From: Apophysomyces variabilis | Lineage: Eukaryota > Mucoromycota > Mucoromycetes > Mucorales > Mucoraceae | Assembly (NCBI GenBank): GCA_002749535.1 | Contig: MZZL01000403.1 | Coordinates: 892,209-956,208 of the forward strand | Direction: 5' to 3' | DNA: 64,000 nt | In this document: positions 1 to 64,000 of the stretch, piece after piece | How the letters are laid out: each line of letters begins with the position of its first letter | Position numbering within the stretch: position 1 is the first letter of the stretch | The notes under the pieces: generated by a model | Told to the model about the DNA's origin: nothing | What the model saw: only the letters and a program-made list of their open reading frames with translations | The model's database searches: none | Made by a program: the position numbers and the translations under genes

Positions 1-57
1 GGTCACTTTGGCCGACCTGAGTTCACCTGGGAACAGCCCAAGGAGCTCAAGCTCTAA
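1..57 (+). CDS. S-adenosylmethionine synthetase, C-terminal end (partial)
   Basis: Only the last 18 codons and the TAA stop are present; the gene runs off the left edge. The reading frame ends in the pattern GHFGRPEFTWEQPKELKL, which matches the conserved C-terminus of eukaryotic methionine adenosyltransferases (a GHFGR-type stretch followed by F-x-WE-x-x-K-x-L). The enzyme makes S-adenosylmethionine from methionine and ATP in the cytosol. No catalytic residues lie in the visible part, so the call rests on the tail alone. Confidence 0.72.
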   Translation, partial: GHFGRPEFTWEQPKELKL

Positions 58-435
58 GTTCCTCCATTCATATAAGTTTTCATGTTTTCAACAAACTGCA
101 TGTTTACATATCCTGTGTCTGTACAAAGGACGAGAAAAGTTCCCATATTCAATTTTCCCTTCTCATTGTTAGATAATGTTCTTTTCTTTACTTACACTTT
201 AGTTACTTTTCTTCTATTTTGGCGTTCAACATCGTCGGCCGACAGCCATCCCGGTTGCAGGATGGGTTTAACTTTTTTTCAAAAATAAAAATTCATTGTT
301 GCACAAACAAACGGGACCGTGGTAATTTTTCGGAGCTTTTTGTTTTTAGCTCCAGGCACACACAAGCATCGAAATCTTTCCGTAAGGTCACCAATGAAGT
401 AATTTCCTATGCTTATGGTGTCAGTGCATTTACCT
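58..435. other. 3' flank of the SAM synthetase gene, no gene seen
   Basis: This AT-rich stretch with T-runs follows the SAM synthetase stop and precedes the dispersed repeat. It probably contains the 3' UTR and polyadenylation signals. The short open frames are uninterpretable and lack protein-like composition. Confidence 0.5.
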
Positions 436-1953
436 ATTTGTCTGCGCGTTTCTATTTTTTTATTTGCAGAATGGGATACAAGTTTTTGCGGAATCCAAAA
501 AATGATTTTGCATGATTGGATGAAAATATTTGCGGTCAGACTACCCTTCTTTGCGTACAGTCATGTCCATGTTCACTATTTACTGAGATAGTTTATTTCA
601 AACCACAGCAAGACGAATTTATTTAAAGAAGTGGCTCTCTATTTTTGCACCTAACGAAAAAGCTCTCAGAGTGTCTGATCCATTCTTGACAGTCTGAGCG
701 CTTTACTTTTCGCGCTGCTTGAACAATACGCTCTTGAAGGTTATCGTCAACTTATAAGGGCTCCCTTCTTACCCCAGCTTTCACTTTGGCCCAAAGCTAT
801 TTTATTGGGTTAAGAAAGGGAGAGTAGAGAGGATAGAGACATTTGCATCTCTTTCTTCGACCAACTGCTTAACCTTGACTGGTGAATGGATGCGTGAATT
901 ATCCATGACAAGATAATAACCGTTCATTCCATGGCAATCCAATCTTTTGTGATTGCTTAATGGACAAAGTTTAAAATATAATAGAAGAAAAGGAGAACAT
1001 AACAACATTCAGGGAAAATAAAAGTGGAACGTAAAGGCAATACAGTTGGGCAGAACCAGAACTGGGGTAGATTGCCCTGACAGCTTCTGATACCATAACT
1101 GACAGAAAAGGATATGATATCATCAATGACGTACAGAAACGAACGAAGAGGGTTTATTTCCTCTACAGATGTTCCATTCTGTTCGAGACCTTCTATCAGA
1201 CTGAATCCATTTACTCCTAGGACAATTGTTGTCTTATCTCTGAATTGTTGTCATCCATAAGACATCCATCGATTTTCTTATCCATGACTGTAATTTTTGG
1301 TTTCAGTAATCACGTACTATTAAAGCGCGAAGGGACAACACCTTTTCTGCTCCTTGGCTCTGTTATCCAAAAGCATCCCCGGTATGTATTTCACATTGAC
1401 TATATGTACAGAATGACTGATGTCCGTCTTCTGTATCCTTTAGCCTGCATGACCTCTGTCCCAAACCACCTTGATTGTGTGAGTAAGCTCCCTGCACTCC
1501 ACTAGGTAAGTGAAAAATAAATGTTGTCTGTTTATGCATAGTGTCATTCATTATCTTCTGCTTTCAAGTTCTCGCCAGGTGTTGCATCGCTTCAAGTCCT
1601 CTGCAATGCGTTACCTTCAACCGGCCACTCATGGAAGCCGTGTCTCTCTCTTGCCCTCCCCACCGACACAGGTGCGGGACCGGCTCCTACCTTTGGGTAG
1701 GATTACTTTCGGGGGTAAGTAAACAAAAGATGTCAAGCTATCCTTCCATTTACTAACCATGAACATTCTTTTACGCTGCTCGAATAAATTTTTTGTCTAC
1801 TGGAGGACCAAGTTGAGGTAAGTAAAATATATTTCCCGCATAATCCACTTACTAATGACGCTTATTTATATCCCTTTTAGCGCAAACTTGATCCTTGCAT
1901 GGGCGCAAAATTTGTTTAGAGTAGCGTAAAGAGATGTTCGATAAACAGTATGT
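436..1953. repeat. Dispersed repeat, copy 1 (longer copy)
   Basis: From about 436 to 1953 this stretch is colinear and highly similar (by eye well over 85 percent) to 39480-40671, in the same orientation. Shared landmarks are the segment with 'gatgaaaatatttgcggtc' near 521, the 'gacatccatcgattt' segment near 1260, and the tail with 'gcgcaaacttgatccttgca' near 1880. Copy 1 keeps an internal piece of roughly 330 bp (about 560-890) that copy 2 lacks. That piece encodes the end of a DDE transposase on the minus strand. No clear terminal inverted repeats were found at either end, so the element type stays open. Confidence 0.85.
600..1008 (-). pseudogene. DDE-superfamily (Tc1/mariner/IS630-like) transposase fragment
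   Basis: Read on the minus strand, the frame starts within the repeat and shows YYLVMDNSRIH, the second catalytic Asp block of DDE_3 transposases. It continues through V-x-x-L-V-E-E-R to a degraded 'LPPYSPxLNPIE-xFW' block (seen as STLPFL, then a frame change, then FGPK). The remaining C-terminal part is recoverable only across stops and frameshifts. The N-terminal HTH and first Asp are missing, so this is a dead fragment. Copy 2 of the repeat keeps only the VMD-side part. Confidence 0.6.
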
Positions 1954-3539
1954 GATACAAGCTATACATTCAATGGTACCCATACAATATTAAGCCTCCT
2001 TTTTTTTGGGTTCCGATGCTATTTAAGGGAGGTCAACTTTTTGCCGATGCTTGTTCTCCCGCTGAGGACCTGTTTCCTAATTAGCAATACCTCTTTAGAA
2101 ACTATTGTCATTTCGCTCCCTAAGGACAAATAGATGCTGCATGTCCAGGAAACGGCACGACATATCAGATAGATGCAAATGGAGCTTGTATTGTGCCAGG
2201 ATAATGTGTCCATAAAAGTACCTCTGTACGACGATTCACTTTCTTGCATTTTTAGGTAATATTGACTAGACCTGTGCGTTAAGGCAATAGCTAATAAAGG
2301 ACGAAGTACAGATTGTGCTGAATAGTAAGCGTGGTACTAGAGGCAGCGTATTGCACAACGCTTATATTGACTAAGGGCCTACATCATCCTATTTTCAAGC
2401 CGATAAAGTCCTTAAGTGTCAAACTTGATCACAATAGCAGCGTTTATGACCAACATCCCTTTCAACTTACGAAGAACATAGGTTTAACTGTGAGGGATGA
2501 GAGTAAGAAAACGCGTGATTAGCAAATCTGTCAGAGGTATGTAAGTAAATACTTGACAGATCACTTACGCACTTAGGATATCCATATAAGAAAGTTGTGA
2601 TATATTTCTGTTAATGAGGCTGCCCTCGATAAGCTGCATTAGGCAGTTCAGCCAGATAAAGTTCCTCCTTTTTGTTGTTTTTCTGTTATTGTTGGAAAGA
2701 TATTTATTGTTTTCTAAAATCCTTCAGAGATTCCTTGTTTTGTATGATATGGAAGTTCGTGTGTGTATATCCGTTACCAGATGATCACCTCGATATGTCG
2801 CTCTAAAATACACAGAAGTTGGATCATCTTCATATACAATCCCCGTAAACTTTGCGTAATTTTCCTTATCTCCACTACATTGTATAATGATTCGCAACGA
2901 AGATTACGCAACACCAAGCGTATGAATATAGTGTATGGACCTCGTCTCAGAAATATCGGTAACAACACCTTTTTCCTTTTCATACCAAACCGAATACTCA
3001 TTGTAATAAACATATTTTTGCTAAAACAAGGAAAGAACAAGAAGATGAATGGGAACGCTGACACTTTTGTTACATGTGCAAAGATGCCAAACCTTGTGGA
3101 AACACATGTCATTACGTATCTCAGTGCTCGACGTCTCACGTCTTGAACAATTCAGCGTTCATACTTAGCAAAGTGTATATAGATACAGCATTTCTTTCAG
3201 AATATAGCCATACACTCTTTGTTCGAATAGAAATTGAATACGCCTAACTTTCTGGACATATAGCACTCCGTAGATTGTGACAACAAACAGGTCTGAATGT
3301 CGAGCTGCATAACAAACGTTTGGCAATTTCGTACCTATATAACCAGGATGGATCATATCAACTAGGTATCATCTATACTAGCTTAAGCAAATCAGTGCGT
3401 CCATCCATGTTAGCCCATCTATAACATTTTTTGGCTTATTTGGAAGCACTCCTGTTTTTGTCGCTCGACGGCTCAGCGGGGATACGAGTGCTTCCTTTAG
3501 GTTGTCCGCCAATTCGAGCACCCAACTCTGATTGGGATC
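1954..3539. other. Gene-poor AT-rich interval
   Basis: I find no supported gene here. Open frames on both strands at 2763-3146 overlap almost perfectly, have low-complexity hydrophobic translations and no recognisable domain. The stretch probably holds decayed repeat DNA and the promoter of the hydrolase at its right end. Confidence 0.5.
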
Positions 3540-4888
3540 ATGGTCCAACAGACAGAGAACGATGACAGACTACTACTAGTGTTTGTACACGGATTTCGAG
3601 GTTCAGATAGAAGCTTCAAGGTAAATCGAGCAACTACAACAGCGCTCGACTGATTTAGTTTTAACCTGCTCGCTTTTTCTTCCTCTTTAAAGGACTTTCC
3701 GAACCGCTTGCAAACCAATTTGACCAACACATTGAAAATTGATGTAGATGCTATTGTATATCCCAGCTACAAAACCATAGGGTAAATGCGATTGAATCAC
3801 TCTATGGACGGAACAATGACAACCGTTTAGAGATTTTCAGGTTGCTGTCAAGGATCTTTGCGCGTGGCTCTCTGCTGAAGTCCGTACCCGCCAGGACAGG
3901 TTAAAGCAGTTGGAGGAGAAGGGAAAACTGATGATTGTATTACTAGGCCATTCTATGGGCGGGATTGTCTGTGAGTTGGAGATATCAGATGGGAGACTTC
4001 AAAAAAAAAGAACTAACATATCCATCGTTGGTTTCTGTACTCTAGCCGCAGAAACTATTCTGTGGTTTAACAGAAACAATAACACTGCTCAGCTACATGG
4101 TGCAAAGATTGTAGGGTTGCTAGCCTACGATACCCCTTTCTATTCAGTCAATAGCAAACTTGTCTCAAAGACGGCATTGGATCATGTTGATGAAGTCAGT
4201 CGCCAAGTGAACCGATTCTGGCCAGCTCAAAGCACGACCACAGCCAGAACAGTACAGAAACAGATATCCTCTTCGAAACAGTCATCTTTCGGGGGATGGA
4301 GTTTGCTTGCAGGCGTTGTAGGAACAGTAGCCGTAGGCGCGGCTGCCTACGTGGCAAGAGATCACATCGTTTCTGGCCTGTCGGTCGCCAAAGATCACTT
4401 GCAATTTGTGTCCGTTTTGGCCGATTTCGAAACGTGCGAGCGAAGGTAGAAACAAGAGCATACAGAAATTAAGTGTTCCCTTTTTTCGTTTGGCTGACGG
4501 CTGGGTTCCTGCATAGAGTACAAGAGTTAATCAAGGTCCAGGAATTAATGTTTCGCTGCTTTTACATCGAGGTAAAAATGGATGGTTCAAAGTGTGATTC
4601 AGGCTAAGCTATGATTGAATTTAGCTTCCATATGACAAGGAATTACCAAACAGTGCGGTTACTTTCATCGCTCTGCCTCCGGAGGATACTGCCCATCTGT
4701 TTATTCCAGTTAAATTCTCAGCCGAGTCAGAAATCAAGGCACATACAGGCATGTTCAACCCCATGAAAAACCATAACTATTACACACTCGGTTCGGATTC
4801 CGTGTTATTGATATTAGAAATGGTTGCAAGGTCTCAAAGGAAACAGGAAACTGCCCCAACCATGGCAGATGTCTTAGATTTGGACTGA
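3540..4888 (+). CDS. Alpha/beta-hydrolase (DUF676/serine-esterase-like lipase)
   Basis: Six exons join in frame into 342 residues: 3540-3620, 3693-3781, 3831-3970, 4046-4445, 4517-4571, 4625-4888. All introns are GT-AG. The start is the first ATG before LLLVFVHGFRG, the oxyanion-side HGF motif of lipases. The nucleophile elbow is GHSMGG (Ser in exon 3), followed by a GIVSAETIL helix. Around residues 190-220 is a Gly/Ala-rich hydrophobic helix (VVGTVAVGAAAYVA) that may bind or span a membrane. The substrate cannot be read from sequence; related fungal proteins are annotated as putative lipases or esterases. The C-terminal YYTLGSDSVLLILEM region is part of the fold closing helix. Confidence 0.8.
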
Positions 4889-7800
4889 CTTACCCGTGTT
4901 CCCTATACCCTTATACAATCTACCTTCTACTATTGCAAAGAACTCATAAAATTAATGGGTAAAAAGGATTTAGCCGAATTAATGAGTCTTAAATCAAGTA
5001 TGTTTTGTTTTAAAAATATACAATGTTGATAGGACAGGCCTTCTCCTTTGATACACTTTTGAATTGGGAGAATAAACATTAGGCTTCTGACTAGGTTTGA
5101 CTATCGGCATTAAGCCTAGTATGTTAGCTACCAGATGGATTTCGATTTTGTGATGTCTTCTAAAGGACGACATATAAGATATTTCCATCGATTCCACACT
5201 CTCTTTGATTCAGTTCTTCTTATCATAGGAAGAAAGATACTGAAAAGGAAGACTGCAAGTTTACAGCTGGATGGACACTTGGGAAAAAAGAAGGGACAAT
5301 TCTGATTGTGCTGTTTTGTAACACGCTGTAAAATGGTTTCTCCGTAGTTGTGGATATCGAGATCTAATAATATAGAATACTAAAACCTTCGAGCTTAAAG
5401 CCCGAGGTCGTGAAACTGACAAGGGGCACACAAAGTGTATCGACAAAGTATTAATGTCGATGTCTATTTCCTTAAATATTGTCATAGGTTAGGTAAAGGT
5501 CTTATTGCTCTAGACTCTACAACCCCGGAAGAGCGGTAAGGACACCGACAAGCTCCTTTTTTCCAATAATTGCTGTAGAAGTACAGATATATTAATGGAC
5601 CAGAGGATAAGCATCCCGGCAAGAATTCACGACGTAATCCTGTTGCTCGACTCACATGGTCATATCATTGAATAGCAATCCCTGACACGCTTTTGTCTTC
5701 CCTGCATCCAGATAATCCGTGTTTAGTGCATCAAATCATAAAAGTCGCTACCTTTATTAAAGAAATAATAACTGTATGTTGCATGCCGTGCTTATCCCAA
5801 GTGATATTTTTGACTGTTTCCGGTGACAGCGCAATACAACAAGTGGCACGTATCCTAAATTACAAAGATCTGTCAGAAAGCAAACGGTTACAAACAGACA
5901 CGTGCGTTACACGGACACCAGAAAGCATATTACAAAATCTTAATGTGGACAGGCTGTTGCATTTTAGGAAGTGCTATTTGTGCTGGTAAAACAGAACGAA
6001 TAAAATAAGGATAGAAAGAAAGGCTTTATTTCTTGTTCGCCATTTAGGATAGCAACGCTGCTCGTTATAAAATTATCGTGACTGTAAGAAGTAGATGCAA
6101 CGTGTTCGTTTTACTTTATCCCTTTGTTGCTAACCAACAAGACAGGTGACTGTAAAGATTAGAGAAAAAAAATAAAATAAAAAAATTATTTGGGTAGAGC
6201 AACTCCTTCTGGTTGCTTTCGGTTTTCCGGATGATCGTATAGCAACAATCGTATGGCAGAACACCGAAATTCAGCCTACATCAGCTGTTAAAGACGTACA
6301 TCAAGTACTGTATCGTGCATTTTCTTCCAGGGTGTTATGTATATGCTTATGAGCAATGAAACACGCATGGTAACGTTTTTTCATTGATTCGTCAGCATGG
6401 TATTGAAATGTGACACTATTGCTGGATCAAAGTAGATGTCTTCAGAAGATATATCAGTCAGCATTGGCTAAGTGCATTAATCCGCAGTGTTTCAGATTTT
6501 GAATAGCTTCCATCCAGTTTGGCTTGGTGGCAGACAACTTAAATCAAATTATAGATCTTTAGGGAGAAATTCTGCTCGAAGAATTGGCCCAGGTGAAACT
6601 ATCATCAGCTCAAGCATCTTGATAGCAGGGACCGCCATGGATCACAAGCGAAGCACGACAGCAACGGCCAAGTACATCCGATCCCGGGCAATCTGTGGAT
6701 CGTGTTAGACGTCCGTGTCCTTGTAGCTTTCGCTTGTACCTCATCCTTTAGCTCTGTTCACTTGTGCTTATTAAGCTTTAGCTTTTCTCAGCAAAGTAGA
6801 CAATAGAAGGGAGTGTTTTTGTTCTAGGTTTGGTGCAAGACGTGCCAAACACAAAAATTATTATCAAACGTGATCAAGTTCCTCGATATGCTCCGCGGTC
6901 TCGGTCCACAGGTATATTCGGCTTAAAGGAAGAATATAACCTTTCTCGCGCCCTATTCCTATCATTGTTGCTAATAGCTGTCCCAATCTTAATTCAGTTA
7001 TGGGAAATGGTTATGAACGGGCTGTATTTTATTCGATGAAAAGTAGATTGAACCGATGGTAAAATGTCTGTATGCTTATGACGAAGTTGAATATTCTTCA
7101 GCTTGTTCTCCCATAAACGACGTTGTTGCTTTCGTAAACCCTTTAATTCCTATCGGATGATTGTTAGTTATCGTTGTTGATAGCCTACGTGGTCTACTGG
7201 TATCACGAGCAATCAAGAGATGACAGCAATTAGTCAAGCTTGAAAGAAAAGAGAGTGAAAATAGTTTTTATGCATGGTTTTCTATTTCTGTTTACTATCA
7301 GTATCATGGTTATTCGATGTAATAGTTTCAACTGACACCTTGAATCGCCTGACTTATAGTATCCGGAAAAAAGATAGGAACTAGTCGATCTTGCATGCAA
7401 CGACAAGATGGAGACGGGGAAAACCTTTGTCCACTTATTTTGATGAGTGCTATTGTACTTAAAAAATGTTTATACTCATTAAGGAATACAGCATACGTGC
7501 TACAAGATCCATTTCCATCCTTTTTCTCAACACGTTTAGTTGATATAGTATACCTATTGAAAAGAATAAGTCGCGATTGCCAGCAATAGGCGGTTAGGGC
7601 CGAGCCAAGACTACGACATGCACATAAATAGCAATATAAACGTAGGAGTGCCCTAAGATTAATATAACTATGCAACCGCGGAAACTATCCAAAAACATCA
7701 CAAGGTTTACCTCAAGCGACTTGATTTGAACTAGGTCATTTCATCAAAAGCGATGTTTGATACCTTACAAAACAAGACCATATCCGATCCGATAACAAAC

Positions 7801-9206
7801 TTTGAATGGTCAGGGCTACGGGAGCAAACAATGACTATACCTCAAGCTGAATCAAACGGAGTCGCAGAAGGAGCTTTAAAAAACCTAGGATTTCAAACAT
7901 ATTAATATTTACTATTTTCGAGTCGTTTCGGAAGCAATTGAGGGATACATAGAACACCAACTCTACGTTGATTAACTGCGAATGACCAGTCTGCATATTG
8001 AATATGTGACATATACCTTAAGCGTGCATATGTGGATATGCTATGAAAAGTGAGATGAACGTGAAAGGAGAAGAAGAATATCTATTCTTTGACGGCAGTT
8101 ATCGGAGTTGCATTGAGCTATTTGATGTTTACGAGCTCTATAGAAATCGAGTAAAAACGGTAGAGCAGATAAATGTCGTAACCGACCTAAAGAACCACGA
8201 GCCATCCTTTTGTTGAACAGAAAATAGCTTACCTATCTTGATCTCTTAAATTGATTGGTCTTTTCCTTAGGATCCGCTAGATTAAAGCTACACAGAAGAA
8301 CCAAAGACATGGCCTGTTTTTCTCTCCGACAAACGGTAAGAGCCCGAGCTTTACACACAACATGGTTGTTCAAAACTTTTCTTAAAAAGCGGTGGAGTAT
8401 TTTTTTTTGTTTATTAGAGTTGGTGGAATGGATCCCCGTACAAATAATAGTTAAGCAAATATACCTGCATAAATTATTTGCAAGAACCTCCAACGGTAGA
8501 GAAGCATGCATTGTTAGCATAGAGCCATACATTCAGGGTAAATTTTTTTTGTTGTTGCTGTGCCACCTGCTCTTGGCCATGCCATCAAAGTAAAACATTT
8601 CAATGCCGCACTAACGTTTAATTCTTTGCTTAATGACCTTTATGCAACATACTCGTTCATTTTTATGATTATTTTTTCAAAAGGAAAAAGAGTATAGAGC
8701 AAACTTAACAGCAGGAAAGCCACATATACGGAGACATCTCGGCAAGCAATGCATGGTATGCAATCAGACTTCTAGAGATAAACTGGTGATAAAGGCAAAA
8801 TAAGTGTAAACGGGCATACAAGTCGTCAAAGCAAAACAGAAGAAGTTCAATTGGATGTTGTGGAAAATTATATGCCTAGGAGAGCGAGACCCAGGATGTT
8901 TCCATCTTTGTGAACCCGTATCTAATCGCCCAGGCTGCTAATTTAATAGCATGGCCTGTTCTTAGCAATATCTTGGTCGGATGTAACCCAACACTCGTCA
9001 TGCACGGGATGTGGTGACACCACGATGTTGCGCTCTTCAAAGTGATGTGAAGGACGAGCACTCTAAAGGTGATACAAGGAATTGGTTTTACGTCAGTTTT
9101 TAAGTCTGCTCAACCATCCGGAACCTGATTTTGTCCTCCCTTTCACATCAAACAACGATTGTGATATAAGCTCAATGGCACGTAGAGGTAACATAGATAC
9201 GCCTTG
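4889..9206. other. Long gene-poor interval with small unassigned frames
   Basis: About 4.3 kb without a gene I can support. Several short frames occur, for example an ATG frame of 57 codons at 8043-8216 beginning MKSEMNVKGEEEYLFFDGSY, one of 49 codons at 7754-7906, and a stretch at 8255-8560 that could be an exon chain with GT-AG boundaries. None matches a family I know, and no consistent multi-exon model emerged. Two explanations remain open: relics of lineage-specific repeats, or a fast-evolving spliced gene between about 7.7 and 8.8 kb. Confidence 0.4.
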
Positions 9207-10458
9207 ATGAAACAAAGTGACCTTAGATTGCGTGATGCTGCTTATGAAGGCAGGCTATTGTCGCACTGGTTTGCAACAGATAACGAAGAACAAGATCGAA
9301 TGATCAGTGTAAATATTTTCTTTCCTTTGGCTACATAATGTTTTGCTCTTTAGACTAAGATTGAACTATAACTCAAATTGATTGCTTTTTAGACCCATTA
9401 TGCTTTGAAATCGTTCTTTGGAGGGTAAAACAGCAACGTTTTTAATTTGCAACAATTCGATATTAAGCTGATATGTCTCAGAAATGTGTTGGATGCAGTC
9501 AAGCACTGCTTGCCTTTCGAACAGGGTATCAAGATCCTTGATATTGGTTGTAGCTCTGGTGCATGGGTGCTGGTAGGTTGACTGATTCAAGAAAACGCCG
9601 AGATTTTACCAATTCCTGTAATTGTTTGCAGGACATGAGTTTGGAGTTTCCTCATTGCGAATTTCACGGGGTTGACATTGCAACATTTGTCAGGAAAGGT
9701 GGTTTGCCTGGCAACGTCAAGTTTCACCAAGGCGATGTTCTGCAAAAGCTTGATTTCGCAGATGACACTTTCGATTTCGTGCATATGCGGAACATGCTTT
9801 TTGCTTTTGAAGTGAAGGATTGGCCAATAGCGGTGCGTGAAGCTTTGCGTGTGACAAAACCCGGAGGGGTGCTACAGTTGTTGGAAATGGACATAAGGGT
9901 ATAGTTTCAGTATTTTTCCATGGAGTATATTCTGGATCAAACTTAGTGTTTCTCATGGTTGATAGGAACTGCAATGTAACGATAAACTGAGGCGGACATA
10001 TGAGTTATGTAAGTTAATATTATGTTATTTAGTATGCTTAAGCAACTCATGCGAGAAATAGTTTACAGCATTTGCCAATCACAACACCAAGATCCTCGGA
10101 TGGCAGTTCAATTAGAGAACATTTTAAGGGAAGCAGGCGCAGATATACTTCAGATCGATGAAAGGATGATCAATTGCGGTAAGCTGGCTAGAAGAAAGAC
10201 TTAACCGTGCGTAAATCATTTTATTCATGGAATCACTATTCAGCGTCGATGCCAGGGTTAGCTAAAAAGCGGCTTTTGTGGGATATAGAAAGAGGACTCG
10301 AGTGTATGGTCTCAGTAATGGGCCCTCACCTGGAGCTGGATGGTACAGAGGCACAGAAAGAACTCGTCGAAGAAATTATACGGAGTATAACTGACGCGGA
10401 TTATGAGAGCTCTTACAAGGGTGTTGCATGTCAGAAAAAGGTGAAGAAAATCAAATAG
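9207..10458 (+). CDS. Class I SAM-dependent methyltransferase
   Basis: Seven exons give 288 residues in frame: 9207-9308, 9393-9424, 9482-9572, 9632-9898, 9966-10008, 10062-10178, 10244-10458. Motif I is ILDIGCSSGAW (exon 3, SAM-binding glycine loop). The acidic residue of motif II lies in FHGVDIA, motif III in the GDVLQ segment, and the post-motif block is VTKPGGVLQLLEMD. This order is typical of the Methyltransf_25/ubiE-like group abundant in Mucoromycota. The substrate is unknown; small molecules or lipids are possible. The start is the first ATG giving the family's short N-terminal lead (LSHWFATDNEEQDRM). An upstream exon cannot be excluded. Confidence 0.8.
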
Positions 10459-11376
10459 AATAATGTCTGCTGGCTGGATCACGATTTTTACACACAACAA
10501 ATACAAATATGCATACTTAAACAGTGGTGCCTGATTGCGAGTTTTTCATATTCTCCTATTGATCGTACTTTGCATTGAAAGTAATAAATATCGCGTTAGT
10601 AAATTACAGTTAAAAAGAAAAAAGCCACGCTTTTCATTGCGCATAGTCCACAATCTTGCCCATGCCTAGAATATAAGTAATAATAGGATAGCATGGTCTT
10701 GCTATTTTACCAACAATGTCCATTTAAAGACTAATTGATTGTTGGATAGTCCTTCTTGCGGTCGATACTTTCAAGGTACTTTTGCCCTCCTGGCTCTACT
10801 GTTCCCACTTTCCTTTCCTCTTCTTTTTCTTTTCTTTCCTCGTTCCTGATGACTAACAACGCCTTCCAACGGAGCGAGTATACCCCGGATGAGGATATGG
10901 AATCCATAAGTAGTTAGTCTTCCATTCAATGAACAAGTTCAATTAACAATAAGCTGTGAGTATTTGGAAAAGTCAGACCGGTTGATCATAGTCAAATTAA
11001 CCGAATCGTATTTTCGGACCCGCATTTCCGTACCAATTGACTTTAGCGCAATCAGCAAAGACACTTACAGTTCGATAGAGATTTGTTATCAAATACTTCG
11101 CACATCTCTGGTCAAATGCTTACGCATACCTTTATCCAAATCCAGTAGTAGTGCGAATTGCCACAAATATGGAAGCATCTGTTTGAGGTTATACATACGT
11201 TTCATACGCCGCGCGAATGGTGTAGCGAGCCTATCTCACATCTGTGGTTCTCATATGGTTTTGTGCTACCACCTAATCCTTTTATAGTGCCCCTAATGGA
11301 GATCAAGACGGAATTATAAAATGAGCCAACACTTCCATACGAAATTTGTTTGCTTCATTTACTTTTCGCATCAATT
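10459..11376. other. Intergenic region between methyltransferase and dehydrogenase genes
   Basis: No supported gene. A strongly pyrimidine-rich block at 10796-10845 resembles fungal promoter CT tracts and is followed by a 22-codon ATG frame at 10849-10917, too short to call. The 107-codon frame at 10964-11287 lacks family resemblance and shows no typical codon bias. Confidence 0.4.
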
Positions 11377-12659
11377 ATGTTTTGGTCAAAGCAATATCAA
11401 TTCAAAGATATCCCTAACTTATCGGGAAAAATAGCCATTATTACTGGCAGCAGCACGGGTGTACGTATTGTTGTTGACTTAATGTTCGTCATTACTCATT
11501 TCTTCAATTTGGGGGGCCTCGCGAACTTAGATCGGCCGAGTATGCGCGCTGGAAATGGCACGAAAGCAATGTCAGGTGTAAGTCTACGCAGTTGTCATAT
11601 AGGTTGTGCTAATCTAACCTTGGCATCAGTGTGCTTGCATGTCGTAGCAAAGAGAAGACCGAAAAAGTGGTGGAGGATATCAAACGCGAAACTGGCAATG
11701 ATAAAGTGGAATTTATGGAACTGAACTTGCTGTCTTTGAATTCTATCAAGAATTTTGCTCAAGAGTTTATTGCACGCCATGACAAGCTGCATATCTTACT
11801 AAACAATGCCGGTGTGATGAATGCTCCTTTCGCGCTTTCTGAAGATGGAAAGTATATTTTAAGACATTCTGCAATCAATAACCGCTCTATCCTTAGGCAT
11901 TGAAAGGCAATTCGCGACAAACCATGTTGGACATCATTACCTGACCATACTACTACTCCCTGTTTTGGAAAAGACAAAGCCAAGCAGGATAATCAACGTT
12001 AGCTCCATGGGACATCAGTTCGCAAGGAGTCTCAACCTGGAAACCATCAATGACCTGTCTGCCTATCACTCTGGCTGGCAATATTGCAGAACCAAGGTAG
12101 CAGCTCCATGGATGCATACATGGAAGGATTCATTCGGCTTTTTAGGCTTGCAATATATTATTTACACGTGAATTAGTTAAACGGTTGAAACAAAAAGGCA
12201 TTGAGGTAAGGGAATGATAAAGCAGCTCTATAAGATGAACGACTTTTCCTTTTTGTAGAATATTTACGTTAACAGCAACCATCCTGGTGTTGTGCGTAGT
12301 GAATTGACCCGTCATATGTTCTCTGTGGGTGGTGTGATGAATTGGTTGTACGATCACTTGTTAACCATCACCACTGAGGACGGTGCATTGGCCCAGCTCT
12401 ACCTAGCCACTAGCCCTGAAGTTGAAGAAAAAAATATTCGCGGCCAATATTATGTGAGTATGCAAGCAGCACAATCGATGCGCTCATCGTAGAGACGAGC
12501 CATGGATGCTAACAACCTATTCTTGACAAGGTACCTTATGGAACACCTGGAACCGTACGAGGAGTGGCCACTTCTGATGACGCCGGTGTGAAACTCTGGG
12601 AATATACGGAGAAACTGTTAAAAGAAAAGATTCCAGAGTATCAGGGTGCAGGGATTTGA
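11377..12659 (+). CDS. Short-chain dehydrogenase/reductase (retinol dehydrogenase-like)
   Basis: Seven exons give 308 residues: 11377-11460, 11531-11577, 11630-11851, 11907-12096, 12146-12205, 12259-12453, 12531-12659. The NAD(P)-binding motif TGSSTGIGRV spans the first intron. LACRS follows beta-2, NNAGVM marks the cofactor pocket, the catalytic serine is in INVSSMG, and the YxxxK pair is YCRTK at the end of exon 4. The HPGVVRSEL segment is typical of WW-oxidoreductase/RDH12-like enzymes, suggesting oxidation or reduction of a lipophilic alcohol or aldehyde. The exon 3/4 acceptor was chosen because it alone keeps frame. It removes two residues usually present before QFATNH, so that junction is the least certain. 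Confidence 0.82.
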
Positions 12660-14553
12660 TCGCCTAGCATCGCAAGTTTACTATGGATACCAACACGTTC
12701 ATTACGGGAAATGGACCCTATTACGACTACTGTAGTATTATTTCAGGATAGTTTATTGACCCTGTCTCACTTGTGATACAGCTCTTTTATTCACTATACG
12801 AATGTTTTTGCTAGACGAAGCTGACATTTAGCATAATGCCTTTTTTCTCTCGACATATACCTATGTGAATGGGTTATTGGGCGTGTTTGATTCAACGAAT
12901 AAACGACATGAGTATTTCTCCGTGGTTGTCGTATCTTTATCAATAAGGAGAGGGGGTTCATGAAGTAAACTGCATTAAGTATATCGTTGTGGAGTATTTG
13001 CGGTTGCAAACGTGACGAGCTGATAGTCTCACACCAATCTACGTATCTATCGGTTTTATCCATTGGAGAGATATCGGGACAGACTGCCTTACACGAAGGA
13101 AAAAGGGGGGCCCTTGTTCCCACGCAGATTAACAAAATCGTGAAACGAACGAGCTTCGGAGGCAGAAGGAAAACGGTACGTTTCAATCCAGAGATATCCA
13201 ACCTCACGATTATTCAGCCACTGATTGCTTCCATCCCCTTAAATCCTTTTCTTTCTTATATCTCTCTAGTGGTGGGCCAGAAAGATCGTCATCGTTATGA
13301 TTGACAGAACTTTAATGGATCCCACAACTGATCAACCTGTTTTCGGTCCTTCTTCCCAGTAATGGTAATGAAATGTCATATTTCCCTTGCTCATAGGTTT
13401 ACAGTAGAAAGATCGTGGCTGCAGGAGCTGACATCGGGGTGGGGGAGGGGAGCACAGTGGACGTGCCTGTGTATTAGGTCCTCTATGTTTCTTATGGCTT
13501 ACTATGTTGATCATAAGGTCACTAAACGCCGAAAACAAACAAATGGATAAACAGACGAGATATTGGCGCGTTTTTTCTTTTCTTTGTTTACCGTTTGTAA
13601 AACGGTCCTATTACCATTACGAAAAAGGCTTATCCTATTCCTATAGATTATTGAATCAGTTTCATATTTTCTAGGAGATGAAGAAAATGTTGAGAGAAAG
13701 AGTGAGATGGATATGCTCATGCTTTCCTTTTCCCCCCTTGTTTGTACAAGGTAAACTTTTTTTTTTTATTTCGCATGTACCTAAACTAACGAGAAAAGTG
13801 CACCCTTTGTGAACGCGAAATGACGTCGTTAATGATGGACGTTTTAATGCATAAAACTGGGGTAAGTAGGGAATCCAACAGGTATTTGCTTTTGAAAGAA
13901 AGATTAGGGATAAGGATCCATTATATTTCTGCGTATGGTGGTCATGACGCCATCCTATGGTCCCCCCCTTCAAGAGGAGAACGAAAGAAAAGAATAGGTT
14001 GCAAAAAGTTAAGAGCTGCAATGCTAGGCGTGCATTATCATTTGCAAGTTGCATATGAAAAAGAAGGACCTCTCCACAGATCTCTCTATATCCTCTAAAT
14101 CAAAAAATCCAATAGAAGAGAGAGTTGACAAGATGTGTCCTTCGTAAGCATAGAATATTTTAGATCTATTGTTATAAACTTAAAATAAATCCTTTGAAGC
14201 TTCTTTTTGTTTTCTTATACAGTCTCCTACATTGTAAAGATAGGTAAGAGTAAAAAAAGAAAAAAAACAAATCCCCTTTTGATGTCATTACCAAACTCAC
14301 CACGCAGCGTCAAAAGCAAAAAGGTAGTAAAAAGGAAAAGGGCAAAAACCATAAAAGCTGAAACTATTTCGTAAGACTCCAACTTCTCTCTTTCTCCTTC
14401 TCTCTCTTCTCTCTCTTTCTCCTTCTCATACTTTCTTTCAGTCACTATCTCACGCAACTACTCTCGTTTGGTATAACGTCCAATATTATAGCAGTTTTTT
14501 TTTCTTTTTTCTTTTGTCTCTTCTCTTCTTTTGTATGAAAGGCGAAGGTCTTG
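12660..14553. other. Intergenic region with pyrimidine tract upstream of the orphan gene
   Basis: No supported gene across 1.9 kb. The right end (about 14380-14535) is dominated by CT repeats and T-runs, a common layout for promoters and 5' UTRs in filamentous fungi, and leads directly into the ATG of the His-rich gene. Confidence 0.45.
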
Positions 14554-15142
14554 ATGACGTTCGATCAATCAGACGAAGACCATCACCATCACCCTTACCA
14601 TCACCATCCATTTCCGACGACGGCGCCTGAACAACTTCCATCCGCCGTACTGGATGAAGTGACTACGGGATGGCATGATCCGCCCATTCTCATGCCAGAG
14701 AGAACCGTCACCATGGGGGGGTTGTCCCCGCCGGCGGTGACAGTCCCATCTACGTCCACTTCCGTGCCGCAGCCACCATTGGATCCATCCAAACCCACAC
14801 ATCCGGAATGGGGTGTTATGAAAGATCAAGATTTCCACCCACTTACTCTTAAGCATCAACGTGACCTTGAAAACCTGTACCAGTCAGGCTCCACTATCAA
14901 AGACTTCTATTTCTGGCAAGCCAATCTAGGCGGTTACTGTATGGCTGATATGGTGCAAAGTAAGTCTAACCAACTTTTTTTTTGTCTACTGCAAAAGAAA
15001 ATATTCACATGCCTCTTTGTTTTTCTTTTCTACCTACAAAGTGCTTGTTTATTCTTCTGAAGGGTGGTACGTTCTTGTTCGGCGCGTAGTCGAAGGTGCA
15101 CCACATCCTGGTAGAAGGACGAAAAAACGCGGTATGGGATAA
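14554..15142 (+). CDS. Orphan His/Pro-rich protein
   Basis: Two exons (14554-14959 and 15042-15142) give 168 residues; the splice completes an ATG codon and continues MLVYSSEGWYVLVRRVVEG before the stop. Residues 1-30 are rich in Asp and His (DHHHHPYHHHPF) and residues 35-90 in Pro/Ser/Thr. From about residue 95 a more ordered region contains HPLTLKHQRDLENLYQSG and FYFWQANLGGYCM. I do not recognise the family. The ordered C-terminal half, ending in a basic RRTKKRG tail, could be a short DNA- or protein-binding domain, but no known motif supports that. A long pyrimidine-rich leader precedes the gene. Confidence 0.55.
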
Positions 15143-15574
15143 TACGAACCGTGCACGGGTCGTTTTTTAACCTTCCCTTTAAGTTAATACCTGACTCTTT
15201 TTCTTTTTTTCTATTTTGTTCATCTTCATCTTCCTTTTTCCCCCTGTTTTTTCTTCTGTCATCATACATTTTTAACTTCTCTCCCCCCCTTCCACTTCTT
15301 ATTCCTTTCCTCTTCCCCCTTGTTTTTTTTTTCTTTAGTGATCTACATTCCCTTTGACCATGTATGCCATGACTTCTCCTTGGTTAGTCGCTGGACCGTG
15401 TATCATATATAACTAACGCAGTAACAGTAACTTCTAAATATATTTATGCGCACTTGTAAGCAAGTGTATTTGAAAAAAAAAAAGAATGATACGGTGTTCT
15501 GGATCGTATGTGCAACAATATGAAACAAAAAAAATAATTAGCATGGCTCTGATGGTTGGCCCCCCTTTTTCTTT
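15143..15574. other. Convergent 3' flanks of the orphan gene and RPB5
   Basis: This T-rich region lies between two convergent stop codons. It presumably holds both 3' UTRs. A poly-T/CT stretch occupies 15190-15345. I see no further coding potential. Confidence 0.5.
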
Positions 15575-16554
15575 TTAGATGCATAATCTGTAACTGACAT
15601 AACGACCAGCCGTTTCACTGTCTCTTAAAATCTTAACAACCTAAACCATATTAAAAAGTTTTAATTTTCAATACCAAGTATGAACTTTGCTATTAATTAC
15701 CTGTCCACGCTTCAATCCGTAATATCTTGCTACAGGATCTGAGTGCTGTATACGAGGCAGCTGTGTTTCCTTAAGACGACTAGCAGTCATCTTCTAGATC
15801 AGAAAATTTCGATCTTCATACTGCAGAAACAAAAACTTACTATCTATGCAACAATGTCGCCTTCTCTTCTGCTGTCAAAACTTCGTGCTTTGGAACCAGG
15901 ACATGATGTGTAATATTAACCAACAATTCGTTTTCCTGGAATGATTCCAGAGTATGTTTCGACGGTAATGATTGTATAACCTATTCACATTATGTGTCAG
16001 AAACAGTCTACATCTTGGCCATGCACGCATTACCTTGTTTGCAGACGATGTCATGGTGGATTGGTAAATGCAAATACCCTTTGGAATTTGCTGTTGTGCC
16101 ATACGCTCGACATAACTGCAAACAAAATTTGATATTATTATACAAAATTTGGTTGCTTCCCTAACAATTACTTACACACGCAAAGGTTTGACACCGACGG
16201 ATTTATCTTTGGGGAAGAACACGAGCAATTGATCCGTGGGATCGTCCTTCTTCTGAACGACAAAGGTCAAATGGTCACGACTGCAATAGGGCATGAATAT
16301 ATGCACCAGGCTAGCATTATGTACAAGTAGATGTACACTTACTCAACATCGTTGGAAGGAGCAAATGTACGTCTGAAGGTCTCTAATTCCATGTCAAGTT
16401 CGGATTGCGACACAAGGTAACCCTTTTCAAGCGATGGTGAGCTGACTTGTTCTCAGTAAAAGTTATGTTAGCTTACTCGGTCGTGAACCATCTGATGTGC
16501 AGTTCGGAATACTCTCCACAATCTGGTTACTTCGTTTCTGCTGCCTGTGTCCAT
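15575..16554 (-). CDS. RPB5: RNA polymerase I/II/III subunit RPABC1 (Rpb5)
   Basis: Seven exons on the minus strand give 209 residues, the family's usual length (210-215): 16477-16554, 16343-16422, 16176-16280, 16034-16115, 15841-15980, 15701-15779, 15575-15640. The N-terminal jaw domain begins [20 protein letters not shown] and includes [14 protein letters not shown]. The C-terminal assembly domain shows [41 protein letters not shown] and [14 protein letters not shown] at the very end. All are hallmark Rpb5/RpoH-like motifs. The protein is a shared subunit of the three nuclear RNA polymerases. It is transcribed divergently from GPI13; the two ATGs are 173 bp apart. Confidence 0.96.
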
Positions 16555-16727
16555 GATGGAGTATATGTTCTACAAAGATAGGATGTTTTTTCGCGCTCTT
16601 TCACTCTTTGGAATCAGAACGAGCTCAACTGAGAAATTGTGACCGCCAAACCAGTAAACTGCGCCACTCAAGTCCGACAGGGCACTTTTGGGGGGACCAA
16701 GCGAGGCAGAAAGGAACGAGGTATAGC
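16555..16727. promoter_or_regulatory. Short divergent promoter region between RPB5 and GPI13
   Basis: Only 173 bp separate the start codon of RPB5 (minus strand) from the first in-frame ATG of GPI13 (plus strand). Both transcripts must start within or very near this stretch, which suggests a shared bidirectional promoter. No individual element was identified. Confidence 0.5.
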
Positions 16728-19709
16728 ATGCACTGGAGCTCTCCGTACCTTCGACCGACGTTGGGTGTCACCATCGTGCTGCTGGCACTCTTACAGACTT
16801 TTAGTCTATACATCTTTTTGAAGGGATTCTTGCTGACACGACAAACACTAGACTTAAAGGGCCACTTATATGAACCATGGGAACGTTTTCCGATCCATCA
16901 TGAACAAGCTCAACCCATAACTTCATCAATACCACCACGACGGCCATTTAAACGCGCGGTCATCATGGTCATTGATGCACTTCGTTTTGATTTTCTGTTA
17001 CATATGCCCAATGCCACAGCAGCCAATCCATTCTTCCATAACCATCTGCCCATTATTCAACACTTACGACAAACACGTCCTTCTTCTTCCCTTTTATTCC
17101 AGTCCCGAGCCGATCCGCCCACAACTACAACCCAGCGTATCAAAGGCCTCATGACCGGTTCCCTTCCGACCTTCATCGACGCCGGCTCCAATTTCGCATC
17201 ATCAGCTGTGGGGGAAGACCACTTGTTGCGCCATTTAAACGACCGATTTAAGAATATTTATTTTATGGGCGATGATACGTGGATGCATCTATTTCCAGAG
17301 TCGTTGAACCGAACAGATAGAGTTTTTGGTAGTGACAGTTTTAAAATGTTTGATCTGCATACGGTCGACAACCGTATTCTGTCCCGTCTTTGGCCCTTAA
17401 TGGATCAACCAGACAACGAATGGGAGATAGCCATCATGCATTTCCTTGGAGTCGATCATTGCGGACATACTTATGGTCCTTCTCATTTTCATATGACTAG
17501 AAAACTAACCCAAATGAACGGTGTCATTGAACGATTGATCCGCCATATCGATGAGGACACATTGTTTGTGCTCATGGGAGACCATGGTATGTCAATTGAA
17601 GGAGATCACGGTGGTGAAAGCCCAGAAGAAGTGATGAGCGGCCTGTTTGTGTATTCCAGTAGAAACTTGACAATGGCACACATGGATACAGATCACGCAG
17701 AGTATTACGCTCGCTTTTTTCAGCGAATCCACAGTATTCGCGGGGAGGCACTTGGTTACGATTTCTCCAGCATCACGGAACGATTAGGCTACAATGCTTC
17801 GGCTTATCCAATGATATCTCAGATCCATTTAGTACCTACCTTATCCTATCTTCTAAATATGCCAATCCCTTTTGGCAATCTCGGTGGGCTTATTCCCGAT
17901 TTACTCATGCCAGCACCATCGTTTTCTTCGAACAAGGCGACAGCATTGATACATATGATGGAACAATTTCGTATGAACACATTGCAAGTGTACGATTATT
18001 TGACCCATTACTATCATCAAACACAGCATCCAGGATTTTCCCCGCAAAAATTAGCGCCTATGCTGCAACATTTATATCGTGCAGAGAAAAGTGCGTTAGA
18101 TATGTCGAAGTGGCCTTCGTTCTCTGCTGCTGCAAACAATTTCCCTGTTGCTGATGATGATGAAGAGCTCCTAGCAATGTTGGAACAGACGATCTTGGAA
18201 TACGACAAGTTTCTTATGGGAACCATCAAATACTGTGAAGCAATCTGGGCTCAATTTGATGTCGGCTGTATGTGCGTTGGTATAGTCCTTTTATGCCTGA
18301 GTACGTGTGCGACCCTGTGGTTGATCCAGAAGCGTCGAATAACCTTTCAATTCGCATTGAGCATGGCAATCTGGACAAGTGCGTTTGCATTAGGCATGGC
18401 CATTTTACGTTACACAGCCTTGCCGGGATTCATGCGAAACCGTGGTTGGTTCGAAAAGATGGAATTGTTGGACTGGATGGGGATTTCACTTGCAATGGGA
18501 ATGGCCATGATGACTTCAACGATGGACTACAGCAGAAATAGCATTTTGCGCGACGGATGGAGCTGGGTTATCCTTATTGTCGCAGTGACTTGCCAAGGAA
18601 TCACACTCGCCTCCAATAGCTTCGTTATTTGGGAGGATCGAGTCATTCGTTTTCTACTTGCTACGTTGTGTCTATGGCTAATCGTTCGTATTATAAATCG
18701 TGGAGATCCGTTGAAACGAATCAGTACACCACTATGTATCCTTGCCTGGGTCAGGCTGACAGGTTTGACTGGACAATGTCGAGAAGAGCAATTTCCCCAC
18801 TGTGTGTATATCCATAACGGGCATATCAATACGAATACGTACATCTACGGTGTATCTGTTTTCTATCTTGTCCTTATGTGCCTGCTCTCTCAGACATTTG
18901 CCAAGCGCGCTGGTAAGGGCATGCTCAAAACTACGCTGCACCAAATCTCGTTATGTGTTGTTTTTGTACGGCTTGTGGTGGATGTGTATGATAGCTCGCA
19001 TGATATCCAACTTATAGAACAGTTCTCGGCTGTTGTCGGGGTTTCTCAAGGATGGCTGCAAAGTATTTTGAATGTCCATGCACCGCGTATACTATATGCT
19101 GGTACAGCGGGAATCACAGCTATATCTATGTTGACAACGTCTCAAATGGGAGAGGACATCGTTTCGAAGCGAAGAAAATTTTGGGCGATATTATATCTAT
19201 GGAGTGCGATGCTGGCCATGCTTCAGAAGCCACTAGGCAGCCTTATTGTGTTGAGCGTACCTTATCTGATCGAACTTTTAGCCAACGAAGAATCCGATCT
19301 ACTGATACGGCTAGCGTTGACCCATTGCCTTGGTCATCACGTGTTCTTTGTTACTGGACACCAAGTTATCTTCACTTCATTGCCATGGAAAGCAGCCTTT
19401 ATTGGTTTTGACGATATGAGCTACTACGGGGGTGCAATTCTCGTTGTTTTGTCGACTTTGACGGGATACATTCTATCTTGGATTGGTTGGGCAGTGATTT
19501 TGGCCGAAGATCAAGGAGAAAAGCGACAACCATTTATGCTTTTGTTGGTCATTTTCCAATCGATTCCAACCTTTTTATCGGCGATTTTTATTCTAGTGCT
19601 ACGACGGCATTTAATGACTTGGAAAATCTTCGCACCCCGGTTTTTATTGCAGGCCATATTATCCGTGGGATCGCACGTAGCAGCGTTAGTATTACAACAT
19701 TTCATTTAG
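16728..19709 (+). CDS. GPI13: GPI ethanolamine phosphate transferase 3 (PIG-O/Gpi13)
   Basis: A single uninterrupted frame gives 993 residues from the first ATG. The frame stays open 40 codons upstream, but without an ATG. A signal-anchor helix (about residues 8-33) precedes an alkaline-phosphatase-type lumenal domain. Visible metal-site motifs are MVIDALRFD, a Thr-rich nucleophile region before RIKGLMTGSLP, FMGDDTW, FLGVDHCGHTYGPSH and LMGDHGMSIEGDHGG. FKMFDLHTVDN and MPIPFGNLGG match PIG-O rather than PIG-N or PIG-G. The C-terminal half (from about residue 500) has many membrane helices. The enzyme adds ethanolamine phosphate to the third mannose of GPI precursors in the ER, the bridge to protein. 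The lack of introns contrasts with most neighbours. Confidence 0.93.
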   Translation: MHWSSPYLRPTLGVTIVLLALLQTFSLYIFLKGFLLTRQTLDLKGHLYEPWERFPIHHEQAQPITSSIPPRRPFKRAVIMVIDALRFDFLLHMPNATAANPFFHNHLPIIQHLRQTRPSSSLLFQSRADPPTTTTQRIKGLMTGSLPTFIDAGSNFASSAVGEDHLLRHLNDRFKNIYFMGDDTWMHLFPESLNRTDRVFGSDSFKMFDLHTVDNRILSRLWPLMDQPDNEWEIAIMHFLGVDHCGHTYGPSHFHMTRKLTQMNGVIERLIRHIDEDTLFVLMGDHGMSIEGDHGGESPEEVMSGLFVYSSRNLTMAHMDTDHAEYYARFFQRIHSIRGEALGYDFSSITERLGYNASAYPMISQIHLVPTLSYLLNMPIPFGNLGGLIPDLLMPAPSFSSNKATALIHMMEQFRMNTLQVYDYLTHYYHQTQHPGFSPQKLAPMLQHLYRAEKSALDMSKWPSFSAAANNFPVADDDEELLAMLEQTILEYDKFLMGTIKYCEAIWAQFDVGCMCVGIVLLCLSTCATLWLIQKRRITFQFALSMAIWTSAFALGMAILRYTALPGFMRNRGWFEKMELLDWMGISLAMGMAMMTSTMDYSRNSILRDGWSWVILIVAVTCQGITLASNSFVIWEDRVIRFLLATLCLWLIVRIINRGDPLKRISTPLCILAWVRLTGLTGQCREEQFPHCVYIHNGHINTNTYIYGVSVFYLVLMCLLSQTFAKRAGKGMLKTTLHQISLCVVFVRLVVDVYDSSHDIQLIEQFSAVVGVSQGWLQSILNVHAPRILYAGTAGITAISMLTTSQMGEDIVSKRRKFWAILYLWSAMLAMLQKPLGSLIVLSVPYLIELLANEESDLLIRLALTHCLGHHVFFVTGHQVIFTSLPWKAAFIGFDDMSYYGGAILVVLSTLTGYILSWIGWAVILAEDQGEKRQPFMLLLVIFQSIPTFLSAIFILVLRRHLMTWKIFAPRFLLQAILSVGSHVAALVLQHFI

Positions 19710-20232
19710 ATTATCTTGTTTAATTCCATATTCCCTTTTCCCCAACAAGTATACGGCCTCGCTACGCTTCGGCAGCTAAAGAAAATGAATGAGTTGCGAA
19801 TGAGCTTCGTTGTTATTCAAAATGGTAGTTCACCTCTACCGACCTACATGTGTTGCCTGGGGTATATCTCCGTAACTTATTTTTCTTTCTGGTAAATTCT
19901 GGTCACCTGCTATCTTCATGATGTGTTTGGTATATCGCCAGCCGCCTGATATTTCTGCTGCCGTTCAAATCGCGGTTCCACACGGTACTGCAGGTTTTGG
20001 ATTTGAGTACTGCATGTAAGGATTGATGTCGTTAATCTTTCCCGACCAACAGGTGGAGCAGATTTCGATGTTTCGTACTCATCGATCTCTATTATTGCAC
20101 AGAAACCCCGCTTTTCTTTCTCCTTTAGCTTGGGATAGATTGACGATACCATCCTTTTTTTTTCCTCTCATTGGGTTGGAGAACATGGCGTTTCCAAATG
20201 CAATGAGTGGTTTTTCGGGGATCTAACACCGT
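19710..20232. other. 3' flank of GPI13 and left flank of the Tc1/mariner element
   Basis: No supported gene. The interval ends at the left terminal inverted repeat of the transposon remnant. Confidence 0.45.
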
Positions 20233-21463
20233 CTGAAGTAAAAGGTTCGTATACCCTTGAGTAACCACCCGCGCTTGAAGCTAAAGACCTGAGAATATAT
20301 TTGTCTTATTTCATCTATTTTTCTTCAATAAACAACTTCTTATGCCACTTATGGATAGTTCTAACACTTGATAGCAAGCGAAATACGGAACTTGATTTGC
20401 ATCAGCGTGCCATGATTCATGGCATGTGGAGAGCAGGAATGTCTTACCGCAAAGTCTTTGAGACTGAAAATGTCAACAAATCAACCTTTCAGGGCATTAT
20501 AATACAACGTTGAAAAAACAGGTTCTCTAGTGTCTAAACCGAGAACTGGCAAACTGATGAAAATTTACGGAAGGAGATGGTCGGGTCATTGAGCGTAGCA
20601 GCAGATGCAATCCGCGTAAACCTGTGAAGGCTCATCGTGCCAAATTCTCCAAAATAAGGACCGATATTTCGTTGTATATCTATAGCAATGCTCTGCATGA
20701 GCTAGATATGGTTTTGCATCGCCCTATTTGCAAGCCCTATTTATACGCAAGATAAAAGATGAAACAAACTGAAATCGGCAATTGCTCATGTTAACTGGAG
20801 AAGGTCATCTGGTCGGATGAGTCGAGATTCCTCGTTGATGCGAAAGACAGAAGGGAGTGTATCCTAAGCAAGCACGCCCAGGGTCTTATGGAACAGTATG
20901 TTAAGGAAAGGACGAAGTTCGGCAATAGGGCTGTTATGTTTTGCGGCTGTTTTAATGCAAGCGGGATTGGGCCTATGGCGGCCGTTGAAGGCAAGGTAGA
21001 TGGAGAGGACTACACGAAGATTCTTAAAAAAAAATTTCCTTTCTAAAGAAAATCAAAAGTAACGATTACTTGTTTCAAAGGACGGTGAGACTTGTCACAC
21101 ATGCCACTTTGCTCGAAAACGGAAAGATGAGAATGGTGTCTGTGCTATGCCAGACTGGCCTGCACACTACTCGGATTTAAATCTCACCGAGAACTTGCGG
21201 GAGGAGATTGAGCGCAGTCTAGCAAAGTGGAGACACCTAATTCATCAAACTGCAACGACTCGAAGTTGCTCTACCGGAGGAGTGGAAAGATATGCCTCAA
21301 AGTGTTTGTAAGTTACTTGCTCTTGTGAAATTGAAGGGCTATTGGTTAGTTTTTCCAGCTATGTTAAAATATTTGTTCTGTAAAGTAGAGATCGTTTCCA
21401 ACTTGAATTATATTGTTCTCAGTTTGCTAGTTCAGTCAGGGGTATACAAACTTTTTACTTCAC
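20233..21463 (+). mobile_element. Decayed Tc1/mariner element with terminal inverted repeats
   Basis: The left end (about 20235-20262, 'gaagtaaaaggttcgtatac' core) matches the reverse complement of the right end (about 21435-21463, 'gtatacaaactttttacttc' core) over roughly 28 bp with few mismatches. The element of about 1.2 kb contains the remains of one transposase gene on the plus strand. The right end finishes in CACTG followed by TA, as expected for TA target-site duplication; the left TA is not obvious. Confidence 0.8.
20373..21320 (+). pseudogene. Tc1/mariner transposase relic
   Basis: Fragments in changing frames line up in the order of a Tc1 transposase. First is an N-terminal helix-turn-helix (ELDLHQRAMIHGMWRAGMSY and NVNKSTFQGII). 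WSDESRFLVDAKDRRE carries the first catalytic Asp. GNRAVMFCGCFNASGIGPM is the central core, KDGETCHTCHFARKRKDENG corresponds to the QQDNAPCH block with the second Asp lost or altered, and DWPAHYSDLNLTENL stands for DWPAQSPDLNPIENLW. Several stops and frameshifts separate them, so no functional protein can be made. Confidence 0.8.
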
Positions 21464-21615
21464 TGTAGGTCAGATTACGTTAATATCGAGTGTATTGTAA
21501 ATAGATCTCGGTTTTCCGATATCGCTACACTTGTTCATTTGTTCATTTTCTTTGGTATCAAGCTCAACGTTTTATGTAGATGATCGAAAGAGAAAAAAGA
21601 AAAAGAAATCTAGGT

Positions 21616-24226
21616 TTAACAGTATCTATTTACGATACCAATGCCAACAATGAAGAGGAACATTTTGATTCGTGTATCTGATTTTAACACATAAGTGAGT
21701 CGCTGAGCTAAAGACGGCCGCCTTGGCTGCTCCATTTCGTTGTCTTCATCTCCAGTGTTTATCGGCCCACTGCCTTCAGCTTGGCCTGATGTATCCGCTT
21801 CCTCGGTAGCTACAGCTGTTTCTTTTCCTTGCTGACCTCGGGTAGAAGTAGGAAGCAGCGGTAATTCTTGGTATTCTGAGCGCGGTATTTGAGGCTTCAA
21901 TTGCGAAGTGCAAATCCACCGGGTCAATTCATTTGTTGTTCTGCTGAGCTGCTGGCAAGTAAATATAAATATCGCTGAAGAGATAGCGAAATTGAGCCAG
22001 AATCCTAGTCCGTGAGCCCAAGTAGGATTGGTGAGCACGATCAGTAAGCCTTTGGTATCGCCTGCGAGCCACATATGGAACTGGCCAATGAACGTCTCCA
22101 GTGATATCCTGCCAATAAATGCGAAAAATTTGGAATATGTGTTGCGTAGCCACACTGTTGCATTTCGGAGGACAATGAACGCCAAAATAGGGATCCACGA
22201 GATGTAAGGATGCGTTTTGTTGTATTCAATTTTATCGGTGCGTGTCAACTCGTACCAGAAATACCAGACAAGTGCAAATATGGAAATAGCAGCACTGATT
22301 TGCTTCGCTCGTGGCCATAATGGATGTTCACTTAATTTGTGTTCCGAAAACTTAATGTTGGCGTATGCTGTCAGCATACCCGCATAAACTATCCACGCGT
22401 CCAAGCCGAGTCGGAACCTCCATTCGGTAACATTCCAGTGAATGTTGAAGAAGTACTTCAGGGCGGTAAATGCTGTCTCCAGGATACCAGGATAATGGAT
22501 TATCAGACTGCTCACAGTACACGCGATGGCTATTTTGGCAAGGATGAACCAGGGCGTCTTGTTGGCTTGATTCCCAATATACATTGTAAGCCAGATAAAT
22601 AGAAACCAGAACGACACCAAAGGTGTGAAGTAATAGCTAAGATAATCTGTGTCCATAAGGTATTGGAGAAAAAAGGTCAATAAGTTCAGTCGGACCATAA
22701 CATTCATAACACGCCCTAAACCAAAATCGGCCTTCTTGTAGAAAAAGAAGAAATGGCCATAACCAGTCTGGAATAGATAAGCAGCGACAAGAACTCGAAC
22801 GGCATTATAGATCCCAGCTACTTTTGAAGCCCCTAGGAAATGATATACAAGGATGATTACTTGCATCCACCCTTTCCACTCATCTGTTTGATGGCGGTTA
22901 AGGAAACCTTGGTCGCCTTCTTTCTTAACCTTGAGTGTCAAGAGACCTGCGCCCAAGACAAGCATCATGAGGAAAGTGAAAGCAAGGGGTTCAAACTGCT
23001 TCTGAGCTTTGCCAAATAGCTGTGTGCGGTCTCCAAAGTACATGTAGACGAGACCCAAGCCAAAAACAAACAACGTATGAAGGATAGGTTCGGGAGGCAG
23101 GATAGACATTACAGACTTAGAGATCGATTCTGGCAAAGAAAATAAAGACCTAAGAACAACAGCTTCTCTGCGGTTACTCTGTGCGACCTACCTGAACTTA
23201 TGATGTAGCATCCTATAGGTACCAATAAAAGGAAGAATAAGAAAATCAAGTTCTGATACCATTTAGGCGTAGGGTAGTGATAGCAACACGTCGTATCCAT
23301 GGGGAAGGTCTTCGACAACTGATCATTGCATCGGAAGTTTAACGCCAACTGAGACTGCATAGAAGTGATTGAAGGGCCGTAATGTAGCCCATCCTCAGTG
23401 TCATCCACCCCTTCGGCTACCTTGTTCCATGAGAATGGGATAGCAAAAGGTGTTCTCGGATGGATTGTTGCTTCCTTCTGCTTAAGATAGTCGTTCATCT
23501 TGTATGCTTTTTCAACTGTTATTGTTTGTGCCCGTTCTTCTGATAATCTATCTGGCCTTGGCACTTCAACAGGTGAAAGGATCACAGCATCGGCCAGCCG
23601 AGTTGATCTTTTCACCGCTTCGAACACACGATCTATTGCTTCTTTCCAAAGATCGAAATAATCGTCCTCAGTATGCCACCGCATAAACCAAGACCCTGTT
23701 CCAACTACAAGCAAACTAGGTTGTCGGATGGCGTCGGTGGTTGCTAGTAGATCAATCGTTTTTGAAGAATTCAAATAAGGATCCCACCAGAATTCGAACA
23801 GTAGCCTTTGATCTTGGAACTCGTACTGACGGTCCGAGTGCTTTGGCCCTGATGTATCGATGTCTTTCTGGATCAACTTGGCTGTGGAGAAGAACTGCGT
23901 ACGCGTGATAGAATCACCAATATAAAGAATACGGGAGTGGTTAAGGCAAGTTGAAATCTCGTGGGACTTATATGTGTGCATCATGCAACCAGCTGGTTGC
24001 CATTTGGTATGTGCCTCGTCTAGCCACCAGCCTTCGTTCAACATGCTATGACATCGGGTGCGATCAGCAGGTTCTAGAGCGGTCTCTTTCAGTTACTGAA
24101 AAAGTGATGTTACATCTTACCGATGATGAAGCGGCCAACAGCACCCAGGAAGACGACGATAGAGGACAAAAACACAAATGCCAGCCATAGTTTGTAATGA
24201 ATGGAGGTATTGGAGGAGGCCCCCAT
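21616..24226 (-). CDS. Cas1p/CASD1-type glycan O-acetyltransferase (SGNH + multi-TM acyltransferase)
   Basis: Three exons (24121-24226, 23192-24073, 21616-23129) join in frame into 833 residues. A signal-anchor helix (LAFVFLSSIVVFLGAVG, residues 12-33) is followed by a lumenal SGNH domain with LYIGDSITR (Ser block), VGTGSWFMRW and the catalytic D-x-x-H in DTEDGLHYGP. From about residue 310 comes a ten-or-so-helix membrane domain with the family signatures FFFYKKADFG, FHMWLAGDTKG and a WP-rich loop. The same architecture occurs in Cryptococcus Cas1p (capsule O-acetylation) and human CASD1 (sialic acid O-acetylation), so Golgi polysaccharide O-acetylation is expected. The C-terminus is Ser/Glu-rich and probably cytosolic. 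The name is unrelated to CRISPR Cas1. Confidence 0.9.
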
Positions 24227-25078
24227 GGCTGCGATGATATTGGACGAAAAGGAACGAGAGGAAAGTGTGTCCAGTCCGGCCCTATCGGGGTTGTGTGTGC
24301 AGATCCCATTCCCCAGCTTACCTAAAATCTCACAATTAGCAGTGACTAGTCCGCTCTATATTGGAAAGATCGCAATCTCAATGACTGCAAAATGTATAGC
24401 TGATATCCGGTTACACATAATAGGTATGGATCCGCTCTAAAAGAAAAAGGTACCTTTAAGGGATTCCACCTCCTCTTGGCATTCTTTACCGCCGTAAAAG
24501 AAGCCTAAGCCTCTTCTGGGATTGAAGACCTTCTCCTATCCGTCATTATAGTTACATACTAGTATTCTTAATATCATCTTTTGCATCGCTGTCGTGAAAC
24601 TATGGTTGAGTCGCAGTTAGACAAGCTTGTAATACAGTGATACAAATGATCTACAAGAGAAAATCAGGACCAAGATATTGCAGAGGACGGCAACCAAATT
24701 ACTTTCCCTTTTACTTCTCTTTTGGGCATGTAGCGTGCATGTTTATCCATTTAGTTCAATTGTATGAACCACTAAATGTTGATTTATCTCATGTTTAGTA
24801 TTAGTATATGCTTATGTGTAATGTGCAGCATATTTATTTCATAGCAAGAAAGAAGGCTAATAAGGGTGAATTTTCCTCAGTTGTGCCGTTGTTTTTCTAT
24901 GGTGAATGTCGACAGACATAGCGTGCATAGGATTGTTCGTAACCAGCAATCAGTAGCTCGTTGTTTGCAGTTGCTGCAGATCGAGCCAAGTAGTTAATAA
25001 TTTAGCCGTAGTATATTGAGTTCAACCGCCGATGGGCATTTCTTTTTTATGCTTTGCCACCAAGCATAATTGTGGACT
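24227..25078. other. Divergent intergenic region, no gene seen
   Basis: This AT-rich DNA lies between two divergently transcribed genes and must contain both promoters. No coding frame with family resemblance was found. Confidence 0.45.
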
Positions 25079-27110
25079 ATGAAGAGCAATGTCAGAGGTT
25101 TAGCGTCGTCTGCCATGTGGGCTGAAGGACAGAAAGTCGGTTCATTGCCTCCAGAAGTAGACAAAGAAGGAAATATTGAATACAAAGTACGAAACGTCCG
25201 GATATTGTGTAAATATTTACTGACCTATTTAAAGTTGAAGTTGGTCGACCCTTCACCGGAACGATTAGAGCATCTAATCACTCAAATGAAATGGAGGCAA
25301 GCTTTCCATTAATGACTGACTTTCAAGGGACATGTCTTTTTTGCTAACGTACCGTAGATTGTCTGAAGGCGATGGTGAAGCCATTTACGAACTGGGAGTG
25401 AGCGATGACGGAACTTTTATTGGTAGGAACAGAAAGTTTCCAACCATATGCTTATAACTAGAAAAATTACATATAGGTCTATCAGTAAGAGACATGTCCA
25501 TGTCATTGGAGACTCTGCACCGAATGGCCAATGCGTTGGATGCAGATATATCTGTTGTACGTGAAGTCGATATGGATCAGCTTGCCAATATTGCCAACAA
25601 TAGCCCTCGTAGGCCAGGTCATAAATTGGCTGAGGTCCTTGTGCGTAAACGGTCCGCTGGAGAACTGCAGCCATTCACTGACATACGAGTCGCAGTTGTC
25701 GGAGGGTTCGGTGTCGGAAAATCAACCCTGTTAGGCCGAATTGCTCACGGTGTTAAAGATAATGGCCGTGGTCGTGGTCGCTTGAACGTATTACGACATC
25801 GCCACGAGATAAAATCAGGGCGAACATCGTCCATATCCCATGAGATTATCGGTTATGATTCCGAAGGTAGTTTAATCAATTATGCAACGACAGACATTAG
25901 CACGTGGGAGCAGATCTGTGCATCAAGCAGCAAGATCATCACCTTTCTTGACACTTGCGGTGATTCGCGATACTTACGGACCACAGTTTCGGGCCTTACT
26001 GGATATGCTCCCGACTATGCTTGCCTGGTTGTTTCTGCAACTGAAGGCTACCTCTCGGAGATGACACTGGAACATCTTTCTCTTGCAGTGATGTTGGGCA
26101 TGCAAGTCTTTGTAGTGATAACAAAGATTGACATTGCAAGTTCGATTCAATTGAAAAAGACACTAGATGCCTTGGCTGCAGTTGTTAAAGCGCCTGGGAT
26201 GAACAGGATCCCAATCCTTGCAGAAGACACAAGCGATCTTTTCCGATGTGCGTCCAATCTTTCTTCTGGAGGGCGGGAAATGCCGATTTTTTGTGTATCC
26301 AGTGTAACGGGCTTTAATATGGATTTTTTGGAACAGTTTTTCAACTTGCTGCCTAAACCTACGGTGCATTCTGACGAAATGTTGGAGAAGCCAGTGGAGT
26401 TCCAAGTGGAAGAGATCTATGTTCTCGAAGGTAAGCAGGGTGCCGCCACCTCTATGTATATTTAAGAATCAATAGACGTTGGTGTGGTGGTAGGCGGTAT
26501 ACTCCGCCAAGGTCGAATAAATATCGGTGACAGCGCGAAAGAAATGTTATATTATTTGGGACCGGATTCGAAGGGAAAGTTTCTTCGGGTCTCAGTAGTG
26601 TCCATTCGCCGTCACCGCATGCCTTCTGAATATATACATTGCGGACAGGCAGCGACTTTGGGAATTGAGTCATCTGAACTCACCAGACGATGGATAAAGA
26701 AGGGCATGGTTATCTTGGGTACGGACGAACCAGAGAGCTTTTTGGAAATCAAGGCAGAGATTATTGTTCTACATCATCCGACCGGTGTAACGATTGGTAC
26801 CTGTGGTATGCTGCACGCTGGATCAGTTAGACAACGTGCTAGAGTAATTGCAGTATCTTTTGGAAAAAAAGCAAATGCGTCAGTGGAAAGCAGTGAACAA
26901 GAAGATGACACCGTGTCCGGGACCGAATGCAAGGAAGAATCGACCGTTATAGCATCAGGGTACCAAGGCATGTGTACTTTCCGATTCTTGGCGGGGCCGG
27001 CTTTCCTACGTGTTGGCGCCCAAATATTGTTTATGGAAGGAAAATCTAAATGCGTGGGCCGAGTGACAGAATTAATACGCACAGCAAATGACGATTTTGC
27101 TAATCGATAA
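25079..27110 (+). CDS. GTPBP1/GTPBP2-like translational-type GTPase
   Basis: Four exons give 623 residues: 25079-25296, 25358-25422, 25477-26430, 26476-27110. Intron 1 uses a GC donor (exon ending ...tggag, intron starting gcaagc) because only this joins MKWR to LSEGDGEAIYELG, the conserved lead of the family. The G domain shows the P-loop VVGGFGVGKSTLL, a G3 block degenerated to DTCGD (usual DLAGH), and G4 as ITKID. The C-terminal half has the beta-barrel domains of EF-Tu-like proteins (GGILRQGRINIGD, GQAATLGIES). Metazoan relatives act in ribosome rescue and mRNA decay; the role in fungi is not established. Confidence 0.88.
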
Positions 27111-28057
27111 CCACCCGCCGTCAGTTGTCCTGTTATGTATTTTACTCTTGATCTTGGTGTAGAGCCGGCATTGTGCAATACCTCCGCGATCACGAAATGA
27201 TATAGAGTTTAGAGTGGAATCTGGGTAGAATTTCTGATGGATATATCACGACAAAGGCACATCAAGCTATTTTGAATGTAAAAGCGAAGTATTCCCTATA
27301 GTTGCACTTAATCAGATATGTGCAGTAAATTAGCATGTTCAATCCACAAAAAATGCATTCAAATTCAAATCCCAAATCATTTTTCTTTGATTCTTCCTGA
27401 TTACATCTCTGTATGTACCAAAGACTCTGTCGGGAACAAAAATTCGCTTTTATTCTTGAATTTCAATTAATTGCTGCAACCTCTACCTACTTCACCTAAT
27501 ACCCTCTTTGCTATTCTTGCTATGAATTTTTCTTTATTTAGAGCTTCCACTCATTATTTTCTTTCAAGACTTTGGTCTTTGCGAAAAATGAATGGTTTGC
27601 ATTTCAAATAATATGTGAAACTTTTTTTTTCCATCCTCATACTTGTGATTGAGTAAGAGCGCATTCATACACCTGTTATATCTTAATACAGCAAGTAATA
27701 TCGCGTAGTCAATCCTTTGATTAAGATTTTCTTTCTTTTTGGGACGTTCTTAAAGAAATTCGTGTGCTATAATAGTAAGAGTGTGGAGAACCAGAAGAGG
27801 TAACCGTTATAGAGTTGCTTCACCCTGTGCTCATTTTTTTTCCTACGTGGTTCATGTTAACATCAAGCTGAACGTAGTTCACACTGACAGAAAATCAAAA
27901 ACCAGATTCTAGGGTACAAAAATATATTGGACACTTATTGCGAATCAACAAGCGTAAAATATAGCGCGTTTTCTTTTTCTTTATGCCAGAATTATCATTA
28001 GGTGTACATAAGAGTGGGGCGTTTGGCACGTATTAAGTGAAAGTGGCTCGTATATCG
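27111..28057. other. Convergent 3' intergenic region
   Basis: This T-rich interval lies between convergent stops. It likely holds two 3' UTRs and nothing else that I can support. Confidence 0.45.
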
Positions 28058-29393
28058 TCATTTGTTGCCGATCCATCGCGGTGGTTGCATCTCTATAAAA
28101 GGAATGGACCCATTCTCACCACCACCGTTTCTTTTCGAATTATTAAGTATCGTCCTAAGCTTTCTCAGGAGCGGGTACCAAAGGTATTGCTGTCCGTATT
28201 GTAGGTACGCAAATCCAATACCTACACCGGCAAGATGTGCCTGAATATGCCCGATTTAGGCAACCATATGCAGAAAAGCAATATAACTTACATAGTGGTC
28301 AAATATGCGCCAGCGCAATAAGATCCCCATGAGATCAAACCCCACTAATGCTTGTACGGCGGTTCTAAATACCGTAGAGTATATCAGAAATCCTTCTACA
28401 TCACCTCTCTAACCCCGCTCCACACTTCTTTTTGTTTTCCTTTTTTTTGGGCTTAGTTTACCCTATCTGGATCGGTATAAAAGGAAGAAACACGATAGAT
28501 ACGCTTGCTGTGGGATACAGTGCTGCAGTCCCCGCCAGACAGCCATAGATGGCGCCACTGGCCCCGAGGGATGGCATCAGTGGCCGATAAGCGCGAGTCA
28601 GCAGGCTCATGACATGGCTGACCACGTTAGCGCCCACCCCTGCCGACAGATACAATGCCAGAAATTGTTCTCGGCCTAGAAAATCATGAAGGGTCTTTCC
28701 GAAGGACCACAGACCGACCATATTGAGGGTAAGATGAAAGAATTCCTGATGGGAGAAGCAGCTCGTCAGCAATGTCACTGAGCGACCTGAACCTGGATGA
28801 TGCAAAAACCAGCGATTCATAAACGGCCTCCATCGTCTGATCTGCCAGCAACCAAAGACCACCATATTTAGCGCAATAAGACCCGTCATCGTCCGTTCAG
28901 CCTCTGTCAAGGCGACGTACTTTTGTGCAAGCATGTATAACCCTCGCTTGACTTCAACAGGTAGGAGTCTAAAGGTATCAAGTGCATTTACATATCGTTG
29001 CCATCTAGCTATCAATGCACGTTTCTTTTCCAAGAAGAATTCCCGCTGTTCTCGCAAAAGCTCTGCTTGTAATATGTCCGTATCATGAATGAAACTTCTT
29101 GTACGTTGGCGTACTCGCGCCATACGTTGTCGAAGTTTATCCTGGTTTCGTACGTATATGCTGCCGGCAGCCACGAAAGCAGAGCCACTCACGGTCAGTC
29201 CAAAAAGTACAGGGACAAGGTATCTCGCTTTTAGGTGCCCATGGTCTTCCTTATGCACTGGTGACCAAGCATGTTTCACAGAAGAAGAATGAAACGGAAA
29301 TGTGGGAACGCAAGAGGTATGAAACTTGGGAACAATGAGTCGACGAAGGAAGGGCAGATTGCAATGAGGACGTAAATGGAAGGAACGGAACAT
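28058..29393 (-). CDS. PCP1: Mitochondrial rhomboid protease (PARL/Pcp1)
   Basis: Three exons (28462-29393, 28292-28364, 28058-28240) give 395 residues. The N-terminus is basic and hydroxyl-rich (MFRSFHLRPHCNLPFLRRL), consistent with a mitochondrial presequence, and a first membrane helix follows near residues 60-85. The rhomboid core shows FFHLTLNMVGLWSFG (HxxxN in the second core helix). The catalytic serine is in GASGAIYG. In exon 3 the catalytic histidine is in AHLAGVGIG. This Ser-His dyad in an intramembrane protease processes inner-membrane proteins such as the dynamin Mgm1 in yeast. The frame is open upstream of the chosen ATG without another ATG. Confidence 0.92.
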
Positions 29394-29652
29394 GATGCAG
29401 TGCCAAAGAACAAAAAACTTCCTGCAACCATTCACTTAGGATGAACCGGGTGCAGGTGACTTGTATCTTCGGATTCTGCAGGGAACGGACCTCTGTGCTG
29501 GCCAAACTCAATTCCGGTTCCCATTCACATGCTCATTTTTTTGCATGACAGGGCCAAAGGTGCTTTTCCCGCAAAGAACTTGTATGGTACACATAACTAT
29601 CGCTTCATACCCAAAGAAGCTAAAACAAACACCGTTCGCTTTCCGTTCTATT

Positions 29653-30849
29653 TTATTTACCAAACACTTTGCCCAATACATTCTTCATACTACTATCCAT
29701 TCGTGATAAAACTTCCTTGCCAGACTTCTGGTCAGGAGCCACTTCACGAGCAACAGTCGCACGCTGTTTGAATGTTCGTCGGATATCATCCTCCTGCACT
29801 TCCTCACCCCTCTTACGCTTCTTGTCCTCCATGCCCTTAATCATCTTGGAACGCTCAATATTTTGTATGAAAGTCTTATTCTCTCGTTGTGATTGCGCAA
29901 CCTCGTTTCGAAGTCGATGCTGACGTGCTTGTTGTTCGTACGCTAATTCAAATGGGTTAGTCATATTGTCCTCTTCGACCTGCTATAACCTTACCCATTT
30001 GCTCTGTTAGATGATTCCATTTAAACTTGGGTAAATACTTAATATTCCACATGTCATGATAATATCGATCGCTTCGCTTCCCACCTTCAGTTCGGTTGAG
30101 TCAATCAAATTAGTGAATAAATTAGTGAGCAAACAAGACCAGAGATCTTACCAATCTGTCTCATATTCAAGTATTGGGCTAGTGCCTTGGCTTGCTTCTT
30201 GTCTTTGAACTCAACCCAACCTTCCGTATAATTCACACGTCTATCCTTGCCATATTTTTTCCGCCGAGCCGTAATTTTTGGATCTTTCCATTGCGATTCA
30301 GTAACCCGACATATGCGCAAAGCTATCTTTACCTTCTGGTGTACAATAGATGCGTCCAATCTCGGCGTATTTACTGAGCAGTGATCGTAAGCGACGCGGT
30401 TTCATAAATGGAGGGATTCTAGATAGATAGCAAACACCTGTCTTTCTCTGTTCTTTTTCGAATTTTTCAAGTTCTTCCGGCGTTAACTTTTTCAATTTCT
30501 TCTTTTTGCCGGTCTGTGATTTCTTTTTCTCAACAGCTGGCTCTTCCTCAACAGATCGACTATCCGTTTCCTCTTCGTCTTCCTTTTCTTGTTCTTCTTC
30601 CCCAGACTCGGCGAGTTCTTTGCTTTCTTCGTCCTCATTTTCTATGCCCCCTTCCTCTTCCTCTTCCTCGTCGTTTTCAGATTCCGAATCTTCAGATTGC
30701 GAGTCCTCACTTGCTGTTTTCTTTGAGCGAGAACGAAAAGTGGTAAATCGTCGATCTTCCTCTTCCTCCTCTTCATGGGAAGAATCATGATCGCTTTCTT
30801 CTTCTTTAAATCCAAACAGATCTTTTTTCTCTTCCTCGTCGATCGCCAT
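29653..30849 (-). CDS. ESF2: Pre-rRNA processing factor Esf2/ABT1
   Basis: Four exons (30333-30849, 30152-30283, 29995-30084, 29653-29942) give 342 residues. The first 110 residues are an acidic, Glu/Ser-rich low-complexity tail typical of nucleolar proteins. The RRM begins TGVCYLSRIPPFMKP and carries the family hallmarks RIYCTPEDPK, YTEGWVEFKDKKQAK and YYHDMWNIKYLPKFKW. The end is a basic coiled coil (RLRNEVAQSQRENKTFIQNI). Esf2 acts with helicase Dbp8 in the small-subunit processome. The last intron is 52 nt with an ideal TGACTAAC branch site; its acceptor was picked because TEQM then continues AYEQQARQ as in homologues. A gene for the processome helicase Dhr1 lies 10 kb away. Confidence 0.93.
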
Positions 30850-31189
30850 TGATCAAAAACTGTATAAACTTTTTTTCACTCCGGCGCCAGCTTCTATCAA
30901 GTGTGACGCCCTACTCTCTTTTAACTACCTTCACAGTATATTTTAACTCAGCAGTACTATGAATTATCCATCTATCTGAATAAAGGAACAACAGCCTTAA
31001 CCTCAAATATCTCACTTGTGCTTTGTAAACCATTTAACAATATCCCTACGAAACCCTTTACCTGTGGCCAATATTATTACTCAAGAGTATATCGAATATT
31101 AGTAGAGGATTCAATTCAAAAACTGCTAAAAGAATCACGTCACATGTTGCAAGGAGAAAATGACAGTCACTTTCGCCTTTCGACTCGTA
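30850..31189. other. Upstream region of ESF2 up to the edge of the bacterial-like island
   Basis: This AT-rich fungal-type DNA contains the ESF2 promoter. Base composition changes abruptly to GC-rich around 31190-31200. Confidence 0.45.
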
Positions 31190-31283
31190 AAGTCCGATGA
31201 AGCGCTTTGCATGCATTTGGATGCCGCCGGTGACATTGTGTGCAATCCGGTCATCGGCAGCATCGCAGCTGTCGCGGGCTGAA

Positions 31284-32687
31284 TTACTGTGTCTGATAAT
31301 TGCGGAACCAACAATAATTTCGAGCGTTCAGCATCCCGTTGCGAGTTGGCTTGTCGAACAGGTTACGCCCAAAAAAGGTCTTGATTTCAGTTTTTGCGGC
31401 TTCCCATTGCCGATTATTTAGTTTAAGTCCAATCCGTAAGTGAATATCGTAGAACGCTTCCGCTATGCCGGGGCCATTGCTGCCATCGAGCAGGCGCATC
31501 GCGCGCTGCCATACCTGTTTTAACAGTGCATCGTTCAATCGCGATGTTTCTTCGAGCAGTCCAAGCGCCGCTAATTCGCGCTGCGCAGGCGGCACACGCT
31601 CAAGGGCGGATTCGAGCAGCGAAATTTCATGTGCATGTTGATCTGCCGGTACCACCCGCAATAAAGCGCCCGGCAGGTAGCGTAACGCGCTGCCTAATTG
31701 ATGATCCGGCAGTGACAGCGTCAAGTGCCGCAGATAAGCGAGATACACTGGCCTTTGTGCCTCTGGCAGCATCGATACTCGATCGGCTAGTGCGCCGATC
31801 GGCGCGCCTCGAAGCGACGCTGGCAGGCGTTGCACCCATTCGAACAGTGCTTTGTACAATTCAATGCTCGTCGCGCTTGCAAGATCATAACGATAAGCAG
31901 AATAATGAAAAGAGGGGAAAGATAATGAAAACGCGCCTAGCACTTCGGCTAATGCCGTTATCAGTTCGGCCTGTCCAGACGCGTCCATGGCAGGAATCCG
32001 GCTTAAAAGAGCCCGATATTCGCTTTCAATCTGCGGTGCGTCAAGCCACAAGTTTGACGGCGGTGTGCGGCCGTAGATTGGTAGCATCGATGCGACGGCG
32101 CCCCAGGTGCTGCCCTGCTCAGGGGAGCGTCGTTCGGCGTCTGCATACACGAACCTATACAGATTGCGCTGGTACTGGATTGGAATCCCCCGTATGCTCC
32201 CGATCATGTATTTTTGTACCTGCAAGCCTTGCTTTGGCACACGGCCCGCGGCTTGAAAGATCGCTATGAATACCTCGGGCTTCACTTTGTACTGCCTTTT
32301 TGCCCGTTGCCACAGCGCCTGAAGCAATCCAGCGCGCAGGGAGTCGGTGCCAATACGCTCAATTTCGGTCAACAATTGTTGTACCGACGTGCGATCCAGC
32401 GCACCAGAATGGGAAATGCGTTCGCGACAAAGCCAACTCAGCCGCGTTTCTTGCAGCGCGTGATAGGTCTGCCTGTCCGCACTCGAAAAGTTACCGATGT
32501 CTTCAAACGGCATGTGGTTAGCCACCTGCTGGAGGATTTCGGGCGGCAAATTATAGTACGTCGTCGAGCGGCTCGTCGAGTCGTTCGCCTGGTACATCTG
32601 CCGCACGGGTGCACACCCAGGCTCCACTAGGCTTGGGAAATCAGGCGGGGCAGCAGCCGCAGAGAGACTGGCTTGCTGGTTCTCCAT
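31284..32687 (-). CDS. Bacterial-type F-box protein, putative secreted effector
   Basis: One uninterrupted frame of 467 residues starts at an ATG and has no introns. Residues 1-42 are Ala/Ser/Pro-rich and unstructured, as is common in type III effector N-termini. Residues about 43-90 form an F-box: YYNLPPEILQQVANHMPFED followed by L-x-x-R-x-S-W-L-C-R. The remaining 370 residues are predicted helical, with repeated LP-x-x-LR and 'ALxxRVxxLPxxQR' elements suggesting a solenoid that could bind a target. F-box proteins recruit Skp1/Cullin1 ubiquitin ligases, which exist only in eukaryotes, so a bacterial version normally acts inside a host. Codon use is strongly GC-biased, unlike fungal neighbours. 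The frame is intact while adjacent bacterial genes are broken. It could be expressed by the fungus only if a local promoter exists; none is evident. Confidence 0.75.
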   Translation of the reverse strand: MENQQASLSAAAAPPDFPSLVEPGCAPVRQMYQANDSTSRSTTYYNLPPEILQQVANHMPFEDIGNFSSADRQTYHALQETRLSWLCRERISHSGALDRTSVQQLLTEIERIGTDSLRAGLLQALWQRAKRQYKVKPEVFIAIFQAAGRVPKQGLQVQKYMIGSIRGIPIQYQRNLYRFVYADAERRSPEQGSTWGAVASMLPIYGRTPPSNLWLDAPQIESEYRALLSRIPAMDASGQAELITALAEVLGAFSLSFPSFHYSAYRYDLASATSIELYKALFEWVQRLPASLRGAPIGALADRVSMLPEAQRPVYLAYLRHLTLSLPDHQLGSALRYLPGALLRVVPADQHAHEISLLESALERVPPAQRELAALGLLEETSRLNDALLKQVWQRAMRLLDGSNGPGIAEAFYDIHLRIGLKLNNRQWEAAKTEIKTFFGRNLFDKPTRNGMLNARNYCWFRNYQTQ

Positions 32688-32984
32688 GGCGTATAGGCCA
32701 CTTGGGCGCTGTGGGCGGCGGGGTTCGAATCAAAGTCCATTGTCAAGTATGCTAAAAGGGGAGATGTGACTGCTGGCCTCTTCGGCGCACCAGCGTATTC
32801 ATAACCGGAGCACTGGCACCTCGGTTCCACGGACCGAAGGATATTATTTCGGGGCCTAAACAACCGTCCATACCGGAATTTTCTCTTATACCGATCTAAA
32901 GCGTGTGGGTCAACCTAACGGTAAGCAACGATCGCTAAGTTTTTAGCGGATAATGCAATGCTGACAATGCCAAGATAATCCAGC

Positions 32985-33263
32985 TCACTTCAATTGCGCG
33001 CATCCTTCCGTCTGCGGTCGCACCGGGCACATGTAGCCTTGGAGCGCGCGAAGCTTGTCTATATGTCGCTGATCGTCAGCAGCGACCCCGAAAACGCGTG
33101 CCGCAACCGCTGCGTAGGCGGTGGTTCCATTGTCCACGCGGGTGGTGCCGGTAACGCTGGACATGTCATCGGGACCGCCTGAACAGTTGGCCACGCGCAG
33201 CCGCTTTATTTGAACCGTCACGCACGCCGATACGCCAGTTTGCGTTTTTGAGTAAACTGGCAC
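32985..33263 (-). CDS. Phage-type hypothetical protein, possible Rz/lysis-like fragment
   Basis: A frame of 92 codons has bacterial codon use. Its C-terminal half (TAYAAVAARVFGVAADDQRH followed by IDKLRALQGY) is an amphipathic helix like those ending phage Rz/LysB spanins, and the position next to a DUF2514-like relic fits a lysis region. The match is weak and based on pattern only. In-frame similarity seems to continue upstream of the first Met beyond a stop at about 33300, so the gene may be truncated. Confidence 0.35.
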   Translation of the reverse strand: MPVYSKTQTGVSACVTVQIKRLRVANCSGGPDDMSSVTGTTRVDNGTTAYAAVAARVFGVAADDQRHIDKLRALQGYMCPVRPQTEGCAQLK

Positions 33264-33361
33264 TTTCTGTAATTCGCCGTTAGAATTACCCGTTCAAGTC
33301 ACTGAATTCCGGGCCAATACATCGACGCCCTTCTCGATCTAGATGAGGAGGCTATAGCGGC

Positions 33362-33749
33362 CTAGTCTCCCCTCATCCGCCTTAACGCGTCGTAATTGCG
33401 TTTGGACTGCTGTCCGGCAATGCGGGCCACGTCAACATGCGCCGCCTGTTCTCCTGCTCGCTCGTCCAGTTGCCTGAACACGTCGGCAAGCAAATCAAGG
33501 GCATCGCAGGTTACCGTGCTTCCGGAGGCAGCGGTGGGATAGCGGGAACGCTTGATAAGCGCGGCGGTTTGCTTGCGCAAACTGTCAGCAACACAAGCAG
33601 CGGCAACAGAATCGGCCCGCGCCCGGACCCGTTCTTTCTTCGCATTTTCAGTGATCTCCTATTGCGGCTTGCAGAGCGGCGTTCTGGGCTTGCGCGGCGG
33701 TGGCTGCCGTGAGCGCCCAGAAGGTTGGGATTCGCATGGTTGATGTCAT
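33362..33749 (-). pseudogene. Phage lysis protein relic (DUF2514/i-spanin-like)
   Basis: The start region at 33749 reads MTSTMRIPTFWALTAATAAQ, an N-terminal hydrophobic helix as in inner-membrane spanins, but runs into a stop after 33 codons. A second frame, shifted relative to the first, then continues ENAKKERVRARADSVAAACV and ends with LLADVFRQLDERAGEQAAHV and an AGQQSKRNYDALR tail. That ending is the conserved C-terminus of DUF2514 proteins of Burkholderia phages. The frame change makes it a pseudogene unless it is a sequencing error. It marks the neighbourhood as prophage-derived. Confidence 0.6.
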
Positions 33750-34937
33750 ATTTGACATAACATAAGTATCATACATACTTCTTCCACTAAGTCTAAACGA
33801 TCTTTATATGAGTTTATCATACCATCGGCACTACATCCACAGATAAGAACCTGCATCAGCCAGACATCTACTTAAGGATTATTATAATCTGAGATACTAG
33901 GACACTCTGCTATGATCTTAAGGTACCCCGGCATATCCTATCTCATGATTGTGCGACAAGACAATTACGATGACGACGATCTTAGCAATAGACACAGTGA
34001 TTAATAAGCGTCCCTGATTCATGCATTAGATGACCGCTATTCAGACTCAGCTATATGACAGCTTCTCTGACAAAAGATGAATAATCATTCATTGTCATCA
34101 ATCTACCATGAACAGTCAGTGCTTACGCATCTTCTGATTACTAAGACATTTAACTAAGCATGCAAAGGGTATAAATACTGCTGGTAGACAATTGTAATCA
34201 AGACATCCATTGACTTTTGAATAAACCTCCGCCAAGAGTCTCAAAGTATTTACTGCCGTTTTCTCTTACTAATTCTTCAGTTGAAACTACAGATAAAAAT
34301 TAGCTTGTTGCCGATAGCTTGAGTAGAGCAACAGCATGGAACGCAACCAATCGGACGCTTTAGCGCCGAGCAAATCGAGCAGGCCGCGCAAGCTCAGGGT
34401 CAGTGTGCTATACGTCGCTGTTGTAGTGTGACTTCCTAGTACTTGTGTTCCATGAACAGGATGATAGGAATTTACGTGTTTCCATTTACAGTGAACTTCT
34501 CTAGTTTGAAACACGACTGCACCTCTTCTCTAAATCAGAGATATATCACCGAGGACGAAGACAAGGTGACACTGCTCTACCGCAGTTATTATACTTAGCT
34601 TAATCATACACCTAGCGCCGAGAAAAACGTTCACTAATTACAAATCCCACATAAGAGCAAATAATTATGAATAGGCAGACAAGCTGAACGAAATAAAGAT
34701 ATCCAGCAGTCTCAAAGGATTCTATCCATCTCTTTTGATATACATATAACGCAGTCAGTTTTTCCCTGACATAAAGGGGCGACCGAAAGTGCCTCCGTCG
34801 GCAATCGAGGGACACAAGCCGGTCGCGCAAGAAGCGCCACTCTCCATCGGACGCCTATCGAGATTTACTGAATCCATGACAACCGGTTCTTTGCTGACGC
34901 TTTATAGGGGTATCACCCTGAAGGGAGACTCGGTTAA
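33750..34937. other. AT-rich spacer within the island, with short GC-rich insertions
   Basis: The block 33750-34330 is AT-rich yet almost free of homopolymer runs longer than four, unlike the fungal intergenic DNA elsewhere in the window, which is full of poly-T and poly-A. A GC-rich snippet at 34330-34415 reads on the minus strand LTLSLRGLLDLLGAKASDWL, which looks bacterial but is unassigned. Another GC-rich stretch at 34765-34870 has an open plus frame without recognised similarity. Confidence 0.4.
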
Positions 34938-35545
34938 TGGCCAAGATGGATGAAGCTACGTGCAAGCGATTGTGTGCCAGTCGCTTGATGTTGGTGGGCA
35001 CGACGCCGACCTAGGCTGCCAAAGCAGTCAGAGTGGCATGGCAAACTGCATACACATGGAAAGCCTGAGTCGAAGAAGGCGACATCGACGCGCTGCGCGT
35101 GATGGCCATGGGACGGCCGGTGCAGTTGGATGTGACCCAACTCGAAGGTTTACGCATAGCTCTGCTGCAAGGCCCGCTGGCATACGGCTTCAATACCAAA
35201 CTGTGGACGCTCAAGCGCGCACGGGCGCTCATCGAGCGGCTGTACGGCGTTACCTTCAGCGAGGTACATATTTGGCAGCTGCTCAGTGCACAGTGCTTCA
35301 GCTCGCAAAAGCCCGAGTGCCGAGCCATCGAGCGCAACGAGGAGGCGGTATTGGCCTAAAAGCGCAAAACTTGGCCGCGCTCAAAAAAGTGTGTCGTCGA
35401 ACAACGACTGATTGTCTTCATCGACGAATCAGGCTTCTCCGAGTGCCCGACGCGGGTGCGGACCTGGGCGCTCAAGAGCTGCACACCGATCATTCAGTAT
35501 CACCTCAATTGGAATGGATTCGGACAGAAAAGTATTCTATAATAA
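34938..35545 (+). pseudogene. Truncated IS630-family transposase (bacterial type)
   Basis: Reading the plus strand from MAKMDEATCKRLCASRLMLV gives the N-terminal helix-turn-helix region with two in-frame stops. Then comes MGRPVQLDVTQLEGLRIALL and LWTLKRARALIERLYGV (winged-helix segment), another stop, and CVVEQRLIVFIDESGFSECP, where the Asp is the first residue of the DDE triad. The frame ends in AT-rich sequence after IIQYHLNWNGFGQ; the two remaining catalytic residues are absent. IS630 elements of this type are frequent in Burkholderiaceae. At least three stops plus 3' truncation show it is dead. Confidence 0.75.
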
Positions 35546-36304
35546 TAGCTGCTTAGCTGACGATGTTTCCCATATCAATAGTATTGATTAAATGAATACC
35601 TACTACCTTGGAAAAAAAATAGACACATGCCTTGTCGGAAGAGAGGCATCCTTGCTAAGAAACTTGATGTTAATCGTTTATTATCATTTTTCTGATTATT
35701 GTCAATGCCGGCACCTAAATCAGCGTTGCTAGCGCTGCTTAGGTCCTGACAAACAAGCTTTGTCTGTGCGTCAAATGTTACTGTTCAAAACAACTCCTCC
35801 CAAAAATAGAAAGACAATGTCATCGTGTGTGCTGCATGTGCCCTTACTGTGTGACAAAAATCAGTACACTTCTTATTGTCTAGATGAATAGTGTTCAGCC
35901 ACATATTTTAGATATTACAAACGATTTTTTAAAGACACAACGAAAGGATAAGGTGTGTATCGCATTCGTGCACTGAGGCAGGCTGTTTAAGCGTCCCATG
36001 CATGGCCTCAATAAGCCCTCCTTGAAGAAGAGTCATGTTAAGTGTAGAGTCACTCAACAACCATGAAAAATCGATTACGGTAAGAATGATGGCTATAAAA
36101 TACGCATGCCTATTTTACAAAAATTATAACTATCTTAATCTCCATTATCTTGCACGACGGCCGTAAACGGAATATGTGGAAATTAGATAAATAAATAAGA
36201 GTGAAGGGGAAATATCACGAATGCTCCGCCTTCTTATTTTATAAGACGATGTGGACTTCGGTAAGATTTCCTTAATAAAAAAAAACAACAGCTTGGTTGC
36301 CATG
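35546..36304. other. Right flank of the island to NAB3
   Basis: No gene supported. The stretch contains a hairpin-forming sequence at 35714-35743 and otherwise AT-rich DNA that includes the 3' flank of the NAB3-like gene. Confidence 0.4.
35714..35743. repeat. Imperfect inverted repeat (hairpin)
   Basis: The arms CCTAA / TTAGG and CAGCG / CGCTG pair in register with small bulges around a 7-nt loop. It lies just beyond the end of the IS630 relic and is locally GC-rich, so it may be a bacterial terminator or transposon-end fragment. Confidence 0.4.
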
Positions 36305-39236
36305 TCACTGGTTTTGATGGCCTTGATCTCGCACATTTGAAGCGCCCTGGGGCTGGCTGGACAACAATTTACCTAGAAAATCGGTTACACTTTGGGAGAG
36401 ATCCTGCTGATGCGGAGCCGCATCACTTTTGGGTAAGTCATGGGTGGCTTTCTGCTGCTGCGGAGCGTTAACAGAGGATGCACTAGCTGCAGCAATGCCC
36501 TGTGCAAGGAGCTGGGCATTTAGGCCACCGAGCCCATTAAGACTATTGGGATTTAACCCAGTAAGTTGGGGATGCTGAGCTGCAAGGGTAGCAGCAAGTG
36601 CACTGTTGGAAGTAGTATTATTTCCTGCAATGATTGCGGCCAACAACTGTTGTATGGCTGGATTGGCAGCCGGGGGAACCGCAGAAGGAGCGGTTGCAGA
36701 CTGAACAGGGGAAATATTTGTAGAAAGAGCGGCATTCTGCGCAATGCTGAGTAAAGTGGCTAATACATTCACATCGACATTGGCGGTAGTAGGAGCACTG
36801 TTAGGATGCATGGAGGGTGGGAGTGATTGACCATATGGTGGAGCAACGGAGGCAACGGGAGATATAGGCAAATTGTACAATAATGGATTAGGAGGAGGAG
36901 GAGGCATTGCTGAAACAGCACTAGCCGGTCTGTTCCCGTGAGGGTAAGATTGGGTCAACATCATGGGACGTGAAGGAGCAAAGTCATAGTTGGCTCGTTG
37001 GACAATAATAACCGCATCTTCAACCGAAATGCCTTCATATTCTATCAACATCAAGACAGAAACGTTAATGCGCAAGTCCAATAGAGAATCTTATGCTAGA
37101 CATACCGTCAAATCGAATATTACTAGATCCGGGATCTTCGCTTCGCTCAAAAACCTGCAAGTAGACTTTGCGTTGGGTATCACTGCCTCGCTCAACCATA
37201 AGTAGCGCCTTTACACCTTCAGTTATCATGCGTTTGACCACGAGGTCCCGAGATACACGGCCATATCGTAGGAATAGAGTTTGAATGGGGATCCTTTGCG
37301 CCTCAAAAGAATCTTCGATAAAATGTACAAAACCACGATCAATCTCATCCCACACTATTAACTGTACGACAGGTACGTCCTTGCCGTATCGTCGAGGTAA
37401 TCCTAACTCTTTCTCTTCCGTTGATGATCCCTCTCTAGCGTAAGATGGGCGAGATCTCTCTAATGTAGAAATCCGTATCCCGCTTCTTTCAGCAGGAAGA
37501 GGTGGGCTTGCTGTGCTGGTTCTTTTTGGTGAATAGTCTCGTTTACTAACCCTTCGTGGGCTAAGCTCACGCCCATCTCGAGGGGATCTTCGTCCATTAC
37601 GAGCTGACGTACTTTCGTTATGTAAATCGCCTTTCCTGACGACTGCACGTTCCGTATGATAGGGGCGCCTGCTGCCCAGGCGCTGTTCAATTGGAGGCCT
37701 GTAATCTTCTGGTTTCGGAGAATCATATCGGCGGGGTTCATCCGCAAACTGATCGTAATCCAAGGTATAATTCGTAGTGGCACGATATTCACCGTTGTCA
37801 GTGAATGGGCCTTGTCCCGAACGATCTGCATACCAGTCTCTTTGGTAAGCATGGTAAGAATAACCAGGCTGGGTAGCAAAATAGTGGGCATTATCTTGCT
37901 CCCATCCTTCGCTAGGGGGTCTTCGATCGTCGAGATATGGACCTGCAACGCTATATCTTTGGGGAACTGCTTCAGAATCATACCCTTCTTCATGAGTGGG
38001 TTGTTCTTGTAGTCTTCGGCGTACAATGACCATTTCACGTTGATGTTCCGGAAACTGATCGTTTCTGTCATGATAATCACTTCTGTCGTTGCGATCATGT
38101 CGACTTGAGCGCGAATGGTCGCGGCGTCGATCACGTATATCTTCTTTTTGGTCTTTCGAATCAGCAGACCGGTAGTTGCGTGATTCTTCTTCTCGAGAAG
38201 AGAATGGCTTAGTTCGACATACTTCTAGGTCTGTAGAGGTGTAATAAAAGGGTTTGTTCGAAGTTTGCGTGAAGCCAGAAAAAAATCGCGAATAGAATGC
38301 AAAAACATGATTAGCCATTGCGGAAATACATTTAGCTGCTTCCTAATTGCCATATTTTAAGCTCGGCGTCATTCACGGTGCTCTAAACTGCTTTGTACTA
38401 GCCCTTTCATGTCAGATCCCAAACTATATAATGCATATGCATACTGCTAAGATTGAAAGTACAATAACCACCCGATCTCTCTTTGGAACAAGTCGCCTTC
38501 GGGTTCACAGAATTAAAGGAATTAAATAGAGAATATACGTACCTAACGTAAATCCTTTAAAACTTCGACCCTTTTCGGATCGCACTGCAGAAGCGCATGA
38601 ATCCGAGTTGTCGAATTGCACAAAGCCATAGTTGCCTTTTAGGCTAACTTCAAGTACTTTGCCATATTTTTCAAAATAATGCTGCAAATCATGTTTTTTG
38701 GCATGCGCAGGTAGCCTGCGGATAAACATTCGCGAATCCAGTGGAAGATCTTTCCAATGGACGTCTTTTCTTTGCCGTTGATCAGTAGCTGTTTCGGGTC
38801 GTCGAATATTTTTCGTGCTTTTGTTCGGAACGTTTGGAAGGGATGAAGAGGACATCTTTAATGTATTATTGTTACTATCGTCTCTCCGCGGTGGGGTGCT
38901 TGGTCGGCTAGGATGTGATATTGGGCCGTCGTGTCTGCTCCCTTTATAGGAGCTGTCTGGCGTCGGACCACGCCTGTATCTGGGTGCCAAACTTGTCTCT
39001 GAAGCCGAGTATTCTTTACTCATAGATTGTTTTATGTGGTTTTGCACGTCAACGGGTTTGGCAGTATACGGATTAGCGTTCTCGTTATTAGGTACGGTGT
39101 GTGGATGAGCGAGGACCAAACTGTTTTCTAAGTGCAACTTTTTCGCTTCAGGATGACCGGAAAACAAAGCTGAAAGGAAATCATCCGCGTGTGAAGGTTG
39201 TGATGCTTTCGCGGAAGATGCTGGCTGGGGCAACAT
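36305..39236 (-). CDS. NAB3: Nab3-like RNA-binding protein (RRM plus NCOA5-like domain)
   Basis: Three exons (38543-39236, 37106-38230, 36305-37041) give 851 residues. An RRM at about residues 170-235 has RNP2 SRMFIRRLP and RNP1 NYGFVQFDN, as in Nab3. It is followed by an Arg/Ser/Asp-rich region. A second ordered domain at about residues 500-610 (VPVVQLIVWDEIDRGFVHFI and KALLMVERGSDTQRKVYLQV) resembles the anticodon-binding-like domain shared with NCOA5. The C-terminus is Ala/Asn/Pro-rich and ends in a helix (SQSVTDFLGKLLSS) reminiscent of the multimerising tail of yeast Nab3. The function is presumably termination and surveillance of short non-coding RNAs. The start is the first in-frame ATG; the frame is open upstream, so an extra 5' exon is possible. 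Confidence 0.82.
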
Positions 39237-39479
39237 GTAGGGAGACGCCGGGCCACGAAGGTTTTGAAGCTGGAACAACGCCAAGCCACTTTGGTTGCGC
39301 TTTGTCAAATTAAGCTGGCGATAACGAATGGAAAACGTTATATGCGGTATGGAAAAAAATAACAGACTGCATAAACAAAAGCAGTAATACCCCAGTGTTT
39401 GTCATAGAGGACAACCGTTTTACCATACATGTCTGATACGCAACATGTTCGACTTAATACACATTTACTGTGTTTTTCC

Positions 39480-40671
39480 CATTTGTCTGCGTGTTTCTAT
39501 TTTTTATTTGCGGACTGGGATTCAAGTTTTTGCGGAATCCAAAAATTGGATTTTTGCATGATTGGATGAAAATATTTGCGGTCAGACTACCCTTCTTTGA
39601 GTACAGTCTTGTCATTGCATTATCTATGACAAGATACTAAGCGTTCATTCCGTGGCAATCCAATCTTTTGTGATCGCCTAATAGACAAAATTTAAGATAT
39701 AATAGAAGAAAAAGAGAACATAACTACATTCAGGGAAAATAAAAGTGGAATATAAGGCAATACAATTGAGCAGAACCGGAATTGGGTACCATTGCCCAGG
39801 CAGCTTCTGATACCATAACTGACAGAAACGGATATGATAGCATCAATGACGTATAGAAACAAACGAAGAGGGCTTATTTCTTCTACAGGTGTTCAACACC
39901 TTCTATCAGACTGAATCCGTTTTTTACTCTTGGGAAAATTGTTGTCTTATCTCTGAATTGTTGTCATCCATAAGACATCCATCGATTTTTCTAATCCATA
40001 GCTGTGATTTTGGTTTCAATGACCCGAACAATATAAACGCGAAGGGACAACACCTTTTTGGCTCTTTGGCTCTGTTATCCAAAACATCCCCGGTATGTAC
40101 TTCGCATTGATTATATGTACAGAATGACTGATGTTCTTCTTCTGTATCCTTTAGCCTGCATGACCTCTGTCCCGAACCACCTTAGGTTGTGTGAGTAAGC
40201 TTCCTGCACTCCACTAGGTAAGTGAAAAAGAAATCTTGTCTGTTTATGCACAGTGTCATTCATTATCTTCTGCTTCCAATTCCTCGCCAGGTGTTGCATC
40301 GCTTCAAGTCCTCTGCAGTGCGTTACACACGAACCGGCCACTCCCAGATGCCGTGCCTCTCTCTCGCCGCCCCCACCGATACAGGTGCGGGGCCGGCCCT
40401 TACCTTTGGGTAGGATTACCCTTCGGGGGTAAGTAAACAAAAGATGTCAAGCTATCCTTCCATTTACTAACCATGAACATTCTTTTACGCTGCTCGAATA
40501 AATTTTGTGTCCACGGAAGGGACAAGTTCACGTAAGTAAAATATATTTTCCGCATAATCCATTTACTAATGACGCATATTTATATCCCTTTTAGCGCAAA
40601 CTTGATCCTTGCATGGACGCAAAATTTATTTAGAGTAGCGTAAAAAATTGTTCAATAAACAGTATATGTTG
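39480..40671. repeat. Dispersed repeat, copy 2 (internally deleted)
   Basis: Colinear with 436-1953 in direct orientation but missing about 330 bp that in copy 1 carry the C-terminal transposase fragment. Small substitutions and indels are spread evenly, so neither copy is recent. It sits between NAB3 and DHR1 without disturbing either. Confidence 0.85.
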
Positions 40672-40951
40672 AACTCAAGTTCTGACCGGACATGTTCCTG
40701 AAAAGGAGAGCCAAAAAAATGAAAAGATGTCCCTTCTATTTTATTATGGATATATATTTACAAATCGTGAATGCGTTACATGCAGAGTATCCATCGAGTG
40801 CCCTCTCTTCTCTGTTCTACTTGAATAGGGGGAAGTGGCCAAGACTTTGGACCAAAACTCGGAACAACATACACGAGCTTTCTGTCCTTCTTTTCATTGA
40901 TAAACCTATTTAATGCATCAGTATCAGTTTAGTGTATCATGAATGAACTTA

Positions 40952-43900
40952 TTACTTTGGTAACGGGTACTCAAGAGGGCGGCCAAATGAGCATAGATCT
41001 TTTCCAATGTTCGCCAACCATTTCGATTCCACAGCGGTGACTCCTTTTAGCCATGTTCGAGTACTTTGGAATAACTCGGTATAGACTAGGAAACGAGGTG
41101 GCTCCTGACCATAAAGCACTGAAGTGGGATGAATAAACACTTCCTCATCGCTCCACATCAACTTGTAAGGAACACCTCTTGAATTTTTGAATCGTTTTCC
41201 TTTGCCTCCACCCGTTTCTAGTACATCCGTCCGGACAGCCACAGAATCTATTAAGCCTGCCGTGATTATCTGTCGCAGCACTTTTAATTGCCGTGCGCTT
41301 GGTGGTTTAAGTTTAGGATCTACGCAGATATCCACTCCAGGGAAGTTGGTTGCCACCATATTGGTTAGTTGACGTCGTAAATTGCGGATTTCTTCCATCG
41401 CTTTCGGTCGCAAAAAGTTTTCGTCGCAATATTCTCTGGTTGCACCTGCATATTCGTAAGCGCCTACAACATTGACCAGTTTCAAGATATCGCTCGAGGG
41501 ATCTAAACCAGCATGTCTCTGAAGAACAGTTTGCCATGATTTAGTGTCCATTGTGAGATATCCGGGACTTCTTACCATTTGGCACTCGTAGTATTTTTTC
41601 CTCACAAGTTTGCGCTTCTCTTTCTCATCAGACGAATCATCGTCATCGTCGCTATCATCGGCTTCTTCATCCGGTCGCTTTTCGTCAAGATGATAGTCTT
41701 GGATAAACGGGTCACCCACAGATAAAGCCGATACAAGAATAATAGTGTAAGGTAGACAGCCGTGTTGCTGGCTGATAATTAACCTATAAGACAAAAAAGA
41801 AAATAAGCCTGACGCACACAAATAATTTCACTATCAAGCATACATCTTAGCAAATCTAGGAGAGATAGGAAACAGTGACATTGTACGACCAAAATCCGTA
41901 ATCTGTTTGTTGTTCGTACTGACCGCACCGAGATAGCCCAATAACTATAAATGTGTCAGTTCATCCTGTGCATATCCTCGTCTCCACCTACCTTTTCGGC
42001 TTTTGTTAGGTTTTCTTTGGGAGGAGGTGTAGGGAAAGGGAAATTGATGACATTATGGATGTTCATAGATTTCATGTTCAGAACAACACCTATTGAGGGG
42101 TCAGGATAATTCATGTTGGTCAGGACAGTTGCGCAGACAAACCTTCAATAGGCATTCTATTGATTTCAGGCGTGGAGAACTGAGGGAACTTCTGATCAAA
42201 GACTGCAGAAGAATAAAGACGGTAGCAATGGCCAGGACCCGTTCTACCTGCACGACCAGCACGCTAAAGACAAAAAAGAAGTAAGCTTACCAGCTTGATT
42301 CCATCCGAGTTTTTTGAATATGTACCTGATCTGCAGCTGCCTTCGAAGTCCAATCGATCTCGAACGACTGAACACCAGTGGTAACATCATATCGGCGCTA
42401 ATATAAAAAATATATTAGTACAGGTTCATAACACTGATCGGGTCGTACCTCTTTCACTTTTCCACAGTCAACTACGTATCGAATACCAGGAATTGTCACT
42501 GATGTCTCAGCTACGTTAGTAGCCACAATACATAAACGTGTGCCCTCTGGTGGAGGTTGAAACACGCGTAATTGAGCTTCTGTTGGCAACATTGAATACA
42601 GCGGCAGGACATGAAGCGGGGCTAAAACAAAATAATGAAGTTACTACATGGTTAGCGATATACGGCATACCATCTTTTGTTTCTTCAAGATCTTCATCAC
42701 TAAATCCAAGGTCATCATCACTTTCGTTCTCACTGTCAGAATCTAGCGCAAAATCTTCTTCATCGATATTGTTTCGCATCAAATCCACGTCTTCTTCCTC
42801 AACATCAGCTAAGAAAATTTTCTCGTTTAAATATGTGTTTCGTTTCGTCCTACTAACGCATACCCTTTCCACTAGGGATGGTTTCGTTCTTCAGTTCCAA
42901 TGCATTGGCCTTTTTCTCTTGAGCCTGTAGGCTACGTGATGCTTTAGGCGGTAAGGCAGGATACTTTTTGCGTAACAACTTGCATAGATGGGTAATTTCG
43001 TTTTGTCCAGTCAAAAACACCAAGATACCACCCGTAGGTAACCGCTCATGGATTTTTGAGACCTTCTTCAAAGCTTCAGCCAAATGATCGACTGGAGTGA
43101 TTTTGTTAAAATGAATGGAGACCTAAACGTGCTGTTAGCACCTTTCCGATTAATATGCTCTTGGTTACATCAACATACAGGATATTGTCGTGCGTTAACA
43201 TTGATGACTGGTGGCGGCTTGTCAAACAGCGCAGTATTCATGGTAAAGTCGGATACACGAAGGGTAGCACTCATAATCACGACACGGAGGGGCTATAATA
43301 ACAACATGATCAGTACAATATCGCTCGCTCCGTAATAGGATACCTTGATCTTCTTTCTGTCTTCACGGCTCAATTCTGCTCTTAGTTTCAACACTCTGCT
43401 TACAACACCAATCAAAATGTCTGTGTTCAAATTGCGTTCATGTGCTTCATCAATGATCAGCACGGAATATTTCGTTAATAATAGGTCTTCAGACAGTTCA
43501 CGCAACAGGACACCATCGGTCATGAACTTTATCCGTGTAGACTCTGACACTGTTGCATCGTAACGAATCTATCGGTGACAGAGTTAAGCTGCTGATCAAA
43601 GCTGAACAAAAAGCAAACGTACCTGGTATGATACTTCTTTTTCCGAGAGATTCAGTTCGTATCCAACACGCTTCGCCATACTGACGGTTGCCACACGTCT
43701 TGGTTGGGTGACACCAATGAGACCAGGATTATCTGGTCAAAATACCGTTTCAGTAACTACATCTTCCAATATTCTGAAAAGCCTACCGCTCTCAGGATGA
43801 GACCATCCAGCTTCATATAAGAACTGTGGAACTTGCGTAGTTTTTCCGGAACCAGTTTCACCACAAATAATGACTACAGTATTGTTTCGAATGGCTTCCA

Positions 43901-45370
43901 TGATAACCTATATTACTCAATGAGCAGGTGTGATTGCTAAGTATCCATGGATCTTTCGCAATATTACCTGTTCTTCGCCACACACTGGCAACTGCAGACG
44001 GGCTTCTTGAACATCCTTGGATCGATTTACTGGGACATAAAATGGCTACAGAATTCTATGTTAGGTATAGATACCAAATCTATATTCTTTTACCTTTGCA
44101 GAATCTGCGCTTAAATCACCTTCCGCTTGGTCTTTCAGTAGTTTAACGGCAACTTCATCCAGTTCGGCTTCTCTACGCTGCACAGGTACCGTCACTTCTT
44201 TTGCTGCCTCAACTACTTGTTCCAATGCAGTTGGACCATCGATAACTGGTTCTTCCACGAGTGATTGATGCTTGCGACCTTCTGTATTCTCATCCTCACT
44301 GTCATCATCGTATGCTGAATCAGAGCTATCGAATGACGTATCTGACTCCATGCCCTTCCTTTGCTTATAACGCTTCCGGACCGCTGCAGGAATGGTAGAC
44401 TGAATTCAATTCGCTAATTTTAGCACACAACTCTTATCAACGTCCAAAGTAATTACTTGTTTCTTCTTTCGCTTCCTCTTCATGAGTGGCATTGCTGATC
44501 CATCATCCGTCTTTTTAAGGGCACTCCCGACCACGACTGCTTCTGCTGAAGATCCTGTCGACGTAGGTTCTGCTGAATTGGGCTCCTCCTCTGCCGTAGG
44601 CCCTTCAATCAGAGTTGGTTCAGCAAACATTCTTTCCATATCAGGATCTATCTCTTTTTCCACAAACAAAGGAACCGTTGTATCTGACGTGTTCAACCCA
44701 GCTTTTTGCTCTAACACAGCCTGTCGTAGTTGTTCGCGTAGCGTTTGGGTACGTCGACCCATGAGCTTGGAGGACTTTAGCAATTCTGAGCTCCACGTTG
44801 ACTTCCTGTTGGCTTGCCCGCTTAATATCAATGATTCTCCGTCTGTAGATTAACTTACGAAGCTTGTTCAATCAATTCTGCGCGCGCTTCCTTCTTCAAT
44901 TTGTATTCCTGTAATGCATCACCCGCTGGGTTAATCTTCTTCTTCTTCCTCATTTAACAATTATTAATACTTACAATATATTTTTCCATTCTTTTCTTTT
45001 TCTTCCGGGACATGACTTTTGTCGGCTATGTTCAGAAAAGGGTTCAGTTTCTTGCCTTTATGCTCGGGAGAGTAGTAAACGGGATGATAGACAAACCTGC
45101 GGTTTAGTTTCCTCTTTCGACTTCTTTTTCCCAGGTACGATCATGAGTTGATTGCTGTCAGTTCTATTGGAATTACCATTTCAATTTAATACGGCCCTGT
45201 CATATAACCTTGAATTCCTACTGTTCGCTGACTTGAACGTTCTCCGTCTCGGTAGCCGTGTCGCTTATGGCTTTGATCCCTCCGTCTCTCGCTCTAGGAT
45301 GCGGTTTTTGGTTGGGTCTCTTCGACGAGGCTCTTGCCTTCTCATTGTATCTCGGTCGTGATTTACCCAT
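40952..45370 (-). CDS. ECM16: DEAH-box RNA helicase Dhr1/DHX37
   Basis: Twenty exons join in frame into 1115 residues, close to human DHX37. They are 45222-45370, 45097-45154, 44975-45025, 44859-44908, 44457-44805, 44094-44399, 43968-44045, 43787-43907, 43623-43732, 43344-43568, 43179-43292, 42864-43122, 42671-42808, 42449-42621, 42326-42397, 42143-42263, 41992-42089, 41844-41944, 41576-41783, 40952-41518. Helicase motifs appear in order: [13 protein letters not shown] (I), TQPRRVA (Ia), IIDEAHERN (II, DEAH), MSATLR (III), FLTGQNEI (IV), [19 protein letters not shown] (V) and [11 protein letters not shown] (VI). Ratchet, OB-fold and acidic inserts follow. Dhr1 unwinds U3 snoRNA from pre-18S rRNA during 40S maturation in the nucleolus. 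The last intron (57 nt) is a multiple of three without stops. Confidence 0.95.
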
Positions 45371-45965
45371 GATCTAAGCGAGAATGATCTACATTTCGGC
45401 CTTGATCAACTTTTTGTGGCTCAAATACAGTCACCCCACTGCTCCCTCCTACTTTTTTGTGCGCAGATAGAATTTATTGTGCACGAATGGACTTGTCCAA
45501 CATAAAAGAGACTATTTCAAGTATGCTATTTCTTGGTAGGCTAAAACGATTCTCCTGACGCATACGCCGAAGTAAAAGGCGACCGTATGCAATCACGCGT
45601 GGCCAGATGCAAGGGAACATTATCAAAAACGAAAGTCCAGTGAGATCTCTATAGTGATCAAGGTTCTGGCAACAAACGTGGCAAAATCGATATCGACATT
45701 GGGACCCATCACCGAGGGAACGGGATTTACTATTACCATGGGGGAGCAGGTGGGTGTCGTAGGAGAAGCTAGGAACTGACCTGGCGTGTTATGATCCTGC
45801 TTCACATGTCCTGGCAAGGATACTTATTCCTTTTTGAAGCTGATATTCCGGAGCTTTTTTAGTTGCGAGAATGAGGAACGGTTGTTTATTAGATGGCAAT
45901 TTTTCTTTTTTAACTTCGTGAAAAACGTTTTATGCAAGGGGACATTCAGTCATCCTACGTTGTTT
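45371..45965. other. Intergenic region between PGM 3' end and DHR1 promoter
   Basis: No supported gene. A 64-codon minus frame at 45623-45817 has no family resemblance. Confidence 0.4.
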
Positions 45966-47978
<2,013 letters not shown>

Positions 47979-49204
47979 GGCGTTATTTTTTTTTGGTTCC
48001 GTTAGAAGGAAAAGGAAAGCAAGGGAAAAATGGAGACTTTCTTTAATATGATTACCGAGTGCGGGGAACAGAGGGGAGTTTGCTTAACGTAATCAACAAG
48101 CCGGTTCAATGATTGGCTGGCTAACACCTGTGACTCTAATGACCCGCGCCCCGATGGCATGACTTTGACCATTAAGCGGATGAATTTCATACTAAACTCA
48201 TGCCCTTCAAGCGCATAAAAAAAGGACCGAGGCAAAGTAAAAAAGAAAAATTCATGTGTAACTAGGCAGTCCATTGAATAATGAACAGAGGAATAAAGAG
48301 AGACGGACGTCAGTTTTGCCGTTTGATGAAAGCATAGGTTGACTATGGGAATCCCGTTTCTGTCTTCTTTTAAAGTTCAATAAAAACCTTGAAAGGGCAA
48401 TTGTTGCATTTGCATGCATTGGCTTGAAAATGGGAAAAAAAGGAATATGATTCCCAACCCAAGTGTTTCAATGCCCCAGTAAGCTCAAGCGCATTTGATA
48501 GTTTAGTATAAGAAAGAAGGTTTCTGATCATGCGTGTATTGACCGATGATACAAAGTCATCCTAGTGCAATTGCACCAAGTAATCAGACCTAACATGATT
48601 GGAAAATATAAACAGCTATCCTAGATAAGCAAAGCATTGCAAGGGGGAAAAAACAAGAAGGCGTTTACGGGCCGCGCGACGTTTCATTAACGTCAACAAC
48701 AGGACACATTATCATCACAAGCCCAAAACGTGTCATCCTTACACTGACAAGTTCGTCAGATTATACTGACTTTCTCTGTCTCTTTCTCTTTATTATCTGT
48801 ACTGCATAACACATACTGAAAACATTAGAATAAACCCCATATTAACAATCATTATCTTCCTTGTTTAATGCTAGTAGTTCTCTTTCGATTATATATTGGC
48901 TATCGCTTTTGCTAGAGAATGAATTTTATTTCGTGACATATACTTTCCACTGCTTTACATGGATGAAACACAGCTACATAGAACGGGAATTATAAAGTGG
49001 GAAAACGAGTGGGACAGGCAGAGTGATAAAAAGTCAATGACCGGAAGCCAAAGTGTTCGTGCACATCAAAAAATCACCTGCTCATTTTGGTTGGAGAGGG
49101 CAGAGCGAATCATTGCAAAGCAGGTTTAGTAACCCCCCCTCCTTCGCTTTTCTTTTTTTTTCTCGTTTTATTCTATCAGACACTCTATTCAAAGGAACCC
49201 CACC
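47979..49204. other. Divergent intergenic region between PGM and ATG3
   Basis: 1.2 kb with no supported gene. It must contain both promoters. CT-rich tracts at 48770-48795 and just before the ATG3 start (49130-49175) look like fungal promoter pyrimidine tracts. Confidence 0.45.
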
Positions 49205-50909
49205 ATGTCCGTACAAGATGTGTATAATAACTTGTTCTCAACCTTTCATTCGATGCGCGAGTATCTTGCGCCCGTTTTGAAAGATTCAAAATTCAAGGAA
49301 ACAGGATGTCTAACTCCTGAAGAGGTAATAAGAAAGCAAAGCTGTCCTGCATAGATTGCGCCTTTCAATAACTCATCTTTATGCGTCTCATTAAAACAAT
49401 GCGTCTGAATCTAGTTTGTTGCTGCTGGCGAATTCCTTGTCTACAAGTGTCCTACATGGTCATGGTAAGAATGGGGCTACACGTTGCCTTGTTGGGCTTT
49501 TTTCTGCTAAGGGTTTTGCTGATCCACTCTGGCGCTTTTTCTTTTTCCAATGATCACCGAAAATAAAAAAACAGGGAGGCTGGTCTACCTGAAAAGACAC
49601 GGGATTATCTGCCTTCTGATAAGCAATTCCTGGTCACCCGGAATGGTAAGTGGATCTGATTGGCAAAAAGCATTGATTGGGGAACTATTCGCAAGAAAAG
49701 AAACGAGAATATTCAATAAGGGCTAAAAAATGCACGGATGATTTAGTGCCGTGTCTTCGTCGGGCTACGCAGATGGAATATACCGATGAAAACGACGAAA
49801 CTCAGCTTGTAGATGCCGCTGGAACCAGTAAAGAAGATGGGGATAATGCTGGCGATGGTTGGATGTTCACCCATAGTTCACGAGGTAAAGTCATTTCATT
49901 ATTAGCCATAAACATTGGGAAATGAAAAAATAACCACGGTATGATATTGGTTTAATTAGTGGCGAAATCCATGGATGAGATTGCTCATACCATTATGGAT
50001 GATGATGATGAAGATGAAGATGAGAAGGAGGCAAAAGCAAGACAACAACTTGCTTCATTGGACCTGGAAAAAGAAGTGCCGGCGGAAGAAGAAATCCCGG
50101 ATATTGATGACATTCCTGACATTGAGGATGATGATCAAGTGGTGGAAGAGGATGATCCGGTAAATCTGACCCCATGACCTCGGAAGAAAATATTGACCGG
50201 GAAAACTTCCTGTAAATAGGCAACAGCGGCCAAGAAGGAAGCACAAGACACCAAGTAATTAAGAACGGACCGTAACGAAAAAGGCATGGTTATTTTTAAA
50301 CCTTCTTTTCCTTCTTCTGTTTTATTTTGTTATAGCGACAACATCTTACAAGTGCGGACATACGACGTATTTATCACCTATGACAAGTATTACCAGACGC
50401 CGAGAATGTGGCTGTTCGGTTACGACGAAGTAAGTAACAGAAGCATGTGCAAGACAAGATAATGTGGCTGTTACAGAGCCAGCAAGAAAGGTACAAAGAG
50501 TAACCGTCTTTATTTTTGTTATGTTCCACACGTAGGAGAGACGACCACTTACATCGAAGCAGGTTTTCGAAGATGTATCTCAAGATTACGTGAAAAAGAC
50601 GGTGACCATTGAGACTCATCCTCATCTGACTATGAATTTGGCTTCTATCCATCCATGCAAACATGCGGAAGTGATGAAGAAGATCATTGAACGCATGGAA
50701 GAAAGCGTGGCCGTTAAGTCGGCTTCTGGAGAGACAGGTGTCCGTGTGGATCAGTAAGTTCAACCAATTTCGGAGTACAATCCAATCGTTCGTTCGGCTG
50801 AAGCCGCGTTTTTATTCTCTTTTTTTCTTCTAGATACCTTATTATTTTCCTCAAGTTCATGAGTTCCGTCGTGCCTACCATTGATTACGACCATACGATT
50901 AGTACATAA
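49205..50909 (+). CDS. ATG3: Autophagy E2-like enzyme Atg3
   Basis: Nine exons (49205-49324, 49415-49464, 49575-49645, 49747-49884, 49960-50159, 50220-50254, 50336-50429, 50536-50753, 50834-50909) give 333 residues. The N-terminal helix [21 protein letters not shown], the YKCPTWSW block and the [10 protein letters not shown] block are family hallmarks. The flexible region (about 125-185) is highly acidic with Asp/Glu runs. [20 protein letters not shown] and [10 protein letters not shown] form the E2 core, and the active-site cysteine lies in [12 protein letters not shown]. Atg3 transfers Atg8 to phosphatidylethanolamine on the phagophore. The short C-terminal segment [17 protein letters not shown] closes the fold. 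Confidence 0.96.
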
Positions 50910-51731
50910 TGAGCTCTTCTTTTTTTTTTTTACTCTGGTTTTTGCTTTCTTTCGGTTGAAATGGTTTGTCGCGTTTTTTCTTTTCTTTTTTTTTACTAAC
51001 GACACGAACTGGGTTGTAAGGTTGACAAAAAAAAAGTTTGAAGGACACACAATGAAGGAATATTTCGGGTTTCATTTTGTTGTTTGGCAAAGGACTTTTC
51101 GGAATAAAGAAAAAAAATCACGGGTTCAATCAGGGGAGCCGAATCTGAAAACGCTATTTTTCCACAAAGGTAGAAATTGTCAACAAGGCGGATAACTAGA
51201 TTAAAGGTCCATAAAGTGATACCAGCAACCTTAAATATTTGGTACACCATGTTGTCAAGGTACCCAAAAAACTGAATGATGATGGGGAAACAACCAACAA
51301 CAACAAAAAAAAAGGACAGGAGATGTAACTTTCCATTATTAGGGATGCGTATATGACAATGAGAAAAAAAGATTAGGTAAACTATCTACAAAAATATATG
51401 GGATAATCCAAGGATAACGGAAGAAAAGAGATAGAGAGAGAGAGGAACAAAGAAAGAGTGAGGCTGTATACTACAAAAGGCGCGCGCAATTATAATAAAG
51501 GGGTCAGGAGAAGGAGGCTTGAGGGAGGATAGATAGAGGAGTGATAAGTGGAAGACGTTAGAAAAAGAGGGGGGAGAGGAAGGTTTTGGAAAAGAAGGGG
51601 GAAAGAAGGCATTTTTTTCCTTCTGTGTGTGGGTATTTGTATGATAATCTTCTAAAGGGTGTGTGTCTTTCGAACGCAAAAATGATTTTCTGATTTTCTA
51701 GTGAGAATGTAAAAAAAAAAAAAGAAGATGA
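50910..51731. other. Convergent 3' region with purine-rich tracts
   Basis: No supported gene. A long A/G-rich stretch occupies 51410-51610 (plus strand), equivalent to CT-rich on the minus strand. Confidence 0.4.
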
Positions 51732-52571
51732 TCATGGACTGAGTGACTCATGACAGTTTCCATGAAGAAGTACTTGAGATAATGTTTGCCTTAATGTACT
51801 TGGTGCAATTGGTTTGCTTATACATCCATTCTGAAAAAAAAATGAAAGACAGGTTAGCAAAAAAATGGGTCGATAAGAAAAATGAAGGAAAAACCTTACC
51901 ATGCCTACTCGTGCATATATGTGTTTCCATTCAGCCGAATCGTTTGTTGTCACGGCGACGATGGGAATGGTACGATTGTGTAGCATGATATCGTGTTCAT
52001 TCGACTGTCGGATATGTCGTGCAGTATCGATCCCGTTTAGGATAGGCATGTCAATGTCCAATAGAATAAGGTCAAACCGTCGATGGCGTAGAATGTCAAG
52101 TGCTCTGATACCACTTCGAACTAATTCCATATGCTGAATCATATCCGACATATGAATCTTCAGAGTTTGGGAAAGTACTTGGAGGTTGATATTGTTGTCA
52201 TCCACCAAGAGAACCGAGATTCTATCGGAACGGGGTAACTTTGTAACGGTAGTTGTTGAAATGCTTGTGCGACGTGATGAAGGTGGCAGTTGTGAAGTAG
52301 GTTCTCCGGTAGAGGATAAGGAAGAAGAAGAGGATGCTGTTCGAACCAAGGGAGGTGGTGACGGTAATGATACCGTAGTCTCGCGAGTCAATGTGGACGG
52401 TGAAAAAATAAAGGAATATTTTTGTAAGGTTGTTCGACATAAAGAAGAACGTCGACGCTGGCTGGTGATGGTATTTATCTTTTGACTAGAAGTTGTGGAC
52501 TTATCATCAGATAAGGCAGAGCCAGTGGAAGCTCTTCGAGAAGCAAAGGTAAAGTAATCCAGCTTGGGCAA
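51732..52571 (-). CDS. Stand-alone response regulator (REC domain) with Ser-rich N-terminus; 5' end unresolved
   Basis: The last two exons are clear: 51900-52571 and 51732-51830. The first 115 residues are Ser/Thr/Pro-rich. A receiver domain follows with the acidic pair in VLLVDDNNINLQVL, phospho-acceptor Asp in FDLILLDIDMP, the switch Thr in IVAVTTND and the conserved Lys in GCISKPI. The last intron is 69 nt, a multiple of three and stop-free, and its removal restores the family sequence between VGM and NGCISKPI. There is no in-frame ATG ahead of the REC domain, so an upstream exon must exist; a polypyrimidine run just upstream of 52571 could be its acceptor. It probably takes phosphate from a hybrid histidine kinase via an HPt protein. 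Confidence 0.78.
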   Translation of the reverse strand: MPKLDYFTFASRRASTGSALSDDKSTTSSQKINTITSQRRRSSLCRTTLQKYSFIFSPSTLTRETTVSLPSPPPLVRTASSSSSLSSTGEPTSQLPPSSRRTSISTTTVTKLPRSDRISVLLVDDNNINLQVLSQTLKIHMSDMIQHMELVRSGIRALDILRHRRFDLILLDIDMPILNGIDTARHIRQSNEHDIMLHNRTIPIVAVTTNDSAEWKHIYARVGMVRFFLHFSYRPIFLLTCLSFFFQNGCISKPIAPSTLRQTLSQVLLHGNCHESLSP

Positions 52572-52698
52572 AAAAGGGAAGGAAGAAAAAAAAAAGAAGT
52601 GTGTGTGAGAGAGAAAGAAGGAAAAGTGAAAGAGAAAGAAAGGAATGTCGCGATTAGAATTTAGTCAAATTATAGAAAAAGAAGTTGGCGAGGCAAAG

Positions 52699-52720
52699 TT
52701 GTGTGTATGTGTGTGTATGC

Positions 52721-52751
<31 letters not shown>

Positions 52752-52756
52752 CGTGG
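52699..52756 (+). repeat. (GT)n microsatellite
   Basis: About 58 bp of nearly uninterrupted GT dinucleotides, with three variant GTATG/GCG units. It keeps an artificial frame open (52645-53037) rich in Cys-Val repeats, which should not be taken as a gene. Confidence 0.95.
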
Positions 52757-52992
52757 GACCAATGTGGCATTGCAACCAATCTCCCTTCTTCTCCCGAACT
52801 TTGAAACACCAATCCTATGCTTTCTTTTTTACTGAGCGGGGAAAACGGACCCTTGATAGAGTTTCCTTTTTCTCCTTATTATTATTATCCTTGCAAGACC
52901 AAGAAAAAAAATTAAGAAGAAAAGGGGATGACACTATAGGAAATAAGCCATTTTATGATTTGAATATTGATAGAACTGTATTTATGAATAGA

Positions 52993-53035
52993 ATGCCAAG
53001 GATTGTAAACACCAAAGTGGACCCATCCTTGGCAT
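52993..53035. repeat. Perfect 11-bp inverted repeat
   Basis: The arms atgccaaggat and atccttggcat are exact reverse complements separated by 21 bp. This could form an RNA hairpin or be a dimeric protein-binding site upstream of the response regulator gene. Confidence 0.7.
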
Positions 53036-54898
53036 AAAAATATCCTCGTTGACTGGGGCCTGGAATCTGATGGAGTGGAATAAGAGAAAAAAATTCGGCA
53101 TAAATTTCATCGCGGTCATTTGAAATCTTCCAATTTATCTGAGCCCTACCAATTCAACCGCACGCACGGTCGACTTGATTCCTTGCCATTGGTTGGGGTA
53201 TACATACTTGGTCGACGCTGTTGATGAAGGTGTCTACTTGCCAAAAAAAAAACAGTTCCCATAAGTGTCTTCCTATAAACATCTTTCATCGCCACACCCA
53301 TTCTTATTTGACCACGAACCAAAACTACATGCGACGATCCCATACTCGTTTAGTTGGAACTAAATGGCAGCTGTAAACGCGGGCAAGTAGGTCCCAATTT
53401 TTTGCGTCGCCATCTCACAGTGACGTCGACCATTTGATTGGAGAGAAATGATTGTCTTGCGCTTGACCAACAATCTCCCTGTAACGCGATATATGACCAA
53501 CTTTCGAAACTATAATAAAGATAAGGGTAACCTCGGCCGGCGAATTGCCAAAAACAGACATAGTTAATATTCCTTCTGTGGCATAGATCACTTATCAAAC
53601 GGGATGCCACCAAAAATTAAAAAACGATGCTGCACAAAGTTATGGGGGCCGGTATGACGACGCCAAAAAAAACATGGGCAGATTGCTATAACTAACTTAA
53701 TGAAAGGAAGAAACGTGGTTGATAGGGACACACATATTCTTGAACAATTACAATAACGAACCGATACATTCAAGAAACAATAAAATCATAATCGAAATCT
53801 TTTTGTTTGCTAACCAATGCGCATACTGCACGGGTCAGTGAAAAAGGTCCACTGTACCAGCTAATCACCAGTTTTCTCCCCCCCTTTTTTTTTCTTATTG
53901 TACTCTTTGTGTTCACAATATCGTGTGATAGAAATTGACTTCTTTATGAATGAGTAACCCCCGAATACAATACGATATTGGGAAAACAGGTTTCTGTGAT
54001 TAAGGAAAATGGACGAATAGCTCATAAGATAACCAAGCATGTTGCCAAAGTTTTTCTTCCTATTCATTCTTAGTACCTTTATGCATAGTCAAAACAGACA
54101 ATCCGTCTTTCATTCAAAAGATAAGCTTTTAGATTTTATTCTCTTTTGAAAGGTGGCGTTCGTTAGGTTCGAAAAGTTCCGTGACCCATGAATCGTGCGA
54201 ATGAACTGGCACCACAGCAAAAGATAACAGTGCATTATTGTTTTTAGGCTTTTCCCTCGGTGCCACTCCGTTCCTTTCAAAAGTACTCATATCCTCTCTC
54301 CCGGCAAACAAAAAAAAAAACAACTGATAAAGACAGGAGGCGAAGAGCGCGTGCCAAAGGAGAATAGCCATTGCCATTGCCTTGTTTTCTCTTTTTGAAC
54401 ATTTATATTCTCATCAGACAAGATATACTAACTTTCCCAAGCTTCTGCTGCACAATAAAAAACTATAATTTTAAATAGATGCATTTCGTATGCCAAAACG
54501 GATGGTCTACCCTAATCAAGGTGTTGTTTTTTTTTGTTTTGGCTTTTTTCTCAACCTCTATTGCAAGGCCAAGTATGGGGAGTCATTCAAATCAACTGCA
54601 AAGCAAGGAGTGCAGACAACCCGCCTAAAGGATATCTTGTGAATGGGTTCTTCTTCTTTATCATGGACCAGTCATGCAGGGTATGCATTCTTAGTCTTAA
54701 TTTGGCGCACATTAGCACAGAAATCGTACGAGAGAACCAAGTAGCACAGGATTTTGTCTCTCTCTCCTGTTAAACTTTTTTTTTCTTTTTTATTTGGAAG
54801 GTAAAGGCGATAGAGAAAAAAAGCATTAGAGTCTAATAGGAAGCCAACTTGGCCAAACAAACAAAGAAAGCAAAACAGGGTCAAATCAAGGAGGGCTT

Positions 54899-57800
54899 TC
54901 ATGACAAGTCAAAGGATTGCAGTTTGATGATATTGGTAATTTCTCTGCGTCCATGCAACCAGTCCTTAAAGGTGGTAATCTTTCGTGCTTCCTCATCACA
55001 GATAGTCACCTCTTCAATAGCCTCATCTATTAATAAGCCGTTGCTGCTTTCACTTTCATCGTCTGCATGCGTATTGCCCATCTCCTCCAGTAGATAATTG
55101 GCAAAAACAATAAGATAGAAATAACGCACAAGATAGTTCAAGGCCACCTCTCGTGTGGTATGCCATTTCTTAGATCCTTGATCTTCAATCGCATCCAATC
55201 GTAACTTGTAATCGTAGACAGCTTTACGCAGATTCTGCATATGGTCACACATGTTGATCGCTTGATCGGTCAAACGCTTAGCCAATTTACCGTAGGTTAA
55301 CACGCTGACCAGTTGCAGTACAATCTTGTATTCACCGTTCTGGTATCGTTCTCTTTCTTCATGCGATTCATCATCTTCTCCGTTATATAAGAAAGCTGAG
55401 CTTTCCGCACCATCAACAATAAATGACCCTGTCATATCTCCAGCACAATCGTTATTCAGAATCATCGACATAAGACAGGCAGTGACCATGCCTGTTGTAG
55501 TGCGCCCACGTCTAATGCAGAAAGAAAAATTACGGTTAAAGTTTGGCCAAAGAATAAGGGGTGGGAAATTCTCAAACTAACTAACCCCATCTGACAGTTG
55601 AACAGGATATCAACGCCCGCATTGGCATCAAGAACACGTTGAATAAGCTGATCAAATACATCTGGAATAGGTGCCTGCTCATCCGTACTATAATATTTCA
55701 GATTTCTGTTAGATGCACTCCTTTTCGTTTCCCTCTTATTCTTTTTGAGTGACATTACATGGGTATTCGGAGGTAGTCCACTTGGTATCCTTCATCCACA
55801 ATAGACTGGAACACTTGAGCCGGCGTTTCTACGCATTCAACCGGAACAGTTTCCCATAATGGCTAAAAACGTACAGTTTAGATCAAACAATATACAAACC
55901 TGATTCGCCTATAGACTTTACCACTAGAGCAAATCCTCCTTTTTCCACAACTTCCTCATCATGCAGCAATAGTCTTCCCTCATATTCTTTAAGCTCTTCT
56001 AATACATCCAGCTGCATTCTTTGCTCCATTCCTTCCACTCGTTCTTTAGCAATACCCGTTGTCTCCAGATTTTTGAGCGGATCCAAGAAAAGACGCAACA
56101 CATAAGGCCGCTTATTTACATAGAGAACAGGCTCCTCACGTAGACAGGTCCACAACACCCTACGTTTTCCTCCTGGACCAGCATTCATGGCTTTCAATAC
56201 CGCCTTAATTGCATCTTTGGATGGCATCGCACATCCACAGATAAACGGTGGACTGAAGACATCGTCATCACTACGCTCGACATCGGCAGCAAGGCCACCG
56301 ACACTAGCAGCCAATCCACCATATTTAACTGCGCTTTTCACGTTCTTGACTTCGACCCTGCGGAAGTTGTAAGCTCCCTCGACCTTCTCTTTCAGACTCA
56401 TTTTTTGACAACCAGGGAATGCGTCATGCTTTAAAATGGTGTGTTGCGCAAGAACTTGTCCATGTCGTTTTCTCACTACGCTCATCACTTCGCTAGAAAG
56501 AGCCACGCCGTCACCAACCGCTTTCTCCACAGGCACAATCAATTCTAGATGATCCTTTTGCAATTCCAACAAAATAGTGCTCATCTCTAAATGGCGTTTC
56601 ATCCAGTGCTCAAATGATTCTGTCTCGTCTAACGTCTCGGGTGAGGTGGCATCCAAGTAGGCTTGGAAGCAAATCAGCAAGAAATACCGTTCCAAGGCGA
56701 TTACGCCGCGCTTCAGAAGCCGCTTTCGTTTATTCTCATCCGTCTCATTTTCAGCCTGGATATGAGTAGACTCAATCATATCACGTAAATTGAGATAGAC
56801 TCCACACTTGTCAATAGTATCATCCACTACGTCTTTGTTCTCCAACCCATTCTTAATCACTCGCAATAGACTGTTGATAAGATTATAGTTAGGATAACGT
56901 CGACGATCTCTCCTGTCTGGACCAGGAAGCTGTGGCACTTCAGCAGCGTTTGCTTCACGCATCCAGCGAGTCAAAAGCGTAGCAATAACAGTACCTAAAG
57001 CACATATCCGTCAACACAACTGGAAAAGAAAGATATCGTCATATCCTTACCCAAGGTTGACCGACCAAGTCCTATCTGGCAATTTCTATTGCATAAAAGA
57101 TTTTACATGAATCATGTTACGGTCATTTTTAAAGCCAAACTATACTTACAGTACTACAGATGTCTTGGATAGGTCCATATGAGCAAGGAGGATTCGTAGA
57201 TCATCAAAATCACGCCATTCAGGTGCCTTTTCTGCTGTAATCGGAATTCGATGGTAATCAAGGATGACATGCTTCGATTCATCATCATCGATGCCTTGCG
57301 CTATCTCTTCAGCCACGGATTCCATCACCTCACGCACGGTCAGCACGTCCTCCACATCCACTTCTTCCCAAGCTGGTCGCACGTTGCCATCTGTATCTTC
57401 ACCGTGCAACAAAATCCTGCCGTCATAGCTCAACACTTCCCGAATGACGTCTTCTTTCAGACGATTCTCCAATTGCTCTAGTCGATATCCTGTAATGCCT
57501 TTATACGCTCGAATGTTTCGTAGAGTAAAATATCTATCACGGAGAACATATGGAATGCCATTGATGTAGATAATTGGTTCTTCACGTAAATTAATCCACA
57601 AAATTTTGTCATTTCGGGATCGGTCCGCAACAAGCCGACGAATGACTTTACGCAAGCCATCAACCGTTGGCTGTGCAACGCCATAGATGGAGGTACTCTT
57701 GATTCGACGGAAGTTGGAAGCCCCATCGATGTAAAACGTGTGATGCCTTTGCGTATTTTGGTTAAAGTAAGATGATTCATGGCTGAGCTCAAGCTGAGCA

Positions 57801-60470
57801 GGAGAATAGCTTGGAGTGGTGAGACGAGATACCTCGCCCTCGTCTGATTCTTCACCCTGACGCCAGTAGTCCACCTTCAAGATGGTCTGCGACGTGAGGA
57901 CAACGCCTGTTCGAGCCTAATGGTGCATTTTCAGCCAAGCGGTTAATCCCTCTTGTTCTATTTCTTTCTTCATACTCTACTTACCGTGAGAATGAACTCT
58001 TCCATCTCGGTGGCGACGGCTCCTGATTGGTTACCAGCACCAATCATGTCGAACATCCCTTGACCGACACTATAAGGGCTACGCCCGTTCACAATAACGC
58101 TGCCAGGGCGAGCGCTACTCAAAGGTCGCAAATCATCAACCGGTCTGAAAAGGTAGAGCTGGGGTCCCTTACGACGGATATGGAGCAGTTGATTCCAGAT
58201 TTCTGACCGCTCCTTTACCCAGAAAGAGAACTTAGTTTCAAACCGTGTATCAGGCGATTCGTTGATGTAGGCTGTAAAGCATAACAGAAAACAGTAACGT
58301 TGTAAACCTGCCAATGCCTTGGCAAGAGGTGTGTTTCTTGTATTTTCGTACCCGCTCCAAGTGGTCTGGCGAATTCGGTTCATGAGGATATCCTCTCGGA
58401 GGTTGATGACCGCATCAGCTATCCACATCAACCAGGTCAGCTACCTAATCGTTGATCTTTCTATATGACTTACATCGATCGATGACTTCATCCAACATCT
58501 TCTTACTGAATGTCCCACTGTCCAGCAATGATGTCAAAGAAACGACGCATTGATAGTTACCCATAATGGCGTCCTTCAAGCTCTCTACCAAGCTACCTCT
58601 TTCCAACGTCCATTCAATAGCAGAACGAGGAGACATCTTTGAATTGAGTCCTATGACATGTCCGATCCTTAATAGGAAGCACTCACACACACGAAAGAAA
58701 TGTCTCTACCTTGTTCGAGCACATAAATCACTCTCATCAACGCATGATTTTGCATTTTCATACTATCAGCCCCTTCCAAACCGCGGACAAGTTCTGGTGA
58801 AATTATTGTCTGAGCTTCAGCACTTTCGTTGCCGTAGAATCCGGCATAATTGTATCCCAGTACCGGAAACGGATCGCTTAGACCACGTTCAAGTAATTGT
58901 GTACGGCGGATGATTTGAGCAATCACCATGCCGATGGTCGCTTAAAGAGAAATGTAAGCATTCACTGATAGATTCGCTTTTGTTAAATTTCAAAAAGATA
59001 CATACTTCGTACAGCACCCATACCGCAGTTAAAGATCAGCGGATCCGTAGGTTCCAAGCCCTTTATTACACGTACATATTCATCCAGATAATTATCTTCG
59101 AATGCTTGCTCTGGTGAGATTGGGATTCGGAAATATTTCAATCGATATCCATCCGCCTGAAAAGCTTCAAAGACTATTGGAAAGACGATGTTATTTAAAT
59201 GACAGTATTTGTTGCCAAAAGTTATCTACCCTCTCTAGGCGTCTGTATCTTGTCAGCTGCAATATAACAAGGCACAATCGTTCCGTCCGCTTTGAAAAAC
59301 AGTTAGCCATAAGCTCTAACAATCTCATGTTGAACATTTTTGTTATTGTTCACCACTTACATAGTTCTTGATGAACAAGGATTAATCCGCCTAAACCTTT
59401 GGCTTCTTTCACAATGTCTGCCCGAAGACGTTCCTCTACCTTTTCTAGGCGATCTGCATGAATGCCCAAGAAAGAGCTCATGTTTTGCATAGGATCAGCA
59501 TAGTCACGCAGTACGTATGGATTCCCATTTAAATACACTATCACAGTGAATTAAGCATAAGAGTCACTCTGCTATATTCCGAACGTACCTAATGGTTCTT
59601 CGCGCGTCAAGAACCTGTAAGAGTTGGTCCATTGTTTGTTGTTGTTTACAAGTCGTTAAATATAGTTTTTATAAGAAAAAGCGGAACACTTACCAGGTAC
59701 AGGATGCTTTCAACAAACTTTTCGGGTGACAGTTTAATACCGCCAATATACTCGATAACCCAATGACCTATATTTCAAATGAGAGACCGTTATCAGCAGG
59801 TGGTGTAACCATTCTGCGTGTCACAGGATTCTCACGCCGCCCTTACCGTAGGTTGTGCGACTCCGAAGACGTTCAACTGAGCGATTCGAAAGTTAGGCGC
59901 ACCTTGCAAATGAAAATCAAGTTTGCTATTCATTCCTAAGTAAGTGTGTAAAAGAAAAATTCGATTCAGTTTTCGATCCATCCATGCTCGTATGTTTCTT
60001 CCGACTTTACCACTCGGGAAGTGATCCATCTTTAAGATGGTGTTTCGAGACAGAACACTGCCGCTTCTTGTCTTTACCAAGCTTGTTACTAGCTTTAGAA
60101 GATAGCGTGGGTCTTCTCTAGGATCTGCTTTTGGTTTGGTATCGATTGAACGAGGAGTGGTATCCTGAGTCGAAAATGATTGAGAACTGCGCCTTGGACT
60201 CGGGCTTGCTGTTTCAGATTTATCACTGATATAATTACAAACAAAGACCGATGAATGAATGCTCATAATGAAGTTTAAGATTAGCTAAAAGGCATCATAC
60301 ATTCGAGGAGGGACGAAATTGGTGCGATCGGAGACGTCTGCCAACCGTCTGTGTACCTGTCTTGGTGAGTTACTGTGTGTATTCTTCCCATTGCTTAGGG
60401 CAGTAGAAGATAGGCTCTGGGATGAGGTGGAAGAGGCTAATGAAGCAATGTCTTTCGGTGATGTTGTCAT
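54899..60470 (-). CDS. Paladin-type protein with three PTP-like (phytase-fold) domains
   Basis: Seventeen exons join in frame into about 1507 residues. They are 60301-60470, 60011-60225, 59847-59935, 59694-59767, 59589-59614, 59361-59537, 59230-59289, 59006-59173, 58687-58940, 58474-58636, 57985-58418, 57150-57916, 57051-57085, 56994-55922, 55862-55759, 55687-55586, 55511-54899. Three successive modules each carry an FGVAQPTV-like or NFRR lead, a LREEP-x-x-Y-x-N-x-x-PYVLR block, and a CX5R phosphatase-type loop: CGMGAVR (about residue 322), CQIGLGR (about 868) and CQMGRGR (about 1303). This is the architecture of paladin (PTPlike_phytase domains). Vertebrate paladin acts on phosphoinositides; activity here is inferred from the intact Cys and Arg of all three loops. 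A short Ser-rich N-terminus precedes module 1. Confidence 0.88.
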
Positions 60471-63149
60471 TGAGATTAAGGGAAAGAAAAGAGAAGCGTC
60501 GGAAACGGCAGCTGTCTTTCTAGATCAAAAAAGTCCGCATGGACAGGCCTGTCACGAGCGGGTTGAATCCGCCCATACGAGGAAAAATTCATGCACTATC
60601 ATTTGCCTAAGCTTTAGGTTACGGTCCTGATAAGTCAAGTGCAGACTTTAGGTACAGATAGAAACTCGAAGATTGGGACGTAGAAATTGATGAAACTCAG
60701 ACTTCCGGACGTTGCTAGAAAAAGACCGTATCTTTTCGTTCAAGAAGCCCAACTAGGAAACCGAAACACAACCGGATGCTCTATTCTCCAATTACCGCAA
60801 CCTGTAAAGAGCACATGGCTATGTTTCGACACAATCCCAATCGAATGAATGGCATTCTATAGAACCGCTTTTATTTCGGAGATATTCTCCGTACGAAGGC
60901 TATCTTATCTCTTGCAGAAAAAATGGACCTGCAGTTTACAAATATAATATCTTGAATATACCTGTATCCCGGGAAAAGAAGGAGACACAAAGGCAGACTG
61001 ATTGATACGATTGATATGATTATCTAACACAGATTAGCCCAAGCCAAAAAGTTATGTTCCCGCTTGATTGGAATTGGCCAAGTCCTATTCAAGTAGACCG
61101 CTCTATCTCCGCAATCGCAATCCACCAAAAGACAATCCATTCTACGAAACGGGGAGCACATTCTCTTTCTATCTAAAGCATCCCTTGCATAGAATGCTAT
61201 GTGTGCTCAAGTGATTAATCTCTTAAAGCGTCCGATGCTGTCCAGTCATGGACTCCACCGATTTCAAAACTCTCTCTGTGCTTCAGAGCAAAGTGAACGC
61301 AAATAAACAACATCCGGAACGTCACAAGGACCCTTATCCCCTATGTTTCTACTGTTGTTCCTGAAACCAATTGCATTTGCTTGCTTCACTGTGGAGAAAA
61401 ATGCGGGTAACGGACGGGATCCTGGCAAAACGCTGGAAAAAGGAAAAAAGGAGCTTTGACAGGGTCACGCTGGTACACCAATCATGGTCACACAAGTTAT
61501 TTAAGGTTTTCAGGTTTAGCACGGTCTTCCGCTTAAAGCTACATAGAGCTGTCCTAACGTAAAGAAAAAGTTATGCACCTTTTTCTGTGGACGTTCATGC
61601 ATCTCGCAATAAAAAAAAGGTGCATAATATTCATAATTAGGTTACAGCGCGGATATACAAATACGATCCACTGATTTATTTTAAAAGCTTCGGTGCTTAG
61701 TATATGCGCCAATTGCACGACAATATTATGGCGCTTGGAAGTCATGAGGCTTCAACCAGCAAGTCTATAAAGGAAGCAAGACAGGTTGACACAGGAAAGG
61801 GACCAAATAAACTGTGACTAAATTTCCTCCTTATATAACATTACAAGTAGATGTAGAAGAAAAGATGAAGAGCAAATCATGCACCAGATATGAGGGATAA
61901 AAGAATAATCTTTAAGATCCATAAATAGTACTGTCCTTCCCTTTCTGATCCATAAAGATACATGATGCTCTACAGAAGATAGTGTTAAGAACATGATGAG
62001 CCGAACAGCATCATCAAGGCAGCTTCTTAACGTCACTAAACAGGGCTATCTTGATACAAAACAATATATGAAGTATACGTTTTGCACAAATCCAAACAGA
62101 TGAGAAGCAGTGCTATACATCAATTTGCCAATCGATGAATGAGCAGGAACTGAATGCTCTAGCAAAAAAAAAAAAAAAGAATAAAGAAATCGTTTTAAAT
62201 TTTTTCACTGGTACGTGTGTGGTTAATTGGTTTAGCCGTGTTATGCTCTTAGATTTAAACATGAAAACTCGTCCTCGGTGGGGATAAGCAATTCTATGTC
62301 CATGCTTTCGACATCCCAAAGCACTTCTTATAAGTCTATCTTGCTGCCATTGTTGTGCGATCTGCGTAACGTCTTACTAAGAAAACGCTAGCTCTTTTTC
62401 GCCATCATTTGCCCCGCAATATTCCGGGTAACAGATGAAAGGTGTACTTTGGTTCATGCTCCTCTCCAACTCAAGTTGGCAAGGTGTCAAGGAAACAACG
62501 TCACCTTCCTTTCTTTTCATGGAATACTTCATGGATTATCAAGTGAAAGGAATCAACCTCCAACTGTTAATAAAAAGGGGTGCGAGGCCTTTCAGAAGAA
62601 CAAGGAAACTTCGAACATTGGTAAATTTTACACTCTGGAAATGAACTAGTTCCTGATATATGCCCTAAATACACCATTTATACCTCTAGAGAGTCGTTTT
62701 CTCTAGCAAAACCTGTTTTGTCTGGAGTATTCCTGATTAAGCTTGAAGGAAGTATATGGTTTATAAAATTACTTTTTTCTTTGGTCTATGAGAATACGAT
62801 AAATATTACACGCGTTTGTTGGAAAAGTACACCTGGTCGGGGAAAATGATAATTAGCTCTGTTGAAAAAGTACATCTTTTCAAGGTACATATTTTCCGTT
62901 AATAGCTTTTATGTTGTTTCTGACAAATAAACAAGCCAATCGGGCGCGGCTTTTGGAAAGCCAACCTCATCAGAGAATGAGCGAACATCAACTGGTATTA
63001 CGGTCGGTACGTCTTGCAATTTTTTGATTTCTACTGTCAAAACGCAAATAGGGGGCAGTCATCGCGTCTTAGGACTCAGATATGTTTTTGATTGGCCACT
63101 ATAAGTTTGATTGACTAGCAACTGTAATGATAGCTTTTCACTGACAGTG
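60471..63149. other. Gene-poor intergenic region
   Basis: 2.7 kb with no supported gene. The left end must hold the promoter of the paladin-type gene. Short frames such as 61371-61562 and 62435-62644 show no family resemblance or splice-compatible extension. Confidence 0.45.
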
Positions 63150-63972
63150 ATGAAGAAGAGCTTAACAAAGGCCATATCCGAAAATATCGATAGCGTCGAT
63201 ATTGCAAATATATTAGAACAGTATGATTTTGACACCGTTAGTGATTTACGGGATGCTCTGCAGGCGTCGTTAGAGAATGTCAAAAAGAATGCCAAGTTGG
63301 CCAAGAAATCGCGACGCTTAATCGATGATTTGAATGACGTGTGGCTTCTTTTGCAATAAACCTACAATCACTAAACTAATTTCTTTTTAACATCTTACGA
63401 AAAGAGAGTGTGATCCAATATTTCAGGAAGAAGCAGCTGGATAAAGCGATCGTTGACGAAGAAATCGGTCATCAATTATACTCAAGCGCAGTGAAACGCA
63501 ACTTCTATCAAACGGAAGTAAGATCAAGAAAAGAAAGTACGAAGCACAAGACCAAGATTGATAAAACCTTTTGATATTATAGGCGTCCGCAAGGAAAAGA
63601 AGGATTGTAAGACACTATGACAAGTAACGGACTTGTCTAATCTTCTCATATTTTTCATTGCTCTTTTAGACAATTGCTATTACTACTGAAGAAGTTAAAG
63701 CCGAAAAACAGGAAGATAGCGACCAGAATGATGACACTCTTAACGGTAATCACTCGATCTACATACGCAATGCGTTATAATAATGTTGTGTTTTAGAGAT
63801 TTCTTTTCTCACTGAATCTTCGGACGCCACTTTCCTATCTTCTCGTAGCAGTGAAGATATCATCAGCGAACCACGACGGTACGTCTTATCGTTTGACGAA
63901 GTGGTCCCTATCAAACGTTGCGAGGAATGTCATGAACTAGATGCGTTCTTTGGCTTCGAAGAAAGACTGTAG
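63150..63972 (+). CDS. Small unidentified helical protein
   Basis: A five-exon model (63150-63338, 63407-63517, 63583-63606, 63670-63745, 63797-63972) gives 191 residues in frame. Residues 1-100 are strongly helical and charged (KAISENIDSVDIANILEQYD, LENVKKNAKLAKKSRRL), followed by an acidic Ser-rich linker. The C-terminal segment holds a CEEC pair (VVPIKRCEECHELDAFFGFE) that might bind metal alone or in a dimer. I do not recognise the family. The exon 2 acceptor is a choice: an alternative AG at about 63426 has a better polypyrimidine context but breaks frame. Only 28 bases follow the stop. Confidence 0.55.
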
Positions 63973-64000
63973 GCATCTTGCTTAAGGCGAATGAAGTAAA

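Follow-up and report, generated by a model that had tools for sequence, protein, structure and literature searches.

The transfer of DNA from an endosymbiont into its host is a known kind of event. The Wolbachia-to-animal nuclear transfers (PMC3798261, PMC3849323) resemble the locus described here in that endosymbiont DNA lies in a host nuclear genome; they differ in that the present host is a fungus, the donor is a betaproteobacterial endosymbiont of the Mycetohabitans kind, and one small insert was found in the searches made. In Mortierellomycota, xenologs from Burkholderia-related endobacteria have been reported, for example, NOD-like receptors from Mycoavidus (PMC11291939), which likewise passed from an endohyphal Burkholderiaceae symbiont into a fungal host lineage. 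Whereas those receptors show approximately 45-50% protein identity (PMC11291939), the F-box gene described here is up to 87% identical to Mycetohabitans genes at the DNA level, and, unlike those xenologs, it lies in a DNA fragment with phage and insertion sequence (IS) neighbors that are still recognizable. The main text of PMC11291939 mentions neither Apophysomyces nor F-box.

F-box candidate type III effectors have been described in Mycetohabitans (PMC7482071, PMC10746252), and an F-box-like candidate was among the effectors overexpressed on fungal contact (PMC7482071). The likeness of these candidates to the present gene is one of genus and domain type, and the gene described here lies in a fungal chromosome. 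M. apophysomyceticola, which lives in Apophysomyces BC1015 and BC1034 (PMC13367373), could plausibly be the donor lineage where the host is an Apophysomyces; the main text of that paper contains neither the term F-box nor the term horizontal gene transfer. The transfer described here was not found in the open-access literature searched. Contamination is the standing objection to claimed transfers from endohyphal bacteria to fungi. Herein, we describe a fungal contig of at least 0.95 Mb, within an assembly of 38.7 Mb, that contains approximately 3.4 kb of bacterial DNA of the Mycetohabitans type. We read this insert, with a probability of roughly 0.88, as a fragment of a Mycetohabitans-type endosymbiont in the chromosome of an Apophysomyces-like host that was later hit by two host LTR retrotransposons.

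Extent and Setting of the Insert

The window, the whole stretch of 64,000 nucleotides analyzed, corresponds to C89:892209-956208 of the assembly, with both insert flanks on one long contig. GC content in 60-bp windows was 0.32-0.35 up to 31169 and 0.53-0.57 across 31170-31289, with a second dip to 0.38-0.53 within 31260-31469. In 1-kb windows, it changed from 0.41 at 30001-31000 to 0.50-0.56 at 31001-34000, and outside the insert region it was 0.359-0.495. Both profiles bear out the first-pass annotation of this DNA, which had reported an abrupt switch to GC-rich sequence near 31190. The left edge falls somewhere from 31160 to 31238, the latter being the position at which homology to a Mycetohabitans chromosome begins. 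Bacterial homology stops at approximately 35514, about 240 bp short of the right end (35755) that had been proposed. An F-box gene, phage lysis relics, and an IS630 fragment had also been listed, and all three were recovered by homology. Along the minus strand, the IS630 relic comes first, broken and cut off where the right junction lies; the spanin genes, also broken, come next, and the F-box gene is last. The bacterial part comprises the following features.

31160..31237, no strand assigned: left junction zone, high in GC from approximately 31170, without bacterial match
31160-31279, plus strand: open frame in the left junction zone
31238..32795, minus strand: segment of 85% identity with the F-box gene and its flanks, contiguous with Mycetohabitans chromosome G005:C2:2694275-2695852
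31284..32687, minus strand: F-box gene, a 467-codon open frame starting at an internal Met
32985..33263, minus strand: remnant of an Rz spanin tail (phrog_2466, 7.3e-12)
33362..33743, minus strand: second Rz-type spanin with a broken frame (DUF2514; domain matches on 33362-33580)
34285..34398, minus strand: bacterial sequence upstream of the spanin, matched in locus L065
34759..34854, no strand assigned: stretch separating LTR 2 from the IS630 match, taken as bacterial from its position and composition only, with no match of its own
34855..35514, plus strand: IS630-family transposase relic (PF13592, 1.7e-13; annotated IS630 relatives)

The alignment to the Mycetohabitans chromosome showed 85% identity over 1584 columns, and the closest relatives were found in this genus, except for the IS630 part. 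The small frame at 31160-31279 had no tblastn match among 72,556 plasmid records. This frame, 34759-34854, and 34290-34403 gave no credible PHROG match (best E 0.15), and Rfam gave no match anywhere in the window.

To the left of the insert, a rhomboid gene was 79% identical over 96% to Apophysomyces sp. BC1034/BC1015, while its R. microsporus relatives reached 56% with 78% of the query aligned, or 68% with 46% aligned. The left flank is fungal, as had been claimed, and of Apophysomyces type. The Rhizopus setting assumed earlier did not hold: protein relatives of the host genes point to Apophysomyces instead, and Rhizopus was rejected as the host because the rhomboid gene is closer to Apophysomyces sp. 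than to R. microsporus. An A. ossiformis protein was 95% identical to a second gene elsewhere in the assembly, which makes A. ossiformis itself an improbable host. The right flank carries open frames without Pfam match and has a host-like composition.

Host Retrotransposons within the Bacterial DNA

Two AT-rich blocks interrupt the bacterial DNA. These were identified as solo LTRs, each bounded by a target duplication.

33744..34279, plus strand: solo LTR 1, 536 bp, TG..CA, from a Ty3/gypsy-type chromodomain retrotransposon of the host
33739..33743 (left) and 34280..34284 (right), plus strand: target duplication GTTGA, a perfect 5 bp at the LTR 1 ends
34404..34753, plus strand: solo LTR 2, 350 bp, TG..CA, from another multicopy host element
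34399..34403 (left) and 34754..34758 (right), plus strand: target duplication GTCAG, a perfect 5 bp at the LTR 2 ends

A perfect 5-bp duplication exactly at TG..CA ends is expected by chance approximately once in 1024 per LTR. Each LTR has at least 19 further copies in the assembly. LTR 1 differs at 2 of 536 positions from two LTRs lying 6.15 kb end to end on contig C71, and elsewhere in the assembly it is flanked by gag and by an integrase-chromodomain. Matching 5-bp duplications of their own were carried by 5 of the 16 other LTR 1 copies checked, these being the loci out of 19 that passed a filter for complete ends. The nearest copies of LTR 2 among the matches listed are 92-93% identical. 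Its private change of approximately 6.75% derives from rounded identities and may reflect an old subfamily.

Since host retrotransposons with target duplications lie inside the bacterial DNA, that DNA was already chromosomal when they landed. Decayed bacterial DNA as the nature of the AT-rich blocks was ruled out by the two host solo LTRs. The first-pass annotation had taken stop codons, truncation, and AT-rich interruptions as signs of age; the age reading gains from two later retrotransposon insertions, but the AT-rich interruptions are host LTRs and drop out as evidence of decay.

These insertions also bear on the idea of an assembly chimera or of contamination from a living symbiont. Sequence data from Apophysomyces have been reported to include Mycetohabitans (PMC13367373), so symbiont DNA could be in a library. 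Against this stand the LTRs of two host families within the bacterial sequence, each with its target duplication, the several broken genes, the flanks on one long contig, and the result for the bacterial DnaA family, which had no match in the assembly (control positive in 13 of 14 genomes). On the LTRs and the DnaA result, we rejected this explanation as very improbable.

Additional symbiont DNA was sought with the DNA of the insert, the F-box protein, 14.0 kb and 17.3 kb of Mycetohabitans DNA, and DnaA, and more may exist. The 14.0 kb and 17.3 kb of Mycetohabitans DNA matched the assembly at the insert only. The F-box protein search of the assembly recovered the gene of the insert and, apart from it, a single match at chance level (E 0.17, 28% identity, two stops). 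In the comparison of the DNA of the insert with the assembly, 40 of 170 candidates were scored, mostly host repeats, so that a further copy of the spanin or IS630 part may have escaped detection.

Spanin and IS630 Relics and the Probable Donor Neighborhood

Neither spanin gene is intact. The second matched PF10721 (1.2e-10) and phrog_312 (9.8e-13), both on 33362-33580, and the spanin DNA matched spanin genes of Burkholderia phages (7 records from 5 phages). The IS630 relic contains three in-frame stops, its right part is missing at the junction (35514), and the element is incomplete in that not both ends are present. Its best matches were Paraburkholderia copies at 83% DNA identity. It was matched at E <= 1e-20 by 16 of 398 sampled genomes of the bacterial family, none of them from the Mycetohabitans set, and a search of 8 genomes of the genus Mycetohabitans gave no DNA match.

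At three Mycetohabitans loci, each of the five F-box frames is preceded on its own strand by an Rz gene or Rz tail, with 175-230 bp from frame to frame. The window has the same order, spanin and then F-box, as these present-day loci. No spanin was found beside the closest F-box relatives at four of four Mycetohabitans loci within the flanks searched (L066, 4.2-4.3 kb; L005, 7.7-8.0 kb; L006, 7.4-8.0 kb; L003, 9.7/0.4 kb), so the spanin/F-box neighborhood is known only for more distant F-box copies. Both sides of LTR 1 match one stretch of L065 with the order kept; the matching parts are separated by 310 bp in L065 and, once LTR 1 is discounted, by 538 bp in the window. On the far side of this LTR, 34284-34385 aligns at 75% identity with the DNA immediately upstream of Rz in a genome from Mycetohabitans (L065:6150-6250).

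The missing spanin beside the closest relatives and the Paraburkholderia affinity of the IS630 relic, together with its absence from the Mycetohabitans genome set, could be read as several bacterial fragments joined at the site, with the F-box, lysis, and IS630 pieces coming from different places or bacteria. Two kinds of continuity argue for one fragment instead. First, window 32898-32989 bridges the F-box and lysis pieces, since it matches DNA that lies upstream of an F-box gene in one locus (L006 9501-9556) and beside Rz in another (L067 4591-4491). Second, the GTCAG duplication indicates that both sides of LTR 2 were contiguous before its insertion. An IS in a symbiont prophage is, moreover, ordinary. 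We consider a composite origin rather improbable. The first-pass proposal of an endosymbiont (pro)phage piece in the host nucleus is supported by the Mycetohabitans relatives, the spanin/F-box neighborhood, the host LTRs, and the lack of a DnaA match in the assembly.

The insert most likely formed as follows. Approximately 3.4 kb from a prophage lysis locus with an F-box effector gene in a Mycetohabitans-type endosymbiont was ligated into a chromosome in an ancestor of this Apophysomyces-like fungus, probably during double-strand break repair; that a single fragment was involved is, like the repair route, inferred. LTR retrotransposons of two different host families later inserted into the bacterial DNA and shrank to solo LTRs, the 350-bp LTR probably earlier and the 536-bp chromodomain LTR recently.

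The F-Box Gene and Selection on Its Frame

The first-pass annotation had invoked stop codons and truncation; in the F-box gene the frame is open for 467 codons. The start used by the bacterial relatives (approximately 32740) is out of frame in the fungal copy, which differs from them in its N-terminus and start codon. The F-box domain (PF00646) scored 17.8 bits (E 0.0032), below the curated cutoff of 20.5, and relatives of the frame named at NCBI carry the name F-box proteins. Protein identity to Mycetohabitans P0001 was 82% with 100% of the query covered, and Mycetohabitans accounted for 10 of the 16 plasmid records matched. In the predicted structure (mean pLDDT 82.2), residues 1-41 are disordered and the rest is all helices, forming a helical solenoid. 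A PDB structure search with this model gave 1291 matches at E <= 10 and one at E <= 0.001, namely, 9mg8_B 'b-iTHR-110' (TM 0.08), a designed helical repeat protein. The F-box family profile had no match among PDB sequences. The fold thus gave no pointer to the substrate of the protein.

Thirteen loci carry an F-box frame, and six of these were aligned with the window copy. The remaining seven are L042, L039, L045, L046, L005, L006, and L003; in lengths and identities, L005 and L003 equal L037, and L006 equals L040. The codon model covered 431 codons in five sequences (window and four bacterial copies), leaving out two more distant copies, L041 and L044, of the seven sequences aligned.

Bacterial F-box effectors have been proposed to bind Skp1 and to bring about ubiquitination of host proteins. 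If the present gene is expressed, its product would be expected, by analogy, to bind Skp1 and to mark out proteins of the host for ubiquitination. The gene may have been domesticated, in which case the fungus would keep the effector gene and make the protein in its cytoplasm, with translation beginning at a codon that skips the bacterial N-terminal stretch. The 467 codons remain open beside the broken spanins and the IS630 relic with its three stops, but these neighbors may have been broken already in the bacterium. Indels inside the frame are net in-frame, while the approximately 105 bp upstream contain four indels, and neither LTR lies in the gene. On the fungal branch, omega was 0.43, and fixing omega = 1 there cost 4.75 lnL relative to a free omega. 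Most of this purifying selection probably acted in the bacterium, however; neutral change since the transfer fits best at 2%, with 0-5% allowed. Random substitutions cut both ways: 90 changes left the frame without a stop in just 2.65% of trials, whereas 30 changes did so in 28%. If the private change in LTR 2 is truly approximately 6.75%, an equal neutral change in the F-box gene is disfavored, at 3.8 lnL below the best value tested; but the LTR 2 divergence comes from rounded identities and an old subfamily may lie behind it. The ancestral start being out of frame also counts against domestication, as does the alteration of 6 of 105 positions conserved at >=90% in the window copy, compared to 1, 1, 1, 2, and 2 in P0001-P0005. 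More distant F-box copies alter up to 17 of 111 conserved positions, and P0006 alters 4 of 92.

Judged from the sequence, the mark of selection on the frame probably mostly predates the transfer, and the frame shows at most mild relaxation. The contrast between the apparent LTR 2 divergence of approximately 7% and the best-fit neutral change of 2% is a hint, not proof, of selection in the fungus. We regard domestication as unlikely. The fuller proposal is slightly more doubtful still; in it, the effector lost its bacterial start region but is maintained by selection in the nucleus, and the host would now make a protein the bacterium once used on the ubiquitin system. Most likely, the insert is a fossil of fairly recent date, left by a symbiosis either past or present, and its F-box gene has not yet decayed.

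Conclusions

The insert bears on the contamination objection: its DNA can still be recognized, the donor locus has been identified as to kind, and the chromosomal residence of the bacterial DNA is shown by the target duplications around host retrotransposons. It is a layered fossil that records an association of Mycetohabitans type within an Apophysomyces-like lineage. It also raises a testable question, whether a host-directed effector gene may now be used by the host itself.

Composition and Bacterial Relatives of the Insert

The window lies at C89:892209-956208 of the host assembly (38.7 Mb, 126 contigs). GC content in 1-kb windows was 0.50-0.56 across 31001-34000 and 0.359-0.495 outside the block of Mycetohabitans-type DNA. 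In 60-bp windows, the left edge appeared as a step from 0.35 (31110-31169) to 0.53 (31170-31229). A 40-codon frame with raised GC at this junction (31160-31279, plus strand) gave no plasmid match and no credible PHROGs match. The block carries the following features:

31284-32687, minus strand, F-box gene, a 467-codon open frame
within the block, spanin remnant (Rz tail), phrog_2466 (7.3e-12)
within the block, second spanin remnant, phrog_312 (9.8e-13) and DUF2514 (1.2e-10)
within the block, IS630-type relic, HTH_33 (1.7e-13)
33744-34279, LTR 1, host solo LTR
34404-34753, LTR 2, host solo LTR

The F-box frame matched PF00646 weakly, with an E of 0.0032 and a score of 17.8 bits that falls short of the 20.5 cut-off. 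Among the 32 relatives found for its protein, the best were from Mycetohabitans, and the top one showed 82% identity over the whole query. Block DNA matched 16 plasmid records, 10 of them Mycetohabitans, at identities up to 86.8%. Four of the eight genomes in the Mycetohabitans genus set matched the block; no match was found in G002, G003, G004, and G006 (each 1.1-1.2 Mb), possibly Vallotia-type symbionts of insects. The longest bacterial match (window 31238-32795) was to one Mycetohabitans chromosome, at 85% over 1584 columns; judging by its plasmid coordinates, this genome is probably M. rhizoxinica HKI 454. The lysis piece also resembled seven records from five Burkholderia phages at 68-76% identity.

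The IS630 relic was 83% identical to Paraburkholderia copies. A sample of 398 genomes from the family included 16 with a match to it (E <= 1e-20), and there was no match in any of the eight Mycetohabitans-genus genomes searched. It contains three in-frame stops, but some of its breaks need not be losses, because the two halves of a Paraburkholderia relative (L007) likewise sit in different frames. In a tree, the window F-box joined two copies of the M. rhizoxinica type, at local supports of 0.92-0.97 and on a branch of 0.089. The bacterial origin of the block and the type of donor locus are established. The donor would be an unsampled Mycetohabitans lineage.

Host LTRs Inside the Bacterial DNA

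Compared with its own genome, the block matched itself and two repeat families and nothing else among the 40 of 170 candidates scored. The LTR 1 family has at least 19 further loci and the LTR 2 family at least 19 further long copies, each plus fragments; both numbers are lower bounds because of the share of candidates scored. An LTR 2-family fragment was found at 39 further places in the genome. Both LTRs start with TG, end with CA, and are flanked by perfect 5-bp duplications, GTTGA for LTR 1 and GTCAG for LTR 2. Sixteen other LTR 1 copies with complete ends were checked for duplications, and five had their own matching pair and are solo LTRs. Nine of the other 11 have one of two recurring inner neighbours, either TTTTT following the copy or GGTAA preceding it, the pattern that the two LTRs of longer elements should show. 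The LTR 1 copies on contig C71 span 6.15 kb end to end, with gag adjoining one side and an integrase with a chromodomain the other. The LTR 1 element is a Ty3/gypsy-type chromodomain element.

Both sides of LTR 1 match the Mycetohabitans-genus locus L065 in the same order, 33016-33205 corresponding to 5633-5840 and 34284-34385 to 6150-6250. The two parts are 310 bp apart in L065 and 538 bp apart in the window minus LTR 1. Because LTRs with target duplications lie inside the bacterial DNA, host elements jumped into it when it was already chromosomal, which at the level of sequence establishes its chromosomal residence. Bacterial DnaA had no match in the host assembly, and the control gave a signal in 13 of 14 genomes.

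LTR 1 differed from its nearest copies at 2 of 536 positions, and its insertion is therefore recent. For LTR 2, identity to the nearest copies among those listed was 92-93%, with private change in the window copy of about 6.75%, a three-point estimate from rounded identities that subfamily history could inflate. The order of events is established: the bacterial DNA came first and the LTRs later. At host locus L020, an older, interrupted LTR 2-family copy was 92-95% identical to 39 other places and 87-89% identical to the window copy. This copy (1356-2231, contig C120) is interrupted by a nested LTR 1-family copy, in the same apparent age order as in the bacterial block. The 64-kb window holds no further copy of either family, and both of its copies fall in the 3.4 kb of bacterial DNA.

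Selection on the F-Box Gene

The F-box region differed from its chromosomal relative at 202 of 1552 aligned bases. Indels inside the frame preserve it on balance. The start codon of the relatives is out of frame here, owing to a one-base frameshift immediately upstream of the open frame. The frame has a GC content of 0.549 (bacterial copies, 0.533-0.565). Pairwise dN/dS was 0.22-0.40 between the window and bacterial copies and 0.20-0.41 among bacterial copies.

In a codon model of 431 codons in five sequences, the background omega was 0.316 and that of the fungal branch 0.43. Two omegas hardly improved on one (lnL -3466.88 vs -3467.43), and a fungal-branch omega of 1 fitted worse (-3471.63). 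With the branch split, the best tested neutral change since transfer was 2% per base (-3466.66); values from 0% (-3467.43) to 5% (-3468.11) were within 1.5 lnL of the best, and 6.75% (-3470.47) was 3.8 below it.

The window copy carries 38 unique substitutions, 24 of them amino-acid-changing, with 20 from G/C to A/T and 11 in the reverse direction. The amino-acid-changing share in six bacterial copies ranged from 3/11 to 7/10. At 105 positions conserved at >=90%, the window had 6 changes and the five nearest relatives 1-2 each. In our reading, the gene owes its pattern chiefly to selection while it was bacterial, followed by slight relaxation. Should LTR 2 have the age that its divergence suggests, an intact frame without selection would be unexpected; this is a hint of selection in the fungus and not a result.

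Spanin and F-Box Neighbourhood

Eight Mycetohabitans loci were examined for the presence of both spanin and F-box genes, and three contained both:

L067, 3717-9701, Rz/F-box locus
L068, 3810-12762, Rz/F-box locus
L069, 5851-8164, Rz/F-box locus

Each of the five F-box frames in these loci follows either an Rz spanin gene or one of the repeated Rz tails, on the same strand and at a frame-to-frame distance of 175-230 bp. The Rz-tail copies within L067 are 74-90% identical. The F-box copies beside a spanin belong to the more distant relatives (290-300 bits), and a further locus, L065, carries Rz copies without an F-box. The loci of the closest F-box relatives (L066, L005, L006, and L003) had no spanin within the flanks examined, so this neighbourhood is a genuine trait of the genus but is not known to surround the orthologue. 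About 245 bp of the window separate the Rz-tail stop from the ancestral start of the F-box gene. Within this interval, 32898-32989 matches the F-box upstream region in L006 as well as the Rz neighbourhood in L067. Some of the F-box family seems to be multiplying at prophage lysis loci in units of Rz tail plus F-box.

Host Context and Implications

The left-flank rhomboid frame (28458-29435, minus strand) was 79% identical over 96% to an Apophysomyces sp. BC1034/BC1015 protein; the remaining matches among the 120 listed of 2038 reached at most 72% across shorter stretches. A second rhomboid protein, from A. ossiformis, was 95% identical to another place in the host assembly. The assembly also fits published Apophysomyces genomes, which measure 35.8-39.4 Mb at a GC content of 41.65-41.90% (PMC5604411). 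The host is therefore an Apophysomyces or closely related to that genus. None of the 32 F-box relatives was named as an Apophysomyces protein, though the database includes BC1034, BC1015, and A. ossiformis proteins.

Endosymbiont-to-host transfer is known, including from Mycoavidus to Mortierellomycota (PMC11291939), as are F-box-like candidate effectors of Mycetohabitans (PMC7482071) and Apophysomyces carrying Mycetohabitans (PMC13367373). The open-access literature searched yielded no description of an Apophysomyces chromosome that contains Mycetohabitans DNA. The bacterial DNA would have entered as one fragment via break repair, and any activity of the predicted F-box protein would run through Skp1. 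A chromodomain element may land in foreign DNA by preference, or simply because insertions there are tolerated.
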